NCBI RefSeq assembly: GCF_025151215.1
Contig: NZ_CP102286.1
Location: 2,604,001-2,668,000, forward strand
Length of the DNA stretch: 64,000 nucleotides
Direction: 5' to 3'
Source of the DNA: Parabacteroides merdae ATCC 43184
GTDB taxonomy: Bacteria; Bacteroidota; Bacteroidia; Bacteroidales; Tannerellaceae
The stretch's first letter is position 1, and each line of letters begins with the position of its first letter. Under the pieces are notes generated by a model. That model saw nothing but the letters and a program-made list of their open reading frames with translations. It did not search any database and was not told the origin of the DNA. Shown here in pieces: positions 1 through 64,000 of this stretch. A program made the position numbers and the translations under genes.

Positions 1-255
1 CCGGACCTTTCTTTCTACAGCTGCCGCCTGTTGCTGCATTCCGAAGTCGGACGGGTGCACATAGTCAACCCAACCACCGGATGGTATGTTCAGATCTTCG
101 CGGGACAAATAATATACATCTTTAATTCCTTCGGACTGAATCTGCTCGTATGCTTTACGGGAAGCACGGTTAACCTGGGTGATTTCGTTGTATTTTATTG
201 AATCCATATACATATTGCTATAGCCTCCGTGTTCGATCAGCAAGATGGGCAGTAA
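1..255 (-). pseudogene. SGNH/GDSL hydrolase, C-terminal part, 5'-truncated
   Basis: The minus-strand frame is open from about position 255 to the window edge and continues beyond it. It reads PILLIEHGGYSN, then an alpha-helical stretch, then VDYVHPSDFGM followed by QQQAAAVERKVR. The DxxH-like HPSD block near the C-terminus is typical of SGNH-fold esterases, where it supplies the catalytic Asp/His. In Bacteroidetes these enzymes are usually secreted carbohydrate esterases. The upstream part, with the nucleophile GDS block and signal peptide, is absent: instead the sequence runs directly into AbiEii sequence in another frame. I infer a truncated, non-functional gene. The family call is from motif recognition only. 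Confidence 0.6.
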
Positions 256-637
256 AATAGAATCTTGTACCAGGATATTTCTTTTCGACTGTAATCGGTT
301 CTATTTTGATACTTCCTGCGTCAAATGACACCCCATCTTCATGGCATACGATACCCAGGATTTCTTGGAATACACGAGCCAGGAAATCCCAGCCACAACT
401 GATCCTGTCCGCCATAAACCCACATCAACCGTAGGACGAGCCTCAAGTCCATTCATGGCATAAAGCAAAGAACCGCCTTTCAACAAGAATTTGTCCTTGT
501 ACTGGCTTACAGAAGCCCTGCAAAGCAGTCTCTCGTTGAAGTATCTTGCCAGAAGATACCATGTATTTATAGCCTGTCTCATTCATGAGGTTGAGCAAGC
601 GTGTCTTTACAGACTTGTCATAGTTTTTCTTTCCCAT
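250..637 (-). pseudogene. AbiEii-like nucleotidyltransferase toxin, frameshifted and truncated
   Basis: Three overlapping minus-strand frames together spell an AbiEii/AbiGii-type toxin. The N-terminus (MGKKNYDKSVKTRLLNLMNE) is in one frame. The core (ARYFNERLLCRASVSQYKDK, then FLLKGGSLLYAMNGLEARPT) is in a second. The continuation (MADRISCGWDFLARVFQEIL, then KKYPGTRFYFTAHL) is in a third. The KGG(S/A)LL...RPT(x)D block is the nucleotidyltransferase signature of type IV toxin-antitoxin toxins. Frameshifts fall near 555-575 and near 415, the second just at the expected catalytic DxD. The C-terminal part is missing, because at about 245-255 the sequence switches to an SGNH hydrolase. It sits directly downstream of the AbiEi remnant in normal operon order. 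It should be inactive. Confidence 0.75.
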
Positions 638-641
638 TATC

Positions 642-1249
642 TTATTCTATTGCGATTTCGAGATAATTTTTCAACGTGTTAAACACTCTTAGGCGCTTGG
701 CGTAATCCTGCAAACGGGCGAGATTACGGTTCGGCTTTTTCAGATAAGTACGTATTACTTCCGCGCAAACGTCCAGACCAATCTTGTTCCGATACTTCAC
801 CGCATCACAAACACTTCGTTCCATATCAGTAATATGAACTTTATATCCCGATATATCCGCATCCATAATCCCAAACTCCAAGTTCTCTTTTTTCCAATAA
901 TAAAGTTCTATAGGCAGGGCGTGTGGAAGCACTACTTTCCTTTTATTGGCAATGGCTATGCAAAAAGCAGGCGGGACTGTCGTAGACAGTTGATGATATG
1001 TCCAGGCATTGTACAGGCATAAACACCATTCGGTATTATCCTCTCCACGTCTATCATCGTGTTTAGCAATGCCTCAGGAGCAGCATATACCCCATGACGC
1101 AATCTTATCAAATCGCCACGTTCTTTAGCTCGCAACACCTGTTTATATTCCGACAGGTGAGATATATCCGTTGTGGATATAGTCCCTCCGAGAGACGCAA
1201 CTTTATTAATTATATCATTCATATAATCCACCTTAGAAGTTCTTTTCAC
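642..1249 (-). pseudogene. AbiEi-like type IV antitoxin, frameshifted
   Basis: The N-terminal part (956-1249) has a winged-helix antitoxin/repressor sequence: ISTTDISHLSEYKQVLRAKE, then RGDLIRLRHGVYAAPEALL. The C-terminal part (to 642) follows in another frame and contains the AbiEi_1-like block ITDMERSVCDAVKYRNKIG. Reading through the frame change near 1015-1025 recovers LYNAWTYHQLSTTVPPAFCI, which joins the halves. So one small indel broke a gene of about 200 codons. A -7 box at 1254-1261 ends only five bases before the first ATG, which suggests that the in-frame ATG at 1222 was the real start. In intact AbiE systems this protein autoregulates the operon and neutralises AbiEii; here both partners are broken. 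Confidence 0.75.
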
Positions 1250-1253
1250 ACTA

Positions 1254-1261
1254 CAAAAATA
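1254..1261 (-). promoter_or_regulatory. -7 box of the abiE remnant
   Basis: On the minus strand this reads TATTTTTG, matching the Bacteroidetes TAnnTTTG box. It lies immediately upstream of the AbiEi reading frame. Confidence 0.5.
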
Positions 1262-1467
1262 CGATTATTTTCCGAATAACAGGCAATATTCTACGGTTAA
1301 TTCACAAAAACACCGTATAATACTACCGGTATCCGTTTTTCATATAAATCATATCTATAGAAGAAGCCCTGTGTCATCTGATGATTTCTGATGACATCTG
1401 ATGCCATTGCTTTTCATGTTTTAGAGATAAAGCGGTTCTTTGCCCAAATCCATGAAAATGAGATGTT

Positions 1468-1695
1468 ATGAACATACAGGAAGCAAAGGACATCAGACTT
1501 GTTGATTTTTTAGCCGGATTCGGATATGAACCGGTAATACAGCGTGGAAACAGCGTGTGGTACAAATCACCTTTTAGGGCGGAAAAGAAGGCTTCTTTCA
1601 AGGTAGACCTTCATAAGGAACTGTGGTATGACTTCGGACTGGCCATGAGGGTTCTGATAATCTCATTCCAATGCATTACATGTATTGCCTATTAA
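1468..1695 (+). pseudogene. DNA primase (CHC2/toprim family) N-terminal fragment
   Basis: The first 60 or so codons (MNIQEAKDIRLVDFLAGFGY, then NSVWYKSPFRAEKKASFKVD and LWYDFGL) match the start of the CHC2 zinc-finger primases carried by Bacteroides mobilizable and conjugative elements. After WYDFGLA the homology stops and the frame ends within 20 codons, before the rest of the zinc finger and the TOPRIM catalytic domain. It is therefore a remnant of a mobile element rather than a working primase. It points away from the abiE remnant and supports the idea that 1-4.7 kb is a graveyard of inserted DNA. Confidence 0.65.
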
Positions 1696-1699
1696 TAGT

Positions 1700-1833
1700 G
1701 CTATAATTCTGATATATGATGTCTTGCGCATGGATTTGCCTCAACGAATACGAATCTGTCCTCCGATTACTTGCCAATATTCCACTGCTTGAATAATATT
1801 ATTCCCAATTATAGATGTCCATAATTACTTCTT
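1700..1833. other. short intergenic stretch, nothing recognised
   Basis: AT-rich sequence with no recognisable coding pattern, terminator or repeat. Confidence 0.4.
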
Positions 1834-2142
1834 TTATATTAGCTGTTGCGCCACCTGTAAATTCTCTTTTAATATTTTACCGAGACTTTTTGCAAAGTGT
1901 TTGTATGAATTCTTTTCTTTCTCTTTATCATTATCCGATAAATTACTACTATCAATTTCAGAGTGTACAAAACTGACAATACTATCAATTGCATTATCTA
2001 CGGTTTTGCTGCTAATTTTTGATTTATATCCCAATGCATTTATAACACATATATTTACCAGCTCCAATATCTCTGGCGATTTAATAGCTGCTTTTATTCG
2101 CTCTGCCATTAGTTTTGCACCTTTATCTTGTGATTCTGACAA
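1834..2142 (-). CDS. hypothetical protein downstream of rloB
   Basis: An ORF of 102 codons from a TTG, or 91 from an in-frame ATG at 2109. The product is charged and mostly helical, with a KSPEILELVNICVINALGYK block and a Lys/Glu/Asn-rich middle (NDKEKEKNSYKHFAKSLGKI). I do not recognise a family. It lies 55 bp downstream of rloB on the same strand and has no promoter box of its own that I can see, so it may be a third gene of the RloA/RloB operon. It has no signal peptide or membrane segment. The start codon is uncertain and it might be a decayed tail of something larger. Confidence 0.45.
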   Translation of the reverse strand: MSESQDKGAKLMAERIKAAIKSPEILELVNICVINALGYKSKISSKTVDNAIDSIVSFVHSEIDSSNLSDNDKEKEKNSYKHFAKSLGKILKENLQVAQQLI

Positions 2143-2197
2143 GATGTCAAGAAAGATATCAGCTAATGTTATTTACCTATTCTCCATAATCTTCAAA

Positions 2198-2740
2198 TTA
2201 CAAACTTTCCAGCAGTTCTATCATTTTATAGATGGTAGTTGATGGATTATTATATGTATCCAGCATCTTGGCTCTTGCCGTTGCTTCTGATGTTTTTTCA
2301 GACAGTTGCTGTTTCTCATTTAATGCCAAAGTTCCCTTTGTGTAGTGTTCAAGATGTCTTTTCAGTTTCTTGATGCAGACGTTTTGCGTTAGTTCGGCAT
2401 GACACTTCTCAAAGTGCAGCAAATACCACAACTCAATACATGGATTCGACACCATCAATATCGCATCTGGAATACTTAGCAGGTGTTCCAGCATTCCGTC
2501 CACATCTAGGTCAAACATTAGGAATGTTTTATCATTTTTGGTTACAACATATTCCCGTTTACAATTCTCTATATACCGAACGGATATGTTCGAATCGCTC
2601 TTTCTTGGGATAATTTGAATAGGCGCACGGTATTGTGAACGGAGGTGGCTGATATAAGCAACCTCAGACTCCCCTTCACAGAAAACAAAGAAGTTTGGCT
2701 TCATTGTTTTGCCTTTGGATTTTCTTATTTGTCGTCCCAT
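2198..2740 (-). CDS. RloB family protein
   Basis: A 180-residue RloB-domain protein. Visible hallmarks are CEGESE at residues 21-26, an acidic FDLDVDG at 76-82 and SNPCIELWYLLHFE near 98-111. The spacing of Glu and DxD acids suggests a TOPRIM-like metal-dependent nuclease core, although the family's biochemistry is not settled. The start is 8 bp downstream of the ATPase stop, so the two are almost certainly co-translated. RloA/RloB pairs were first noted inside type I restriction loci, and the ATPase-RloB arrangement is that of the AbiL abortive-infection system. I infer a phage-defence effector or nuclease. The length is normal for the family and the frame is intact. Confidence 0.85.
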   Translation of the reverse strand: MGRQIRKSKGKTMKPNFFVFCEGESEVAYISHLRSQYRAPIQIIPRKSDSNISVRYIENCKREYVVTKNDKTFLMFDLDVDGMLEHLLSIPDAILMVSNPCIELWYLLHFEKCHAELTQNVCIKKLKRHLEHYTKGTLALNEKQQLSEKTSEATARAKMLDTYNNPSTTIYKMIELLESL

Positions 2741-2748
2741 ATCAGTTT

Positions 2749-3993
2749 CTATTTTATAAAATTATCCGTCTGTTCGTCAATATACGGGATGGCATCAAAA
2801 CGACCTTGCAGATATGCCTTTTCTGCATCCAGCCCGTCACGGAAATCTTTGTAATCAAACAGCGAATACAAATCCGAGGACCCGTCATCCCGTTTGTTAA
2901 CAAAATATATCTGATCCTTACGTAACTTGTTGGTATTAAGCAGGTATGTATTGTGTGTAGTATATATCAACTGCGCCGATTCGCTTTTATTGAACAAACC
3001 GATAATATATTCTACCAGTTTTATATGCAGCTGCGTTTCGATTTCATCTATCAACAAGATTTTATTATTCTTGACGATATCCAGGATTGTCAGCATCATA
3101 TTGAATAAACGCTGTGTTCCATCAGACTCTTCTGCAAAAAAGTTGAAAGGAACATCCGGGTTATTTCTGTGATAGGTCGTAATGACCAGCTGTGGTTTCT
3201 GAATATCTTCTACCGACAATATTTGATTGTCTGCAGGGTCAATCACTGCAGTCGAAAATACTTTATTCTCGTGCCTGCTGTCGATTTTGACAATGTCGCT
3301 ATCAGCAATTCGCAGCACATTAAGGAACTGTTCTTTGTTCTCATTCAACAAGCGCTCGACAGAGAACGAATTATATCCGAAATAATTCAAAATAAAACGC
3401 TCATTGAAATATCGAAAAACATCTTTTGCTGTATCTCGATCCATCTGACTGGCGCGTGACACGAAAAGCGTTTTTTTGGATGTATTGGCAGCAACATCCA
3501 TAGGGCGGCGAATCACCGAGCGGAATTCATAGATATTCTTTTTGTCGGGTCCCTTTGTTTCATCACGGGAAAATACCAGTGAACGACGGCCATTCGGATA
3601 ATAGTAAAGTGCCTCTTTCAGTATCTCAACTTTATTGAGTTCAAAAGAATATTCATATTCGATACCTTCAAGGAGGAAGCGAATGAAGAATGTACTTGGC
3701 TTGCCAATGCCTCCGAATTTGAACGGAGTAAAGGCAAATATCGTATTCTCATTGTAATTATGAGATGAGAATATCATTCCCACACAAGCGCGAATAGCCT
3801 TGATAAGGCTGCTCTTTCCTGACGCATTTGCACCATAAATGGCAACAGTTTTAAGCAACCGCTCATCACCGCATACAAATGTATTTTCTTCAAGCTCCTT
3901 TGCCTTTTTTGTCTGTATGCTTGCTGCCTGCATATCCAGTACCACCTCATCTTTAATTGAGAAGAAGTTGCTCAAACGAATTTCAAGTATCAT
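2749..3993 (-). CDS. RloA-like AAA/ABC-type ATPase
   Basis: A 414-residue ATPase of the AAA_15/AAA_21 (OLD/SMC-like) type. Walker A is GANASGKSS at residues 54-62. A signature-like EESDGTQRLFNMM lies around 290-305, and Walker B follows as ILLIDEIETQLH, where DE supplies the catalytic carboxylates. A D-loop/H-loop-like YTTHNTYLL comes after that. The N-terminus (MILEIRLSNFFSIKDEVVLD) is the usual start of RecF/SMC-like ATPases. It is the first gene of a minus-strand operon with rloB 8 bp downstream, and a good -7 box lies 28 bp upstream of its ATG. It probably senses or remodels a DNA substrate for the RloB effector. The frame is intact, unlike its neighbours. Confidence 0.88.
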   Translation of the reverse strand: MILEIRLSNFFSIKDEVVLDMQAASIQTKKAKELEENTFVCGDERLLKTVAIYGANASGKSSLIKAIRACVGMIFSSHNYNENTIFAFTPFKFGGIGKPSTFFIRFLLEGIEYEYSFELNKVEILKEALYYYPNGRRSLVFSRDETKGPDKKNIYEFRSVIRRPMDVAANTSKKTLFVSRASQMDRDTAKDVFRYFNERFILNYFGYNSFSVERLLNENKEQFLNVLRIADSDIVKIDSRHENKVFSTAVIDPADNQILSVEDIQKPQLVITTYHRNNPDVPFNFFAEESDGTQRLFNMMLTILDIVKNNKILLIDEIETQLHIKLVEYIIGLFNKSESAQLIYTTHNTYLLNTNKLRKDQIYFVNKRDDGSSDLYSLFDYKDFRDGLDAEKAYLQGRFDAIPYIDEQTDNFIK

Positions 3994-4021
3994 TTCATCC
4001 CTTAAATTTGTAATTGTTTTG

Positions 4022-4029
4022 CAAATATA
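4022..4029 (-). promoter_or_regulatory. -7 box of the rloAB operon
   Basis: On the minus strand this reads TATATTTG, a perfect TAnnTTTG box 28 bp upstream of the rloA ATG. A clean TTTG at the usual 19-bp distance is not evident. Confidence 0.6.
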
Positions 4030-4205
4030 GCAAATTAAATGACAAAATCATAATTCGGACAATTTTTAATAGATTAGAGGTAGCCTGCATAAAGTATTGT
4101 TATATAGGGGGCATTCGACAAGCCAAAGAATGATGTTTCTATATCTGTGTGTTCATTCACTACTTGCAACTCATAAACCTTTTTGGTTAACGCAATATGA
4201 CACAC

Positions 4206-4614
4206 TTACAGTGGTTTAACTTTATCTGCCAGTTGCATGGTTGATACGTATTTATCCGCTATACAGCCCGATTGCCAATACCCCGACTGGCATTTGTCAT
4301 AGGGAGCACTGTTCATACAAGCAGCAAGTTGAAACATGAAAGATTGTCCGAAACGATACAAAAATAGTATGTTCAACGTCTTGAGAACTGCCGTCAGACT
4401 ATCACAGAAATTACTAGTTATTCGACTCTTTTCATTTGGAACTATTTCGTTTGGATAATTCTCTTCAATTTCTCGTTCTATTCTTGATAAGACTGCCTGT
4501 TTGTGAATTTGTCACAATTGGCACCATGTTTTTTAATGAATTCGCAAAGATTCTTGTTTTTACAACTGGAAGATCATATCCTCTAAAAAATGTGATATTA
4601 CCCCAAGTTGTCAT
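4206..4614 (-). pseudogene. decayed coding fragments of unknown family
   Basis: This stretch between rloA and the GH20 fragment has protein-like minus-strand frames. One is 4465-4614, 49 codons from an ATG, beginning MTTWGNITFFRGYDLPVVKT. A second is open from 4511 to a TAA at 4206, with no early start codon, and includes ERIEENYP-like helices, LNILFLYRFGQSFMFQLAA and NSAPYDKCQSGYW. The amino-acid texture looks like real coding sequence broken by frameshifts. I do not recognise the family. The rest of 4030-4686 shows nothing else, so this is best read as debris from one lost gene. Confidence 0.35.
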
Positions 4615-4686
4615 CAAAAAAGTGTATTATATACTGGTTTTCATCCTCGAAAAAATGTATCTTTGCAAAAGACAAGTGAATAATTC

Positions 4687-5553
4687 TTATTTTACACAAA
4701 CTTCATCCACAAATAAAAATGCGGGATTGCCGGGCCACATATGCCAGGCCGGTAATTTCGGTGTAACTCTAGCAATAATCCGTACATAACGGGTTTCCAC
4801 CACAGAGAAAGAAAGCGTATGCGGGTAAATACCGTCTTTATCTTCCTTGTCTAAAACCGGATAAGAGGCCGAAGCAAGTTTTCGGTACTCTTTTCCATCT
4901 TCAGAACACCATACTTCCAGCCCGGTGGCATCCATTACGGCTGCTCCTTTTGAGACGTTGACAGTCAGCGATACCGAAGAGACAGGTGTCGACTTTTGTA
5001 GGTCGATGGTCAGATCCATATCTTTCAGGAAGCCGAGCCAGCGGCCGGTGTTATAGTTCTGATTACCCTGTAATCCGTCAGTCAGCGTGCTTACCCCGTT
5101 GAAAGTATAGTTCTCATGTGGTGCATTGGCCAGCCAGGAAGGTTTGAAAGTTGCTTTGTTTACATGGATATGTTCCTCAAATACACTACTGGTATCCTCA
5201 GTCGTAACAATAACGGCTTTCAGTTTGGTGTCTTCCCGTATTATCAATGGTTCCGTATAGATCAGGGAAGCTGTATCCGGTTGACTTCCGTCTGTCGTAT
5301 AGTAGATCGGGCGGTTACCGATAGTGGAAAGGGAAATCTCAAGCGCGTCTTGCAACGTGTCTGTCCGGAAGTTCTCGGTTATTTGAAAAACATGTTCCGA
5401 ATAAGTATAATGAGATTTGTCATATACAGTTATCAAACGATACAAACGATCCATAAAAGCGTCGAAATCGTGTTGTTCAGGATCAGCCCAGCCTAATTCG
5501 CTTAACGCGGCCAGACGTGGAAGGATTAGGTACTCAGCCCGTTCCCGTTGCAC
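4687..5553 (-). pseudogene. GH20 beta-hexosaminidase, C-terminal part, 5'-truncated
   Basis: The first residues (AEYLILPRLAALSELGWADP) are the end of the GH20 TIM barrel. A chitobiase C-terminal beta-sandwich follows (RPIYYTTDGSQPDTASLIYT). The final 150 residues look like a discoidin/F5-8 type C carbohydrate-binding domain, with VSSVSLTVNVSKGAAVMDAT and ETRYVRIIARV near the C-terminus. The catalytic DE pair, most of the barrel and the signal peptide are missing. The upstream sequence belongs to a mobile element, and the apparent GTG start at 5553 overlaps the last gene of that element by 28 bp. No N-terminal half is found on the other side of the element, so insertion was followed by deletion or rearrangement. 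Confidence 0.75.
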
Positions 5554-5801
5554 ATTTCCTCCAACGCGATGCCGTTTTTACGGACAAGGGCAAGGTCGCC
5601 CAGTCCACACGCGATTTCATTGAGTAGCGTGCGTTCCTCATCCCTGTCTTTTGCCGTTCCGTAAATTCTAAGCAGGGAATACCGGTGTAGCGCCGAACGG
5701 GATGGCATATCCAGTTTTTCCCATATCTCATCGTTTCCTATAGCCTGTCTGGTGTTTTCCGGAAGTCCGTACCACCACTTGTCCAAATTGTTTGTATCCA
5801 T
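5526..5801 (-). CDS. mobile-element hypothetical protein, probably C-terminally clipped
   Basis: An ORF of 91 codons starting MDTNNLDKWWYGLPENTRQA, with a central helical region and no signal peptide or membrane segment. I do not recognise a family beyond its resemblance to small cargo proteins of Bacteroides conjugative elements. It begins 10 bp downstream of the J-domain gene and is the last gene of that block. Its final residues (EEMCNGNGLST) are encoded by DNA that, in another frame, is GH20 sequence, so the natural C-terminus was probably lost at the element-chromosome junction. Confidence 0.6.
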   Translation of the reverse strand: MDTNNLDKWWYGLPENTRQAIGNDEIWEKLDMPSRSALHRYSLLRIYGTAKDRDEERTLLNEIACGLGDLALVRKNGIALEEMCNGNGLST

Positions 5802-5811
5802 AATTTCTGAA

Positions 5812-6837
5812 TCAGATTGTTTTCAAATTCTGTTTTGAGTACCATGCCTGATACGCGGCGGCATACTCCTGACGTTCCCGCTCCAGGGAATCTCTCATCT
5901 CCGGGGTGTACCCGAGCAGGCGGATGTATCCTCCGTTATAACCGGTGAGTTCGCACCTTATTCCGGCTCCCTCCAGTTTGTCGATGCGTTTTTGGGCCAT
6001 TTTTGCGCTTGAATATTCCTTCGGCCAAAAATAGAGTTCGCCCCGTGAGCCGAAACAGTCTTCCCCCAGAATTATTTCCCCGGCATACTTCCGGCTTTCG
6101 ATGAAGCCGAAACGCGCTTTGCCCAATGCCCGGCGCATTGCCTTGTGTGCCGGACCTTCCGGATGCTTGAATACCTCCGGTTTGTCTTTGCTGTCGAGTC
6201 TGGGCGGTTCCACCTTGTACGGCTGTTTGTAACTTCCGATTCCAAGTGTCAGGTAAAAGTTGGTGTGAAAATAGTCCGTCATGGGGTCGCTGTCGTCGAA
6301 ATTGTACGACATGATGAAATCGCAGATATTCATCATTACATCTTTTGCCCTGTCCGTCAAGGATTTGTATGAAGCGATATGATAGTGGTTGACATCGCCT
6401 TGAACTTTTCCGGACTCTTTGGTGAACGCCTCGAAATCCGCTTTCATCAACCGGATATGGATGGAGTGGCAATTCTCCCGTCTGACAGAGAACTTGTATC
6501 CCGGATAGGTCTCCTTGAGCCATGCCCGTACCAGTGCCACGATTTCCGGCGCATGCTGCCCCTTGTAATTGCGGCCTTTCCAGCGGTATTCGTTATACAC
6601 ATACTCGGTGTATTCCTTTGCCGTGGCTCCCGAATAGTCATATTCATATCCGGTTGAAGTCGCGGGAATATCCGGTTTGTCTTTCCAAGCCTCAAAAAGC
6701 CTTCCAAACTCGGTGTTCACCTGTTGCATGATCGCAGTGTCGCCACCCTTGTCCGGGTGGTGCTCCAATGCCAGCCGGCGGTATTCTTTCTTCAAGTCCG
6801 CCAGAGAGTGTATGTTCTGAAAATAAGTCATAGCCAT
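5812..6837 (-). CDS. J-domain (DnaJ-like) protein of the mobile element
   Basis: The product is 341 residues from the ATG at 6837 (MAMTYFQNIHSLADLKKEYR). A longer frame exists upstream but would overlap the preceding gene. The N-terminal 50 residues are a J domain with the Hsp70-activating HPD in LEHHPDKGGDTAIM. A large C-terminal domain of unknown function follows, containing YKFSVRRENCHSIHIRLMKA and GELYFWPKEYSSAKMAQKRI. It has no zinc-finger or substrate-binding region of true DnaJ. J-domain cargo proteins of this type are common in Bacteroides conjugative transposons. I infer a host-chaperone-recruiting accessory protein. It sits in a tight same-strand gene row from 10.5 to 5.5 kb. Confidence 0.8.
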   Translation of the reverse strand: MAMTYFQNIHSLADLKKEYRRLALEHHPDKGGDTAIMQQVNTEFGRLFEAWKDKPDIPATSTGYEYDYSGATAKEYTEYVYNEYRWKGRNYKGQHAPEIVALVRAWLKETYPGYKFSVRRENCHSIHIRLMKADFEAFTKESGKVQGDVNHYHIASYKSLTDRAKDVMMNICDFIMSYNFDDSDPMTDYFHTNFYLTLGIGSYKQPYKVEPPRLDSKDKPEVFKHPEGPAHKAMRRALGKARFGFIESRKYAGEIILGEDCFGSRGELYFWPKEYSSAKMAQKRIDKLEGAGIRCELTGYNGGYIRLLGYTPEMRDSLERERQEYAAAYQAWYSKQNLKTI

Positions 6838-6844
6838 GAGTTTT

Positions 6845-7054
6845 TTATGCCCCTGCGAGGCGGTTGATAAAATATTCCCGGTAGTCAAGGTCAAGACCGA
6901 GGTTGAGACAGGCCGTTTCCATGTCATCTTCCCTCAAATCATCTGCCTCCTGCAATTCGCGCAGATACCGGATTTCGGAGTCCAGGTACTCCCGTGCTTC
7001 CGTTTGACTGCAACCGCATGAGCTGCCGATCAGACTGATAATGTTTCCTCGCAT
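6845..7054 (-). CDS. small mobile-element hypothetical protein
   Basis: A 69-residue product starting MRGNIISLIGSSCGCSQTEA, with an acidic middle (EADDLREDDMETACLNLGLD). It ends 7 bp before the J-domain ATG and overlaps the upstream gene by 25 bp, which argues for translational coupling in one operon. The family is unknown. The N-terminal part looks like a short helix-turn-helix or UBA-like bundle, but I cannot support a function. Confidence 0.6.
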   Translation of the reverse strand: MRGNIISLIGSSCGCSQTEAREYLDSEIRYLRELQEADDLREDDMETACLNLGLDLDYREYFINRLAGA

Positions 7055-7368
7055 ACTGTTTGATTTTTGGGGTTACTGTTCCTTTTTCTGAAGTGTCGTC
7101 CGTCATATATCGAGACGGCCCGTTCCACCAGAATCCTGCGGTTGTCTTCCGAGAGTTCCAGGTAGAACCGTTCCGCCGCGCCGAATGTGCCCTTGTCTGT
7201 CGCCACGCACCATTTTTCCCAGAAATGCGGGTACATGCCGCCATACACGGCTTTGCGTTCCTCCTCGCTCCAGGCGTTCCACATGTAGTAGAAGAAACTG
7301 GAGACGGTATTTTCCGCTTGATATTTCATGATTCTTTTCATTTGATTGATTGTTGATGCCAGATTCAT
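7030..7368 (-). CDS. mobile-element hypothetical protein
   Basis: A 112-residue soluble protein with a Trp/Tyr-rich helical centre (VSSFFYYMWNAWSEEERKAV, then YPHFWEKWCVATDK). In-frame alternative starts exist at 7341 and 7329. It has no signal peptide. The sequence texture is that of uncharacterised accessory proteins from Bacteroides conjugative elements. It overlaps the next gene (6845-7054) by 25 bp and follows the 7381-7878 gene closely, so it belongs to the same transcription unit. Confidence 0.6.
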   Translation of the reverse strand: MNLASTINQMKRIMKYQAENTVSSFFYYMWNAWSEEERKAVYGGMYPHFWEKWCVATDKGTFGAAERFYLELSEDNRRILVERAVSIYDGRHFRKRNSNPKNQTVCEETLSV

Positions 7369-7380
7369 TGCCCGGAAGGA

Positions 7381-7878
7381 TTACCGGATATTCAATATTG
7401 CGCTAAAGACATGTGGGTCAAGCCTGTAAAACGTCGGAAGGTTAAGTGTGACCATCGGGTAGCTTACCCAGCCGCTCTGACGTCTATAACCTGTATCCTC
7501 AGCTAATTTGTTGGACAGAAGGAACTCCATGGCATCAGGATTGTTGTTGATGTCCACGAATACCCTGTCAGGCAGTGAGAATGCCGCCTTATCTTCTAAG
7601 TTGACCGTCAGGACCGTGTATATCTCATGGGTCACGGGATCTTTCAGAGACAATGCCGGCCAGCCGTTATGGTACATTTCAATCACGATTGAGAGACGGC
7701 TTTCCTGATACAGGAAAGTCTCTTCCATGGACGGATGGTCGCATTTGACAATTTCAAAATCATCCTCCCCTTTGGTAAATGTCACCATCGGATAGGATAC
7801 ATCGACAAAACATTCCTCTTCCCGGTAACAGAGATGTTCTTTTCCCTCTGAACGGATTATAGCCAATCGGGTGTTCAT
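7381..7878 (-). CDS. mobile-element protein, DUF4313-like
   Basis: A 165-residue product from the ATG at 7878 (MNTRLAIIRSEGKEHLCYRE); an upstream in-frame ATG at 7932 is possible. Two repeated-looking blocks, FVDVSYPMVTFTKGEDDFEI near the start and SGWVSYPMVTLNLPTFYRLD near the end, suggest an internal duplication of a beta-rich fold. I associate this with DUF4313 proteins of Bacteroides mobile elements, but the assignment is from memory of the sequence texture. It is cytoplasmic by sequence. It lies within the cargo operon, 12 bp upstream of the next gene. Confidence 0.6.
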   Translation of the reverse strand: MNTRLAIIRSEGKEHLCYREEECFVDVSYPMVTFTKGEDDFEIVKCDHPSMEETFLYQESRLSIVIEMYHNGWPALSLKDPVTHEIYTVLTVNLEDKAAFSLPDRVFVDINNNPDAMEFLLSNKLAEDTGYRRQSGWVSYPMVTLNLPTFYRLDPHVFSAILNIR

Positions 7879-7928
7879 ATTCGTAACTGGTTTTAAAATT
7901 ATTGACTTGCAAGTTAATTGGCCGGCAT

Positions 7929-8180
7929 TCACCTGCCTGTTTCTTTAAACGTGTGATTGTCACCGCCTGCGGACATTTGGGAGAGTTGCTGTCTCACCGC
8001 CTTGATTTTCCCAATCAGTTCGTCCTCCCTTCGGAATGAGGGGGTACATTTGGTACGCCTCATCCCGGCTCCCCAGGGGATGCCGCCGCACACTTTTCTC
8101 AGGCGTGCCTTTTCGCTTTCCAGAGCCGACTCCAGACGGGCCAGCCTGCGTCGCAACGATTCTTCGGTCACAGTTCTCAT
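7929..8180 (-). CDS. small coiled-coil protein of the mobile element
   Basis: 83 residues, strongly basic. An N-terminal heptad-like helix (SLRRRLARLESALESEKARL) and a second helix (REDELIGKIKAVRQQLSQM) are separated by a Gly/Pro turn, predicting a helical hairpin or dimeric coiled coil. The family is unknown. It is co-directional with its neighbours. The upstream gap of about 70 bp to the 8250-9137 gene shows no clear promoter box. Confidence 0.55.
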   Translation of the reverse strand: MRTVTEESLRRRLARLESALESEKARLRKVCGGIPWGAGMRRTKCTPSFRREDELIGKIKAVRQQLSQMSAGGDNHTFKETGR

Positions 8181-8249
8181 GATCTCATTGTTTTTTTTGT
8201 ATGGTGACGGGTCGGAAAGACAGTCACCATACCGTCGTTATGTGTCACG

Positions 8250-9137
8250 TTATATTTTAGCTTTTTCCCTTTTGATGCCTCTCAGGACGTACAACAGGTG
8301 CAGGAACAGCTCCCTGTCGTAAATCCGGAAGAAGAACGGCTCGCCTGTTTCTCTGACCGTTCCGGTAAACGACACGGACTCCCGGTTCACGGGATATTGG
8401 AGGAAGTTGCCATTTGCCAGCAGGGTGTGCTTTTTCTTCATCACTTCGCCTAGGAACTTGTCCATATCGTCGTTTCCCTCATAGCCGGAGAAGTAGAGGA
8501 AATGATGACGGCGCAGGCTTCGCAGGATTTTGGCGGTTTCCAGCCTTACATCCCTGCCTGACGATTCGTCCGTTCCTCTCATCAGGTTGCAGATGAACTT
8601 CTTCTCGCCATTTATGTCAAGAAACAGATAAGGAACTATAATTATAGAGGCATGCCGTGCGTGGTCAGAGATGACCATCGGCTTTTCTTTCAGGATGTCT
8701 CCTTTGAAGGTAATGTTCCGGTAATGGTTGTCCATCTGCCGTTCCAGTTCCTTTCTTGGCGTGGTAACGGAGCGGAGTCCCGTGAAGTAGCGTCCGCCCG
8801 CCCGGAAGCAGAACCGGTAGATGTCCGCATGATAAGGCTCTCCCATGAAAAAGAAATTCCGGGTATGGCGGATGGGGGGCAAGACATCCATGTAGTCGAA
8901 ATATCTTTCTTCCGTAATCTCACTGAACGGGGCGCAGAGGGATTGCAAGTAGATGCGTATCATCTTGCGGACGGTATTTCTGGACACGGCTATGAGGTAC
9001 GGGTTCTTTTCCCTGTCCCTCAGTTCCTCCAATGTCTCATGATGGTAGTCGCCATGTATTCCGTCAGACATGGTGGTCACGCAGCTGCCGTCAAAACTGC
9101 GTGAATCAACTACGAATTTCAGTTTGTCGTTATTCAT
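8250..9137 (-). CDS. mobile-element hypothetical protein (295 aa)
   Basis: A soluble protein of 295 residues starting MNNDKLKFVVDSRSFDGSCV. It contains an aromatic and basic core (RHTRNFFFMGEPYHADIYRF) and a C-terminal EPFFFRIYDRELFLHLLYVL. It has no signal peptide, membrane segment or enzyme motif that I recognise. It starts 3 bp downstream of the 9141-10283 gene, so the two are co-translated. I know similar-looking proteins only as uncharacterised cargo of Bacteroides conjugative transposons. Confidence 0.6.
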   Translation of the reverse strand: MNNDKLKFVVDSRSFDGSCVTTMSDGIHGDYHHETLEELRDREKNPYLIAVSRNTVRKMIRIYLQSLCAPFSEITEERYFDYMDVLPPIRHTRNFFFMGEPYHADIYRFCFRAGGRYFTGLRSVTTPRKELERQMDNHYRNITFKGDILKEKPMVISDHARHASIIIVPYLFLDINGEKKFICNLMRGTDESSGRDVRLETAKILRSLRRHHFLYFSGYEGNDDMDKFLGEVMKKKHTLLANGNFLQYPVNRESVSFTGTVRETGEPFFFRIYDRELFLHLLYVLRGIKREKAKI

Positions 9138-9140
9138 GGT

Positions 9141-10283
9141 TCAGATGTTTTGAAGGTTCAACACTCTCTTGGCGGCACTGAGGGCATTGGAGGTGAGCTG
9201 CCGTTGCCATGCCTTGTTTCTGGGTGACCAGCGGAATCCGGAGGATTTCAGTTTCTTTCGTCTGTTGTCTTCGGGAATCCTGTCAAACAGGATCTGAAGG
9301 CGGTCTTCCCCATAGTTCCATACAAGTGTCCCGCCCTCGAACGGCACTTCCTTGTTTTCCCGGCTTTGCACCGCTTTCAGCCTTTCGCGCATCCGTTCCG
9401 CAAGTTCCGGCAATTGGAAGAATTTGTTTCTTGGGGTGATGACGGGTTTCCTTACCCTTGCGTTATATTCGGAAATGAAGTCCACGGCCCTGCGGACGAT
9501 TTCCACTTCCCCGTGATTGGCGAAGGTGGATACCTTGTTCAGGATGCTGCTGACGAACAGGGCACGGTTATAACCCCGGCATTGTCCGGTGTCAATCCCG
9601 TGGATGGTGTCGGCGCTGCTCTTGATGTCGCGTTTGAGCGTCTGCCATGCCTTTTCCAGTTTTTCTTCCTCCGGTCGTGCGGCTTCATTTTTCCGTCTGG
9701 CGGCTTCAAGAACCTTTTGCCGCCAATTGCGGAACTCCTCGTAGCGGTTCTGATAGCTTCTGTTCGTATTCTCCTGCCTGTGGTAATCGAATCCGCCCCG
9801 TCCCGTCACCATCGGGTTGGCGCAGCGTGAGAGGGCCGAGAGCTGGGCGGATAGCTTTTTCCGGTAGGCGGCGATGTATGTATCCCGTTTCTCTTCCTGC
9901 ATGAGTTGCAGGTCGTTGTGCAGCTCCTCCCCGTAAATCATGATGTCCGTCTCGCCACGAATCTCCGGGTCGAAGGAACTCCAGGCGTATGCGTCGCAAG
10001 CCTGTTTCCACATATCCTCCAGATAGCCAGGATGTTTGAACGCTACGGCTTCCCAGTCTTTGAAGTCCCTGGAATGCAATTCATTCCGATCTTCCGGATT
10101 TCCGTACAGGTGTACATAGTTGCCCGTTCCATGATGCTCCTTTCTGAAATGGAACGGTACGGGAGGATGGTCCGTACCCTTTTCCCGGATCATCGTGACC
10201 CGGTGCGCATTCTCTGCGGTAAGGCCCGTTACTTGTTCTTCCCGGACCTTTGCTGTTGTTGTTTCAGTCATAACCGTTGCCAT
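9141..10283 (-). CDS. large cargo protein with LPD-like C-terminus
   Basis: A 380-residue product. The middle is a long charged helical region (RNWRQKVLEAARRKNEAARP). The C-terminal 50 residues (LQILFDRIPEDNRRKKLKSS, then GFRWSPRNKAWQRQLT) match the small domain that ends many phage and mobile-element 'large polyvalent' proteins and antirestriction/helicase-type cargo. That domain alone does not identify an activity. The gene overlaps the upstream small gene by 16 bp and is followed 3 bp later by the 8250-9137 gene. I infer a DNA-associated accessory function of the element at low confidence. Confidence 0.65.
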   Translation of the reverse strand: MATVMTETTTAKVREEQVTGLTAENAHRVTMIREKGTDHPPVPFHFRKEHHGTGNYVHLYGNPEDRNELHSRDFKDWEAVAFKHPGYLEDMWKQACDAYAWSSFDPEIRGETDIMIYGEELHNDLQLMQEEKRDTYIAAYRKKLSAQLSALSRCANPMVTGRGGFDYHRQENTNRSYQNRYEEFRNWRQKVLEAARRKNEAARPEEEKLEKAWQTLKRDIKSSADTIHGIDTGQCRGYNRALFVSSILNKVSTFANHGEVEIVRRAVDFISEYNARVRKPVITPRNKFFQLPELAERMRERLKAVQSRENKEVPFEGGTLVWNYGEDRLQILFDRIPEDNRRKKLKSSGFRWSPRNKAWQRQLTSNALSAAKRVLNLQNI

Positions 10284-10564
10284 TCATAAATTATTTCTAC
10301 CAGTTCTTCGTCCGCCAGTTTTTGGATTTCCTCGTCCGAGCAATAGCAGGCGATTTCCTCGTCCAGCTTGAAAGCTGCCGGGTCAAGGCTTCTGATGCCG
10401 TCCAGCAGTTCCGGCACCAGGCTGTCTGCGGCAACCGTATAGCTTCCGTCCCTGCCTTGCACCTTCCGTGCGGGATAGCTCCTTTCCCGATAAACCAACA
10501 TTCTCATTTTCGGATTGGCACCCTGCTGTCCTTTGTGGACTTTGCTTGTTGTCTCTCTGTTCAT
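10268..10564 (-). CDS. small acidic mobile-element protein, first of the cargo operon
   Basis: 98 residues with a basic N-terminus (MNRETTSKVHKGQQGANPKM) and an acidic C-terminal half (DEEIACYCSDEEIQKLADEE). The family is unknown. It is the promoter-proximal gene of the minus-strand row running to 5.5 kb, and the long stem-loop at 10644-10757 lies just upstream of it. Its last 16 bp overlap the start of the next gene. Confidence 0.6.
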   Translation of the reverse strand: MNRETTSKVHKGQQGANPKMRMLVYRERSYPARKVQGRDGSYTVAADSLVPELLDGIRSLDPAAFKLDEEIACYCSDEEIQKLADEELVEIIYEWQRL

Positions 10565-10643
10565 ACCTTCATTTTTTTAGTTTGTTTGACATGATCGGCT
10601 CCGTGGAGCCGGTTTTTCGGTTTCTTACTTGCCGGACTGTCCT

Positions 10644-10757
10644 TTGCCGGGGATTGCGCAAGGCTTGGCAAAAGAAAATACCGCAGCGAAGCGAGGATGA
10701 TTTTCTTTTAGCCAACCAGCCCCTGAAAGGGGCCGCCTTGCGCAATCAACCCGGCAA
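10644..10757. repeat. compound stem-loop of the mobile element
   Basis: The outer arms are 10644-10664 and 10734-10757, which share the core ATTGCGCAAGGC and its complement with TTGCCGGG ends. Inside them a second pair of arms, 10665-10679 and 10700-10715 (TTGGCAAAAGAAAAT and its near complement), encloses a purine-rich loop. A small hairpin with CCCCT/AGGGG arms sits at 10720-10732. The whole can fold into a cruciform about 110 nt long. I remember similar structures between gene blocks of Bacteroides conjugative elements. Its role (origin, regulatory RNA or recombination site) is not shown by the sequence. Confidence 0.7.
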
Positions 10758-10762
10758 AGGGC

Positions 10763-10770
10763 TATATTTG
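10763..10770 (+). promoter_or_regulatory. TAnnTTTG box next to the stem-loop
   Basis: Reads TATATTTG on the plus strand, 6 bp beyond the stem-loop. It points toward the membrane-protein gene at 10964, about 190 bp away. The intervening sequence (10771-10960) is AT-rich and otherwise featureless. Confidence 0.4.
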
Positions 10771-10963
10771 CAGGTAAGAAATTGAAAGAATGGCAGGATT
10801 TTCAATTTGTCGGATACAATGTTGTAATAAGCAAATTTAAAAGCATACAACGAAGGTTTTTCAAATATTTTCCAAACTATCGGATATCAATATCATATCG
10901 TAAAACAAGCGAAGGCGTGGCATTCCAGAATAAATACATATCTTCGCGTCAAAGGTGATTGAA

Positions 10964-11371
10964 ATGAATACATTCTCTGCTTTTGATACGGGTGTCATGG
11001 TAGCTCTCTTGCTGGGTATTGAGTTTCTTAGGAGTGATATCCAAACAATTCTCTATTGTAAAAGAGACGATCCCGGGATTTTTAAGAGCTGCCTGTATAC
11101 ATTGTTTATATTGTTGGCAAGTCTTTATTCCATTGTGGCCGGAGCCATGCTTAACCCCGAGCCCGTACCCGTTTATGAATTGATACCCGGTTTTCAAATA
11201 GGAGTTTATGGTTCTTTTTTTTTGTTTATATTTCTTGTTATCGCCGGTCTTTACCGTAAAATATTACCTCTCGTCCTTTTGGGGTACGCTATGGTATATG
11301 TAATCGGTGTACTGATACCGTTACTTGGATATGTAGTGTCCATGATGAATTATTTCGCCAGTACAGGATGA
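10964..11371 (+). CDS. predicted multi-pass membrane protein
   Basis: 135 residues from the ATG at 10964. AAAGG nine bases upstream supports this start over the in-frame GTG at 10955. Four hydrophobic segments are visible: VMVALLLGIEFL, LFILLASLYSIVAGAML, FFLFIFLVIAGLY and VLLGYAMVYVIGVLIPLLGY. The short connecting loops include a Lys/Asp-rich cytoplasmic one. It has no recognised family. It is the only plus-strand gene inside the element, between the stem-loop and the integrase, so it could be a cargo gene with its own promoter. Confidence 0.55.
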   Translation: MNTFSAFDTGVMVALLLGIEFLRSDIQTILYCKRDDPGIFKSCLYTLFILLASLYSIVAGAMLNPEPVPVYELIPGFQIGVYGSFFLFIFLVIAGLYRKILPLVLLGYAMVYVIGVLIPLLGYVVSMMNYFASTG

Positions 11372-11428
11372 TTATGAAGACTAAAGATGTTTTCCAGAGA
11401 AAATGGATAACAGACAGTATAACAAAAA

Positions 11429-11454
11429 GAAGGTATCCTTTTTCAGATACCTTC
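11429..11454 (-). terminator. terminator of the integrase gene
   Basis: Nine-base arms GAAGGTATC and GATACCTTC around a short loop. On the minus strand they are followed by CTTTTTGTT. It lies 22 bp past the integrase stop. It may also slow transcripts coming from the convergent membrane-protein gene. Confidence 0.65.
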
Positions 11455-11475
11455 AATGACGGGCCGGTTGTATAT

Positions 11476-12711
11476 TTACCATTCCAGACGTTCCTTCACA
11501 TTGTTCATCGCCTCTTTCAGGCTGCTGTTCATGACCCGAGCATAATGCTGCGTCATACGTGTGGAGGCATGGCCGAGCATGACGGACACGTCCTGCAAGG
11601 GTACATTGTTGGCGAGCGTGACGGTGGTTCCGAAAGTGTGCCTGGCAACGTGCGTGGTCAGGTTTTTCTTTATGCCGCAGAAATCGGCGATTTCCTTGAG
11701 GTAGCTGTTCATTTTCTGGTTGCACATGACAGGCAGGCAGCATCCTTTCTTTATGCAGACCGGATGTTCCCTGTATTTCTCTAATATGGCCAGTGGAACG
11801 GGCAGCAGCGGGATGTTGCTGATGGAAGACGCTTTTCTGCGGTGTTCCAACTTGACCCTTCCCTTCCTTATCCACCAGTCCCCGAGATTGTCCTGTACCA
11901 GGTTTTCACCACTCAGAGTGGCGACATCGGAGAACGCCAGACCGGTGAAGCACGCGAAGACAAAGACATCCCTGACCAGTTCAAGCCGTGGAATGGTGAA
12001 TTTCTTTTTCATTACGGTTTGCAACTCGTCGTAGGTCAGGAATACCGGATCGGTCTCGTCCTGCTCCATCTTGTAACCGTAAAAGGGATTCTTGCGCATC
12101 CATTCCTTTGCCAATGCCATATTGGTAAATTTCTTGAAGCATTTCATATAACGGACTATCGTGTTCCGGCACAGTCCCGCCTCCGTTTTCAGGTAGATGT
12201 CAAACGCACGGATGAACTCCGGTGTCAGCTCATGGAAAGTGACATCCTCCTTTCCGTAATAAGAGGGGATGAGCAGCTGTAATTTCTTCACCACGTTCTT
12301 ATACCGGTTGATTGTGACGGGAGAGTAGTCTATACCCGCCAGTGTTTCCATTTCTTTGATGCCTTCCCTCATGGTGCCGAGCAGTGTACGCATTTCGGTG
12401 TCTTTCCCGAAAACACGTTTAAGAATCAGTTTTGGGGTAATCAGGGCCTGTTCCAATACCAGTTCCTTGTGTTTTTCCAAGGCGCGTGCGTGCAGTTCGG
12501 CAATATAGGCGTTCAGTGCCACTGATGCCCTGTCCCTGCCTTTACTGCATCCTTTGGCGGCGTTCCATAAGTTCAGGGGTACGCTTCTTTGGATACGTAC
12601 ATCGTCATAGTCTCCATTGATGGTTATCCGCATCAATACCGGTGCCTCACCGTTTTTCAACAATTTCGTTTTAAGCACGAAAAACAGAATGTTCATTGTT
12701 CCTTGTTTCAT
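11476..12711 (-). CDS. tyrosine recombinase (integrase) of the mobile element
   Basis: 411 residues from the ATG at 12711; an in-frame TTG at 12753 would add 14. The N-terminal arm-binding region (MNILFFVLKTKLLKNGEAPV) is the Bacteroidetes Arm-DNA-bind type, followed by a SAM-like core-binding domain and a C-terminal catalytic domain. Catalytic residues visible are H-x-x-R in THVARHTFGT, His in LGHASTRM, and the nucleophile Tyr in QHYARV about 21 residues from the end. The first catalytic Arg position reads TGLAFSDV, with Ala where many relatives have Arg. This is reminiscent of IntDOT, which also lacks that Arg. It would integrate and excise the element spanning 5.5-12.8 kb. tRNA-Phe lies 0.4 kb upstream. 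Confidence 0.9.
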   Translation of the reverse strand: MKQGTMNILFFVLKTKLLKNGEAPVLMRITINGDYDDVRIQRSVPLNLWNAAKGCSKGRDRASVALNAYIAELHARALEKHKELVLEQALITPKLILKRVFGKDTEMRTLLGTMREGIKEMETLAGIDYSPVTINRYKNVVKKLQLLIPSYYGKEDVTFHELTPEFIRAFDIYLKTEAGLCRNTIVRYMKCFKKFTNMALAKEWMRKNPFYGYKMEQDETDPVFLTYDELQTVMKKKFTIPRLELVRDVFVFACFTGLAFSDVATLSGENLVQDNLGDWWIRKGRVKLEHRRKASSISNIPLLPVPLAILEKYREHPVCIKKGCCLPVMCNQKMNSYLKEIADFCGIKKNLTTHVARHTFGTTVTLANNVPLQDVSVMLGHASTRMTQHYARVMNSSLKEAMNNVKERLEW

Positions 12712-12753
12712 CACTTTTGTTTTTTGAGGTGTTACATTCAATTGTTTCGTCAA

Positions 12754-13113
12754 AACCGGATGGCATGAGGATATGGAGCGAAATGTTAAATTCGGTGGCT
12801 TTTTTGAGGGACTTGTGGAAAAGCCATAAAAATCCCATTTTTTTCAGGTTCGAATTGCCTTTTGTATCCCGGGTTCGATTCCTTTTTTTTATCCCGATGG
12901 GAAATACCGAATTTTTAAATTTCTTTCACATTTCTGACTCCATCCGGTCATGTGTGCAAAATTACTTTTTCACACCGGAGATTGAAATTGTCAAACAATT
13001 GAAAAACAATGAAGTATGGTACATATTTATGGCTTTTTCAAAAGCCTTAAAAAAAGCCACTGAATTGGCGAAATCCAACTTCACAAATATGTAGCGGAAT
13101 GCGTAGTGAGGGT
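12754..13113. other. intergenic region upstream of the integrase
   Basis: AT-rich, with no convincing gene. It contains two T-arm-like words on the plus strand (AGGTTCGAATTGCC near 12846 and CGGGTTCGATTCC near 12870) but no complete tRNA. The right end of the mobile element and any attachment core should lie here; no direct repeat with the 5.53-kb junction was found by eye. Confidence 0.5.
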
Positions 13114-13151
13114 AAAAAAAGAACCCTTGAACTATCTCTAATTCAAGGGTT
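13114..13151 (-). terminator. terminator downstream of tRNA-Phe
   Basis: Ten-base arms AACCCTTGAA and TTCAAGGGTT with a 10-nt loop, followed on the minus strand by CTTTTTTT. It lies 22 bp past the 3' end of tRNA-Phe. Confidence 0.75.
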
Positions 13152-13172
13152 TTCTAAAATTGAAAAGTTTTT

Positions 13173-13248
13173 TGGTGGTGCCACCAGGAATCGAACCGGG
13201 GACACAAGGATTTTCAGTCCTTTGCTCTACCAACTGAGCTATGGCACC
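13173..13248 (-). tRNA. tRNA-Phe (GAA)
   Basis: The minus strand folds into a full cloverleaf. The acceptor is GGTGCCA paired with TGGCACC. The D-loop is AGTTGGTAGA, the anticodon loop is CTGAAAA with anticodon GAA, and the T-loop is TTCGATT. The 3' CCA is encoded (13173-13175). Its own promoter lies 20 bp upstream and a terminator lies downstream. Confidence 0.97.
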
Positions 13249-13268
13249 GTTGTTTTGTTTAACGAGTG

Positions 13269-13299
13269 CAAAGGTAAACATTATTTATTACACTCCAAA
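13269..13299 (-). promoter_or_regulatory. promoter of tRNA-Phe
   Basis: Minus strand: TTTG (13296-13299), 19 bp, then TACCTTTG (13269-13276), exactly the Bacteroidetes sigma-ABfr consensus, ending 20 bp upstream of the tRNA. Confidence 0.8.
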
Positions 13300-13420
13300 T
13301 GTTTCAATGGAAAATATTCAAAGAAAATGTATTTCAAGGAAGATACAGAAAAAAGTATATTTTTTTTCGAAAAAAAACAGCAAAACTATTTGCAGTTTAA
13401 AAATTAGTTGTACCTTTGCA

Positions 13421-13428
13421 GCCGTAAT
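13421..13428 (+). promoter_or_regulatory. -7 box of tRNA-Pro
   Basis: Reads TACCTTTG, 6 bp before the tRNA 5' end, with TTTG 18 bp upstream. The primary transcript would have almost no 5' leader. Confidence 0.7.
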
Positions 13429-13434
13429 CAAAAA

Positions 13435-13508
13435 CGGGATGTAGCACAGTTGGCTAGCGCGCCACGTTCGGGACGTGGAGGTCGGAAGTTCGAGTCTTCT
13501 CATCCCGA
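13435..13508 (+). tRNA. tRNA-Pro (CGG)
   Basis: Acceptor CGGGATG paired with CATCCCG. The anticodon stem is CCACG/CGTGG around the loop TTCGGGA, giving anticodon CGG, and the T-arm is GGAAG-TTCGAGT-CTTCT. CCA is not encoded, unlike in the neighbouring tRNA-Phe, so the CCA-adding enzyme (35.3-36.7 kb) is needed. A strong terminator follows. Confidence 0.95.
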
Positions 13509-13517
13509 CTACAAAAA

Positions 13518-13551
13518 CGAGGATATATCAAATGATATATCCTCGTTTTTT
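13518..13551 (+). terminator. terminator of tRNA-Pro
   Basis: Perfect 13-base arms CGAGGATATATCA and TGATATATCCTCG with a 2-nt spacer, followed by TTTTTT. Confidence 0.85.
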
Positions 13552-13609
13552 ATTCATACGAACAAAATATGTACTTTTATCCTCTCATTTTTATAAAAAC
13601 AGACAGCAT

Positions 13610-14257
13610 ATGAGAATTACACACCCCCGTTTGGCAAACGCTCTTCATGAAAGTACAAATATACAGACAGTGTTAGAAAAGAACGATGAGGACCTAATCG
13701 AGTATTCCTTTAAAAGCTTGCGTATAGAAGGAATAAAGAAAAGTAACCTTTCAGTGCAGTCTTGTGTTTTCTCCAATTGCAGCTTCGGAACATGCTGTAT
13801 ACAGAAATCCCAATTTAGCGATGTCATGTTTAAAAATTGCGATCTGTCGAATGTAAACCTAACAGGTTGTGGATTTCACCGGGTAGAATTTATCGGTTGT
13901 AAATTAATGGGAACCAATATGTCGGACGGGATATTCAATCATATCACTTTTGAAGAGTGCCGGGGAGAATACATGAATCTATCAATGAGTAAAATGCGAT
14001 ATATACAAATTACCCGATCCAACCTGCAGGGAGCCGGAATAGAAGACTGCCAATTGACGAATGTCTCATTCGATGCCTGTAACCTGATGGAAGCGGAGTT
14101 TTACCATACATCCTTGAAAGGAATCGACCTGTCGAACTCGGAAATATCCGGTATCCGCATCACAAATCTTGCCAACAGCGAGCTGAGAGGATCTTCCGTT
14201 TCCTCTTTACAAGCATTGGAGCTGATACGGATGCTGGGAATAGAGATCAAAGACTGA
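13610..14257 (+). CDS. pentapeptide-repeat protein
   Basis: 215 residues from the ATG at 13610; the longer open frame upstream runs through tRNA-Pro and is not real. From about residue 45 on, the sequence is a run of A(N/D)LXX-like pentapeptides such as FKNCDLSNVNLTGCGFHRVE, with Cys often at the repeat corners. This predicts a right-handed quadrilateral beta-helix. No signal peptide or membrane segment is present. Such proteins include DNA mimics (Qnr, McbG) that protect gyrase, but most relatives have unknown roles. It follows the tRNA-Pro terminator and ends six bases from the convergent GNAT gene. Confidence 0.85.
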   Translation: MRITHPRLANALHESTNIQTVLEKNDEDLIEYSFKSLRIEGIKKSNLSVQSCVFSNCSFGTCCIQKSQFSDVMFKNCDLSNVNLTGCGFHRVEFIGCKLMGTNMSDGIFNHITFEECRGEYMNLSMSKMRYIQITRSNLQGAGIEDCQLTNVSFDACNLMEAEFYHTSLKGIDLSNSEISGIRITNLANSELRGSSVSSLQALELIRMLGIEIKD

Positions 14258-14263
14258 ACGCCT

Positions 14264-14530
14264 TCATCCGGCATAGTCGGGATGGCGATGCAACCAAGTG
14301 ACCGCATAGCTACAGGTTGCCGACGGCTTCATACCATTCTCGATCGCGTAATCATAAGCGTATTTTACTAAAGCGGCAGCAATCCCTCTCCCTCCGATAG
14401 CGGGCGGAACAATCGTGTGGATAATATCCAGTTTATCCCCAGATAAACGATACTGTACAAAAGCTACCACGCCATCCACCTGTGTTTCAAAACGTTTATT
14501 ATCCGGATAATGAGTTATAATGTAATCCAT
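14264..14530 (-). CDS. small GNAT N-acetyltransferase (NATD1-like)
   Basis: 88 residues matching the minimal GNAT family also called YidJ/NATD1. A beta-strand pair (VAFVQYRLSGDKLDIIHTIV) is followed by the acetyl-CoA-binding P-loop GGRGIAAALVKYAYDYA and a final TCSYAVTWLHRHPDYA. The R/Q-x-x-G-x-G/A loop is intact. The substrate is unknown; members are thought to acetylate small molecules or proteins. It is transcribed with the AsmA-like gene, whose stop lies 4 bp upstream of this ATG. Confidence 0.85.
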   Translation of the reverse strand: MDYIITHYPDNKRFETQVDGVVAFVQYRLSGDKLDIIHTIVPPAIGGRGIAAALVKYAYDYAIENGMKPSATCSYAVTWLHRHPDYAG

Positions 14531-14534
14531 ATTC

Positions 14535-17500
14535 TTAATTATTTATAGGTTCAAATTCCAATAATAAAACATCCTTTCCTTCCCCTTCTGGAATGTTTTT
14601 TCCTGAAACGTTCTTTTTTCCCCGGAAGAAGTTCTTCACTTTTGTAAGAAAAGTCATAATTTCTTTGGCTGTATCCTGCTTCTTTTTGGACATACCGACC
14701 GATTCAATCAACGGTGGTCTTAATATCTGCCACAAATAATTGAAAGTGGAATGATAAGGATCCCTTATTATTGAAACACTCGAATGACGCGGTTTGTTAA
14801 AACCTTTTCCTGTTTTATCCGGATTATTCTGTTTTAACACACGGTTGACCAGACCGGTCAGAAACTTCTTATCGGTTAGTACACCATCTTTTTCTTTCAG
14901 TAAAGCAGCTTTTAAGCCATTATATAGAAAAACCATCTCCACTGTAGCTCCTTTGCTGGATGCCTCCGTACTGAAAGCCATCTCTCGAACCCATCCACTT
15001 TGTACCTCCGCCGAAGCCAGGGGAACCAGCAATTCGTTCAACGCCGTAAGGTCAAAACTGTCTAGGCGGGCATTCAGCAAGAAACGATCATTCAGTGAAT
15101 CGACCGGTAACTTCCAAGTAGCCGTAAAGTTTCCTTTCCCCATCAACTTGCCATCAGCATCCAGCACGATGTATTGGTCAGGACGGGAGACGATATTTGT
15201 AAAACCGGTAAACGTTCCGTTCATATCCGTAAAAAACAGTTTTCCGGGAACCGTTCCCTTCTTTGCCAGCTCTTCGTAAACAACGGAAAAGTTCTTTATG
15301 CCCACTCTTTGGAAATCCAGCTTAACCGGAGCCTTCTGTAATCCGGTATAGATCATCGGAACAATACGCCGGGGTATCGGTATTTTCTGGTTCTTAAAAT
15401 TCTGTAATACAGCATCCGATATCTGTACATCAGCTATCCGAAGCACCTTCTCCGATAAATAAGTGGACAGATCGATACCTGCCAGCGCAACCTGCCCGAC
15501 ACTCACATCAAACCAATCTTTATGATGCGGCTGCAAATAAGCAAACTGCATTTTAGGATAAGGAGATATAAGACGAATACGGTCAATGACTACACTTGAT
15601 CCGGTCAAATCCACAGCACCTACCTTTAACGTGTAAAAACCGTTATCCAGAGGAAGCTCCAGGTTACGGGTAGAGAAACGAATATCATCCAATTTATATG
15701 TACGGAGACGAGTATCAACAGCCAGCCCCTCAATAAACAGGTTAGTCGTATCTAACTTCTGATGTTGCAAAGAATCGCTCTTCCCATAATAGGCATAACG
15801 GATGTTCGCATCCTTCAAGCTAAAGCGACCTAAAAAGATTCGTCCGGCAACTTTCTCCAAAGCTGTATATAAATCAACCGAACCTAACTTCGTTTGATTT
15901 TGTAGAGTATCGAGAAAATGACCGGAATAAATATCCGCCACAGGACTTTCCATGTGAACCGAACCCAACTTCAACAAAGTGCTATCCCAGGAAACCCCTT
16001 CCAATGCCAGGCCTTTAAGTGAAGCCGACATGCCACTTCCGTCCGATCTGCACACTTGGACATCAGGCGAATCTACCCGGAACGATGCTACCCGAATATT
16101 CCGGTCCAGCCTTTCAGGTATCCGTTTCAGCCCGCCTATACGAAGTCCCGGTGAAGAAAACCGGATATATGTCTTTGCCTTCTTCTCCATCGTATTTTGT
16201 GGGAGCAGTTTGATATCCTGTAATTCCAGAATTCCTTTTACGGTCGAAAATTGCCCTTTCCGCACAGACAAACGATATTCTTTTCCCGGCAAATAGTTAT
16301 CGAACCGACTAAAATTAAATCCCATATTTCCGTAATCGAAAAACAGTCCACTCCCCTTCCCCGTCTGCCGGTTCACCCAAATGCCGGTTGCAAAGAAATT
16401 AAAGTCATTCAGTTTATAAGTAACCGGATCGGACATGCTTTTATCATCGATCGTCACAGATGCATGATTCAGACTCAACCGTTTAACAGAGAAATAACGG
16501 AGGAAAGGATTCAAGATCGACTCCACATCGACACGGCTGTTTGCCGGCTTTACCGACTTCACATCTTTCTTATTGAAGGAAGAAACCAGCACATAACGCA
16601 GATTCGGGCGGTCTATTTTCAGCAATCGCGCACTGATCCCCTTGTCGTATAACAAACCGCGGATTCCAACCGTATCAATGCTTCCTGCCATATAATCATT
16701 CTGTCCGCAAACCGACAAGGGATATAACCTGATTCGTTCCAGGTTGAAATCCCCGCTTTCCGTGTCCAACGTCATGCGCTTCACCGTAAACCGGTGGTTT
16801 CGTGCCGTCATCAGCCCCTCAATACCAGTCGCTTCAAACGAGAAACCACGCGAATACCAGAACCCGCGTTGAGTCTCCGATACGGAATCTATCCGGAAAT
16901 CGTTTGCCTGGAAATCGAAGTTCGCCAGTTTATACACCTCGATCTTATCTTTAACCGCAAAAGAATATTGCAACTTTGCCTGCCCGATACCGACCGTACC
17001 AATAGAAACCGTATGTAAGACAGGCGAGATCAATTCATAAAGAGACAGGGAACGGACCAAAGAATCCGCCTCCGCCTCATTCAAGCTTTTCTTCTCCGTT
17101 TTTTTAGCAGACGGCAGGCTTTCCCCCGCCAGATTAAAGGCTTGTATATCCGAAGAAATGATATCTAACGAGCGCGCCGTGAGGTAATTCAGCGCATTTT
17201 CACGACGGAACTGTATTCCTTTCACTTCAATGGCTCTGATCAACGCATTCAGATAGCTGTCCGGCCGCTTTTTCTGTTCCCCCCACAATTCACCTTGGGG
17301 TGTAAGCGTAATATTAGAGATAGAAATAATAGAATCTTCCGTACTCAGCAGGATCCGATCCGTTTGCAAACGAAAGTCATTATTGGCCAATAGCGTCTGC
17401 GACCGCTTAGTAATGAAATCGAAATTATCACAATAAAGCAACTTTCCACTCTCAGACGAATTCTCATCCAAACGAAAACCATACGCATGGAAACTGACAT

Positions 17501-18086
17501 CATTCAGGGCATAGACAATCGGAGAAACAGGATTCTCCACGGAATAGGACACACTGGCGTTCTCCAGATTCAGTATCCGGACAGTCAATACATTAATATA
17601 AGGAGAAACCACCTCATACAAGGTCTTGATCTCCGCCTCCTTCCTTTCCTTCACCTCCGCCCGCGTCGAATAGTAAGGATTAAACACCTGTATATCAGGA
17701 TTCCTAATTTCAAATGAGTCAAAATGCAACTGCTTGTAACTCCAACGCCACGTAAGATTCAATCCTTTAAAGTCGATCATGCCGACCTCGGCTGTCACAT
17801 AGACAGACGGCAAGCTGTCCTTTCTTTCCCAATCCCGGAAAACCGCCGAGTCGGGACATAGCTTTATTCCCTCAAGCGTCAGTTCACCTTTGAAGAAACT
17901 GATAGAAAGGTTATCGAAAGAAAGCCTATAAAAGCCATCCGTAGCCTCGGCCGTCCGATGGATCAGTTCTTTCCGAAGATACCGTTCGAGGCGTTTGGTC
18001 AGATGAAGATTAAGCAAGAATATAGCGGCAATCAGCACCATTGCGATCCCCAACGTGTACCCTATGACTCTTTTTATCTTCCTCAT
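14535..18086 (-). CDS. giant AsmA-like inner-membrane protein
   Basis: 1183 residues. A short cytoplasmic basic N-terminus is followed by one membrane helix (YTLGIAMVLIAAIFLLNLHL, residues 10-29). The rest is a long periplasmic region with repeating beta-rich units such as LRLDD-like 'DISLSTYLSEKVLRIADV' and 'SPDVQVCRSDGSGM'. The final 250 residues resemble the AsmA C-terminal domain: FFTDMNGTFTGFTNIVSRPD, ADGKLMGKGNFTATWKLPVD and LNELLVPLASAEVQSGWVRE. AsmA/TamB/YhdP-type proteins form grooved bridges that move phospholipid toward the outer membrane; I infer a similar envelope role. The gene pairs with the GNAT gene 4 bp downstream. The exact subfamily is uncertain. Confidence 0.75.
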   Translation of the reverse strand: MRKIKRVIGYTLGIAMVLIAAIFLLNLHLTKRLERYLRKELIHRTAEATDGFYRLSFDNLSISFFKGELTLEGIKLCPDSAVFRDWERKDSLPSVYVTAEVGMIDFKGLNLTWRWSYKQLHFDSFEIRNPDIQVFNPYYSTRAEVKERKEAEIKTLYEVVSPYINVLTVRILNLENASVSYSVENPVSPIVYALNDVSFHAYGFRLDENSSESGKLLYCDNFDFITKRSQTLLANNDFRLQTDRILLSTEDSIISISNITLTPQGELWGEQKKRPDSYLNALIRAIEVKGIQFRRENALNYLTARSLDIISSDIQAFNLAGESLPSAKKTEKKSLNEAEADSLVRSLSLYELISPVLHTVSIGTVGIGQAKLQYSFAVKDKIEVYKLANFDFQANDFRIDSVSETQRGFWYSRGFSFEATGIEGLMTARNHRFTVKRMTLDTESGDFNLERIRLYPLSVCGQNDYMAGSIDTVGIRGLLYDKGISARLLKIDRPNLRYVLVSSFNKKDVKSVKPANSRVDVESILNPFLRYFSVKRLSLNHASVTIDDKSMSDPVTYKLNDFNFFATGIWVNRQTGKGSGLFFDYGNMGFNFSRFDNYLPGKEYRLSVRKGQFSTVKGILELQDIKLLPQNTMEKKAKTYIRFSSPGLRIGGLKRIPERLDRNIRVASFRVDSPDVQVCRSDGSGMSASLKGLALEGVSWDSTLLKLGSVHMESPVADIYSGHFLDTLQNQTKLGSVDLYTALEKVAGRIFLGRFSLKDANIRYAYYGKSDSLQHQKLDTTNLFIEGLAVDTRLRTYKLDDIRFSTRNLELPLDNGFYTLKVGAVDLTGSSVVIDRIRLISPYPKMQFAYLQPHHKDWFDVSVGQVALAGIDLSTYLSEKVLRIADVQISDAVLQNFKNQKIPIPRRIVPMIYTGLQKAPVKLDFQRVGIKNFSVVYEELAKKGTVPGKLFFTDMNGTFTGFTNIVSRPDQYIVLDADGKLMGKGNFTATWKLPVDSLNDRFLLNARLDSFDLTALNELLVPLASAEVQSGWVREMAFSTEASSKGATVEMVFLYNGLKAALLKEKDGVLTDKKFLTGLVNRVLKQNNPDKTGKGFNKPRHSSVSIIRDPYHSTFNYLWQILRPPLIESVGMSKKKQDTAKEIMTFLTKVKNFFRGKKNVSGKNIPEGEGKDVLLLEFEPINN

Positions 18087-18330
18087 AAGACTTAAATAAG
18101 ATTATAACTTCACTCCGTCTATATAAAATCAACAATATAAACAGAGTTAAGTTGCAAAGTCGGTAATAATCCCGTCTGCGCCTACGTATTGTCCAATCTT
18201 GCCAAAATATTTGTTTATTCCAGGAATTATTGCGAAAATTGCAGAGACACCCCTGTAACCGGCGATAAAAACAGATCGCAGTTACCTGACGGCGGACGTA
18301 TAAGATCATAAATCACTAAACAAAAAAATA
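18087..18330. other. divergent intergenic region
   Basis: About 240 bp between the AsmA-like gene and the MaoC gene. I see no convincing TAnnTTTG box in the expected place for either gene and no stable hairpin. The open frame across it is a shadow. Confidence 0.4.
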
Positions 18331-18795
18331 ATGGGAAAAGTAGTTATCAACTCGTACGAAGACTTTGAAAAGCTGGTAGGCCAGCAAATAGGGATTTCAG
18401 ATTATGTAGAACTGACACAAGAACGCATCAACCTTTTTGCCGATGCGACACTGGATCACCAGTGGATTCACGTAGACCCCGAGCGCGCCAAAGTGGAAAG
18501 CCCGTTCCACAGCACAATTGCCCACGGCTACCTGACGCTGTCACTCCTTCCTCACCTCTGGAACCAGATCATCGAGGTGAACAACCTGAAGATGATGATT
18601 AATTACGGCATGGACAAGATGAAATTCGGACAGCCCGTATTGACCGGACAAAGTATCCGCCTGATCGCCAAACTACAGACTTTGACAAATCTGCGTGGCG
18701 TAGCCAAGGCTGAGATCAAGTTTGCCATCGAGATCAAGGACCAACCGAAGAAAGCGCTGGAAGGTGTTGCAATCTTCCTGTACTACTTCAATTAA
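18331..18795 (+). CDS. MaoC-family dehydratase / (R)-specific enoyl-CoA hydratase
   Basis: 154 residues with a hot-dog fold. The hydratase-2 motif is clear: FADATLDHQWIHVDPERA, then SPFHSTIAHGYLTLSLLPHL, where Asp and His of the D-x-x-x-x-H segment form the catalytic dyad. The NodN/MaoC length is normal. It probably hydrates a trans-2-enoyl-CoA or related thioester; the chain length is unknown. It starts a two-gene plus-strand unit with the lipoprotein 10 bp downstream. Confidence 0.88.
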   Translation: MGKVVINSYEDFEKLVGQQIGISDYVELTQERINLFADATLDHQWIHVDPERAKVESPFHSTIAHGYLTLSLLPHLWNQIIEVNNLKMMINYGMDKMKFGQPVLTGQSIRLIAKLQTLTNLRGVAKAEIKFAIEIKDQPKKALEGVAIFLYYFN

Positions 18796-18805
18796 GAACA
18801 GAAAC

Positions 18806-19438
18806 ATGAATAAATTGAATCTTGCGGCAATCGCTTTATGTACCGGCATTACTTTTGCCTGTTCACCAAAAGCTTCGATGGTAAAAGGAGTTATCTGCGA
18901 TGCAACCATAAATACGCTGACAGTTGTTTCCGAGGAAGGTGACACACTTTCTTTCAGTACGTTGGATGCAGAAAGGGTCGTAACGAATGGTATCTTGCTC
19001 GATGATACGGCCATCGTATATCATAGCGGGAAATATAAGACAGGGATGAAAGCGCAAAAGATTGTGGTTGTCCCCGGAAGAAGAAACATAGTTGGCGGCG
19101 ACCGGGACAAACACGGCTGTATCGGTTCGGCCGGCTACCAATGGAGCGAAGTGCAGCAAGATTGCATCCGTGTGTTCGAAAAGGGTATCCGGATGAAAGC
19201 TGTCGACGGCAGCCAGTCTGCTTTCATCGTTTTCAGTCCGGATTCCACCCAAGTCGAACTGTTCTTCTCTTCGGGAGATAAAAACGAGATACTGGATAGG
19301 CGCTCACTCCCATCCGGTGGATATGCTTGGAACGTAGAGGACGACGATACAAAGAATGTACGCCGCATAAACGGAAAGTGGACTATCAGTCAACGGGGGA
19401 AGACTATCTATTCGCAGGAAGAGTTCCAAAACAAGTAA
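18806..19438 (+). CDS. lipoprotein of unknown function
   Basis: 210 residues from the ATG at 18806; the longer frame overlaps the MaoC gene and is not used. The signal peptide ends in a lipobox (TGITFACSP, Cys19). The mature protein has an OB-like first part (VVSEEGDTLSFSTLD), a Gly/Cys motif (GCIGSAGYQWSEVQQDCI) and a C-terminal beta-rich part rich in Asp (WNVEDDDTKNVRRINGK). The two Cys may form a disulphide. Similar proteins occur across Bacteroidales, but I know no function. It is probably co-transcribed with the MaoC gene. Confidence 0.75.
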   Translation: MNKLNLAAIALCTGITFACSPKASMVKGVICDATINTLTVVSEEGDTLSFSTLDAERVVTNGILLDDTAIVYHSGKYKTGMKAQKIVVVPGRRNIVGGDRDKHGCIGSAGYQWSEVQQDCIRVFEKGIRMKAVDGSQSAFIVFSPDSTQVELFFSSGDKNEILDRRSLPSGGYAWNVEDDDTKNVRRINGKWTISQRGKTIYSQEEFQNK

Positions 19439-19567
19439 AGACATCTATAGGTGAGCTGCCGGAGTACAGAAGTACACTATTGTTTTGCCAGTCCGTACTG
19501 TGCATTTCGAACAATGTCCTAAACGCATAATCTTTTCCACCGAAAAGAAGGAGTAACGCATCCTGAC

Positions 19568-20332
19568 TTACAACTTTTCCGGCATATACTTCCAGAACCG
19601 GGCAGGCATATGCTGGCGGTGTAACTTGGGATTGAGACGTTCCTTGATGGCAATAGACTTGAAGTAAGTTTTCCACATCTGCTGGAAAAGTTTCTCATCG
19701 GCATCCATCAGTTCCTCACCGAGCAGGCCGGAAAGAAGGTGGGCTTCTTTCTCTTCGAAACGAACTTCGGTAGCTTCTTTCAAGTCGTAATAGTAACCGT
19801 ACTCACGTTTCAGGTCGTAAAGCAACCAGCACTGGTCGGCAAAACGGTCTTTCAGATGCGGAAGAGTGAGAGGGAGTACATTATATACTGGCTTGACAGC
19901 AGCAAAGAAAGTCCCGTCCGCCGCTTTTTGGAAACGAAGGAACTGGATGACACGCAGGCGCTCGTTCGTCACCTTTTTCCATACCTTGGAGACTTCGAGA
20001 ACATCGGGATCGCCAAAGTTCAGTTCGATCGTACGCGGAGCGTCGATCGCCTTACGGATATAGCGAAAAAGCAGCATGTCCGTTTCTGGCAGTTCAGATA
20101 GCCAAGTAACGGTAATCACAGACAAAGCCATAGCGGAAAGCCGCTTCTGCAAACCTTTCCAAACACGATCCACCTTGGCATCGTCCGTACAGATCGTCAC
20201 TGCCTCATCATAAAACAAGGGAAAAGGTTCTCCTTCTGCTAACAGCAGATCGGGAAAGCTGCGACGTGAATAAGCATCAAAAACAGCGGTCAGCAGCCCT
20301 TCAAAGGTTTTATCGTACACGAATACCGTCAT
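19568..20332 (-). CDS. TIGR03915-family DNA metabolism protein (DUF4130)
   Basis: 254 residues. The start is MTVFVYDKTFEGLLTAVFDA. Mid-protein motifs are RTIELNFGDPDVLEVSKVWK and RLRVIQFLRFQKAADGTFFA, and a C-terminal block reads FKSIAIKERLNPKLHRQHMP. These match the family found next to the radical SAM protein TIGR03916, sometimes fused to a uracil-DNA-glycosylase-like domain. This copy is the unfused short form. Its ATG overlaps the radical SAM stop by 4 bp, which implies coupled translation and a shared function, predicted to be DNA repair or modification. No activity is established. Confidence 0.88.
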   Translation of the reverse strand: MTVFVYDKTFEGLLTAVFDAYSRRSFPDLLLAEGEPFPLFYDEAVTICTDDAKVDRVWKGLQKRLSAMALSVITVTWLSELPETDMLLFRYIRKAIDAPRTIELNFGDPDVLEVSKVWKKVTNERLRVIQFLRFQKAADGTFFAAVKPVYNVLPLTLPHLKDRFADQCWLLYDLKREYGYYYDLKEATEVRFEEKEAHLLSGLLGEELMDADEKLFQQMWKTYFKSIAIKERLNPKLHRQHMPARFWKYMPEKL

Positions 20333-21597
20333 GATTCTTCCTTAAATTGGAGGATAAGCTGACGGTCGTCGGTACTCTTACGTCCCGCTTTCCGGATAAG
20401 GATTTGACGGACCACCTCAGGTGACACTTCGTTAATCGTGCGGACTGGCAACTCGTGGCATGTAATGAAATACTGGGCTTTCTTCATCACGACACCCATC
20501 TTCTTCAATTGCCCTGTCCCCAGACGGGAATATCGGCGGGAGACGACGATCAATTTCGCCGACTTCACCCCGATACCGGGTACGCGAAGAAGCATCTCGT
20601 AATCCGCCTTATTGATATCGACTGGGAACTGCTCCGGATGGCGCAACGCCCAACCGAGCTTCGGATCGACTTCCAGATCGAGGTCAGGATAGGCATCGTT
20701 CACGATCTCATCCACTTTGAACTGATAGAAGCGCAAGAGCCAGTCCGCCTGATACAGACGGTTCTCCCGAACCAACGGCGGTTGCTTCAAGGCCGGCAAC
20801 CGATTATCGTATTCATTGACAGGGATAAAACCGGAATAATAGACACGCTTCATCGTCGGACGCTGATAGAGGGCGGATGAGAGACGAAGGATATCCTTAT
20901 CCGAATCGGGTGTCGCCCCGACAATCATCTGCGTGCTCTGCCCGGCAGGCACAAAACGCGGAGCATGGCGAAAACGTTTCCGCTCTTCAGCGCTCTGCAA
21001 AACACCTTGCTGAATATAACGCATCGGCTGAAAGACGCTCTGAAAATCCTTTTCAGGAGCCAATAGCTGAAGACTCTTCTCGTTCGGGATCTCGATATTC
21101 ACACTCATACGGTCGGCATAGAGTCCGGCTTCATTCACTAGTTCCTGGCTGGCGCCGGGAATACTTTTCAAGTGGATATAGCCGTTAAACCGGTATACTG
21201 TCCGGAGGTCTTTTACCACCCTGACGAGGCGCTCCATCGTGTAATCGGCATTGCGCACAACACCGGAACTCAAGAAAAGCCCTTCGATATAGTTACGGCG
21301 GTAAAACTCGATCGTGAGGTTCACCAGTTCCGTCACCGTCAATGTGGCACGGGGAATATCGTTACTGCGGCGATTGATGCAGTAGGCGCAATCGAACATG
21401 CAGTAATTTGTCAGCATAATCTTCAGTAAAGAAATGCAACGGCCATCCTCGGCAAAGCTATGACAAATGCCCCACCCTGCCGCACTTCCGATCCCGCCGC
21501 TCTTGTTCTTTCGCGACGTTCCGCTGGAAGCGCAAGATACATCGTACTTGGCCGATTCAGCCAGTACTTTCAGTTTTTCGAGCACTTTTTCGTCCAT
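20329..21597 (-). CDS. putative DNA modification/repair radical SAM protein (TIGR03916)
   Basis: 422 residues from the ATG at 21597 (MDEKVLEKLKVLAESAKYDV); an upstream in-frame start is less likely. The radical SAM cluster motif is CMFDCAYC. A conserved early block reads GICHSFAEDGRCISLLKIML, and near the C-terminus a helix-hairpin-helix (LLRVPGIGVKSAKLIVVSRR) suggests DNA contact. The family is known as the radical SAM partner of TIGR03915, whose gene overlaps its stop by 4 bp. The chemistry is unknown. It would be cytoplasmic and oxygen-sensitive, which fits an anaerobe. Confidence 0.9.
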   Translation of the reverse strand: MDEKVLEKLKVLAESAKYDVSCASSGTSRKNKSGGIGSAAGWGICHSFAEDGRCISLLKIMLTNYCMFDCAYCINRRSNDIPRATLTVTELVNLTIEFYRRNYIEGLFLSSGVVRNADYTMERLVRVVKDLRTVYRFNGYIHLKSIPGASQELVNEAGLYADRMSVNIEIPNEKSLQLLAPEKDFQSVFQPMRYIQQGVLQSAEERKRFRHAPRFVPAGQSTQMIVGATPDSDKDILRLSSALYQRPTMKRVYYSGFIPVNEYDNRLPALKQPPLVRENRLYQADWLLRFYQFKVDEIVNDAYPDLDLEVDPKLGWALRHPEQFPVDINKADYEMLLRVPGIGVKSAKLIVVSRRYSRLGTGQLKKMGVVMKKAQYFITCHELPVRTINEVSPEVVRQILIRKAGRKSTDDRQLILQFKEES

Positions 21598-21732
21598 AAT
21601 TGTTACCGGGATTTCTTGACAAAAGTAAGAATAATCTTTTACTATTACTCCGCTCTCAAAAGAAAAACAGAGCAACCGTATCAAAATTTTCCAAGGTCGT
21701 GATCTGCATACGAAGTTTTCTGCAAATCCTCT

Positions 21733-21881
21733 ATCACTCTATCACTACGAAGGTTGTAGCTATTCATATTCAAGCGTCAGAGGCAGTGATACAGGACGTT
21801 TTCCTGTATCACTCTTCTATCACTTCTGAAACAGGACGTTTTTGCCATACAATTGAAAACCAACACATTGCCTTCTATCAC
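21733..21881. repeat. cluster of TATCACT/ACAGGACG words with a hairpin
   Basis: TATCACT recurs at least five times. 21785-21813 is a perfect palindrome with 12-base arms (AGTGATACAGGA and its complement) around CGTTT. ACAGGACGTTT is repeated at 21791 and 21831, and TTCTATCACTT at about 21815 and 21871. There is no coding evidence. Confidence 0.7.
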
Positions 21882-22018
21882 TTTTGAAAAAGCATATAAA
21901 ATAATCGAATAAACAAATGTAAAAACGAATATAACAGATATTAAATTGGCGGAATACGGTTCTTCATTCCACAAAAGCTATCTCTTTTTTTAGCAAAGAC
22001 AAGTACATAAATCCGTAA

Positions 22019-22126
22019 ACACCCCCATGTTGCCATCCTTTACATCCGGGTGTAGAGAGCCGGTACATCCGGGTGTTAAGGATGGCAACATGGGGGTGTC
22101 CGGCAACTAAAGTACCGTGCCGGACA
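22019..22126. repeat. long perfect inverted repeat with nested repeats
   Basis: Arms of 22 bases, 22019-22040 and 22078-22099, are perfectly complementary (starting ACACCCCCATGTTGCC). The loop holds the 13-mer TACATCCGGGTGT twice (22041-22053, 22064-22076). Directly after it, 22097-22105 and 22118-22126 (TGTCCGGCA and its complement) make a second hairpin. The rest of the intergenic region 21600-22316 shows no gene. Confidence 0.85.
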
Positions 22127-22316
22127 ATAAAAACCGCCCGGTTTCACCTATTTTACTGCCGTTTTTGCATGTTATTTTTCTGTTTTTACTTCGCAAAGGT
22201 AATGTTCCTCCTACCTGCTAACTTTTCCAATCTTGTCAGCTTACAAATATTTCAGGCATCTTCATGAACGAGAAACAATCCCTCGAAACGACATCAAGGT
22301 GAAGGGCAAGCCGATA

Positions 22317-23348
22317 TCAAGGCGAGATGGAAAGCCATTCCCGTACCGCATCAACGAGTACTTGGTTCTCGGCTGCTGTCTGTGCCGATATACGGATATA
22401 GGTTTCATCCAGGCTGCGGAAATTGGAGGCGTCGCGGATCAGCAGACCATGACGATCCCACAGATACTGTTTCAACCCAGCGGCCGTCCCTTTTTTCAGG
22501 CGGACCAAGAAGAAAGTTACGGATGTCGGTAATGCTTCCAAGTCGCCCAGTTCATTCAGCCGGTCGATCAGGCTGGCTGTCTCGCGTTGCCATTCACGGA
22601 TGGGCAGGATATATTGCTCCGGATGCGTCAAGATGTACTTGCCGGCTTCCACAGCAATTGCATTGACAGACCAGGGAATGATGTACCGGTTTATCTGCTC
22701 GACCTTATCCGGAGAAGCGACCAAGTAGCCGATACGGAGTCCCGGTATATTATGCGCTTTCGAAATAGATTGTATCAAGATCAGGTTCGGATGGTTGCAG
22801 ACATCCGAAGGTTCCAACAACCTTTCCGTCGTGAAAGCGACGTATGCCTGGTCGATGATAAAGACGGTCTGCCGGTTCGCCTCGATCAATGCCAGCAGTT
22901 CGGCCCGGCGGATCAGTCTGCCGTCCGGATTATTCGGGTTACAGATCCAGCAGAAATCCTGTCCTTCCAGCGAAAGGCCGGACAGGTCGCACGAGGTCGG
23001 AAAGAAACTGACTTCATGCCCGTGCAGGCGGCAAGCGTCTTCATACTCCGCAAAAGAGGGAACGGCAATAGCGGATTTCGCCCCTTTCCAGGTTTGCGCC
23101 AGCAGATAGAATGCCGTGATGGAACCGTTCGTTACCACTATATTCTCCTCTTCCACCTCATAGCAGCGGGCAAGCAATCTTTTCAGGGAAGAAGCATCCG
23201 GTTCCGGATAACGCGTGAGTTCATAAAACTGCTCGTTCAGGTGTTCCCTGAGTGTGCGGAGATCGGCTCCATGCCATACATTTGAACTGAAATTTATCTT
23301 TACCTCTTTCTGTGAATTATAGTGGTCGTCACCGTGTCCGAATAACAT
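22317..23348 (-). CDS. cobD: CobD-like threonine-phosphate decarboxylase / HisC-type aminotransferase
   Basis: 343 residues, PLP fold type I. The start MLFGHGDDHYNSQKEVKINF is the usual opening of L-threonine-O-3-phosphate decarboxylase, which makes the (R)-1-amino-2-propanol phosphate linker of cobalamin. PLP-binding motifs are visible: CNPNNPDG, a YVAF-type Asp/Tyr region (IIDQAYVAF), and the Schiff-base Lys in SISKAHNIPGLRIGYL. No other cobalamin gene is in the window, so a HisC-like role cannot be excluded, but the GHGDD start favours CobD. It begins 25 bp downstream of the GH3 gene on the same strand. Confidence 0.8.
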   Translation of the reverse strand: MLFGHGDDHYNSQKEVKINFSSNVWHGADLRTLREHLNEQFYELTRYPEPDASSLKRLLARCYEVEEENIVVTNGSITAFYLLAQTWKGAKSAIAVPSFAEYEDACRLHGHEVSFFPTSCDLSGLSLEGQDFCWICNPNNPDGRLIRRAELLALIEANRQTVFIIDQAYVAFTTERLLEPSDVCNHPNLILIQSISKAHNIPGLRIGYLVASPDKVEQINRYIIPWSVNAIAVEAGKYILTHPEQYILPIREWQRETASLIDRLNELGDLEALPTSVTFFLVRLKKGTAAGLKQYLWDRHGLLIRDASNFRSLDETYIRISAQTAAENQVLVDAVREWLSISP

Positions 23349-23373
23349 CTTTAGGGGAATTATGATTTATGAA

Positions 23374-26355
23374 TTATTTGATTGCTTTATAGATTGCGTC
23401 TTGGATACGTGTGCGGATATCCAGCGAACCTAGCTTGTTGTTGGCCCGTGTCGGGTTCACACGGTTGGACAGGAAGATATACAGCAGGTTGTTATCCGGG
23501 TCCACCCAAAAGCAAGTGCCGGTAAAACCGGTATGCCCATAAACGGAGGCGGGAGCCAGGCTGCCGCAAGGAGATGCTTTACCCCCACCGGCTACCGGCT
23601 TGTCGAAACCTAAGCCGCGGCGACAGGTCGGACTTTTACTTTGGGTGAAAAGACGGCAGGTTTCTTTGGATAGGTATTGTTCACCTCCGTAGCTTCCCTG
23701 ATTCAGATAGAGTTGCAGCACTTTCGCCAAGTCGTTGGCGTTGGAGAAAAGCCCGGCATTGCCCGAAACGCCCCCCTGGAAAGCGGCTGCCTCATCATGC
23801 ACATAGCCGCGAAGCAGTTGCCGACGGATAAAATGGTCGTTTTCGGTCGGGACGATCTGCATCGTGTCGAGGATATGCAACGGATTGTAGGCCGTATGCC
23901 AAGCTCCAAGCTTGCTGAAGAACATGTCATGCAACAGGCGGTCCATCGGCTGCCGCATCTGCTTTTCCACCATCATCTTCAACAGGATGAAATTGATGCA
24001 ACTGTATTTGTACTTGCCCCGCACGCCGAGGCGCGAGTCCTTGATCTCCTGGATAATGGTGTCTTTAAAAGAGTCGTGCAGATACATGTTACGGGCGATC
24101 TCTGTCGTAAAGCCCGGCTTTTTCCGGGCAGATACCAGATTGGGAAGAAAAGAGAAGTCGTTGCGCACATAGGTCCGGGCGTCGAAACGGACCGGATGCG
24201 CCTGGTTCTTCGCATTACTGTACAGGCTGCCTTTATAACTATCCTTGTCGATCGCGTTCAGATAGAAGTTGATAGTCGGCGTCAGGCCGGACTGGTGGTA
24301 GAGGAGGTCTTTGACAGCTAAATTCTTTTTATCCGAATCCTTTAGTTCGGGTATAAAATCGGATATCTTATTGTTCAGCGTGAACTTCTTGTCATCGTAT
24401 GCTTTCATTACAGCCAGCAAGGTCCCCGCCGCTTTGGAAGAAGAAGCCAAGTCGTAGACGGAGTTTTCATCAACAGCTTGTTTCTTATCGTAGTCGAAAT
24501 AGCCGAACGATTTGTCATAGATAATCATGCCATCTTTGGCGACGAGCACCTGGCAACCGGGAAACGCCTTCTGTTCCAAACCGTCTTCCACGATAGAGGC
24601 GATCACGTCCAAACGTTCGGGACTTGCCTCCACTTCTTCCGGCTCGTGATAACCGAGACGTGTCTTTTCGGTAAACACACCCGTCCCCGCCGTGTAGAGG
24701 GTAGGGATGGAAACCGACAGCTTTCCTTTAACCGCAATACCGCCGAAAATGGCTTGCGCCGCATATTTCTGAGCAAGCGGTGTGCCCTCGTAGGCCATTA
24801 CGACCGCTTTGGCTTTCAGGATGGAAGGTTTATATGCTTTACAAAAATAGGGCAAGGTGAAAAAGGCATAGACCAGTTCCTTCTTTGCCGCCAGCTCGCG
24901 CAGAGCCGGGCTTTCCGGAATGCGGACCGTATGCACGCCGCAAATGACCACATCGTATTTCTCCAATTTCTTATATACACTCTGCACTTGGGCTGCCGTC
25001 GCATTCCGGCTGATGCTGAAACAGGCGACCGAGTCGTAGCGCCCCAGCATCTTTTGGAACTCGTTCCCTACCCCGTCACCGATAGACAGGGCGGCGATCT
25101 TTTTCTTATCGAGCTGCTTCAACGGGATGATGTCGCCCTCGTTCTTCAGCAGGGTGATCGCTTCTTCATTCAACTTGGCGGCCAACCATGCGGCATGGGG
25201 AGAGTTCAGGCGTTCGGACAATCCCTTCGTCTCGACCGGGCGATAGTCGTTCAGCCCTGCGATGTATTTATATTGCAGGATCTTGATGATCTTCGCTTCT
25301 ATCTCTTCCCTGTCCAAAATACCCTCTTCCAAGGCCTCCTTCACGGCTGCAAAGTCGTTAATCGGCGCAGCCGGAGCCAAAAGGATGTCATTGCCCGCCA
25401 ATAGCGCCATTACGGAAGGGTTATCGGATTTACGGGTAGTAGCGCCTTTCATCGCCAAAGCGTCGGTAAAGCACAGCCCTCGGAATCCGAGCTCTTTTTG
25501 CAGCAGGTCGGTGACGACGGCACGGGACATGGAGACCGGCTTATTGCGTGCCTTGTCCAACGCCGGGACATACAGGTGTCCGGTCATCACGCCGGCATAG
25601 CCGTCATAGATGTAACGTTTGAAAGGCAGCAACTCCACACTGTCCAGGCGTGCCCGGTCATGATGAACGGCAGGCAGCGTATAATGGGAATCTTCGGCGG
25701 TATCGCCATGTCCTGGGAAATGCTTGGCGACAGACAGGATGCCCTGCCCTTCCAGCCCACGGGCATACGCAAGCCCTTTGTCAGCCACCGCCTCAGGATT
25801 CTCGCCGAAGGAGCGGAGGCCGATCACCGGGTTGTCGGTATTGCTGTTGACATCCATATCGGGTGCGAAATTGATATGGATTCCCATCTCCTTGCACTGC
25901 CGGGCGACTTCCTTGCCGTATTCGGTTATCAGGCTGTTATCCTCAATCGCCCCCAACATCATGTTCTTCGGGAAACGGGTCGTACCGGAGAGGCGCATGG
26001 AAAGTCCCCATTCGCCGTCCAGCGACACGAGCATCGGGACACGGGAGGCTTTTTGCAGGCGGTTCGTCACCTCGGCCTGCGTGACCGGATCACCTTTATG
26101 GAAAAGGATGCCGCCGATCTTTATCTCATTGACATAACGCATCAGGCGTTGCATATTGCGGGTGTCGGATTTCGGGTTGGCGATGATCATAAAGAGTTGC
26201 CCGATACGTTCGTCATAACTCATCGCATCGAAGACGGAGTCCACCCAGTGATTCATTTTCTCCTTGTCCACTGCCCGGTAAAGGTTCGGCGTCGTCTGTG
26301 CGACAGCGGAAAGAACGGTAACACAACTAAATAAAAAGATATATATTTTCTTCAT
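23374..26355 (-). CDS. GH3 beta-N-acetylhexosaminidase fused to a serine beta-lactamase-like hydrolase
   Basis: 993 residues. A signal peptide (MKKIYIFLFSCVTVLSAVAQ) is followed by a GH3 N-terminal domain of NagZ type: KHFPGHGDTAEDSHYTLP carries the His/Asp acid-base dyad and CFTDALAMKGA the nucleophile Asp. A GH3 C-terminal sandwich comes next. From about residue 600 there is a class C beta-lactamase/DD-peptidase-like domain with SSSKAAG (SxxK serine), YSCINF (YxN-like) and HTGFTGT (HTG in place of KTG). The pairing suggests periplasmic peptidoglycan turnover, cutting both GlcNAc-MurNAc and peptide or ester bonds. Such fusions occur in other Bacteroidetes. CobD follows 25 bp downstream. Confidence 0.92.
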   Translation of the reverse strand: MKKIYIFLFSCVTVLSAVAQTTPNLYRAVDKEKMNHWVDSVFDAMSYDERIGQLFMIIANPKSDTRNMQRLMRYVNEIKIGGILFHKGDPVTQAEVTNRLQKASRVPMLVSLDGEWGLSMRLSGTTRFPKNMMLGAIEDNSLITEYGKEVARQCKEMGIHINFAPDMDVNSNTDNPVIGLRSFGENPEAVADKGLAYARGLEGQGILSVAKHFPGHGDTAEDSHYTLPAVHHDRARLDSVELLPFKRYIYDGYAGVMTGHLYVPALDKARNKPVSMSRAVVTDLLQKELGFRGLCFTDALAMKGATTRKSDNPSVMALLAGNDILLAPAAPINDFAAVKEALEEGILDREEIEAKIIKILQYKYIAGLNDYRPVETKGLSERLNSPHAAWLAAKLNEEAITLLKNEGDIIPLKQLDKKKIAALSIGDGVGNEFQKMLGRYDSVACFSISRNATAAQVQSVYKKLEKYDVVICGVHTVRIPESPALRELAAKKELVYAFFTLPYFCKAYKPSILKAKAVVMAYEGTPLAQKYAAQAIFGGIAVKGKLSVSIPTLYTAGTGVFTEKTRLGYHEPEEVEASPERLDVIASIVEDGLEQKAFPGCQVLVAKDGMIIYDKSFGYFDYDKKQAVDENSVYDLASSSKAAGTLLAVMKAYDDKKFTLNNKISDFIPELKDSDKKNLAVKDLLYHQSGLTPTINFYLNAIDKDSYKGSLYSNAKNQAHPVRFDARTYVRNDFSFLPNLVSARKKPGFTTEIARNMYLHDSFKDTIIQEIKDSRLGVRGKYKYSCINFILLKMMVEKQMRQPMDRLLHDMFFSKLGAWHTAYNPLHILDTMQIVPTENDHFIRRQLLRGYVHDEAAAFQGGVSGNAGLFSNANDLAKVLQLYLNQGSYGGEQYLSKETCRLFTQSKSPTCRRGLGFDKPVAGGGKASPCGSLAPASVYGHTGFTGTCFWVDPDNNLLYIFLSNRVNPTRANNKLGSLDIRTRIQDAIYKAIK

Positions 26356-26369
26356 CGAAAGAGTTGAAA

Positions 26370-26451
26370 TTTATGATTTATAATTTATGATTTATAAATA
26401 ATGATCACAATGTCTTTCTAATAAATCATAATTCATAAATCATAAATCAAA
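26370..26451. repeat. ATAAATC-type heptad repeats, inverted
   Basis: A run of TTTATGA/TTTATAA heptamers (26370-26398) faces a run of ATAAATC/ATAATTC heptamers (26421-26450), so the region can pair with itself. It lies between the divergent GH3 and NIPSNAP genes. Confidence 0.6.
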
Positions 26452-26482
26452 ACAAATGTACGGAAATTACCCTGATATTTCC

Positions 26483-26490
26483 TACCTTTG
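26483..26490 (+). promoter_or_regulatory. -7 box of the NIPSNAP gene
   Basis: TACCTTTG, 42 bp upstream of the ATG at 26533. Confidence 0.6.
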
Positions 26491-26532
26491 AAGTGTTTAC
26501 TAACTATTTTTTAATCTAAATTCTATAGAACC

Positions 26533-27306
26533 ATGCAAAGAAGGCACTTTATGAAGCTGACAGGTATGTTGGCTACGCTTCCGGCCATCAAGGGGATAGC
26601 CGCAACCTCCGAAAAACCCGCTCCATCCGGAAAGCAGCTATACGAATGGCGAATCTACACACTGGAAGAAGATGCGGACGGCCTGGACGGCTTTTTCCGC
26701 GACACACTGATCCCTGCCTATAACCGGAAGAATATCAAAGCAGGCGCTTTCGTCCCTTATAAGAAAGAGGAAAAAGAACGGCGTCTACTGCTGTTCATTT
26801 ATCCCAACATCACGACTTACCACCGGGTGAAACGGACCATCTGGGACGACACGGTATTCAGGAAAGCGGCACAGCCTTATTTCGACAAGACGGCTCCCAA
26901 CCCGGCTTACTTCAATTTCGAAAGTTTCCTGTGCGAAGCTTTCGACAAAGTACCTTCCCTTCTGATGCCGGACAAGAACCGGACGCTGTTCGAACTCAGG
27001 ACGTACCACAGTCCCAACGAAGAAGCCAACCAGCGGAAAGTCGCGATGTTCAATAAAGATGAAATAGATGTCTTCGACAAGGTCGGCATCAACTCCGTTT
27101 GCTACGGAGAGGTACTGGCCGGTCCGATCATGCCGGCGGTGATGTACCTCACCTGGTACAAGGACGAACCGACACGCAATGCCGCCTGGGACAAATTCCG
27201 GGCACATCCGGACTGGCAACGGATCAAGAACCTGCCGGAATATGCCTATACAGCCACCCGAAACACCAGTCTGCTCCTCTCACCATTGCCTTACTCGCAG
27301 ATATAA
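26533..27306 (+). CDS. secreted NIPSNAP-family protein
   Basis: 257 residues. The N-terminus (MQRRHFMKLTGMLATLPAIK) is a Tat-like signal with a twin Arg followed by a hydrophobic stretch. Two ferredoxin-like NIPSNAP repeats follow, one starting YEWRIYTLEEDADGLDGFFR and the other FELRTYHSPNEEANQRKVAM, with AGPIMPAVMYLTWYKDE near the end. NIPSNAP domains are dimeric alpha-beta barrel relatives with no defined enzyme activity. In Bacteroidetes, secreted versions often sit near carbohydrate-active genes, as here: a CE15-like esterase follows 29 bp downstream. Export is inferred from the N-terminus. Confidence 0.85.
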   Translation: MQRRHFMKLTGMLATLPAIKGIAATSEKPAPSGKQLYEWRIYTLEEDADGLDGFFRDTLIPAYNRKNIKAGAFVPYKKEEKERRLLLFIYPNITTYHRVKRTIWDDTVFRKAAQPYFDKTAPNPAYFNFESFLCEAFDKVPSLLMPDKNRTLFELRTYHSPNEEANQRKVAMFNKDEIDVFDKVGINSVCYGEVLAGPIMPAVMYLTWYKDEPTRNAAWDKFRAHPDWQRIKNLPEYAYTATRNTSLLLSPLPYSQI

Positions 27307-27335
27307 GGAAATTAAAAATAAAAAAACCGACAGTT

Positions 27336-28571
27336 ATGAGACAAGCCATATTCCTCCTGTGTCTTTGGAGTTGCAGCCTATTGACGGGACATGCCCAGGA
27401 AGCCGATGAAGCGAATTACGACGAAAGCAAAATTCCCCCTTATACCCTGCCCGCTCTGTTAAAGACTAGCGACGGCCGGGAAATAACAACCGTGCAACAA
27501 TGGGAACAGATCAGACGCCCGGAATTGCTGTCTGTCTTTACCGAACAGGTATACGGAAAGATGCCGGCGGACAAGGTGGATGTGTCCTACAAGAAGTTGG
27601 ACGACAACCACAGTGCGGTCAACGGCAGCGCCACCCGCAAACAGATCGAAATCACATTCAGCCATAACGGTATAGAACGGAAAGCCCTGCTGCTGATGTA
27701 TCTGCCGAACCATGTCAAAACAAAAGTGCCGGTATTCCTGCATTTCAACTTCCAGGGGAATCAGACAGTTTCTTCGGACCCGGATATCATCCCGTCGCAA
27801 TATTCCGACCGCCCACGCGGCAACCAGGCATCGCGCTGGCCGGTGGAAAAGATCATCGACGCCGGTTACGGGTTGGCCACCATCCATTACTTCGACTTCT
27901 TCCCCGACAGCAAGGACAGATATGCGGAAAGTATTCTCGCCCTCTTCGGTCATCCATCTGAAGGAGACATTCCGGCAGACGGCGGACAAGCAATCGCCGC
28001 CTGGGCATGGGGTTACAGTCGGGTGATGGATTACCTCGAAACAGACTGGCAGGTCGATGCCTCCAAAATCATCCTGATGGGACATTCCCGCTTGGGCAAA
28101 ACCTCCCTTTGGGTTGGCGCTACCGATCCGCGTTTTGCAATCGTCATCTCCAACGAATCCGGATGTGGCGGAGCAGCCCTATCCAGACGGCAGGTAGGTG
28201 AAACTGTCAACCGGATCAACCACGCGTTCCCTCACTGGTTCTGCAAGAACTTCCGCCGGTATAACAAGAAAGAAGGTGAACTGCCGATCGACCAGCACGA
28301 GCTATTGGCCCTCATCGCTCCCCGCCCCCTTTATGTGGCAAGCGCCGAAGAAGACCGCTGGTCCGATCCGAAAGGTGAATTTCTTTCAACCGCATACGCC
28401 GGAGAAGTCTATAAGCTCTACGGAATGAAAGGACTGGAAACGACCACGATGCCGACGGTCAACATGCCGATCATGAACCGTGTCGCCTACCACAATCGTA
28501 CCGGAGTGCATGATGTGACGGATTTCGACTGGGAGAACTACATTAAGTTTGCCGATAAGTGGCTGAAGTAA
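27336..28571 (+). CDS. secreted CE15-like glucuronoyl esterase
   Basis: 411 residues from the ATG at 27336; the longer frame overlaps the NIPSNAP gene. The signal peptide is MRQAIFLLCLWSCSLLTGHA. The alpha/beta-hydrolase nucleophile motif is GHSRLGKTSLW, the G-x-S-R-x-G-K signature of CE15 4-O-methyl-glucuronoyl methylesterases. Further family blocks are SNESGCGGAALSRR (catalytic Glu region) and FDWENYIKFADKWL at the end. It probably cuts ester links between glucuronic acid and lignin-like or other alcohols. It is likely co-transcribed with the NIPSNAP gene. Bacterial CE15 enzymes vary in substrate, so specificity is open. Confidence 0.87.
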   Translation: MRQAIFLLCLWSCSLLTGHAQEADEANYDESKIPPYTLPALLKTSDGREITTVQQWEQIRRPELLSVFTEQVYGKMPADKVDVSYKKLDDNHSAVNGSATRKQIEITFSHNGIERKALLLMYLPNHVKTKVPVFLHFNFQGNQTVSSDPDIIPSQYSDRPRGNQASRWPVEKIIDAGYGLATIHYFDFFPDSKDRYAESILALFGHPSEGDIPADGGQAIAAWAWGYSRVMDYLETDWQVDASKIILMGHSRLGKTSLWVGATDPRFAIVISNESGCGGAALSRRQVGETVNRINHAFPHWFCKNFRRYNKKEGELPIDQHELLALIAPRPLYVASAEEDRWSDPKGEFLSTAYAGEVYKLYGMKGLETTTMPTVNMPIMNRVAYHNRTGVHDVTDFDWENYIKFADKWLK

Positions 28572-28707
28572 AATTTATTTCAGACTGCTACTTGCGTATC
28601 AAATAATTATTTCGTTACTTTGCATCCGCTTTGCGTAATCTCTGTCGGGACAAGTAGCCCGTTATATTGCGTTTCATTAAAAATTACAATTAAAAAGCTA
28701 TAAAACA

Positions 28708-29055
28708 ATGGATTTAATTAAAGTTGTAAACGAAGCGTTTGCTACGAAAAAGGAATTTCCTGCATTCAAGAGTGGTGACACTATTACAGTAGCTTACCGT
28801 ATCAAAGAAGGTAACAAAGAACGTATCCAGCAGTACAGAGGTGTCGTAATCCGCATCTCAGGTCATGGTGACAAAAAACGCTTCACAGTGCGTAAGATGT
28901 CTGAAAACGTAGGTGTAGAACGTATTTTCCCGATCGAATCTCCGTTTATCGAAAGCATCACGGTTAACAAGTATGGTAAAGTACGTCGCGCTAAATTGTA
29001 TTACCTGCGTGCTCTTACCGGTAAGAAAGCAAGAATCAAAGAAAGAAGAGTGTAA
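28708..29055 (+). CDS. rplS: 50S ribosomal protein L19
   Basis: 115 residues. [20 protein letters not shown], then [20 protein letters not shown] and [20 protein letters not shown], then [20 protein letters not shown] is textbook L19, which bridges the 30S and 50S subunits. It stands alone, without the usual rpsP-rimM-trmD neighbours. A TTACTTTG box near 28613-28620 is a plausible promoter, leaving a leader of about 85 nt. A strong terminator follows the stop. Confidence 0.98.
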
Positions 29056-29078
29056 TCTCTGTGGTTCTATTGCCATAC

Positions 29079-29116
29079 AAAAAAGCCGTCCGATTCATTT
29101 CGGACGGCTTTTTTGT
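29079..29116. terminator. bidirectional terminator between rplS and the DUF4301 gene
   Basis: Ten-base arms AAGCCGTCCG and CGGACGGCTT, with an A-run before and a T-run after. It serves rplS on the plus strand and overlaps the 3' end of the convergent DUF4301 gene. Confidence 0.85.
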
Positions 29117-30637
29117 TTATTGATGTTCCTGCCGCAGCAGATCATTTACCGTCTTGACCGGATTGAAGGTCTCGATAGGAACTTCGACGAAGATTGTATT
29201 CCAGTCGCTCATCGCACCATTCCACAAACCTGGCAATTCCAATGCTTTCAATTCGCGGCCGTCCTTGCTCTTATAAGAGATAAAGCCGGTATTCTTGTCT
29301 ACATAATCCGGCAAGTTGAACTTCTCGCCCTTATAGTTCTTCAACGCGCATACCAGATCCACCGGATTGAAGTGCGTGCCCTTTTCGAACATCGCTTTCT
29401 TTTCGGGGTCATTCAGGTCGATCTGCGAGCTTTCGAGAATTTGCAGAGAGACAGTTCCATCCGGGTTGACAGCAAGGAACGGGCCACCACCCGGCTCACC
29501 GACATTCTTCACCATACCGCAGACACGCAACGGGCGGTTCAGCTTACTCTTAATATAAAGGATCAACTCGGCATCTTCCAACAACTTCGTTTCCGGATTC
29601 TTCACGCACAACTCCTCCTGCAAGAAATGAATCATCTCTTCCACCTGGTCGTGCGAATACTTGCCGCTGTCGATCAGCTCCAAATACTTAAAGATGCGTT
29701 CTTGCAAAGAGACCAGCACACCGGCGATCACCTTCTTGAAGATAACGGTCGAGCATTTGAAACTGTCCGGAACCACATTGTCGATATTCTTGACAAACAC
29801 CACATCGGCATCTACATCGTTCAGGTTTTCGATCAAAGCACCGTGGCCACCCGGACGGAACAACAGATTACCGTTCTTGTCGCGGAACGGATTGTTTTCC
29901 ATATCGGCGGCAATCGTATCGGTACTCGGTTTCTGCACGCTGAAAGAAATATCGTATTTGACAGAGAATTTCTCTTCATAATCTCCCGTCTTTGCAGCAA
30001 CCAACTGTTCGAACAACGCCTTATGTTCGGGCGACACAGTGAAATGTATATTCACTTCGCCGGCATTGTTCTTCGCATACATCGCACCTTCGGCCAGATG
30101 TTCTTCCATCGCCGTACGGGCTGTCTGCGGATAAGAATGAAAAAGCAACAGACCTTTCGGAAGCTGTCCGTAGTTCAGTCCTTTCGACTCCAACAGGTTG
30201 GAGACAACAGCCTTATACTGTCCGAGAGCGATTAGTGCAGGAATATCTTTTGCTTCATTCTCGATGCAAGCCCGGTTCAAGGCATCATAGAAGGCAAACT
30301 TCCTGATGTCATCAAAAAACTTCTTCTCAAACGCATTCTGAGGCTCGTTATAGTCGGCAGACAGGAATTCATACAGATTCTTGAACATACGGCTTGCCGC
30401 ACCCGAAGCCGGCACGAACTTCAGGATCTTCTTATTCTTTGCCAGGTAAGCATCCCAGGCATCCATATAAGGAGCCTGCTTCTCCTGCGGGATTACCATA
30501 ATCCCTCTCTCGACCGACGCCGAAGCTGTAATTTCCAGAAAAGGAAACCCTTTCACGAAACAAGCCAACTGCTCTTCAATCTGCTTTTCGCTGATTCCTT
30601 TAGCCGCCAGTAACTCTAAGTCTTTTGCGTTTAACAT
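29117..30637 (-). CDS. DUF4301 family protein
   Basis: 506 residues, beginning MLNAKDLELLAAKGISEKQI. The motif FVPASGAASRMFKNLYEFL resembles the nucleotide-binding loop of UDP-sugar pyrophosphorylases. FRPGGHGALIENLNDVDADV and FVKNIDNVVPD look like the sugar/nucleotide part of the same Rossmann-like fold. I therefore suspect a nucleotidyltransferase-like enzyme; the family has no proven activity. It is single-copy in many Bacteroidetes. A TACATTTG box (30703-30710) lies 65 bp upstream. It is divergent from the RelA/SpoT gene. Confidence 0.88.
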   Translation of the reverse strand: MLNAKDLELLAAKGISEKQIEEQLACFVKGFPFLEITASASVERGIMVIPQEKQAPYMDAWDAYLAKNKKILKFVPASGAASRMFKNLYEFLSADYNEPQNAFEKKFFDDIRKFAFYDALNRACIENEAKDIPALIALGQYKAVVSNLLESKGLNYGQLPKGLLLFHSYPQTARTAMEEHLAEGAMYAKNNAGEVNIHFTVSPEHKALFEQLVAAKTGDYEEKFSVKYDISFSVQKPSTDTIAADMENNPFRDKNGNLLFRPGGHGALIENLNDVDADVVFVKNIDNVVPDSFKCSTVIFKKVIAGVLVSLQERIFKYLELIDSGKYSHDQVEEMIHFLQEELCVKNPETKLLEDAELILYIKSKLNRPLRVCGMVKNVGEPGGGPFLAVNPDGTVSLQILESSQIDLNDPEKKAMFEKGTHFNPVDLVCALKNYKGEKFNLPDYVDKNTGFISYKSKDGRELKALELPGLWNGAMSDWNTIFVEVPIETFNPVKTVNDLLRQEHQ

Positions 30638-30702
30638 AGTATATCTTTTTAATTAGTTAATAATCAGACACGCTACAAGGCCCTTCCGGCCTATGTATAT
30701 CG

Positions 30703-30710
30703 CAAATGTA
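30703..30710 (-). promoter_or_regulatory. -7 box of the DUF4301 gene
   Basis: Minus strand TACATTTG, matching TAnnTTTG, 65 bp upstream of the ATG at 30637. Confidence 0.6.
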
Positions 30711-30811
30711 TAAAAATACCATTAGAATTGCACTGATATTCGGAGAAAAACTTATTTTTACGGTATGTTTTACGGACAGCCCACAAACAAGCTGTAAAAA
30801 GACAGACGACT

Positions 30812-33028
30812 ATGGATATACAACCGTTCTTTACCGAAGAGGAGAAAAAACAGTTTTTCTCCAAGTACAAGCAATTATTACGCCATCTGTACTCTTTCCT
30901 GAAAAAAGAAGATCTGAGTAAAATGAAAGAGTTGATGAAGCGGGTTGTGGCTTTGGATTGTTACGGACGAGACAAAAACGGCATTAACGGCCTGCTCCGC
31001 AATATCGACACGGCATTGATCGCCACCACAGAGATCGGATTGAAGCGCACGTCGGTCATCGCACTCCTGCTTTACCGTCCGGTCATGAAAAAGATCATTA
31101 CTTTAGATGAAGTGAAGACTACATTCGATGCGGATGTCACCCTGATCATCAGCCGTCTGCTGAAGACTTCGGATCTTTACGCCCGCAATACGGCTGTCGA
31201 CTCCGAGAACTTCCATAAACTGCTGTTCTCGTTTGCCGAAGACGTACGCGTGATCCTGATCATGATCGCCGACCGCCTTTGCCTAATGCGCCTCGGCAAA
31301 CAATTGAAGAATGACGAGGACCGGAAACGGCTGGCGACGGAAGTTTCCTATCTATACGCCCCGCTCGCCCACCGCCTCGGCTTGTACACGATCAAAAGCG
31401 AACTGGAAGACTTGTCGCTGAAATATACCGACCGCAAGCAATACGATTTTATCAAGCAGAAGCTGAACGAGACGAAACGTTCGCGCGACGCCTACATCGC
31501 CGAGTTCATCACCCCTATCAAAAGCAAGCTGGAGGAGGCTGGGTTGCGGTTCGACATCAAGGGACGCACGAAGTCCATCCACTCCATCAACAACAAGCTG
31601 AAGAAACAGAACATCCCGTTCGAAGACATATACGACTTGTTTGCCATCCGCATCATCCTCGACACGCCGTATGAGAAGGAGCGTTCGGACTGCTGGCAAG
31701 TCTACTCGATCATCACCGATATGTACCAGCCGAACCCGAAACGCATGAAGGACTGGATATCTATCCCGAAAACGAACGGTTACGAAAGTCTGCATATCAC
31801 TGTGATGGGACCACAGAACAAATGGGTGGAAGTGCAGATCCGTACCCGTCGCATGGATGAGATCGCCGAACGGGGACTGGCCGCTCACTGGAAATATAAA
31901 GGAGGAAAGGCGGAAAGCGGGCTGGACGAATTCCTGAACACCGTCCGTGCCGCCCTGGAAACGAAAGAGAACAACCCGCTCGACCTGATGCAGGATTTCA
32001 AGATGGACTTGTACAAAGACGAGATCTATGTCTTCACCCCGACAGGCGAACTGATCAAGCTGGCCAAAGGGGCGACCGTGCTCGACTTTGCTTTCGCGAT
32101 CCATACCAAGTTAGGATGCAAATGCGTCTCGGCAAAGGTGAACGAGAAGAATGTACCTATTAAATATACCTTGAACAACGGCGACACGGTCTCCATCGTC
32201 ACCGCTCCCACCCAGACACCCAAACGTGACTGGCTGAACATCGTCGTCACCTCGAAAGCGCGGGTCAAGATCAAACAGGCACTCCGCGAAGAGACTGCCA
32301 AGGCGGTGGACTTTGCCAAAGAGATGCTGCAACGCCGCTTCAAGAACCGGAAGATCGAGATGGAGGAACCGATCCTGATGCGTTACATCAAGAAGAAAGG
32401 TTTCAAGACTGTCACCGACTTTTACGTCGAGATTGCCGAAGAACGCCTCGACCCGAACCAAGTGATCGACGAATACCTGGAACAGCTCCGCCGGGAAACG
32501 GAAACGAACGACCACACCGAAGTCCGCAGCGCCGAAGAATACATCACGACAACCGAAGTAGAAGAAATCTCGACCAACAAGGATGTCCTGGTGATTGACA
32601 AGAACCTGACGGGCATCGAGTATAAGTTGGCGAAGTGCTGCAACCCGATCTATGGCGACGAGGTGTTCGGTTTCGTCTCCACGCAAGGCATCAAGATCCA
32701 CCGGATGGACTGCCCGAACGCACAGGAAATGTTCAGCCGTTTCGGTTACCGCATCATCCAGGCCAAATGGAGCGGTAAGGGGGACAACGGATATATCGTC
32801 ACGCTCCGGGTCATCGGCCGTGACGACATCGCGATTGTCACCAACATCACTTCCGTCATCAGCAAGGAAACGGGCGTCACGCTCCGCTCCCTGAACATCG
32901 ACTCGGTGGACGGGATCTTCCAGGGGAACTTCACGGTTATGGTGCGCGACACGACGGCGTTAAACATGCTGACCAAGAAGATTAATGCGGTGAAGGGGGT
33001 AAAGACGGTCGAAAGGTTAAACTCCTGA
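30812..33028 (+). CDS. RelA/SpoT-family (p)ppGpp synthetase with degenerate HD domain
   Basis: 738 residues in the long RSH layout: HD-like region (about 40-200), synthetase (about 230-360), TGS (VFTPTGELIKLAKGATVLDF), a helical/zinc-finger region with CC in LAKCCNPIYGDEVFGFVSTQ, and a C-terminal ACT domain. The synthetase looks active: KRMKDWISIPKTNGYESLHI has the RxKD loop and G-loop. The hydrolase half is degenerate: where active enzymes have an HD pair (LLHDVVED-like) this reads LLYRPVMKK, and ADRLHNMR is ADRLCLMR. I infer a synthetase-only enzyme despite the RxKD motif more typical of bifunctional Rel/SpoT. It is followed 50 bp later by an AraC-type regulator. Confidence 0.93.
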   Translation: MDIQPFFTEEEKKQFFSKYKQLLRHLYSFLKKEDLSKMKELMKRVVALDCYGRDKNGINGLLRNIDTALIATTEIGLKRTSVIALLLYRPVMKKIITLDEVKTTFDADVTLIISRLLKTSDLYARNTAVDSENFHKLLFSFAEDVRVILIMIADRLCLMRLGKQLKNDEDRKRLATEVSYLYAPLAHRLGLYTIKSELEDLSLKYTDRKQYDFIKQKLNETKRSRDAYIAEFITPIKSKLEEAGLRFDIKGRTKSIHSINNKLKKQNIPFEDIYDLFAIRIILDTPYEKERSDCWQVYSIITDMYQPNPKRMKDWISIPKTNGYESLHITVMGPQNKWVEVQIRTRRMDEIAERGLAAHWKYKGGKAESGLDEFLNTVRAALETKENNPLDLMQDFKMDLYKDEIYVFTPTGELIKLAKGATVLDFAFAIHTKLGCKCVSAKVNEKNVPIKYTLNNGDTVSIVTAPTQTPKRDWLNIVVTSKARVKIKQALREETAKAVDFAKEMLQRRFKNRKIEMEEPILMRYIKKKGFKTVTDFYVEIAEERLDPNQVIDEYLEQLRRETETNDHTEVRSAEEYITTTEVEEISTNKDVLVIDKNLTGIEYKLAKCCNPIYGDEVFGFVSTQGIKIHRMDCPNAQEMFSRFGYRIIQAKWSGKGDNGYIVTLRVIGRDDIAIVTNITSVISKETGVTLRSLNIDSVDGIFQGNFTVMVRDTTALNMLTKKINAVKGVKTVERLNS

Positions 33029-33078
33029 AACGAGTTATCCGTTGCAAACAAAATTGCATTCATAGCCCAATAGAAAAT

Positions 33079-33921
33079 ATGACGGACGGAATCAACACAC
33101 TGCGCTATTCGGATTTTTTCCTGGCCATGTACTTCGACGGAGGAAAAAGTTGCTTACATCGGAACCATTCCCATGTGTTAGTTTACATGTACTCCGGTGA
33201 AATGGTCATTGATGAAAGAGGAAAAACCACCCGGCTGCATAAAGGTGATTGCGCCTTTATCCGCAAGGACTTCAGTGTACAAATGACCAAGCAGGCATGG
33301 AACGGGGAACAGTTCAAAGCCATATTCCTGATGTTTACCCCCAAATTCTTGCGTGGTTTTTACAATCGTCTGGACCGGGATGCAATACCCAAAGATGCCA
33401 AGCGAGATGAAATAAGCTTGTACAAGCTGCCGTCCAACCGCCCCGATATCGTAAGTCTGTTCGAATCCATGACACCTTACTTCGATTCGAACATCCAGCC
33501 GACAGAGGAGTTATTGCAACTGAAAATGATCGAAGGCATATATGTGTTGCTTAATACGAGCAAGAACCTGTATGCTTCTATCTTCGACTTTACGGACCCG
33601 TGGAAAATCGACATACTGGAATTCCTCGAAAGTAATTACATGAACGATATATCGATGGAAGAGATCGCCAATTATACCGGCCGCAGCCTATCCACGTTCA
33701 AGCGGGACTTTAAAAAGTGCAGTACGCTTTCCCCGCGGGAATGGTTGATACACCGTCGCCTCGAAGCCGCCCGCGAGTTGATACGGAAAGGGGGACGCAA
33801 GGTATCGGATATCTGCTTTGAAGTAGGATTCAAGAACCTTTCCCACTTCTCGAAGATTTATAAAGAAACGTACGGCATTCCTCCGACAGAGGATACACAA
33901 CCGGGAATCAGTCTCGCATAG
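33079..33921 (+). CDS. AraC-family transcriptional regulator
   Basis: 280 residues. The N-terminal part is a cupin-like sensor (HVLVYMYSGEMVIDERGKTT, then LHKGDCAFIRKDFSVQM). The C-terminal 100 residues carry two helix-turn-helix motifs (MEEIANYTGRSLSTFKRDFK, then KVSDICFEVGFKNLSHFSKI and YKETYGIPP). This is the common Bacteroidetes AraC layout with a small-molecule sensor. The ligand is unknown. The hexapeptide acetyltransferase 117 bp downstream, which has its own promoter box, is a candidate target. Confidence 0.9.
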   Translation: MTDGINTLRYSDFFLAMYFDGGKSCLHRNHSHVLVYMYSGEMVIDERGKTTRLHKGDCAFIRKDFSVQMTKQAWNGEQFKAIFLMFTPKFLRGFYNRLDRDAIPKDAKRDEISLYKLPSNRPDIVSLFESMTPYFDSNIQPTEELLQLKMIEGIYVLLNTSKNLYASIFDFTDPWKIDILEFLESNYMNDISMEEIANYTGRSLSTFKRDFKKCSTLSPREWLIHRRLEAARELIRKGGRKVSDICFEVGFKNLSHFSKIYKETYGIPPTEDTQPGISLA

Positions 33922-34000
33922 GTTGCGGGACTTTTTTATTGTGGACTTTCCAACAAAGCATTTTGAACCACACAACAAAACCATTGCGCCACTACCCGCC

Positions 34001-34008
34001 TACCTTTG
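34001..34008 (+). promoter_or_regulatory. -7 box of the sugar O-acetyltransferase gene
   Basis: TACCTTTG, 30 bp upstream of the ATG at 34039; it shows the gene is transcribed separately from the AraC gene. Confidence 0.6.
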
Positions 34009-34038
34009 CATCAGAAAACGAAATAAAGAAAGAATAAC

Positions 34039-34629
34039 ATGAAGACTATCTTTGAAAAAGATTTATCGGGTGAAATAGTTTCGCCCAATGAGCCAGGTTA
34101 CGAAGCGTTGATCACCGACATTTTCGCCACCATCCGAACCGCTACGGAAATGAATACAGGTTACCGCACTCCGGAAGAGGTACACGAATACATGGGCCGG
34201 ATTCTCGGCAAACCCCTCGAAGAGAGCACGACGGTACTGCCGCCGCTCTACATCGACTACGGTAAGCCTGTCACGATTGGGAAGGGATGTTTCATCCAGC
34301 AGTGTTGTACCTTCTTCGGACGCGGCGGCATCACGATTGGCGATGAAGTATTCATTGGTCCGAAGGTCAACCTGATCACCATCAACCACGACCCGGACCC
34401 GGAAAACCGCAGCGCGACCTACGGCCGTCCGATCGTAATCGAAGACAAGGCATGGATCGGCATCAATTCAACCATCCTTCCGGGAGTACGCATCGGCTAC
34501 GGAGCTATCGTCGGAGCCGGTAGCGTAGTGACCAAAGACGTGCCTCCCATGACAGTGGTAGCCGGCAATCCGGCAAAATTCATCAAGAAGATAGAAACGG
34601 GGAAAGGTATAAACGATAAATTAGATTAA
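34039..34629 (+). CDS. hexapeptide sugar O-acetyltransferase (LacA/Maa type)
   Basis: 196 residues. A short helical N-terminus is followed by left-handed beta-helix hexapeptides: [40 protein letters not shown], then [20 protein letters not shown] and [15 protein letters not shown]. The catalytic His lies in ITINHDPDP. The family acetylates sugars or aromatic alcohols with acetyl-CoA and includes maltose and galactoside acetyltransferases. The substrate here is unknown. The preceding AraC regulator may control it. Confidence 0.88.
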
Positions 34630-34636
34630 GTTACTG

Positions 34637-34836
34637 ATTGACAACACTCCCAATTCTCACAGTTCTCATAGGCTTGAGAACTTTTTCTCATCATCATGAG
34701 AATTTATTCTCATAGGCATGGGAAAAAATGCTCATCGGCATGAGAAAACTTTCCCCTGCACACAAGAAAGTTTTCTCATGCCTATATGACAATTTTCCCG
34801 TGCCTACGCCCAAACGCTCTCCTTGGCATAAGAAAA
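34637..34836. repeat. palindromic array of CTCATAGGCATGAGAAAA-like words
   Basis: A word close to TTCTCATAGGCATGAGAAAA or its complement recurs six to seven times, variably degenerate. 34737-34753 and 34766-34782 are perfect 17-base inverted arms (GGCATGAGAAAACTTTC and its complement) around a 12-nt loop. It fills the space between the convergent acetyltransferase and DUF6078 genes, where it may also act as terminator. Confidence 0.75.
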
Positions 34837-34851
34837 ATATAAACTCAGGAT

Positions 34852-35286
34852 TTACCAACTATACTCTTCCTGATATTCATCATAAACCGGTTCGGTATCG
34901 ATTCCGTTATTGACGAATATCTGCCGGATATGCTCCTGTTCGGAGGGCGTGACATGGCGTTCTTTATGAAGAATCCGGTAAAACATGCTTCGCCCGAAAT
35001 AATAATATACCTGTCTTCTGACCGCAATCGCCTTTCGATAATTCAAGTCGTCAAACATACGGCTGATCCCCAATCCGTACACAGCCATCCGGTCGGCTTT
35101 GAAATACCGACAATTTTCACCATCCGGCGAAACATTATTCGGGTTTATGACAGGCACGGAATACCTGCTCTCCGGAATCCGAAGGGCAACTTGATGACGG
35201 AGGCATTTATCAGCCACTTTACACTGCCCGCAAAAGCAATGAGAAAAATCGAAAGGGACGGATTCGTAATTAAATTCAGGCTTCAT
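34852..35286 (-). CDS. DUF6078-like cysteine-rich protein
   Basis: 144 residues. The N-terminal half has clustered Cys and His (FSHCFCGQCKVADKCLRHQV, then NCRYFKA), consistent with a metal site. The C-terminal half is helical and basic (YRKAIAVRRQVYYYFGRSMF). I associate it with DUF6078, a Bacteroidales family of unknown role. It lies 28 bp downstream of the CCA-adding enzyme gene and is probably in the same transcript. There is no signal peptide. Confidence 0.75.
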   Translation of the reverse strand: MKPEFNYESVPFDFSHCFCGQCKVADKCLRHQVALRIPESRYSVPVINPNNVSPDGENCRYFKADRMAVYGLGISRMFDDLNYRKAIAVRRQVYYYFGRSMFYRILHKERHVTPSEQEHIRQIFVNNGIDTEPVYDEYQEEYSW

Positions 35287-35314
35287 CTGTTCTTCTATTT
35301 ATAATTATTCTCAA

Positions 35315-36748
35315 TCATTCCTTTACCGGTTTCAACCCCATCTTCTCCGCCCGTTGAAGCATAAAAGTATGGGCCGCTTCGTATTCGTTCGGGATCACGC
35401 CGTCGAGGATCGCGTTCTTGATGGCTTCTTTCAGGACACCGACGGGTTGCGAAGGCGGCAAGCCGAATGTTTCCATAATTTCCTCGCCTGTCACAGGGGG
35501 CTGGAAGTTGCGGACACGGTCTTTCTCTTCTATATCGGCGAGCTTGCTGCGTACCTTCTGAAAATTGGCCAGGAAACGACGTACCTTTTCGGGATTCTTG
35601 CTCGTGATATCGGCTTCGCAAAGTTTCATCAAGTCGTCTATATCGTCACCTGCATCAAACAGGAGGCGGCGGATAGCGGAATCCGTCACCTCATCGTCGG
35701 ACAAGGCGATCGGGCGCATGTGCAGGCTGACCATCTTCTGGACATATTTCATCTTCTCGTTCATCGGTAGTTTCATCTTGCGGAAGATACCGGGAATCAT
35801 CTTCTCACCAATGAAATTATGATTGTGGAACGTCCAGCCCAGGCGCGGGTCGAAACGCTTCGTCGCCGGCTTGGCTATATCATGAAAAAGGGCACTCCAG
35901 CGCAACCACAGGTTATCAGAGGTCTTGCTCAGGCGGTCGAGCACCATCAAGGTATGGGCGAAGTTATCCTTATGCCCGATCCCTTCCTTCGTCTCCACTC
36001 CTTTCAGGGCACAGAGTTCGGGGAAGATCAACGGCAGCAACCCGCAACGTTCCAGCAGGTCGAAACCGACAGAAGGTTTCGGCGAAAGGACGATCTTATT
36101 CAACTCATCCACGATACGCTCTTTCGAGATGATCGAGATGCGCTCCTTGTTCCGTTCAATCGCATCGAAAGTGTCGGGATCGATAAAGAATCCTAACTGG
36201 CTGGCAAAGCGGACGGCACGCATCATGCGCAACGGATCGTCGCTAAACGTAATATCCGGATCGAGAGGCGTACGGATCAGTAAATTATCCATATCGGTCA
36301 AGCCATCGAAAGGATCGACCAGTTCACCATACCGGTCCTTATTCAGGCAAAGCGCCAGAGCGTTGATCGTAAAGTCACGGCGGTTTTGGTCGTCTTCGAG
36401 CGTCCCGTCTTCGACAATCGGCTTGCGGCTGTCATGCGTGTAGGATTCCTTGCGGGCGCCGACAAACTCCAGTTCCAGATCGCCGGCTTTCACCTGTGCC
36501 GTACCGAAGTTCTTGAAAACGGACAGATAAGCTCCCCGTCCCAATTTCCGGGCAACAGCTTTCGCCAGCTCGATTCCGCTCCCGATGGCAACGACATCGA
36601 TATCTTTGGAAGGGCGATGCAGAAAGATATCCCGCACATAACCGCCAATCACATATGCTTCAACTCCCAACTCGTCCGCCGCCTCCGAAATCAAATGAAA
36701 CGGTTTCGCCGAAATATGTTTTAATATGTCTTCTTGTTCTATATACAT
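35315..36748 (-). CDS. CCA tRNA nucleotidyltransferase with HD domain
   Basis: 477 residues from the ATG at 36748 ([20 protein letters not shown]); a TTG further up is less likely. Nucleotidyltransferase motif: [20 protein letters not shown], with the DxD. The neck and RNA-binding helices follow, and an HD domain is seen in [17 protein letters not shown]. The enzyme adds or repairs the 3' CCA of tRNAs, needed here because tRNA-Pro at 13.4 kb lacks an encoded CCA. The HD domain is typical of Bacteroidetes and gamma-proteobacterial forms and may carry phosphohydrolase activity. Confidence 0.94.
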
Positions 36749-36860
36749 ATATATATTGTTTATCAACAAATTTATCTGTTACTTTTGGATCAAGCCCAAA
36801 GCAACAGACACGCAAAGATAATTAAATTCTTGCGGGGATGCTAATTCTCTCTTTTTCCAA

Positions 36861-36868
36861 TATCTTTG
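36861..36868 (+). promoter_or_regulatory. -7 box of the 36.9-kb lipoprotein gene
   Basis: TATCTTTG, 39 bp upstream of the ATG at 36908. Confidence 0.65.
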
Positions 36869-36907
36869 CAGGGAATAAAAGTAGTAGACAATTAAAGAAG
36901 TATCATA

Positions 36908-37738
36908 ATGAAAAAGTCAGCAATCTGTATAACACTTGCAACCCTGGCACTGGCCGGTTGTAACAATGACGAGAAGAATGCACAGGCAAGGCTGGACAAT
37001 GCCAGAAGCATGTATGAACAGAATGAGTTCTTTGCTGCCAAAAATGAAATAGACAGCATCCGCATCCTATACCCGAAAGAGTTCAAGGTGATCCGGGAAG
37101 GTCTGACACTAATGCGCCAAGTGGAGCAAAAGGAGGCGGAACGCAACTTGGCCTTTTGCGACAGCCTGATCCCTGTCAAGCAACAGGAATTGGAAGGATT
37201 GAAGAAAGGTTTTAACTTCGAAAAGGATTCCGCCTATAACGAAATCGGCAATTATGTCTCCAAGCAACAGACTATCGAACGCAACATCCAGCGTTGTTAC
37301 ATCCGTTCTGGCGTAAACGAGAAAGGAGAGATGTACCTGGCAAGTGTTTATTTCGGAGGCAAGCCAATCAATCATACCGGCATCAAGTTGAGTATCCAGG
37401 ACGGCCTTTTCGCCGAAACGCCTGCCATTCCTTACGACGGCGGCCTGAACTACCATTTCAAGGACTTAGGGAATACGACCGAAGTCGTGACCTATCAAGG
37501 AGAAAAATGCGAAGATGCCGTCAAGTTCATTTTTGCCAATAAAGAGAAGCGCATCAAGGTTGAATATACGGGAGGCAAGCCTTATATCCTCTACATTGCC
37601 GATGCGGATAAGAAAGCAATCGCCTCGACCTATGAACTGGCTGTCGTATTAAGCGACATCGAAAAGCTGACGAAAGAGAAGGAAAAGGCCACTAAGAAGT
37701 TGGCTTATCTGGAAAAGAAGCTTTCAGGTAAGAAATAA
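36908..37738 (+). CDS. lipoprotein with coiled-coil ends
   Basis: 276 residues. The signal peptide ends in the lipobox TLALAGCNN (Cys18). The mature part has a TPR-like or coiled-coil N-terminal helix pair (ARLDNARSMYEQNEFFAAKN), a beta-rich centre (GEMYLASVYFGGKPINHTGI) and a long Lys/Glu coiled coil at the C-terminus (DIEKLTKEKEKATKKLAYLE). It is probably anchored to the outer membrane. I recognise it only as a conserved Bacteroidales lipoprotein. It is monocistronic, between its own promoter box and terminator. Confidence 0.8.
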   Translation: MKKSAICITLATLALAGCNNDEKNAQARLDNARSMYEQNEFFAAKNEIDSIRILYPKEFKVIREGLTLMRQVEQKEAERNLAFCDSLIPVKQQELEGLKKGFNFEKDSAYNEIGNYVSKQQTIERNIQRCYIRSGVNEKGEMYLASVYFGGKPINHTGIKLSIQDGLFAETPAIPYDGGLNYHFKDLGNTTEVVTYQGEKCEDAVKFIFANKEKRIKVEYTGGKPYILYIADADKKAIASTYELAVVLSDIEKLTKEKEKATKKLAYLEKKLSGKK

Positions 37739-37764
37739 AAACATCTCCAAAAATTACTAAAAAG

Positions 37765-37804
37765 AAAGGCGGCTCCCTTTGCAGGAGGCCGCCTTTCTTT
37801 TTTT
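37765..37804 (+). terminator. terminator of the 36.9-kb lipoprotein gene
   Basis: AAAGGCGGC and GCCGCCTTT arms followed by CTTTTTTT; also placed at the convergent end of the DUF6383 gene. Confidence 0.8.
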
Positions 37805-37819
37805 ATAAGATCATCGTCC

Positions 37820-40336
37820 TTATTTTACAATCACTTTGTAAGTGGCGTCACCTTCGACTGTTACCAATACAATGCCGGATGTTGCTGGCATTGAGAAGTA
37901 TTCAGAATTTGCTCTGCGAACACCGATTATCTGTCCTAAGATATTAGATAAAGTAATCATCTTACCGGAAGCATTCGTCACGATAACCTGACCGTCATTG
38001 CTGATCACCTTGATCTCTGAAACATTCATTTCTTCATTGGCCGTCGGAGCGGAAGCGGTCTGTACTTCGAATGCTGCACTCGGAGTGGCCTGCATAACGG
38101 CAAAACCGTTCACAACACCTACATAAGGCTTACCATTCTCATTCAGCTCTTTCTGATTTTCCAGATAATAACCGCCTTCTTCTGCAGTCTTGAATGCGAA
38201 GAGAGCAGGGTTGTTCTTCATTGTCTTAATCGAGTCGTGAGAGATGAACATTGCATAAGTATCGGCATCGATACCTGCTCTTGTTGTATCTTTGGCAGCT
38301 AAGTAATAGCGAATATTGGCTTCGGCTTTGCCACCATTAGCGACACCGGAAGAAATAAAATACAATTGTTTACCAGCAATGACTGTATCTTGTTCAACCC
38401 ACAAACTAAAATTATCTGCTCCATAATTTGTTTTTGTAATCGGATTACCTTCATCTTTCATTTCAGCAAAGAAGTTCAGCGGATTCATCGCCAAAGCATT
38501 GTTGTTATAAGCCAAACGCTTGTGAGCACTTGCAAATGAAGCATATTCGGGGGCGTCAACGGCTTCAAGGTTTACGTAAGCTGCTTTCTCTGACAACTGT
38601 ACACAAGAAGTATTGACATTCATACCTACATACTGATTAGTAGAAGACAACATGGCATACTTTTCAGCAGTAGCATCAGAAATAAATCTAAAAGATTCAG
38701 CAGTTCCAACAGATGAGAACTTCAGACTATCATTCTGTTTTGCGAGCATATCTTTATTAAACATTGCTCTTAACTTATATGAAGTGACAAACAAGGTATC
38801 TAACAAACTCTTTGCACCACCAGCTTCTTCAACTTTATCCACTACCAACTTAAAGATTGCTGCATCTTTTGCATCACCGACTTTACCTTTCAAGATAGAA
38901 TCTGTAGTATATGCATAAATATTACTTACTCCTGTTGTTCCAGAAACCAAGTTCAGTACATAACCGTTAGCGTTCAATTCTTCTTCCGTAAAATAGAGAG
39001 AACCTAAATACTTATCATTCAGATTAACCTCTTGTTTAAATATTTTCACGGAGTCAGAACCAAACAAATAAGTGTTTTCTTTTCCTTGTACAGCAAAAAC
39101 TTCCTGATCTACGATCATACTTGAATTTGATTGACGATCAACAACAGAATATTTACCGTTATTTTCTTTAATATACCACTGACCTCTTGCCAAATTCATA
39201 GAAGGAACGCTGTCACCTCCCATAAAGGCATCTTTCGTCACATAATATTTACCGTTATCAGCACCTTCGCTTACCTTCTGTAAGAAGTAAACACCTGTAC
39301 CGGTCGGGATTGTAACAGGAGTTCCTTTTGAAACATTAATCAAAGGAAGTTTACCCTGCAAAGGCTGAGCACCCACTCCAAACTTAGACACAGTTAAAAC
39401 CTTGGTATTGCCAACCTGAGCATAAACAACGCGAACCGTATCACCCACTTCTGTATTAACGTCTAAATTATCATCAAAATCAGGAGCTCCTGCAACAAAC
39501 ATTGCAATAGAATCATTCTGCAAATTGACAACAAACTTAAAGTGCTTGCAAAGCTCATTAGGACGCAAAACTTCACGAATTGAATCTAATGCAAACCCTG
39601 CACCAAATACATCCTCTTGATTATTGATTGTCGTTTTGAGTGTATCAACACCTAAAAACTTCTTTACACCATTTGAATATGCTTCATCACCTTTCACCTG
39701 TAAAGTCATAAAACCTTTATCTCCAACAGAATTAGCAATCAAATCTTCACCTGTAAAGATATTCCCTTCATATTTATCACCAAATGTCAACTGAAAAGTA
39801 CTGAAACCATCGCCGAGATCCTGCGGGGTCATGGTCATTGTGTCAGGCTTAGTTACAGCCAACTCCAGCTCACTTCCTCCAGTAAAAACAATGCCATCAT
39901 TAGCATCTAAAGCCAATGTCATTTTTTTACCATCACTTAGTGAAGCACTTAAACTGCCTCCATCTGTAAACGTCCATTTGCTTACGCCAGCAGCCAAAGT
40001 AGGCTTAGCATCTTGAGATGCAGCAAAAGATAAAACAGCATTTGTCTTTTTGTTCTTAAATTGATAAACTGTTCCAGCAGTTTCTGTTATTCCCGTAATT
40101 TCCCAAAGAGCGGAATCACGAGCAGCTTTATTCACATTCTCAAATGAAGTGATTTCTTTCACTACTACCGAATCAGCCTTGTTACCATCCAAAGACAAGT
40201 ATTTATTACCACTCTTCAAGTAATAATAATTACCGACAGTCCATTCTTTACTCGGAACATCACTTGCCGCACTCGCCGCAGTAAAAGTTCCTACTGTCAT
40301 TAAGGCCGCAGCCAAAAGTGTAAATTTTTTATTCAT
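37820..40336 (-). CDS. large secreted protein with DUF6383-like C-terminus
   Basis: 838 residues from the ATG at 40336. The signal peptide is MNKKFTLLAAALMTVGTFTA. The first domain resembles lectin-like trefoil blades (YYYLKSGNKYLSLDGNKADS), and similar beta-rich units recur through the protein. The C-terminal 80 residues (NVSEIKVISNDGQVIVTNAS, then GIVLVTVEGDATYKVIVK) look like DUF6383 and like a type IX secretion sorting domain. I associate DUF6383 proteins with Parabacteroides, where they are abundant surface proteins. It is probably surface-exposed; its function is unknown. A TATCTTTG box lies 38 bp upstream. Confidence 0.8.
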   Translation of the reverse strand: MNKKFTLLAAALMTVGTFTAASAASDVPSKEWTVGNYYYLKSGNKYLSLDGNKADSVVVKEITSFENVNKAARDSALWEITGITETAGTVYQFKNKKTNAVLSFAASQDAKPTLAAGVSKWTFTDGGSLSASLSDGKKMTLALDANDGIVFTGGSELELAVTKPDTMTMTPQDLGDGFSTFQLTFGDKYEGNIFTGEDLIANSVGDKGFMTLQVKGDEAYSNGVKKFLGVDTLKTTINNQEDVFGAGFALDSIREVLRPNELCKHFKFVVNLQNDSIAMFVAGAPDFDDNLDVNTEVGDTVRVVYAQVGNTKVLTVSKFGVGAQPLQGKLPLINVSKGTPVTIPTGTGVYFLQKVSEGADNGKYYVTKDAFMGGDSVPSMNLARGQWYIKENNGKYSVVDRQSNSSMIVDQEVFAVQGKENTYLFGSDSVKIFKQEVNLNDKYLGSLYFTEEELNANGYVLNLVSGTTGVSNIYAYTTDSILKGKVGDAKDAAIFKLVVDKVEEAGGAKSLLDTLFVTSYKLRAMFNKDMLAKQNDSLKFSSVGTAESFRFISDATAEKYAMLSSTNQYVGMNVNTSCVQLSEKAAYVNLEAVDAPEYASFASAHKRLAYNNNALAMNPLNFFAEMKDEGNPITKTNYGADNFSLWVEQDTVIAGKQLYFISSGVANGGKAEANIRYYLAAKDTTRAGIDADTYAMFISHDSIKTMKNNPALFAFKTAEEGGYYLENQKELNENGKPYVGVVNGFAVMQATPSAAFEVQTASAPTANEEMNVSEIKVISNDGQVIVTNASGKMITLSNILGQIIGVRRANSEYFSMPATSGIVLVTVEGDATYKVIVK

Positions 40337-40373
40337 ATGCAAATTGTTTAATCATTTAATCCTTTAACAGAGG

Positions 40374-40381
40374 CAAAGATA
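40374..40381 (-). promoter_or_regulatory. -7 box of the DUF6383 gene
   Basis: Minus strand TATCTTTG, 38 bp upstream of the ATG at 40336. Confidence 0.65.
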
Positions 40382-40471
40382 GAAAAGTTCAGTCGCACAA
40401 AATTATAATCTACTATAAAAGATACTTACATCTGGGCATAATGTACAAAAGCGCCTTTATCCGTGCCATAA

Positions 40472-40502
40472 TAAAAAAGGCTCGCCACCAAAGTGACGAG
40501 CC
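40472..40502 (-). terminator. terminator downstream of mscS
   Basis: GGCTCGCCAC pairs with GTGACGAGCC; the minus strand continues with TTTTTT. It is 200 bp past the mscS stop, so that transcript would have a long AT-rich 3' tail. The rest of 40503-40702 shows no gene. Confidence 0.7.
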
Positions 40503-40702
40503 GGGAATCATTTTCTCTTATAATCAAATAATAATACTAAAGTAATGAAATAAAGTTCTTAATATCTTATACTTATATCGTCCTTGTTAATTATTATAAT
40601 GATTGACAAAGATAAATCTTTTTATCCAAAGTCCTATCCTTCAAAAGGACTCCTTACAAAACCGGGCGATTATTGAACGAACCCATTTCTTTTTAGGACA
40701 AA

Positions 40703-41542
40703 TCAGTTATCAGCCCGATGCACAGTAAGTTGCGGAAACGGGAAGTTGATGCCTTTTTCATTAAATGTTGCATAAACCGCTTGATTGATGCCAAAATAAA
40801 CTTCCCAATAATTCGGACTTTCCACCCATACACGGACAACAATATTCACACTGCTGTCTGCCAACGCATGCAAGGCAATGAAAGGAGCCGGATCAGTCAG
40901 AATACGAGAGTCACGGGCAATAATCGTTTCGATCACCGCCTTTACTTTATCATAATCCTCACCATAATCGACACCGAATGTCCAATCTACTCGGCGGGTA
41001 GTCTGCCGGCTAAAGTTCGTAACCGCACCACTGCTGAGCGAACCGTTCGGGATATACACCATTTTATTATCAGGTGTTGCCAAGATCGTATGAAAAATCT
41101 GGATTTCCTTCACCGTACCGCCCGTACCTTGCGCTTCGATATAGTCACCGACTTTGAATGGCTTGAACAAAAGAATAATCAATCCACCCGCAAAATTTGC
41201 CAGATTACCGCTCAAAGCCATACCGACAGCAACACCTGCAGAAGCAAGAAGAGCAGCAAACGAAGTCGTTTGTACACCCAAAGCACCGACAACCGAGATG
41301 ATCAATAAAATAGTCAGGACAACATTTACCAAACTTCCGACAAAAGTTTTGACTGAAGGATCGATATCACGTTTCAATAAAACCCGTTTTATCAGTTTAT
41401 TCACCAAATTAATCAGGAGACGCCCGACTATAAAAACCAAAAACGCCTTGATAAGTGTCCATCCCAACGCCGCCCCTTGCGTCATCAGGGAATTCAAAAT
41501 ACCTTCCAGACCATGTGAAAGATCAATTGCTGTTACAATCAT
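40703..41542 (-). CDS. small-conductance mechanosensitive channel (MscS family)
   Basis: 279 residues. Three membrane helices (LGWTLIKAFLVFIVGRLLIN, then VNVVLTILLIISVVGALGV and the pore helix AALLASAGVAVGMALSGNLA, NFAGGLIILLF) are followed by the beta domain (KPFKVGDYIEAQGTGGTVKE) and the alpha-beta domain ending FPFPQLTVHRADN. The Gly/Ala-packed TM3 is the gate. It releases osmolytes when membrane tension rises. The length is the same as classical MscS. It has its own promoter box and terminator. Confidence 0.94.
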   Translation of the reverse strand: MIVTAIDLSHGLEGILNSLMTQGAALGWTLIKAFLVFIVGRLLINLVNKLIKRVLLKRDIDPSVKTFVGSLVNVVLTILLIISVVGALGVQTTSFAALLASAGVAVGMALSGNLANFAGGLIILLFKPFKVGDYIEAQGTGGTVKEIQIFHTILATPDNKMVYIPNGSLSSGAVTNFSRQTTRRVDWTFGVDYGEDYDKVKAVIETIIARDSRILTDPAPFIALHALADSSVNIVVRVWVESPNYWEVYFGINQAVYATFNEKGINFPFPQLTVHRADN

Positions 41543-41615
41543 AATTATTTATATTTATGGAAATTCATACTAATTACATAACAATCATTCATTCCAAAAG
41601 TATTAGAAATTGTAG

Positions 41616-41623
41616 CAAAGGTA
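41616..41623 (-). promoter_or_regulatory. -7 box of mscS
   Basis: Minus strand TACCTTTG, 74 bp upstream of the ATG at 41542. Confidence 0.6.
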
Positions 41624-41663
41624 TAAAGTTTTTTTATTCGAATAAAGAACCGATTTTATTATG

Positions 41664-41671
41664 TAGTTTTG
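41664..41671 (+). promoter_or_regulatory. -7 box of the TPR-protein gene
   Basis: TAGTTTTG, matching TAnnTTTG, 34 bp upstream of the ATG at 41706. Confidence 0.6.
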
Positions 41672-41705
41672 CAAACGCTCAGAAAACAGATATAAACAAT
41701 AGAAA

Positions 41706-42533
41706 ATGAGGACTTTCTTGATTATTATAGGTTTGTTCCTGTTTATAGGAAACAGCTTTGCACAATCATACGAAGAATTAATAGAGAAAAGCTACGACTT
41801 CGTAGATAAAGGCGATTTGGTGTCCGCAGAAGAGAGCCTGAAAGCGGCCATGCGCAAAGAACCGGCTAACCCGTTGAACTATGCCTTGCTTACGAACCTC
41901 GGAACCATACAGCGCCGACAGGGGAAGCTGCAAGAGGCTCTCATCTCCTACACTTCCGCACTAAGCGGGCATACAAAGAACATCACCATTCTCGAAAACC
42001 GGGCTTCCCTTTATACAGAATTGGGAGAAACAGAAAAAGCTTTGAACGATTACAACACCTTGTTAATAGAAAATCCGGAACATCAGGAGGCGCTTTATTG
42101 CCGAGGGCTGCTCTATATACAGTTACAAAATTATATGTGGGCAGAACAGGATTTCGACAAAATTCTGGAAGTAAACGAGAAATCGGTTCGTGCTCGCCTC
42201 GGCCATGCCATCTTGGAAAAGATGCGTGGGAACTACGACGAGAGCGAACGGATATTCAATTACCTGATTAGCGAGATGCCCCGCGACTGGATCCTCTACG
42301 AAGGACGGGCGGATTTGTATTTTATGATGGGAAAAAATGCACGGGCAATGGCAGATATAGAAAAAGTCTTTACCGAAAGCGAACCGACAGCCAACCTCTA
42401 TGTGTTGAGAGGCAAGATCAAGCTGGCACAATACGAAAAGGAGCGGGCAGCCCTCGATTTCAAGAAAGCAGAATCAATGGGATACAATAAAGAAGTTATC
42501 AAGGAACTTCTTAAATTGACAATGAACAATTGA
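41706..42533 (+). CDS. secreted tetratricopeptide-repeat protein
   Basis: 275 residues. The signal peptide is MRTFLIIIGLFLFIGNSFAQ. Seven or so TPR units follow, for example AEESLKAAMRKEPANPLNYA, ALISYTSALSGHTKNITILE and RASLYTELGETEKALNDYNT. There is no catalytic motif; it is probably a periplasmic or outer-membrane scaffold. It is monocistronic and convergent with leuB across an AATTGAC-type repeat region. Confidence 0.85.
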   Translation: MRTFLIIIGLFLFIGNSFAQSYEELIEKSYDFVDKGDLVSAEESLKAAMRKEPANPLNYALLTNLGTIQRRQGKLQEALISYTSALSGHTKNITILENRASLYTELGETEKALNDYNTLLIENPEHQEALYCRGLLYIQLQNYMWAEQDFDKILEVNEKSVRARLGHAILEKMRGNYDESERIFNYLISEMPRDWILYEGRADLYFMMGKNARAMADIEKVFTESEPTANLYVLRGKIKLAQYEKERAALDFKKAESMGYNKEVIKELLKLTMNN

Positions 42534-42634
42534 CAATTAGGCTTCGCGTTACCAAAATCGGCTGAAAACCAAAATAATTGTCAATTGTCAACTGCTAATG
42601 TAATTGTCAATTGTTAATGTAATTGACAATCCAT
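42519..42634. repeat. AATTGTCAATT-type inverted heptad repeats
   Basis: Several copies of (AATTGAC)n and its complement lie between and into the ends of the convergent TPR and leuB genes. They can fold into AT-rich hairpins and may replace a classical terminator. Confidence 0.6.
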
Positions 42635-43665
42635 GTCCCTACCTCTTTCGTGCCATACTTCGCACCGCCTTCCATCTGGATTTCAGGGGTACGAACATTA
42701 GCGTCCAGAGAAGCATCCACAGCCTTGCGGATCAAGGCTCCTTCCGCCTTACAACCGAAATACTCGAACAGCATAGCTACCGAAAGAATCTGTGCCAACG
42801 GGTTGGCGATATTCAATCCTTTAGCCTGCGGCCATGAACCGTGGATCGGTTCAAATACAGGAGTGCTTTCGCCCGTCGAAGCAGAAGGGAGCAAGCCCAT
42901 AGAACCGCTGATACAAGAACCTTCGTCAGTAAGGATATCACCAAACGTATTCTCCGTTACCATAACATCAAAGAATTTGGGTTCCTGGATCATACGCATG
43001 GCCGCATTATCGACATACATATAGTCGGTCTGAACCTCCGGATAAGAAGGGGCCATCTCTTGTGCGATCTGGCGCCACAAACGCGAAGAAGCCAAGACAT
43101 TTGCCTTATCGACCACCGTCAGATGTTTTTTCCGTTTCATGGCATATTCGAAACCGACTTTCAAGATGCGCTCGATCTCAGGGCGTGTGTACATATTGGT
43201 ATCGTAGGCCTTATCGTTATCCTGATATTTCTCCCCGAAATACATGCCTCCCGTCAATTCACGGATACACAAGAAATCCGCACCATCCACCAAGTCAGCA
43301 CGAAGCGGTGATTTATGCAACAGGCACTTAAAAGTTTGTACGGGCCGGATATTCGCAAACAAGCCCAATTTCTTACGCATAGCCAGCAATCCCTGTTCAG
43401 GACGCACTTTAGCTGTCGGATCGTTGTCGAACTTCGGATCACCTACAGCAGAGAAAAGAACGGCATCCGCTCCTTTACAAATCTCATATGTTTCTTCCGG
43501 GAAAGGATCTCCCACCTTGTCGATAGCATCGGCCCCGCAAAGAGCATATTCATAACGGACTTCATGTCCGAATTTCTTACAAACGGCACTCATCACCTCC
43601 ACACCTTGTGCAGCAATTTCAGGACCGATCCCGTCACCGGGAAGTACAGCTATATTCAATTTCAT
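42607..43665 (-). CDS. leuB: 3-isopropylmalate dehydrogenase
   Basis: 352 residues. Start [20 protein letters not shown]; substrate motif in [20 protein letters not shown]; metal/NAD site in [20 protein letters not shown] and [20 protein letters not shown]. It oxidises and decarboxylates 3-isopropylmalate to 2-oxoisocaproate, the third leucine step. With a citramalate route it could also oxidise 3-methylmalate. It is the last gene of the leu operon, 32 bp after mgsA. The length is normal. Confidence 0.97.
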
Positions 43666-43697
43666 ATCATAAATGATTTATTAGTTGGCAAATTTTC

Positions 43698-44141
43698 CTA
43701 TTCTCTCTTAAAATAGACGTATTTGGGTTCTGTCGGGACATAGCTTTCATCATCCCACAATGTACTTGTGATCATCAAGTCGGCACTATACCGGTTACAA
43801 GCGATAGGCACGTTATGGACACGGCACTGGCGAAGCAACATCTGGATATCGGCCTCGTGCGGCTGTGGGTTCAAGTCGTCGATCAAGAACACGGCAAGAT
43901 CTATTTCCTTTCGTACTACCATTGCTGCAATTTCGGCATCTCCACCCAGCGGACCGGAATGCATACAGGCGATATCCGCCGTAACACCTTTTTCTTCCAT
44001 CGCCTTCCGAACCAGATTTCCGGTTGTCCCAGTACATACGATATGATGATGGGACAGAAATTCAGCATTGTGAATAGCCCATTCTACCATGTCAGCCTTC
44101 CGGTTGTCGTGCGCAACAAGCGCGATTGTTAACTTCTTCAT
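43698..44141 (-). CDS. mgsA: methylglyoxal synthase
   Basis: 147 residues from the ATG at 44141 (MKKLTIALVAHDNRKADMVE). Family motifs: CTGTTGNLVRKAMEEKG, HSGPLGGDAEIAAMVV (phosphate loop and the catalytic Asp) and FLIDDLNPQPHEADIQMLLR. It converts dihydroxyacetone phosphate to methylglyoxal, a glycolytic overflow valve. Its place inside the leu operon, 102 bp after the second isopropylmalate-synthase-like gene and 32 bp before leuB, is unexpected. Confidence 0.96.
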   Translation of the reverse strand: MKKLTIALVAHDNRKADMVEWAIHNAEFLSHHHIVCTGTTGNLVRKAMEEKGVTADIACMHSGPLGGDAEIAAMVVRKEIDLAVFLIDDLNPQPHEADIQMLLRQCRVHNVPIACNRYSADLMITSTLWDDESYVPTEPKYVYFKRE

Positions 44142-44243
44142 AACTTCAATAATTAATAATTTATCAATGTGATAATTTGCCAATGTACTAATATGCCGAT
44201 AGCCTACATCGCAATTCTCTTTCATTGGCACATCGACACATCA

Positions 44244-45752
44244 TTATTGTTCTATCTTGTTCAGCATCTTCAATGTCGCCTTGATAGCAGCCTCCGTCTG
44301 GTCTGCATCAAGACCACGTGTTTTAAAGTCCACTCCTGCATAATTCCAACTAATGATAGTCTGCACAAAGGCATCGGTCCGTCCGCCGGGTGGTATAGAA
44401 ACGGAATAATTAGTCAGCATCGGGAAAGGACGGCCCAGATCGGTATATATCTTCCGCAGGGCACGAACGAAAGCATCGTACTGTCCATCACCGGAAGCCG
44501 ACTCCTGGTAGGCTTCGCCGTTAATCTCTATCTTCAGGGTGGCAACCGGTTTCAGTCCCTGTGCCAAAGACAGCGAATAGTTCAGAATACGGATGCGCTG
44601 GTCCGCCATCGTATCGTGATGGAGCACATCGCTGATGATATACGGAAGGTCCTCCGTCGTAACCATTTCTTTTTTATCACCCAGTTCGATAATCCGCTCG
44701 GTAACCTTGCGCATAGAGTTCTCGTCGATATCGATCCCCAGTGCTTCAAGGTTCTTACGGATATTCGCCTTACCGGAAGTCTTGCCAAGAGCATATTCGC
44801 GGACACGGCCGAAACGTTCGGGCAACAGATCATTGCAATACAGATTGTTTTTGCTGTCACCATCAGCATGGACACCGGCACATTGCGTAAAGACATGTTC
44901 CCCGATAATCGGTTTGTTAGGCGGAATATGAACACCGGAGAAAGTTTCCACCAATCGGCTGGCATAATTGATCCGTTCTTCCCGAAGTGTCGTATCCACT
45001 CCCAACTGATCTTTCAACACGGCAAGCACACTGCTAAGCGGGGCATTCCCGGCACGCTCTCCCAATCCGTTCAATGTAGTATGAAGTCCTTTTATACCGG
45101 CACGGACAGCAGAGTAGACATTCGCTACCGCCAGATCATAGTCGTTATGAGCATGAAAATCGAACTTCAAGTCCGGATAGCGTGTAACCATTTCCTTACA
45201 ATATTCGTAAGTATTTCCAGGGTTCAGGATGCCAAGCGTATCAGGCAACATGAAACGCCGGATCGGCAAGTCACGAAGCGAATCGACTGCTTGAAAGACA
45301 TATTCAGGAGAGTTTTTAATACCGTTCGACCAATCTTCCAGATAGATGTTCACGGCAATCCCCCGTTCGATTGCCTGGTTGATGACGGAACGTATATCGG
45401 CAAAATGCTGTTCGGGAGTCTTACGAAGCTGTTCCGTCACGTGCTTATAAGAGCCCTTGCAAAGCAAGTTTACCACACGGCAACCAGCCGCTTCGATCCA
45501 GTTTAACGAAACATCACCATCCACAAAGCCGAGCACTTCGAGCTTCTGGATGTTTCCGGTACGTTCCGCCCAGGAAGCGACGCGCTTCACGGCTTCAAAC
45601 TCACCGTCCGAGACACGTGCAGATGCGATCTCCAGACGGTTCACACCCAGATCAAGCAATGCCTGTGCAATGCTCAACTTCTCATGCGCCGCAAAAGAAA
45701 CTCCCGATGTCTGTTCCCCGTCACGCAGGGTGGTATCCATTATTTCTATCAT
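44244..45752 (-). CDS. second 2-isopropylmalate synthase / citramalate synthase-like enzyme
   Basis: 502 residues. HMGL-type TIM barrel: [40 protein letters not shown] and GLGERAGNAPLSSVLAVLKD, with metal-binding HxH. The C-terminal 110 residues are the allosteric LeuA dimer domain (KIEINGEAYQESASGDGQYD). It differs clearly from the LeuA at 47.8-49.3 kb (for instance SGVSFAAHE in place of PGCQLNSIE). I infer a (R)-citramalate synthase feeding 2-oxobutyrate to isoleucine, with LeuCD and LeuB doing the later steps; a homocitrate or second IPMS role is possible. It lies between leuD (48 bp) and mgsA. Confidence 0.85.
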   Translation of the reverse strand: MIEIMDTTLRDGEQTSGVSFAAHEKLSIAQALLDLGVNRLEIASARVSDGEFEAVKRVASWAERTGNIQKLEVLGFVDGDVSLNWIEAAGCRVVNLLCKGSYKHVTEQLRKTPEQHFADIRSVINQAIERGIAVNIYLEDWSNGIKNSPEYVFQAVDSLRDLPIRRFMLPDTLGILNPGNTYEYCKEMVTRYPDLKFDFHAHNDYDLAVANVYSAVRAGIKGLHTTLNGLGERAGNAPLSSVLAVLKDQLGVDTTLREERINYASRLVETFSGVHIPPNKPIIGEHVFTQCAGVHADGDSKNNLYCNDLLPERFGRVREYALGKTSGKANIRKNLEALGIDIDENSMRKVTERIIELGDKKEMVTTEDLPYIISDVLHHDTMADQRIRILNYSLSLAQGLKPVATLKIEINGEAYQESASGDGQYDAFVRALRKIYTDLGRPFPMLTNYSVSIPPGGRTDAFVQTIISWNYAGVDFKTRGLDADQTEAAIKATLKMLNKIEQ

Positions 45753-45800
45753 AATTGTTCATATATAACGCTACTTTTAGCTTGATCCAAAAGCAACAAA

Positions 45801-46388
45801 CTAACGTCTCCTTTCAAATGCTTCAATCTTTTCCTTATTGGAAAGCAAATAATCGATGTCATCGAGGCCATTCACAAGGCAGTCTTTTTTGTAGGCGTTG
45901 ATATCGAAGTGCTCGCTCTTACCCGTAGCCTTATTGGTGATGGTTTGGGCAGGCAGGTTGACTTCGACTTCTGTTTTCGGATCGGCAAAAATCGAGTCGA
46001 AAAGCTCGGCCAGAAAAGGTTCGCTAACCACCACAGGGAGAACAAAGTTATTCAGTTCATTGTTTTTGTGGATATCCGCAAAAAAACTGGACACAACTAC
46101 ACGAAACCCATAATCGGCAATCGCCCAAGCTGCATGTTCGCGACTGGAACCCGAACCGAAGTTTTTCCCCGCCACCAGTATCTGTCCGCCGTAGGTCGGA
46201 TCATTCAAGACAAACGATTCTATTTTGTTTCCCTGCTTGTCGTACCGCCAGTCGCGGAACAAATTTTCACCAAACCCTTTTTTGTCGGTTGCTTTCAGGA
46301 AACGAGCAGGAATGATCTGGTCCGTATCCACATTCTCTAAAGGAAGGGGGACGCAGGTTGATGTAATGATATTGAATTTCTGTTTCAT
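45801..46388 (-). CDS. leuD: 3-isopropylmalate dehydratase small subunit
   Basis: 195 residues. Motifs are [20 protein letters not shown] (start of the swivelling domain), [20 protein letters not shown] (substrate loop) and [20 protein letters not shown]. With LeuC it isomerises 2- to 3-isopropylmalate, and possibly citramalate to 3-methylmalate. It lies 27 bp after leuC, with an ATAAATC-type repeat in the gap. Confidence 0.97.
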
Positions 46389-46415
46389 GAATGTTAAAAT
46401 TTATGATTTATGATT

Positions 46416-47810
46416 TCAGAAAAACGTTCTCGGATCGGTAATTTCCCCAGTCACGGCTGCCGCAGCAGCTACTAGCGGTCCAGCCAGAATCGTACGGGCC
46501 CCCGGCCCCTGACGTCCTTCAAAGTTACGGTTGCTTGTCGAAACTGCATATTTTCCTGCCGGGATCTTATCGTCGTTCATTGCCAGACAAGCCGAGCATC
46601 CCGGTTGACGTAACCGGAAACCGGCTTCTTCGAATATCTTGTCTAACCCTTCTTCACGGATCTGCGCATCTACCAGCCAGGAGCCAGGAACCAGCCAGGC
46701 GACCACATGGTCGGCTTTCTTCCGTCCCTTAGCAATGGAAGCAAAAGCACGAAAGTCCTCGATACGGCCATTGGTACAAGAGCCTAAGAACACATAGTCG
46801 ATCTTCTTGCCCAACAAGGATTCACCCGGTTCGAACCCCATATACTCCATCGATTTCATAAAAGAAGCTTTCTCCACATCGTTCATACCCTCGACAGTCG
46901 GGATATGTTCGGTAACTCCCATTCCCATACCCGGATTGGTACCATACGTCACCATCGGTTCGATATCGGCAGCATCAAACAGAATCTCTTTGTCAAACAC
47001 AGCATCATCGCCACTTTTCAAAGTCTTCCAATAAGCAACCGCCTTATCCCATTCTTCGCCGGCAGGAGCATTTTCACGTCCCTTAAGATAAGCGAATGTC
47101 GTTTCGTCAGGAGCGATCATACCACCACGCGCTCCCATTTCAATAGACAGGTTGCACAAAGTCAAACGCCCCTCCATCGTCAAGCTACGGATCGCCGCAC
47201 CAGCATACTCGATGAAATATCCGGTTGCACCGCTGGTCGTCACTTTCGACATGATATAAAGGGCGACATCCTTTGCTGTCACCCCTTTCCCTAGATTACC
47301 TTCCACACAGATACGCATGGTTTTCGGCTTTGCCTGCAAAATGCACTGGGAAGCCATAACCATTTCCACTTCACTGGTTCCGATACCGAAAGCGACCGCA
47401 CCGACTGCTCCATGAGTAGAAGTATGCGAATCACCGCAAACGATCGTCATCCCCGGCAAGGTCAGTCCACGTTCCGGGCCTACCACATGAATAATACCAT
47501 TCCTCTCATCCATCATTCCATAATGAGTCAAACCAAATTCGGCAGCATTCTTTGCCAGCGTATCGACTTGATTCTTCGAAACAGGATCTTCGATCGGTTT
47601 ATCCTGATCGTGTGTCGGCGTGTTATGATCCGGCATACAATAGATACGTTCCGGACGAAACGGCTTCAAACCACGTCGACGCATACTGGCAAAAGCCTGT
47701 GGACTAGTTACTTCATGACAGTACAACCTGTCAATGTAAAGTTGTGTGGGCCCCTCTTCGATCATCGTCACTACGTGGGAATCCCAAATCTTGTCAAATA
47801 ATGTATTCAT
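46416..47810 (-). CDS. leuC: 3-isopropylmalate dehydratase large subunit
   Basis: 464 residues from the ATG at 47810 ([20 protein letters not shown]). The [4Fe-4S] ligands are visible: the first Cys in [15 protein letters not shown] and the pair in [34 protein letters not shown] and [19 protein letters not shown] are aconitase-family blocks. It forms the isomerase with LeuD. The start is 10 bp after the leuA stop. Confidence 0.97.
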
Positions 47811-47820
47811 AATTATCAAT

Positions 47821-49317
47821 TCACTTCACAAATTTATTAATTGCATCGATAAATGCCTCTACAGAAGCGGCTATAATATCGGTATTGGCAGCAAAACCAT
47901 AATAACGGTTTCCTTCGTACTCAACCTGCATATGTACCTTCCCCATATCGTCACTGCCTTTATTAATCGCTTGAATCAAAAACTCCTGAATCGTCATCGT
48001 ACGGTGGATAACAGATTTCACCGCCTTGATAGCAGCATCAACAGGACCGTTGCCAGAAGCGGCGGCCTCAAACCTCTCACCAGCTATATTCAGGCAAATG
48101 CTGGCCACAGACTGCAAACCGACACCGGAGGTCACCTGTAAATATTCCAACTTGATACGATGCATGGCCGTGCGGTCTTTGCCAGCAAGCATCAAGATAT
48201 CGTCGTCGTTGATATCTTTCTTACGGTCAGCCAGTTTCAAGAATTCTTCATAAACCTTATCTAGTTTTTCCTGAGACAATTCGACGCCCAATACCTGTAA
48301 ACGGTGTTTCAATGCCGCACGTCCGCTACGGGCAGTCAGCACGATTGCATTATCGTCGATTCCTACATCTTTCGGATCGATGATTTCATAACTTTCACGA
48401 TTCTTCAAAACGCCATCCTGATGGATGCCGGAAGAATGAGCGAACGCGTTACGTCCGACGATCGCCTTATTCGGCTGGATAGGCATGTTCATCAGGCTAG
48501 ACACCATACGGCTGACTCCGTAAATCTTTGTCGTATTGATATTGGTAATAATGCCACGTTCTTTGTGACTCTTGAAAATCATCGCGATTTCTTCCAAGGA
48601 TGTATTACCGGCACGTTCACCTATACCGTTCATGGTGACTTCCACCTGACGTGCACCATTCAAGACACCCTGCACAGTATTGGCGGTAGCCATCCCCAAA
48701 TCATTATGACAGTGGGTAGAAATGATAGCATTCTCGATACCGTCTACATGATCCATCAGATATTTGATTTTCGCCCCATATTCGTCCGGCAGGCAATAAC
48801 CGGTCGTATCAGGGATATTGACAACTGTCGCGCCAGCTTTGATGACCGCTTCTACCACACGTGCCAGATATTCGTTGTCAGTACGTCCGGCATCTTCGCA
48901 ATAAAATTCGACGTCTTCCACATATCTCTTGGCATATTTGGCAGCAGCGACAGCCCGTTCCAAAATATCTTCCTGATTCGAATTGAACTTATACCTGATA
49001 TGATAATCGGACGTTCCAATACCTGTATGAATACGTCCGTGCTTTGCATATTTCAGTGCTTCGGCAGCCACATCAATATCTTTTTCTACCGCACGGGTAA
49101 GCGCACAGATTGTAGGCCACGTTACGGCTTTCGATATTTCAACAACGCTATTGAAATCTCCCGGACTCGATACGGGAAAACCGGCTTCTATCACGTCTAC
49201 TCCCAGTTCTTCCAGAGCTTTGGCTACCTGAATCTTTTCAATACTATTTAACTGGCAACCCGGCACTTGTTCACCGTCACGCAATGTCGTGTCGAAAATA
49301 AATAATCTGTCTGACAT
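47821..49317 (-). CDS. leuA: 2-isopropylmalate synthase
   Basis: 498 residues. Barrel motifs: [40 protein letters not shown] and [20 protein letters not shown]. The C-terminal leucine-binding domain includes [20 protein letters not shown]. It condenses acetyl-CoA with 2-oxoisovalerate, the first committed leucine step, and is feedback-inhibited by leucine in characterised members. It is the first gene of the operon leuA-leuC-leuD-synthase-mgsA-leuB, preceded by a leader peptide and attenuator. Confidence 0.96.
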
Positions 49318-49356
49318 AGTTCTTATCGTCTTAAATTTGTTAATATCTTTTCTGAA

Positions 49357-49439
49357 TGAAAAAAGCCTCTCTCACAAGGAAGCGAGAAAGGCTTTTTCAT
49401 ATCTTAATGCCCTGTAAAGCATACACAGTCTCACTTCCT
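49357..49439 (-). terminator. leu operon attenuator (terminator plus antiterminator)
   Basis: The minus-strand RNA has a terminator just before leuA: arms near 49387-49397 and 49361-49373 (AAAAGCCTTTCTC pairing with GAGAGAGGCTTTT), then a U-run. Upstream, region 2 (49427-49439, AGGAAGUGAGACU) can pair over 10 bases with region 3 (49377-49386, CUCGCUUCCU) inside the terminator. It can also pair over 7 bases with region 1 (49478-49484, AGUCUCA) in the leader ORF. The 1:2 and 2:3 helices are mutually exclusive, as in classical attenuators. Confidence 0.85.
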
Positions 49440-49505
49440 ATTCCGTTCCCAGAGTAGAATAATGTTTAGAGAAATAATGAGACTATTTAGCATTACCTGT
49501 TTCAT
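49431..49505 (-). CDS. leu operon leader peptide
   Basis: A 24-codon ORF from an ATG at 49505 to a TGA at 49431. Residues 6-18 are L-N-S-L-I-I-S-L-N-I-I-L-L: five Leu and four Ile codons in thirteen, followed by Trp and a charged tail. It begins 33 bp downstream of the promoter -7 box and its stop codon lies in attenuator region 2. This is the layout of a translated control peptide: a ribosome stalled at Leu (or Ile) codons covers region 1 and frees region 2 to form the antiterminator. Too short for usual gene finders, it is inferred from codon content and RNA folding. Confidence 0.85.
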   Translation of the reverse strand: MKQVMLNSLIISLNIILLWERNRK

Positions 49506-49538
49506 ATTGTCTTTTCAACCGTTTTTGTTTGAACGCTG

Positions 49539-49569
49539 CAAAGATACGGTCTTTTTCCAAACATCCAAA
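49539..49569 (-). promoter_or_regulatory. promoter of the leu operon
   Basis: Minus strand: TTTG (49566-49569), 19 bp, TATCTTTG (49539-49546). It is a perfect match in sequence and spacing to the Bacteroidetes -33/-7 promoter, and identical in layout to the ilv promoter. Confidence 0.85.
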
Positions 49570-49664
49570 TATAATTTAAAGTTTTTATCACTATTTTCTT
49601 ATAAAATAAAAGACAAATACATCTAAATTCTTCAATTCATAACCAACAATCTACTTATCATTTT

Positions 49665-50834
49665 TCAAGGCTTCTTTATGGAGAATTGATCCACCACTTT
49701 CCCGTCCACATCTACGACCTGTATTTTTAGTTCTTTCGGATCGGCAGCCGCTTTCAAAATAGCCGTATTGGAATTGACGATAATCGGGAACGGTGTACGA
49801 TCCGTTGCATCCTGATGGATGAAACGGTGGAGGTGACCACACAACATAACGTCCGGCTTGGCATCGCGTAGCAAAGGCATGAACTTCTGCTCCACTTCCA
49901 AGTTTCCATGCCATCCGCCGATCGGTGGGATATGGGCTACAATAATTTTAAACGGCGCGTCCTTATATTCTTTGCTATCCAATACTCGGCGCAACCATTC
50001 GGCCTGTTCTGTCCGGTATTCGTCGTAGACTGTTATACCGGCATATTCAATATCGGAATCCGGCTTGTCCTCTCCCGTATCCAAAACGACAAAACAGATC
50101 GGACCTTGCCGGAATGTATAGTAGATATTCTCTTCTTTTGGAGAGAAATAACGTTGGAACTCGGTTGCAAAAGCGCCACGTGTTTCGTGGTTGCCTCTTG
50201 TATAATACATCGGAATCTCAGAGGCAAACAGCTTGGTCGCCGTATCCATAAAACCGTCGAAGATATGATTTTCCTCATTGAAGACTGACACCATATCACC
50301 GTTAAAAAGAAAAAAGTCCGTCTTTTTCAAATCACACTTGGAAACTAGGTTCGTCAACAGGTCATTTTTGCCATGTATATCGTTCACCATCGCAAATGAG
50401 ACGGAATTATCCGCAGGATCGCTCGTCTTGAACACCAACGGCTTTTTGGAGTAAACATCAGTCGAGGCATAGTTCCCATAGATGATCTTATGTCCGACAT
50501 GGCTCAGTACTTCCTGTACGAAGACACGATAACGGTAGTTCGTACCCGGTTTAAGCCCTTTGATCTTCACGGTATGGATCGTAGATGTATTTTTTACTCC
50601 GTTACGGGCATCATAATATTTGGGACGTTCGGTAGCATAAAAGTTCGTATCGTCATCCGGCGCCAGCTCCACCCAACCGACAGAAGGTTTATCCGACAAC
50701 CACACGATCGTCACCTCATCAGGCCCTAGATTCTGCAAATAAGGACCATGCACCAACCGAATCTTCGACTCTACTGCTCCTGCTAGACAAACAGACAGCC
50801 ACAATAACATTACTAAAATTTGGAATTTCTTCAT
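49665..50834 (-). CDS. secreted metallophosphoesterase with N-terminal Fn3-like domain
   Basis: 389 residues from the ATG at 50834. The signal peptide is MKKFQILVMLLWLSVCLAGA. A purple-acid-phosphatase-like N-terminal domain follows (LVHGPYLQNLGPDEVTIVWL), then a calcineurin-like core: MVNDIHG (DxH), FLFNGDMV (GD), YTRGNHETRG (GNH[E]), IIVAHIPP and MLCGHLHRF (GHxH). These five motifs hold the di-metal site. It probably hydrolyses phosphoesters in the periplasm. It sits alone between the ilv and leu operons, so its BCAA context is likely accidental. Confidence 0.9.
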   Translation of the reverse strand: MKKFQILVMLLWLSVCLAGAVESKIRLVHGPYLQNLGPDEVTIVWLSDKPSVGWVELAPDDDTNFYATERPKYYDARNGVKNTSTIHTVKIKGLKPGTNYRYRVFVQEVLSHVGHKIIYGNYASTDVYSKKPLVFKTSDPADNSVSFAMVNDIHGKNDLLTNLVSKCDLKKTDFFLFNGDMVSVFNEENHIFDGFMDTATKLFASEIPMYYTRGNHETRGAFATEFQRYFSPKEENIYYTFRQGPICFVVLDTGEDKPDSDIEYAGITVYDEYRTEQAEWLRRVLDSKEYKDAPFKIIVAHIPPIGGWHGNLEVEQKFMPLLRDAKPDVMLCGHLHRFIHQDATDRTPFPIIVNSNTAILKAAADPKELKIQVVDVDGKVVDQFSIKKP

Positions 50835-50995
50835 GATATAATATTTAAGCAATTAAATTCGAATTTATAGCTACGAAGATATCGATTACTATTCAAAAAT
50901 TTCTTATCAAAATGATACATTTTCATTAAAAAAAGTGACAATTCATACCGAATTGCCACTTTCTTTATGCACTCAAATAAAAAATGCGATGTCTA

Positions 50996-52039
50996 TCAAT
51001 TGTTTTCCGGGCGCAATTTACGAACGACTGCACCTGCACGCCACATTTCGCTTTCGCGCAATGCTGCCAGTTCTTTTTCCAAACCTTCACGATAATCCGG
51101 CTTACTGTTCGTATCGATAGAACGCTGCGCTTCGTTACCGCAGGCGACCTCCCGGTATAATTTTTCAAATACAGGCTTAACGGCATCGTGGAACGGCCCC
51201 ATCCAGTCTAAAGCGCCACGCTGTGCAGTAGTCGAACAGTTTGCATACATCCAGTCCATTCCGTTTTCAGCAAACAGCGGCATCAAAGACTGAGTCAGTT
51301 CTTCGACTGTTTCGTTGAATGCTTCGGAAGGTTCGTGGCCGTTTTCACGCAATGTTTCGTATTGAGCCAACAATAAACCTTGGATAGCCCCCATCAAAGT
51401 TCCACGTTCACCAGTCAGATCGGAATAAACTTCCTTCTTGAATGTCGTTTCGAACAGATAGCCTGAACCAACGCCGATACCCAAAGCGATCACACGATCC
51501 CATGCTCTACCGGTTGCATCCTGGAAAATTGCATAGCTTGAATTCAAGCCACGTCCCTGCAGGAACATACGACGCAAAGAAGTACCAGAACCTTTCGGTG
51601 CGACTAGAATCACGTCAACATCAGCAGGAGGGATAATATTGGTACGTTCCTTGTAAGTGATAGCAAAACCATGAGAGAAATACAGCGCTTTTCCCGGAGT
51701 CAGATATTTTTTGATACGCGGCCAGCATTCGATCTGAGCGGCGTCGGAAAGCAACACCTGTATGATAGTTGCTCTTTCGCAAGCTTCTTCAATACCGAAC
51801 AGTGTTTCACCCGGTACCCAGCCGTCGGCAACAGCTTTGTCATAGGTTTTACCAGGACGCTGTCCTACGATAACGTTGAAACCATTATCACGCAAGTTCA
51901 AGCTCTGTCCAGGACCTTGAACACCGTAACCGATAACTGCAATCACTTCATCTTTCAATACTTCTCTTGCCTTTTCCAACGGAAATTCTTCGCGGGTTAC
52001 TACGTTTTCGTCAACACCGCCAAAATTCATTACTGCCAT
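50996..52039 (-). CDS. ilvC: ketol-acid reductoisomerase
   Basis: 347 residues, class I length. The dinucleotide-binding motif is VIGYGVQGPGQSLNLRDNGF. The beta2-alphaB loop reads VGQRPGKTYDKA and lacks the paired Ser/Arg typical of strictly NADPH-dependent forms, so cofactor preference is worth testing. Metal ligands lie in SDLTGERGTLMGAIQGLLLA and the Glu-rich C-terminal helices. It isomerises and reduces acetolactate and acetohydroxybutyrate. It is the last ilv gene, 85 bp after the thioesterase, with a REP-like repeat in the gap. Confidence 0.96.
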   Translation of the reverse strand: MAVMNFGGVDENVVTREEFPLEKAREVLKDEVIAVIGYGVQGPGQSLNLRDNGFNVIVGQRPGKTYDKAVADGWVPGETLFGIEEACERATIIQVLLSDAAQIECWPRIKKYLTPGKALYFSHGFAITYKERTNIIPPADVDVILVAPKGSGTSLRRMFLQGRGLNSSYAIFQDATGRAWDRVIALGIGVGSGYLFETTFKKEVYSDLTGERGTLMGAIQGLLLAQYETLRENGHEPSEAFNETVEELTQSLMPLFAENGMDWMYANCSTTAQRGALDWMGPFHDAVKPVFEKLYREVACGNEAQRSIDTNSKPDYREGLEKELAALRESEMWRAGAVVRKLRPENN

Positions 52040-52088
52040 TTTTTCTACTATTAAATGTAATGTGTTAATAAAATAATTCTTTTGTCAG

Positions 52089-52115
52089 GACAGTTCGCAA
52101 ACCATCCGCCCGTAC
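52089..52115. repeat. REP-like repeat, ilv copy 1
   Basis: Contains CAGTTCGCAAACCATCC-GCCCGTAC. Closely related to the copy at 52877-52902 and more distantly to 57045-57067. Confidence 0.55.
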
Positions 52116-52124
52116 CATGTTTGT

Positions 52125-52862
52125 TCAATGCCACATAACAGCAGCACGGCAAATCGCTTTGCCTTCATTACAGATCGCCATATCATATTTTCCGTTATCA
52201 GCCTCCCTCTTGTACAACATGAGTTTCATCCCATATTTGCCTTCAGACTGGTAGGCGATTTCGAAACGTTTGATATCTTTTGTCTTGAACAGGTCAAGAT
52301 CAAACAGGTCTAGAAGATGTTCCATATACTTGATACTGTTCAGGTGGCCGTTGATATCAAGGTCGCTGTACTTAATGAAATAAGGAACCCCTTCCGTCTC
52401 ATTCTCCACAGCCGCAATCTTTCCCGGCTTTTCTATCGGGCAGGGGCGATCCGTGACATAAGCGCTCAACCTGGCGATATCCAACAAGGTCGGCCGGCGT
52501 GTTTCCACATCGATAGCCGCCCAAATAGAACGGGCGTAACCGAATGTCTTACCGTTGCCATCCACCAGCTCAAAACAACGGCTGGTAAAGAGGCGGCCGA
52601 CTTCATCCACCCAGGTATAAAGAGTTATAGGTTCGGACATGGCTGGATATTCGATCATTTCGATCGCCAGACGGGAAAGAACCCAAGCCGTATGCCGTTC
52701 TGACATATCGTTGAAACCGAATCCGCGTTCAGCAGCATGGCTGGATGCGACATGTATCAGATAGTTTCCGATCATCGGTATCGTTACACGTCCACGAAAA
52801 TCCAACAGGTACGGTTCCGTGACGAAATGAAATTCCCCTATTTTGCTTTTATCTTTATCCAT
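52125..52862 (-). CDS. acyl-ACP thioesterase
   Basis: 245 residues from the ATG at 52862 (MDKDKSKIGEFHFVTEPYLL). Two tandem hot-dog units: the first has GNYLIHVASSHAAERGFGFN and AWVLSRLAIEMIEYPAMSEP, and the second has the plant-FatA-like catalytic block FIKYSDLDINGHLNSIKYME (Asn-His). It releases free fatty acids from acyl-ACP. It is embedded between ilvN (40 bp upstream) and ilvC (85 bp downstream) on the same transcript. I infer a link between branched-chain precursors and branched or short acyl chains, but the chain specificity is unknown. Confidence 0.9.
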   Translation of the reverse strand: MDKDKSKIGEFHFVTEPYLLDFRGRVTIPMIGNYLIHVASSHAAERGFGFNDMSERHTAWVLSRLAIEMIEYPAMSEPITLYTWVDEVGRLFTSRCFELVDGNGKTFGYARSIWAAIDVETRRPTLLDIARLSAYVTDRPCPIEKPGKIAAVENETEGVPYFIKYSDLDINGHLNSIKYMEHLLDLFDLDLFKTKDIKRFEIAYQSEGKYGMKLMLYKREADNGKYDMAICNEGKAICRAAVMWH

Positions 52863-52876
52863 GATTCTTTTCTGTT

Positions 52877-52902
52877 GGGGCAGTTCGCAAACCACCCGTA
52901 CG
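52877..52902. repeat. REP-like repeat, ilv copy 2
   Basis: Contains GGGCAGTTCGCAAACCACC-CGTACG, in the 40-bp gap between ilvN and the thioesterase gene. Confidence 0.55.
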
Positions 52903-53454
52903 TTATTTTTTTTCCTGCAACTTACGTTCCATTTCGGCCAACATATCGCTCAAACGCTCGACACGGCTTTTTGTGATCGCAACGCGACCGGAACGGATGA
53001 ACTGCAAGACACCGATCGTTTCGCTCAACTCCCTGAAAAGGGCTTGCGTCTCATCGTAATGACCACTCTTTTCGAGAACGACACACGTTTCGTTCATTTC
53101 CAGAATACGGGCGTTATATTTGCGAATCAGATCCTCGACCGTCCCCATCTTGATAAACAGCTCGGTGCTCAGCTTATAAAGGGCGATCTCCTGGAAAACC
53201 AGATCTTCATCCGTATTATAGTAAGCCTTCAAGATATCCACCCGTTTGTCGATCTGCTTCACAACCTTGTCGATCATATCTTCATCGGCAAATGTCGTGA
53301 TTGTAAATTTATGTATACCCTGTATGGCGGAAGGTGAAACGGAAAGCGTCTCGATGTTCAACTGCCGACGCGTAAAGATAATCGTAATCTGGTTCAGAAG
53401 ACCTACTGTATTCTCTGAAAAGATAATAACGGTATATAATTTTTTTGTTGTCAT
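52903..53454 (-). CDS. ilvN: acetolactate synthase small (regulatory) subunit
   Basis: 183 residues. The N-terminal ACT domain is YTVIIFSENTVGLLNQITII, then FTRRQLNIETLSVSPSAIQG, the valine-binding part. The C-terminal IlvN domain is second, with KLSTELFIKMGTVEDLIRKY. It confers valine feedback control on IlvB. It starts 12 bp after ilvB. Its length fits the long form (IlvH-like), with an extra Lys/Glu helix at the end. Confidence 0.94.
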   Translation of the reverse strand: MTTKKLYTVIIFSENTVGLLNQITIIFTRRQLNIETLSVSPSAIQGIHKFTITTFADEDMIDKVVKQIDKRVDILKAYYNTDEDLVFQEIALYKLSTELFIKMGTVEDLIRKYNARILEMNETCVVLEKSGHYDETQALFRELSETIGVLQFIRSGRVAITKSRVERLSDMLAEMERKLQEKK

Positions 53455-53466
53455 AGCTTCACCTCC

Positions 53467-55167
53467 TTACTTATCTCCTAATATCATGTTCGTTACGCTT
53501 CCTCCGGCAGGCACCATCGGATATACCATACCACACGTTTCCACATTGGCGACCAACACAAACGCTCCGTTATGGTTCAACATCTCGGCAATAGCCTCAT
53601 CCAGTTCCTCCCGTTTTTCAACGGTACGGCCAGCGATACCGTACGCTTTCGCGATCGCCACGAAATCCGGGTTCTCCATGATCGTATTCGAATAACGTTC
53701 GTGGAAGAACAACTCCTGCCACTGACGTACCATTCCTAAGAAATTATTATTGAGGATAATGATTTTCACATCCAGTTTTTCCTGCATAATGGTTCCCAAC
53801 TCCTGAATCGTCATCTGCATCCCACCGTCACCGGTAAAGAAGCAGACCGTACGGTCAGGTGCACCGAACTTGGCTCCCATAGCAGCGGGAAGGCCAAAGC
53901 CCATCGTCCCCAGACCACCTGAAGTAACCACGCTACGAGTGCGTTTATATTTGAAATAGCGGACACCCATCATCTGGTTCTGTCCGACATCCGTAACTAA
54001 AACAGCATCGTTTCCGGTCGCCTCGGACACTTTTCGAACGACTTCACCCATTTTCAAAGATCCGTTCATCGGATACAACTCCTTCTCGATCACCTTTTCA
54101 TACTCTTCCTGTGCATCCGGCTCAAACTCAGCATTCCACTCCGGACGTTTCCGTTCTTCCAACAACGCAGTTATCATCGGAATGGTATGTTTGGCATTTC
54201 CGAGAACCTTCACATCGACCGGTACATTCTTCCCGATCTCCGAGTTGTCGATATCCAAATGGATCACTTTCGCCTGCTTGGCGTATGTCTTCAAATCACC
54301 TGTAACACGATCGTCGAAACGCATACCGATGGCGATCAACACGTCACATTCATTGGTCTTCCTGTTCGGACCGACATTGCCGTGCATACCCAACATACCC
54401 TTATTCAAAGGAAAATCGGAAGGCAACGCCGATAGACCGAGAACAGTCGAACCGGCAGGAATGTCATTCTTCAACAGGAATGCTTTCAGCTCCTCTTCAG
54501 CACCTCCCAACAGAACACCCTGTCCGACCAGGCAGAACGGTTTCTCCGCTTTATTGATCAACGCGGCAGCCGCTTTAATCCGATCCTGGTTGATATCCGG
54601 TTCCGGCTGATAGCTGCGGATATAGTCTACTTTCTTATATTCATACTCTACAAATCCGACCTGAGCATCCTTTGCCAAATCGAGTACAACAGGCCCCGGC
54701 CGTCCGGTAGAAGCGATATAAAAAGCACGTGAAACAGCCCACGCTATCTCTTCCGGCTTGCGAATCTGGTACGCCCATTTGGTGATCGGTTGCGTAATGC
54801 CGATCACATCGACTTCCTGGAAAGCATCTGTTCCAAGCAATGGAGAAGGGACCTGTCCGGCTATGACCACCATAGGCGTGCTGTCCATCAGTGCATCGGC
54901 AATGCCGGTGATGGTATTTGTTGCGCCGGGTCCTGAAGTAACCAACGTCACCCCTACTTTACCGGATACACGGGCATACCCTTGTGCAGCATGCGTCGCC
55001 CCTTGTTCATGACGCACCAATACATGCTTCAATTTATCCCTGTAATCGTACAAACTATCGTAAATAGGAATCGCTTGCCCGCCGGGATAACCGAAAATCG
55101 TATCTACTCCTTCAGCTATCAGTGACTTCAGCAAAGCTTCCGAACCGGTTATCTTCTGTTTCTCCAT
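53467..55167 (-). CDS. ilvB: acetolactate synthase large (catalytic) subunit
   Basis: 566 residues. The thiamine-diphosphate Glu lies in VRHEQGATHAAQGYARVSGK; the FAD/central domain includes LLIAIGMRFDDRVTG-like DVLIAIGMRFDDRVTGD; the Mg-ThDP motif is FTGDGGMQMTIQELGTIMQE, then ILNNNFLGMVRQWQ. It makes acetolactate from two pyruvates or acetohydroxybutyrate from pyruvate and 2-oxobutyrate. It lies 23 bp after ilvD. Confidence 0.97.
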   Translation of the reverse strand: MEKQKITGSEALLKSLIAEGVDTIFGYPGGQAIPIYDSLYDYRDKLKHVLVRHEQGATHAAQGYARVSGKVGVTLVTSGPGATNTITGIADALMDSTPMVVIAGQVPSPLLGTDAFQEVDVIGITQPITKWAYQIRKPEEIAWAVSRAFYIASTGRPGPVVLDLAKDAQVGFVEYEYKKVDYIRSYQPEPDINQDRIKAAAALINKAEKPFCLVGQGVLLGGAEEELKAFLLKNDIPAGSTVLGLSALPSDFPLNKGMLGMHGNVGPNRKTNECDVLIAIGMRFDDRVTGDLKTYAKQAKVIHLDIDNSEIGKNVPVDVKVLGNAKHTIPMITALLEERKRPEWNAEFEPDAQEEYEKVIEKELYPMNGSLKMGEVVRKVSEATGNDAVLVTDVGQNQMMGVRYFKYKRTRSVVTSGGLGTMGFGLPAAMGAKFGAPDRTVCFFTGDGGMQMTIQELGTIMQEKLDVKIIILNNNFLGMVRQWQELFFHERYSNTIMENPDFVAIAKAYGIAGRTVEKREELDEAIAEMLNHNGAFVLVANVETCGMVYPMVPAGGSVTNMILGDK

Positions 55168-55190
55168 ATCTCTTTATTTTAGTCTTGTGT

Positions 55191-57029
55191 TTAATCTTCT
55201 ACTACTCTCACTCCACCCTTATCGGCCGAACTGACCATCTTACCGTAAGCTCTCAAGGCTTTTGAGACGACACGCTGGCGATGAGGCGGCGTAAAGGCTT
55301 TTGTGCCGCGGGCTTCTTCCGCTTTACGGCGTTCTGCCAACTCTTCATCGCTTACCTTCACATTAATCGTACGTTCAGGGATATCAATCTCGATTATATC
55401 GCCGTCTTTCACCAGTCCAATCGCTCCTCCTGCCGCAGCTTCGGGAGAAATATGACCGATAGAAAGACCGGAAGTACCGCCACTGAAACGACCGTCTGTG
55501 ATCAGCGCGCACTCCTTGCCTAAATGGCGGCTTTTTATATAAGAAGTAGGATAAAGCATTTCCTGCATACCCGGACCACCCTTCGGTCCTTCGTGTGTGA
55601 TCACCACCACATCGCCCGAGACGACTTTTCCACCGAGGATGCCTTCGCAAGCCGCATCCTGCGAATCGAACACTTTCGCCGGACCGGCAAACTTCCAGAT
55701 GCTTTCATCCACACCGGCCGTCTTGACCACACAACCGTCCAGCGCGATATTTCCTTTCAGGACAGCCAGGCCGCCATCTTTGGAATAAGCATGCTCGATA
55801 TCACGGATACATCCGGCGGCACGATCGGTATCCAGTTCCTTATAATAGGTTTCCTGCGATCCCATCCGAATGCTGAAACGATGGGCGGGAGCGCTCTTGT
55901 ATTTCTTGACAGCCTCGTCCGTCACATTCGGCGAGGTGATAGCAAATTTATCCACGGCTTCGGCAAGCGTCATTCCGTCCACACGCTTCACATTCCCGTC
56001 TACCAAGCCGTTTTTCAGCAGCTCGTTCATGATTCCCATGATACCACCGGCACGGTTCACATCCTGGACGTGGTAGGTGTGCGTGTTGGGAGCAACCTTG
56101 CAGAGGCAAGGAGTCTTGCGGGAGAGCATATCGATATCGTCCATCGTGAAGCCCGCCTCAGCTTCCTGCGCGATGGCGAGCAAGTGGAGAACCGTATTGG
56201 TGGAACCACCCATTGCAATATCCAATGACATGGCATTCAGGAAAGCCTGACGGGTAGCGATACTGCGGGGAAGAACCGATTCATCTCCGTCACGATAGTA
56301 TTTATAGGCATTTTCTACAATCTGCCGGGCAGCATCGCGGAACAGCTGTGTACGGCCCACATGCGTAGCGACAATCGTACCGTTGCCCGGAAGAGCCAGG
56401 CCGATCGCTTCGTTCAGGCAGTTCATCGAGTTGGCCGTAAACATACCGGAACAACAACCGCATCCCGGACAGGCATTCCGTTCCACCTGCGCGATCCGTT
56501 CATCGCTGACCGAAGTGTCGGCCGATTCGATCATGGCATCGATCAAATCCAGATGGCGGTTATCCAGCTCACCGGCTTCCATCGGACCGCCGGAGACAAA
56601 GATAGTCGGAATATTGAGCCGCATGGATGCCATTAGCATCCCCGGAGTGATCTTGTCGCAATTGCTAATGCAAACCATTGCATCGGCTTTGTGGGCATTC
56701 ACCATATACTCGACGCTGTCCGCAATAATATCACGCGAAGGAAGCGAATAGAGCATTCCGTCGTGTCCCATAGCGATACCATCGTCAATGGCAATCGTAT
56801 TGAATTCGGCAGCAAAGCAACCCAACTTTTCAATCTCCGCTTTTACCTGCTGCCCGATCTCATACAGATGGACATGGCCGGGTACAAACTGGGTAAATGA
56901 ATTCACAATGGCTATAATCGGTTTACCGAACTGCTCTTCTTTCAGACCGTTGGCACGCCACAAAGCGCGAGCCCCGGCCATGCGTCTGCCCTCTGTGCTG
57001 TATGAACTTCTTAACGGATTCTTCATCAT
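55191..57029 (-). CDS. ilvD: dihydroxyacid dehydratase
   Basis: 612 residues from the first of two adjacent ATGs at 57029 ([20 protein letters not shown]). Fe-S and Mg ligands: [20 protein letters not shown] and [20 protein letters not shown]; catalytic C-terminal region [20 protein letters not shown]. It makes 2-oxoisovalerate and 2-oxo-3-methylvalerate. It is the first gene of the operon ilvD-ilvB-ilvN-thioesterase-ilvC. The leader peptide and attenuator lie upstream. Confidence 0.97.
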
Positions 57030-57044
57030 ATTATTTGTTGTTTT

Positions 57045-57067
57045 CGAACGGCTCACGAACCGCCCCT
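57045..57067. repeat. REP-like repeat, ilv copy 3
   Basis: CGAACGGCTCACGAACCGC followed by CCCT: a palindromic GGTTCGTGAGCC-like core between the attenuator and ilvD. Confidence 0.5.
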
Positions 57068-57093
57068 ATTTTCTTATCCTAAATATTATTATA

Positions 57094-57174
57094 TTAAAAA
57101 AGCCCTTCTCTGTATGGAGAAAGGCTTAAGAAATATCTTTATACGACTTCACAATTTCTTGCACACCTTTCTCC
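57094..57174 (-). terminator. ilv operon attenuator (terminator plus antiterminator)
   Basis: The terminator on the minus strand is 57100-57127 (AAGCCTTTCTC / GAGAAGGGCTT, then TTTTTT). Region 2, directly after the leader stop codon (57166-57174, GGAGAAAGG), is a perfect 9-base complement of region 3 (57116-57124, CCUUUCUCC) in the ascending arm of the terminator. When 2:3 forms, the terminator cannot. A shorter 1:2 pairing uses UCCUU within the leader ORF and AAGGA at its stop. Confidence 0.85.
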
Positions 57175-57234
57175 TTACCTGCTAATGACTAGAAGGACCA
57201 CCACGAGAATAATATGCAATACATTGTTCATCAT
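57175..57234 (-). CDS. ilv operon leader peptide
   Basis: A 19-codon ORF from an ATG at 57234 to a TAA at 57175. Residues 5-17 read V-L-H-I-I-L-V-V-V-L-L-V-I: five Val, four Leu and three Ile codons in thirteen. It starts 34 bp downstream of the -7 box and ends one base before attenuator region 2. This composition matches the expected control of a pathway making Val, Leu and Ile, just as the leu leader is Leu/Ile-biased without Val in the run. It is inferred from codon content and folding. Confidence 0.87.
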   Translation of the reverse strand: MMNNVLHIILVVVLLVISR

Positions 57235-57267
57235 CTTTTCTTACGTCTTTATTATTGTTTGACGCTG

Positions 57268-57298
57268 CAAATGTAGAACAATAATTCATACCTCCAAA
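57268..57298 (-). promoter_or_regulatory. promoter of the ilv operon
   Basis: Minus strand: TTTG (57295-57298), 19 bp, TACATTTG (57268-57275). Same sequence logic and spacing as the leu operon promoter. Confidence 0.85.
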
Positions 57299-57316
57299 GA
57301 AATTAAAAGAAAAATA

Positions 57317-57475
57317 TCAATTTATCTTACATTTCTCAAGCAAAGAAACAAGATAGGCTTGCAGTTTAACACATCCTTCCAATCTTCCATTATCAAATCC
57401 GAAATACCTGTCTGGATTGTTTCCGCCTAACTTTTCATATGAAAGAATATGCGAGTAGGCTTCACCATCGTCTTG
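57317..57475 (-). pseudogene. orphan C-terminal coding fragment, unknown family
   Basis: A stop-bounded minus-strand frame of 52 codons without a start codon. It reads DDGEAYSHILSYEKLGGNNP, then RYFGFDNGRLEGCVKLQAYL and LLEKCKIN. The composition is clearly protein-like, with a strand-turn FGFDNGRLEG and a C-terminal amphipathic helix. The upstream part is absent, replaced by inverted repeats at 57.49-57.65 kb. I cannot name the family. Confidence 0.4.
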
Positions 57476-57490
57476 CTATATATTAAAATA

Positions 57491-57551
57491 AAAGCAGATC
57501 TTTAAGGTGAAGGCAGACATTCGGACTGGCTTCACCTTAAAGATCTGCTTT
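57491..57551. repeat. perfect 22-bp inverted repeat
   Basis: Arms 57491-57512 and 57530-57551 are perfect complements (core GCAGATCTTTAAGGTGAAG) around a 17-nt loop. No T-run follows, so it is not a standard terminator. Confidence 0.85.
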
Positions 57552-57589
57552 CACCCTGTCTCGTACAGATTTAATTATAACTTCTTACG

Positions 57590-57690
57590 TTTTTGCCCAA
57601 GGCCGAAAGCCTTTTTGCCTAATGGCAAAAGCCTTTTCGACCTTGGGCAAAAAGATATTCGACGTAGGTCAAAAGCTCTATGGCTTTATA
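57590..57690. repeat. nested palindrome built of TTTTTGCC...GGCAAAA words
   Basis: TTTTTGCCCAAGG at 57590 pairs with CCTTGGGCAAAAA ending at 57653; inside them TTTTTGCC-TAAT-GGCAAAA makes an inner hairpin flanked by AAAGCC/AAAGCC words. Degenerate copies continue to about 57690. The remaining intergenic sequence to 57861 holds nothing recognisable. Confidence 0.8.
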
Positions 57691-57896
57691 GCCTGACGAT
57701 AAAAGTATGGCAGTTGCCACTCTATGATACTTTTCGTACCCGACTCATTTACAAGTGTCAGTTATTTACATTTATAGACAACCTATAACAGGATTTTTTA
57801 ATACACAGTCAATCTATTCAGGACGAGACAAAATTAAAAGTCCGGTTGTGTAACTACCCAAATGTCGGAATCGAAACAGTTTCTAAATATAATTCG

Positions 57897-57904
57897 TATC
57901 TTTG
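57897..57904 (+). promoter_or_regulatory. -7 box of the MalY/PatB-type gene
   Basis: TATCTTTG, 32 bp upstream of the ATG at 57937. It lies inside the longer open frame starting at 57862 and so supports the downstream start. Confidence 0.65.
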
Positions 57905-57936
57905 ACCCCGATCAACAGACTGAACTTATAGAGATA

Positions 57937-59112
57937 ATGAAACAATACAACTTTGACGAGATCATCGAACGTCGTGGAACCAATTGTGTCAAGTACGATC
58001 TTCTAAAGAAAGACTTCGGTAACGAGAACCTTGTTCCACTTTGGGTAGCCGACATGGATTTCCGGACACCAGACTTTATTGTCAACGCAATCAAGAAGCG
58101 TCTGGAGCATGAGATTTTCGGGTACACATTCGATTCGGATTCCTATTATAACAGTATCATCGAGTGGGTACATTATAAACATAACTGGAAAATCCAACGC
58201 GAATGGCTTAGTTATATTCCCGGCATCGTAAAGGGAATCGGTTTCGTTTTGCAGTGCTTCACCAAACCTGGTGACAAAGTAATTATCCAGCCACCGGTCT
58301 ACCATCCTTTCCGCATCGTTCCGGAAAACATGCACCGTGAGGTTGTCTACAACCCGCTCAAAACAGTAGACGACATTTACGAGATGGATTTCGAGAATCT
58401 TGAATCGGTCATCGATGAGCATTGCAAAGTCCTGATCCTTTGCAACCCTCATAATCCAGGCGGTGTCGTCTGGAAAAAAGACACACTGGTCAAGTTGGCC
58501 GAGGTTTGTGCCAAACACAATATACTCGTTATCTCCGATGAAATACATGCAGAGATGGCTTATCCGCAATATACGCATCATCCGTTTGCAACGGTTTCGG
58601 AGACAGCCGCCAATTGCAGCATTACTTTCATGGCTCCGAGCAAGACTTTCAACATTGCCGGAATCGTCACCTCCTATTCGATCATTCCCAATGCGGAAAT
58701 ACGAGAAAAATTCTATTCCTTCATGGAAGCAGGAGAATTCAATGCCGGGACGATCTTTGCCTATACGGCAACAGAAGCGGCTTATACATACGGAGCCGAA
58801 TGGTTGCAACAGATGCGGATGTATATCACTGAGAATGTCCGCTTCGTAGATGAATATTGCAAATCCAAACTCCCGAAGATCAAAGTCTATCCCCCTCAGG
58901 CATCTTTCCTTGTATGGTTGGATTGCCGTGACCTGAAACTAAGCCAGCCTGAACTGGTAAGCTTGTTCCAAGATAAAGCCGGCCTGTTGCTGAACGACGG
59001 AAGCATGTTCGGTCCCGGAGGTGAAGGGCATATGCGTTTGAATATCGGCTATCCGCGTTCCGTCCTGTCTTCCGCACTGGATGCTTTGAAAAAAGCGATA
59101 GATAAGAAATAG
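57937..59112 (+). CDS. MalY/PatB-family PLP-dependent aminotransferase (C-S lyase)
   Basis: 391 residues from the ATG at 57937 (MKQYNFDEIIERRGTNCVKY). MalY/PatB hallmarks: the N-terminal NCVKYD block, LPLWVADMDF-like LVPLWVADMDF, CNPHNPGGVVW, ISDEIHAEMAY (Asp for the PLP N1) and FMAPSKTFNIAG with the Schiff-base Lys. The family usually acts as cystathionine beta-lyase or a cysteine-S-conjugate lyase; aminotransferase activity is possible. It is divergent from the ilv operon with 0.6 kb of repeats between, so co-regulation is not implied. Confidence 0.88.
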   Translation: MKQYNFDEIIERRGTNCVKYDLLKKDFGNENLVPLWVADMDFRTPDFIVNAIKKRLEHEIFGYTFDSDSYYNSIIEWVHYKHNWKIQREWLSYIPGIVKGIGFVLQCFTKPGDKVIIQPPVYHPFRIVPENMHREVVYNPLKTVDDIYEMDFENLESVIDEHCKVLILCNPHNPGGVVWKKDTLVKLAEVCAKHNILVISDEIHAEMAYPQYTHHPFATVSETAANCSITFMAPSKTFNIAGIVTSYSIIPNAEIREKFYSFMEAGEFNAGTIFAYTATEAAYTYGAEWLQQMRMYITENVRFVDEYCKSKLPKIKVYPPQASFLVWLDCRDLKLSQPELVSLFQDKAGLLLNDGSMFGPGGEGHMRLNIGYPRSVLSSALDALKKAIDKK

Positions 59113-59168
59113 AGTCGTTTGCCTATTTAATTATCCAGAGATTGGGCAGACAAGTCGGAAATTATGCG

Positions 59169-59176
59169 TAAATTTG
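59169..59176 (+). promoter_or_regulatory. -7 box of the slyD gene
   Basis: TAAATTTG, matching TAnnTTTG, 33 bp upstream of the ATG at 59210. Confidence 0.6.
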
Positions 59177-59209
59177 TTGCCATTTTATTTATCATAAATA
59201 CAATTACAA

Positions 59210-59788
59210 ATGAAAATTACAGCAAATAAGTTCGTTGCAGTTACTTACGATCTGAACGTAGGCGAAGGCGAAGAACGCGAATTGATGGAAAGAGCAACAG
59301 CTGAAACACCTCTGAAATTCATCTTTGGTACAGGCGCTATGCTCCCCGCTTTTGAAGACGCTCTGAAAGGACTGGAAGTAGGCGACAAATTTAATTTTTC
59401 TATAACTCCGGCTGATGCATACGGCGAATATGTGGAGGAACACGTACTGGATCTTCCAAAGAATATTTTCGAGGTAGACGGCAAGTTCGACTCGGAAATG
59501 ATCAAAGAAGGCAACACGGTACCGATGATGGATTCGAACGGCAATCGTATGAACGGTTCTGTCTTGGAAGTAAAAGAAGATGTTGTCGTTATGGACTTCA
59601 ACCATCCGCTGGCCGGCGAAACATTGCATTTCAATGGTGAAGTTATCGATGTACACGAACCGACAGCTGAAGAAATCGCAGCCCTCACAGCTCCGGCAGG
59701 TGGATGCGGTTGTGGATGTGACGACTGTGGAAGCGGTTGTGGCGACCATAACCACGAAAGTGGATGCGGATGTGGCGGATGCCATTAA
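59210..59788 (+). CDS. slyD: SlyD-like FKBP-type peptidyl-prolyl isomerase
   Basis: 192 residues. The FKBP domain is split by the insert-in-flap (IF) chaperone domain: KFIFGTGAMLPAFEDALKGL and FSITPADAYGEYVEEHVLDL, with the IF domain in between, then VVVMDFNHPLAGETLHFNGE. The last 30 residues are a Cys/His/Gly-rich metal-binding tail (GGCGCGCDDCGSGCGDHNHE). SlyD folds proteins and stores or delivers nickel in characterised bacteria. The Cys-rich tail is unusually dense, so Zn or Ni binding is likely. Confidence 0.93.
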   Translation: MKITANKFVAVTYDLNVGEGEERELMERATAETPLKFIFGTGAMLPAFEDALKGLEVGDKFNFSITPADAYGEYVEEHVLDLPKNIFEVDGKFDSEMIKEGNTVPMMDSNGNRMNGSVLEVKEDVVVMDFNHPLAGETLHFNGEVIDVHEPTAEEIAALTAPAGGCGCGCDDCGSGCGDHNHESGCGCGGCH

Positions 59789-59789
59789 A

Positions 59790-59812
59790 GAATTGACAAT
59801 TGACAATTTTAG
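59790..59812. repeat. AATTGAC heptad repeat before aroC
   Basis: AATTGACAATTGACAATTTT lies between slyD and aroC, the same heptamer as at 42.5 and 60.9 kb. Confidence 0.6.
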
Positions 59813-59817
59813 CAAGG

Positions 59818-60888
59818 GTGAATACATTTGGAAACATATACAGACTGACCTCTTTCGGAGAGTCGCACGGTCCCGGAATCGGAGGCGTAATAGACGGATG
59901 CCCTGCCGGTATCGAACTAGATACGGCATTTATCCAAAGTGAACTGAACCGCCGTAAACCGGGACAGTCCAAAATCACAACCCCACGCAAGGAAGACGAC
60001 GAAGTACAGTTCCTTTCCGGTATTTACGAAGGAAAAACGACAGGGACTCCGATCGGTTTCGTCATCTGGAACAAGAACCAGCACTCGGCGGACTACGATA
60101 ATATGAAGAATGTTTATCGTCCTTCCCATGCAGATTACACCTACCAGACCAAATACGGAATCCGCGACCCGCGCGGAGGTGGACGTTCGTCTGCACGTGA
60201 AACGATCGCCCGTTGCGTAGCCGGAGCAATTGCCAAACTGGTTCTTCGCCAGAAAGGTATCCGGATACAAGCATTTACCTCACAGGTCGGGAACATCAAA
60301 CTTAACGGCTCATACACGGATTACGACTTGGACAAGGCAGAAGAAACGGCCGTACGTTGTCCGGATCCGGCGACCGCCGAAAAAATGGAGGCTTTGATCG
60401 CCGAAGTGAAATCCAAAGGAGATACGATCGGCGGCATCATCACCTGCGTAGCACAGGGAGTTCCCATTGGTCTGGGCGAACCGGTATTCGGAAAGTTGCA
60501 TGCGGCATTGGGACATGCGATGTTGACAATCAATGCCGTAAAAGGTTTCGAATACGGTGACGGTTTCGAAGCGGCCTTATATCGTGGCTCGGAACGGAAC
60601 GACCGTTTCTTCAACGACAACGGACACATCAACACCCGTACGAATCATTCCGGTGGCATACAGGGAGGTATCTCGAACGGGCAGGATATTTATTTCCGTG
60701 TTGCCTTCAAATCGGTCGCCACCATCCTGATGGAACAGGAAACCGTCAATACGGAAGGTGAAGACACGATCTTGAAAGCCCGTGGGCGCCATGATCCGTG
60801 TGTTTTACCTCGAGCTGTCCCTATCGTCGAATCAATGACGGCAATGACACTGTTGGATTTTCTGCTTATGCAGAAAATCCGAAATTGA
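59818..60888 (+). CDS. aroC: chorismate synthase
   Basis: 356 residues from the GTG at 59818, giving the usual start [20 protein letters not shown]; the TTG at 59800 is not needed. FMN/EPSP motifs: [47 protein letters not shown] and [20 protein letters not shown]. It makes chorismate, the branch point to aromatic amino acids and menaquinone. The gene probably uses slyD's promoter, as only an AATTGAC-type repeat separates them. Confidence 0.97.
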
Positions 60889-60959
60889 GAATTGACAATT
60901 GACAATTAAATGTATCAGACAATTATCAGATTGTATTTTTAATTGTCAATTGCCAATTA
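60887..60959. repeat. AATTGACAATT-type inverted repeat between aroC and rlmH
   Basis: ATTGAGAATTGACAATTGAC faces a complementary AATTGTCAATTGCCAATT at 60942-60959. It lies between two convergent genes, where it could serve as a bidirectional terminator-like hairpin. Confidence 0.6.
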
Positions 60960-61430
60960 TTCATGGTGATAGGGTTCATTATTCAGAATTGTCATCGCCC
61001 TATAGAGCTGCTCGATAAAGATCAGGCGAATCATCTGGTGAGAGAAAGTCATTTTGCTTAAGGATATTTTCTCGGCGGCGGCTTTATAAACAGCATCGCT
61101 GAAACCATACGGACCACCGACAACAAAAACCAGGCGCTTCGGGACCGTATGCGTCTTTCTTTCTATATAGGTGGAAAACTGCACCGATGTAAATTCTTTT
61201 CCTTTTTCATCCAACAAAACCAAATAGTCACCCGGCTGTAATGCTTTCAGAATCAAATCTCCTTCCCTCTCTTTTTGTTGGGATTCGGAAAGATTTTTGA
61301 CGTTCTTAATATCAGGGATCACTTCCATTTCAAAAGGGATATAATGGACCAGGCGGTTCTTATACTCATTGATCGCTTCCACAAAATAGCCGGCATCCGT
61401 CTTGCCGATCACAATCAGCGCAATTTTCAT
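60957..61430 (-). CDS. rlmH: 23S rRNA (pseudouridine1915-N3)-methyltransferase RlmH
   Basis: 157 residues, a minimal SPOUT methyltransferase. The trefoil-knot SAM site is LVFVVGGPYGFSDAVYKAAA and the C-terminal catalytic block is LSKMTFSHQMIRLIFIEQLY followed by RAMTILNNEPYHHE. It methylates pseudouridine 1915 in helix 69 of assembled ribosomes. The length is standard. Confidence 0.97.
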   Translation of the reverse strand: MKIALIVIGKTDAGYFVEAINEYKNRLVHYIPFEMEVIPDIKNVKNLSESQQKEREGDLILKALQPGDYLVLLDEKGKEFTSVQFSTYIERKTHTVPKRLVFVVGGPYGFSDAVYKAAAEKISLSKMTFSHQMIRLIFIEQLYRAMTILNNEPYHHE

Positions 61431-61479
61431 TCGTTTACATTTTAGAGATTGAGGGTGCTAAATTACAGGAAAAAATACA

Positions 61480-61487
61480 TACCTTTG
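61480..61487 (+). promoter_or_regulatory. -7 box of the DUF4783 gene
   Basis: TACCTTTG, 33 bp upstream of the ATG at 61521, which supports that start. Confidence 0.65.
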
Positions 61488-61520
61488 TACGATAATACTC
61501 ACAAAAAGAGGAGAAAGCTT

Positions 61521-61892
61521 ATGAAACGATTATTTTTGACGTTGGCATTGGTTCTCTCGGTTCTGAGTGTAATGGCTGCCGACATAGTTCCTATATCGAA
61601 CGCTTTTAAAAGAGGCAACGTCTCGTCGCTCAGTGGATCAATGGACAAGGAAGTCGACATGGCCCTACCGGGTTCATCCAAAAAGTGCAACGCAAACGAC
61701 GCTGTTTCAATGCTGAATGCCTTCTTCGGAGGGAACAAGCCGACAGGATTCACAGTCGTTCACCATGCTGATAAAAAAGAGACTGGTTTCTTTGTCGGTA
61801 AACTACCTACTTCATCCGGTGAATATCGCGTAAACGTGACATACCGTGCAGAAGGAAACAAAGCGATTATACAGTCTATCAGAATTGAATAA
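61521..61892 (+). CDS. secreted DUF4783 protein
   Basis: 123 residues from the ATG at 61521. The signal peptide is MKRLFLTLALVLSVLSVMAA. The mature domain resembles small NTF2-like folds: ISNAFKRGNVSSLSGSMDKE, then NANDAVSMLNAFFGGNKPTG and FFVGKLPTSSGEYRVNVTYR. DUF4783 is common in Bacteroidetes and has no established role. It is probably periplasmic. It may be co-transcribed with nadC, 60 bp downstream. Confidence 0.88.
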   Translation: MKRLFLTLALVLSVLSVMAADIVPISNAFKRGNVSSLSGSMDKEVDMALPGSSKKCNANDAVSMLNAFFGGNKPTGFTVVHHADKKETGFFVGKLPTSSGEYRVNVTYRAEGNKAIIQSIRIE

Positions 61893-61920
61893 CAAGATCT
61901 TATGATTTATACCTTGTCGC

Positions 61921-61943
61921 ATATAAATCATAAATCATAAATC
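61921..61943. repeat. ATAAATC heptad repeat before nadC
   Basis: Three tandem ATAAATC units sit 10 bp upstream of the nadC ATG. Confidence 0.6.
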
Positions 61944-61952
61944 AACAGTAAC

Positions 61953-62810
61953 ATGAACGTACAAGAGACAAAAGAACAACTGATTGCGGAACTGATCCGC
62001 CTGGCATTCGCAGAAGATATAGGTGATGGCGACCATACGACTTTATGTTGTATTCCGGCTACGGAAATGGGGAAGAGCCAGCTGATCGTGAAGGAAGACG
62101 GCGTATTGGCCGGGGTCGAAATGGCTGAACGTATTTTCCACACATTCGATCCGGATCTGAAAATGACGACATTCATCCACGACGGAGCCGAAGTGAAGAA
62201 AGGCGATATCGCTTTCGTAGTCGAAGGTAAGGTACAGTCTTTGCTGCAAACGGAACGCCTGATGCTCAATGTCATGCAACGCATGAGTGGTATTGCAACC
62301 ACGACACGCAAATATGTCAAAGCATTGGAAGGAACGAAAACACGCGTACTGGATACGCGTAAGACGACTCCGGGCCTGCGCATGGTCGAGAAAGAAGCAG
62401 TTAAAATCGGTGGAGGTGTCAACCATCGTATCGGGTTGTTCGATATGATTTTGCTGAAGGACAACCATGTGGACTTTGCCGGCGGTATCGAAGCGGCCAT
62501 CACACGCTGCCATCAGTATCTGAAAGAGAAAAACAAGGATTTGAAGATTGAAATCGAGGTTCGTAACTTCGACGAGTTACAGGAAGCAATGCGTGTCGGC
62601 GGTATCGACCGTATCATGCTGGACAACTTCAATATCGAGAATACGAAGAAAGCCGTCGAAATGGTTGCCGGACGTTACGAGCTGGAATCTTCAGGTGGCA
62701 TCACATTCGCCACGCTTCGCGATTATGCCGAATGCGGTGTGGATTATATCTCAGTCGGAGCCCTGACACACTCTGTCAAGGGGCTGGATATGAGCTTTAA
62801 GGCTTGCTAA
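61953..62810 (+). CDS. nadC: nicotinate-nucleotide pyrophosphorylase (carboxylating)
   Basis: 285 residues. Quinolinate/PRPP motifs: RLAFAEDIGDGDHTTLCCIP, NVMQRMSGIATTTRKYVKAL, then RKTTPGLRMVEKEAVKIGGG and NHRIGLFDMILLKDNH. It makes nicotinate mononucleotide from quinolinate and PRPP in NAD synthesis. The frame and length are normal. nadA and nadB are not in the window. Confidence 0.97.
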   Translation: MNVQETKEQLIAELIRLAFAEDIGDGDHTTLCCIPATEMGKSQLIVKEDGVLAGVEMAERIFHTFDPDLKMTTFIHDGAEVKKGDIAFVVEGKVQSLLQTERLMLNVMQRMSGIATTTRKYVKALEGTKTRVLDTRKTTPGLRMVEKEAVKIGGGVNHRIGLFDMILLKDNHVDFAGGIEAAITRCHQYLKEKNKDLKIEIEVRNFDELQEAMRVGGIDRIMLDNFNIENTKKAVEMVAGRYELESSGGITFATLRDYAECGVDYISVGALTHSVKGLDMSFKAC

Positions 62811-62837
62811 AGACATTAAGGCGGGCGGATCTCGTCT

Positions 62838-63413
62838 CTACGAAATACGCGTCACGATGCCCCCCTCTAACAGGTATTGCTGATTGCTTTCCGAGCATGT
62901 GGCGATACCTTTTTCATTGAAGGAGAGGCGATGCCCGTATTCGCTCACCCAACCGATCTGACGGGAAGGATTGCCGACAACCAAAGCGTATGGCGGAATA
63001 TCTTTAGTGACCACGGCCCCTGCGCCGATCATAGCATATTCGCCGATCGTATGGCCGCAAACGATCGTTGCATTCGCACCAATAGAAGCTCCTTTGCCGA
63101 CATGTGTTTTCAAATATTGGTCTTTACGGGAAACGGCACTGCGGGGATTGACCACATTTGTAAAAACGCAGCTGGGTCCTAAAAAAACATCATCCCCACA
63201 AGTCACGCCGGTATAGACGGAGACATTGTTTTGTACCTTCACATTATTCCCTAAAACCACCAGAGGAGAGATCACGACATTCTGCCCGATATTACAATTC
63301 CGACCGATTGTGCACCCCGGCATAATATGGGAAAAATGCCAGATGTGTGTGCCGTCTCCAATTGTGCATCCGGGATCGATAACGGCTGTTTCATGTGCCT
63401 TATAAGTTTCCAT
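62838..63413 (-). CDS. hexapeptide N-acetyltransferase (WbpD/WlbB-like)
   Basis: 191 residues of left-handed beta-helix: PGCTIGDGTHIWHFSHIMPG, NIGQNVVISPLVVLGNNVKV, TGVTCGDDVFLGPSCVFTNV and ANATIVCGHTIGEYAMIGAG. FTNVVNPRS and the His in HIWHFSHI are characteristic of enzymes that acetylate the 3-amino group of UDP-2-acetamido-3-amino-glucuronate for surface polysaccharide. The substrate is not proven. Its ATG directly follows the stop of the RsmI-like gene (TAA-ATG). Confidence 0.88.
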   Translation of the reverse strand: METYKAHETAVIDPGCTIGDGTHIWHFSHIMPGCTIGRNCNIGQNVVISPLVVLGNNVKVQNNVSVYTGVTCGDDVFLGPSCVFTNVVNPRSAVSRKDQYLKTHVGKGASIGANATIVCGHTIGEYAMIGAGAVVTKDIPPYALVVGNPSRQIGWVSEYGHRLSFNEKGIATCSESNQQYLLEGGIVTRIS

Positions 63414-64000
63414 TTACTTATATATTAAGAAGATTGTCGGTTTCTTGCTCAAATCAGGAACCTTTCCAGCCCATTCTTTAACAGGACGCGTATGGATATA
63501 TTCATCTTCGCAAGTGATATTCGAAGCAATACACAATTTGGTCGAAGGACGGCACGTGCGGATCAACTCCTCCGCCAATTTATTATTGCGGTAAGGCGTT
63601 TCGATGAACAACTGCGTCTGGTTCTCCGAATAAATGCGCCCTTCCAGCTTCTTGATCGCATTCGTACGCTGTGAAGCATCGATCGGCAGATAGCCATGAA
63701 AAGCAAAGCTCTGCCCGTTAAAACCGGAACCCATCACCGACATCAGGATCGAAGAAGGGCCGACCAGCGGAACCACCTTGTAACCTTTACGCTGTGCAAT
63801 AGCCACCACATCTGCCCCCGGATCGGCAACCGCCGGGCAGCCGGCCTCCGAGATCACACCGACCGACTCGCCTTCCGCCAAAGGAGCCAGATAAGCGGCA
63901 ACGGCTTCGGCCGACGTATGCTTGTTCAATTCATAAAAGACAAGATTGTCAATCACGATCGAAGGCTCTGTCTTTTTCAGGAAACGGCGTGCCGTACGTA
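63414..64000 (-). CDS. RsmI-like tetrapyrrole-fold SAM-dependent methyltransferase, partial
   Basis: The frame is open to the window edge; the 5' end, about 40 codons, lies beyond 64000. Visible parts are RTARRFLKKTEPSIVIDNLV, the SAM loop GVISEAGCPAVADPGADVVA, and VPLVGPSSILMSVMGSGFNG plus FAFHGYLPID. This is the tetrapyrrole methylase fold used by RsmI, which 2'-O-methylates 16S rRNA C1402, and this shorter Bacteroidetes form lacks the RsmI C-terminal domain. The target is therefore only inferred. Confidence 0.9.
   Translation of the reverse strand, partial: RTARRFLKKTEPSIVIDNLVFYELNKHTSAEAVAAYLAPLAEGESVGVISEAGCPAVADPGADVVAIAQRKGYKVVPLVGPSSILMSVMGSGFNGQSFAFHGYLPIDASQRTNAIKKLEGRIYSENQTQLFIETPYRNNKLAEELIRTCRPSTKLCIASNITCEDEYIHTRPVKEWAGKVPDLSKKPTIFLIYK

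Follow-up and report, generated by a model that had tools for sequence, protein, structure and literature searches.

A predicted ribosome-mediated attenuator with a Val/Leu/Ile leader peptide in front of the ilv genes of Parabacteroides merdae and related Bacteroidota

To judge from its sequence and from that of its relatives, the stretch upstream of ilvD in Parabacteroides merdae ATCC 43184 very probably attenuates transcription of the likely operon ilvD-ilvB-ilvN-x-ilvC by a ribosome-mediated mechanism. This interpretation had been put forward in an initial annotation, and the in silico and comparative evidence presented here supports it. The mechanism itself is known and classical; what appears to be new, judging by the titles and abstract openings listed in our searches, is its predicted use for an ilv operon in the Bacteroidales, which represents a modest novelty.

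We analysed a 64,000-nt stretch of the P. merdae chromosome, hereafter the window, in which the ilv leader precedes ilvD on the minus strand. Reading of the sequence revealed a promoter-like element, TTTG-N19-TACATTTG (57268-57298; TTTG at 57298-57295, TACATTTG at 57275-57268), which we take to be of the Bacteroidota -33/-7 promoter type. It is followed by the leader ORF MMNNVLHIILVVVLLVISR, whose 19 codons extend from an ATG at 57234 to a TAA stop codon at 57175 (57175-57234). In Bacteroidota, translation mostly starts without Shine-Dalgarno pairing. Residues 5-17 of the encoded peptide, V L H I I L V V V L L V I (57184-57222), correspond to the putative control codons. In silico translation confirmed the count first given for them, namely five Val (residues 5, 11, 12, 13 and 16), four Leu (6, 10, 14 and 15) and three Ile (8, 9 and 17), i.e. 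12 of the 19 codons of the leader. The antiterminator 5' arm GGAGAAAGG (57174-57166) is located immediately 3' of the leader TAA and is included in segment 2 (GGAGAAAGGTGTGCAA, 57159-57174). Its exact reverse complement, segment 3 (CCTTTCTCC, 57124-57116), sits in the 5' arm of a predicted intrinsic terminator (AAGCCTTTCTCC-ATACA-GAGAAGGGCTT plus a T run, 57095-57127; hairpin of -15.3 kcal/mol) and is common to the antiterminator and the terminator. The terminator stem is formed by AAGCCTTTCTC and GAGAAGGGCTT, and is followed by T6 (57100-57095). In the minimum free energy fold of the window leader, segment 1 (TTGCATATTATTCTC, 57205-57219) pairs with segment 2 when the ribosome is absent. The promoter-like element, the 19-codon ORF, the perfect 9-base antiterminator (57166-57174 with 57116-57124) and the terminator had all been described in the initial annotation, and each was found correct to the base.

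The 147-nt ilv leader folds at -46.3 kcal/mol compared to -29.1 ± 3.5 kcal/mol for dinucleotide shuffles (z = -4.9), and none of 200 shuffles was equally stable. Furthermore, when 137 ORFs of the window were tested (at least 100 aa long and starting at least 450 nt from the beginning of their strand), only ilvD and leuA were preceded by both a branched-chain amino acid (BCAA)-rich leader, defined as at least 8 Val/Leu/Ile in 12 codons, and a terminator of -9 kcal/mol or lower. The leu instance is real, and the argument that two instances in one window are unlikely to arise by chance stands. An exact search for the ilv antiterminator/terminator pattern across the 4.38-Mb genome returned a single occurrence, with none for a reversed-pattern control, and revealed no second copy of the ilv module.

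The first structural gene downstream of the leader, also on the minus strand, is ilvD (55191-57029; NF009103, 1070.9 bits, and TIGR00110, 794.7 bits), which starts at an ATG at 57029 or 57026, the GTG at 57056 being the mechanical ORF start. It is followed on the same strand by ilvB (53467-55167; TIGR00118, 697 bits) and ilvN (52903-53454; TIGR00119, 81.1 bits), encoding the large and small subunits of acetolactate synthase, and by ilvC (50996-52039; TIGR00465, 309.7 bits), encoding ketol-acid reductoisomerase; all these matches are above the cut-offs of the models. Between ilvN and ilvC, a minus-strand gene (52125-52895) codes for a 256-aa protein without NCBIfam match, presumably acyl-ACP thioesterase-like. 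These five genes are likely to form one operon. On the other side of the leader, two long inverted repeats were noticed by eye at 57490-57660, between the ilv promoter and a divergent PatB-like C-S lyase gene (57862-59112, TIGR04350).

A search with the IlvD protein gave matches in 33 of 41 genomes, the genome of the window included, and 30 loci were analysed. To these we added 80 named loci (the best 80 of 590) and six loci with a close IlvD (L111-L116), taken from 197 genomes drawn across the class, 53 of which had an IlvD match, giving a set of 116 loci whose counts include related genomes. Positive loci have, by selection, at least 8 Val/Leu/Ile in 12 codons as well as a terminator. In this set, which includes the best 80 of 590 named loci, the automatic test detected a leader ORF and a terminator before ilvD in 58 of the 116 loci: 29 of the 30 loci of P. 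merdae and its relatives, 25 of the 80 named loci and 4 of the 6 class-wide loci. Absence of the ORF from close relatives had been named beforehand as evidence that would count against an attenuator; leader and terminator were present in 28 of the 29 close loci other than that of the window itself. The sole failure, L022, carries the leader ORF and has no terminator accepted by the script. When loci were sorted by title, leader and terminator were found in 58 of 91 Bacteroidota-side loci versus none of the 25 loci from other phyla (Desulfobulbaceae, Spirochaetes, Neisseria, Rodentibacter and others), which all belong to the best 80 of 590 named loci and three of which (L079, L086 and L089) have less than 200 nt of upstream sequence.

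The automatic test failed in 33 of the 91 Bacteroidota-side loci of this set, named loci (best 80 of 590) included. A BCAA-rich ORF is present and an accepted terminator absent in L022, L032, L040 and L082, while upstream sequence is short in L052, L055, L059 and L066. No leader was found upstream of ilvD in L060 and L070 (Prevotellaceae by title), L115 and L116, a situation that could reflect either loss in these lineages or another type of control. Inspection of these four loci by eye revealed a TTTG-type promoter motif near the ilvD start codon. Beyond this set, we sampled 23 loci with a distant IlvD (35-40% identity) from 46 such matched genomes in other orders of the class. Three of them (L126, L133 and L139) possess a leader, a terminator and an antiterminator of 8-12 bp, two others (L130 and L135) have a leader and a terminator and lack a good antiterminator, and the remaining ones, L136 among them, showed no leader. 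Finally, among the 56 positive loci for which 80 nt or more of upstream sequence was available (L018 and L046 were too short and were omitted), 54 have TTG-N18-23-TAnnTT[T/C]G ahead of the leader ORF; letter shuffles gave 1.8 such loci on average and 6 at most.

The best pairing that the region around the leader stop can make with the 5' arm of the terminator exceeded that of dinucleotide shuffles (300 per locus, p ≤ 0.05) in 83% of the 58 positive loci, with a median p of 0.0066, and was not better than shuffles at 0.05 in 10 of them. In an alignment of 48 dereplicated leaders, antiterminator pairs were formed in 375 of 427 cells versus 191-263 of 379-430 when the partners were slid by 1-3 columns, and terminator pairs in 502 of 526 cells versus 195-367 of 519-526 when slid; the pairs were taken from the window sequence itself, a choice that biases the comparison towards the unslid register. 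Pairing was kept with changed letters in the distant loci L026, L028, L029, L030, L048, L053 and L084, as illustrated by the antiterminator pairs AATCGGTATGT/ACATGCCGATT of L030 and GTGAGAGAATG/CATTCTCTTAC of L028; L126, which belongs to another order of the same class, has the pair AGGTGAGGCACT/AGTGCCTCATTT. From family to family, the letters of the peptide and of the hairpins vary; the Val/Leu/Ile codons are kept, and antiterminator pairing is kept in most cases. Antiterminator and terminator are mutually exclusive and display compensating changes, the antiterminator being weak or absent in 10 of the 58 loci. The leader anatomy and its conservation, the pairing and the codon bias are observed in the sequences. 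Relative to the end of the leader stop codon, the first base of the antiterminator arm falls at -6 to +4 nt in 44 of the 58 loci, 10-27 nt before that point and within the ORF in 12, and about 15 nt after the stop in the other two (L027 and L075). Of the indel runs in the leader ORF, 16 of 49 had a length divisible by three, compared to 23 of 139 of those in the spacer, with alignment artefacts in the distant rows.

We infer that transcription starting downstream of the promoter-like element would either terminate in the leader or extend across the operon, depending on where a ribosome translating the leader ORF stalls. With an ample supply of charged Val-, Leu- and Ile-tRNA, the ribosome would reach the stop codon and cover GGAGAAAGG; CCTTTCTCC would then be free and the terminator would form. 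If any of the three amino acids became scarce, the ribosome would be expected to stall in residues 5-16. GGAGAAAGG would then stay exposed and could pair with CCTTTCTCC while the 3' arm of the terminator had yet to be synthesized, so that transcription would proceed into ilvD.

Placement of the control codons fits this class of attenuator in an in silico model, as a stalled ribosome frees the antiterminator arm and a ribosome at the stop codon covers it. The model folds the RNA located 3' of the ribosome at each codon, with a ribosome edge of 13 nt, counted from the first base in the A site, and leaves out kinetics and polymerase pausing. It was applied to the 53 loci whose antiterminator reaches 7 bp or more; L027, L044, L069, L075 and L091, with a best run below 7 bp, were excluded. 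The antiterminator was permitted at 590 of 607 Val/Leu/Ile positions, with a mean probability of 0.93, the lowest mean for a single locus being 0.13. With the ribosome at the stop codon, the mean antiterminator probability was 0.006 and the value was below 0.1 in 52 of the 53 loci. The number of loci occluded at the stop codon varied with the edge, from 39 of 53 at 10 nt to 53 of 53 at 16 nt. For the full leader of the window, in the shorter reading that begins at the second ATG, the antiterminator probability was 0.98-1.00 at A-site codons 4-14, 0.73 at codon 15 (Val) and 0.01 at codon 16 (the last Ile). Therefore, the last Ile codon lies past the switch point, which falls between codons 15 and 16 in this reading.

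Without a ribosome, the antiterminator probability of the window leader was 0.11, i.e. termination is predicted. Across the 53 loci, the antiterminator was predicted to form without a ribosome in 37, and clear sequestration (below 0.3) in 13. A protector hairpin is a feature of attenuators of the E. coli trp style. Since the antiterminator is predicted in 37 of the 53 loci without a ribosome, support for such a 1:2 hairpin as a general feature is not uniform; the folding predictions have it prevail in the window, but not in most of the relatives. The feature in common is an antiterminator arm placed at the leader stop or ahead of it, a position that the ribosome would occlude. In L026, L028, L030 and L112, the finished leader mostly prefers the terminator at equilibrium in the full-length model, hence antitermination in these loci would need the co-transcriptional order of folding.

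The sister leader, found before leuA on the minus strand of the window, contains the ORF MKQVMLNSLIISLNIILLWERNRK (49431-49505). Analysis of its pairing revealed an antiterminator 5' arm, AGGAAGTGAGA (49429-49439), that overlaps the leader stop and pairs, with one G-U, with TCTCGCTTCCT (49387-49377) in the 5' arm of a terminator of -24.7 kcal/mol (49359-49398). Using a looser threshold of 5 in 12 codons, the script detected counterparts in 22 of 30 leuA loci. An additional leu leader, MRNSIIILISLFLSLIIMEHGQRVV, was found at L166, with both of its Val at the very end, and another that the script had missed was recognized by eye at L156. L166 was kept outside the codon percentages given below and a weak match, L169, was dropped. 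The script found no leu leader at L155 and L158, two leuA loci of the same genus, nearly all other same-genus loci having one.

The initial annotation had proposed that the control codons match the products of each pathway, and the codon content of the leaders bears this out. Val accounts for 21.6% of residues in 47 distinct ilv leader peptides versus 1.4% in the 19 distinct peptides encoded by the leu leaders of 22 of the 30 leuA loci, while Leu (16.1% and 21.9%, respectively) and Ile (16.2% and 18.1%) are found in both. The Ile codons of the leu leader, which had been left unexplained, fit with the gene content of the leu operon, as it includes a citramalate-synthase-like gene. The gene order is leuA, leuC, leuD, a CimA-like gene, a methylglyoxal synthase gene and leuB. 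Among NCBIfam models, the product of the CimA-like gene (44244-45752) scores highest with (R)-citramalate synthase CimA, at 638.9 bits versus 338.9 for the next, a score that falls below the 950-bit cut-off of the model; the best solved relative of the protein is the citramalate synthase of Leptospira (388 bits versus 209 for the next). Two models for threonine deaminase found nothing near their cut-offs in the genome (best scores of 70.8 and 64 bits versus 378.75 and 411.3, respectively). Because the operon contains the CimA-like gene and the genome has no threonine deaminase near cut-off by either model, the leu operon is predicted to serve both leucine and isoleucine synthesis, and isoleucine is probably made via citramalate. 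The leu operon would thus comprise leuACDB together with a predicted citramalate synthase supplying isoleucine, and its leader, which is devoid of a Val run, would respond to Leu and Ile. The methylglyoxal synthase gene (43698-44231) is located inside the leu cluster, between the CimA-like gene and leuB.

Riboswitches and T-boxes share the layout of a structured 5' leader with a terminator ahead of a biosynthetic gene, and the ilv leader is far more stable than its shuffles, as would suit control of the terminator by a metabolite riboswitch, a T-box or a bound protein with the ORF being incidental. We consider this very unlikely. A cmscan of the whole window with 4227 Rfam families returned two tRNAs only, and no T-box, Bacteroid-trp or other leader family; the ilv leader itself matched no family at gathering score, and its sub-threshold matches up to an E value of 5 were confined to the PyrR (E 0.53) and L10 (E 0.92) leaders. 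The riboswitch or T-box reading was rejected on this lack of an Rfam match. Moreover, the Val/Leu/Ile codons and the antiterminator/terminator pairing recur across families with changing letters, and the Val content of ilv and leu leaders differs as their products do.

The same recurrence argues against a plain terminator with constitutive read-through, as the peptides diverge strongly by family, yet the Val/Leu/Ile codons and the pairing stay. In such a scenario, to which we assign a still smaller probability, the BCAA-rich ORF would encode a small membrane peptide or be a chance ORF. Its appeal is that short hydrophobic ORFs are common and that runs of Val, Leu and Ile look like transmembrane segments. 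However, the spacing between stop and antiterminator is kept, with an arm start at -6 to +4 nt in 44 of 58 loci, the leu leaders are poor in Val, and a his leader of the same genome carries a His run. The least probable of the alternatives considered here, for which we see hardly any room, is that attenuation is real and leader translation acts mainly via mRNA stability or access of Rho. Couplings of leader translation to mRNA stability or Rho access do occur in other bacteria, but the strong hairpin and T run resemble an intrinsic terminator, and the 5' arm of this hairpin is the partner of the antiterminator, which argues against this alternative.

Other amino acid leaders were found in the P. 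merdae genome. Upstream of the trp genes, Rfam family Bacteroid-trp (RF01692) matched L180 at 1108-1239 with 95.5 bits, and the leader ORF MRTIIVNTYWWWRSLQLIRS contains a Trp-Trp-Trp run. A His-rich leader lies before hisG (L174, about 1285-1475), with the ORF MKSTVLHLHHHHHYNGQ followed by a terminator of -19.8 kcal/mol, a 9-bp antiterminator and, upstream, the promoter-like motif TTTG-N18-TAACTTTG; it has no Rfam match. A Thr-containing short ORF, MTLTGFTYHTWALTMTPWGV, was also observed in L175, upstream of an ORF of 840 aa that contains an aspartokinase. A thr leader at thrA is not claimed for MTLTGFTYHTWALTMTPWGV, as the best terminator, at -5.2 kcal/mol, is not convincing.

Taken jointly, these leaders make us lean towards a broader reading in which much of the Bacteroidota would run an amino acid regulon on ribosome-read attenuators: ilv sensing Val/Leu/Ile, leu sensing Leu/Ile because the same operon would make isoleucine through citramalate, his sensing His and trp sensing Trp. 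Close coupling of transcription and translation would be needed, and the antiterminator arm would be joined to the leader stop, often without a protector hairpin. In many lineages, a leader that is not translated would then be ON, not OFF as in E. coli trp. The ilv attenuator would represent a likely control mechanism for branched-chain amino acid synthesis in a major bacterial group. Leader codons may also report on the layout of a pathway, the Ile codons of the leu leader pointing to the citramalate route. Furthermore, the ilv leader could serve as a natural reporter making transcription-translation coupling in Bacteroidota directly testable, and it represents an RNA family without match among the Rfam 15 models used here.

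In E. coli, attenuators precede ilvGMEDA (ilvL) and ilvBN (ivbL). Like these, the ilv leader described here combines a leader peptide rich in branched-chain codons, a terminator and an exclusive antiterminator upstream of ilv genes, a likeness of architecture. Unlike them, it has a Bacteroidota-type promoter motif and an antiterminator arm abutting the stop codon, and, in the window, ilvD is the first gene. A search of titles and abstract openings found no published account of a Bacteroidales ilv leader among the matches listed; the 2010 survey of Lopatovskaya et al. (Mol Biol 44:128) could contain one. A survey of noncoding RNAs describes an ilvD motif confined to Veillonella (PMC8632094), and the accessible text of a B. 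thetaiotaomicron transcriptome study mentions leader-like sORFs generically, with 'ilv' absent from it (PMC7366714). Bacteroid-trp, tabulated as a motif by Weinberg in 2010 (PMC2864571) and described in Rfam as 'Bacteroidete tryptophan peptide leader RNA', is a peptide-leader RNA of the same group with one representative before the trp genes of the same genome. It differs in having Trp codons and another sequence, and the ilv leader has no match to the RF01692 model. In Flavobacterium psychrophilum, clues to leader-peptide attenuation before amino acid operons were obtained from the transcriptome (PMC9723704); these leaders belong to the same phylum and share the same inferred mechanism, while the main text of that report has no occurrence of 'ilv'. 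Lastly, the Corynebacterium ilvB-II uORF motif and the ilvB-OMG and Leptospira ilvB motifs (PMC10272879) resemble the ilv leader in that they are BCAA-rich uORFs before ilv genes found by comparative genomics, and differ from it in that they occur in other lineages, precede ilvB and adopt different structures.
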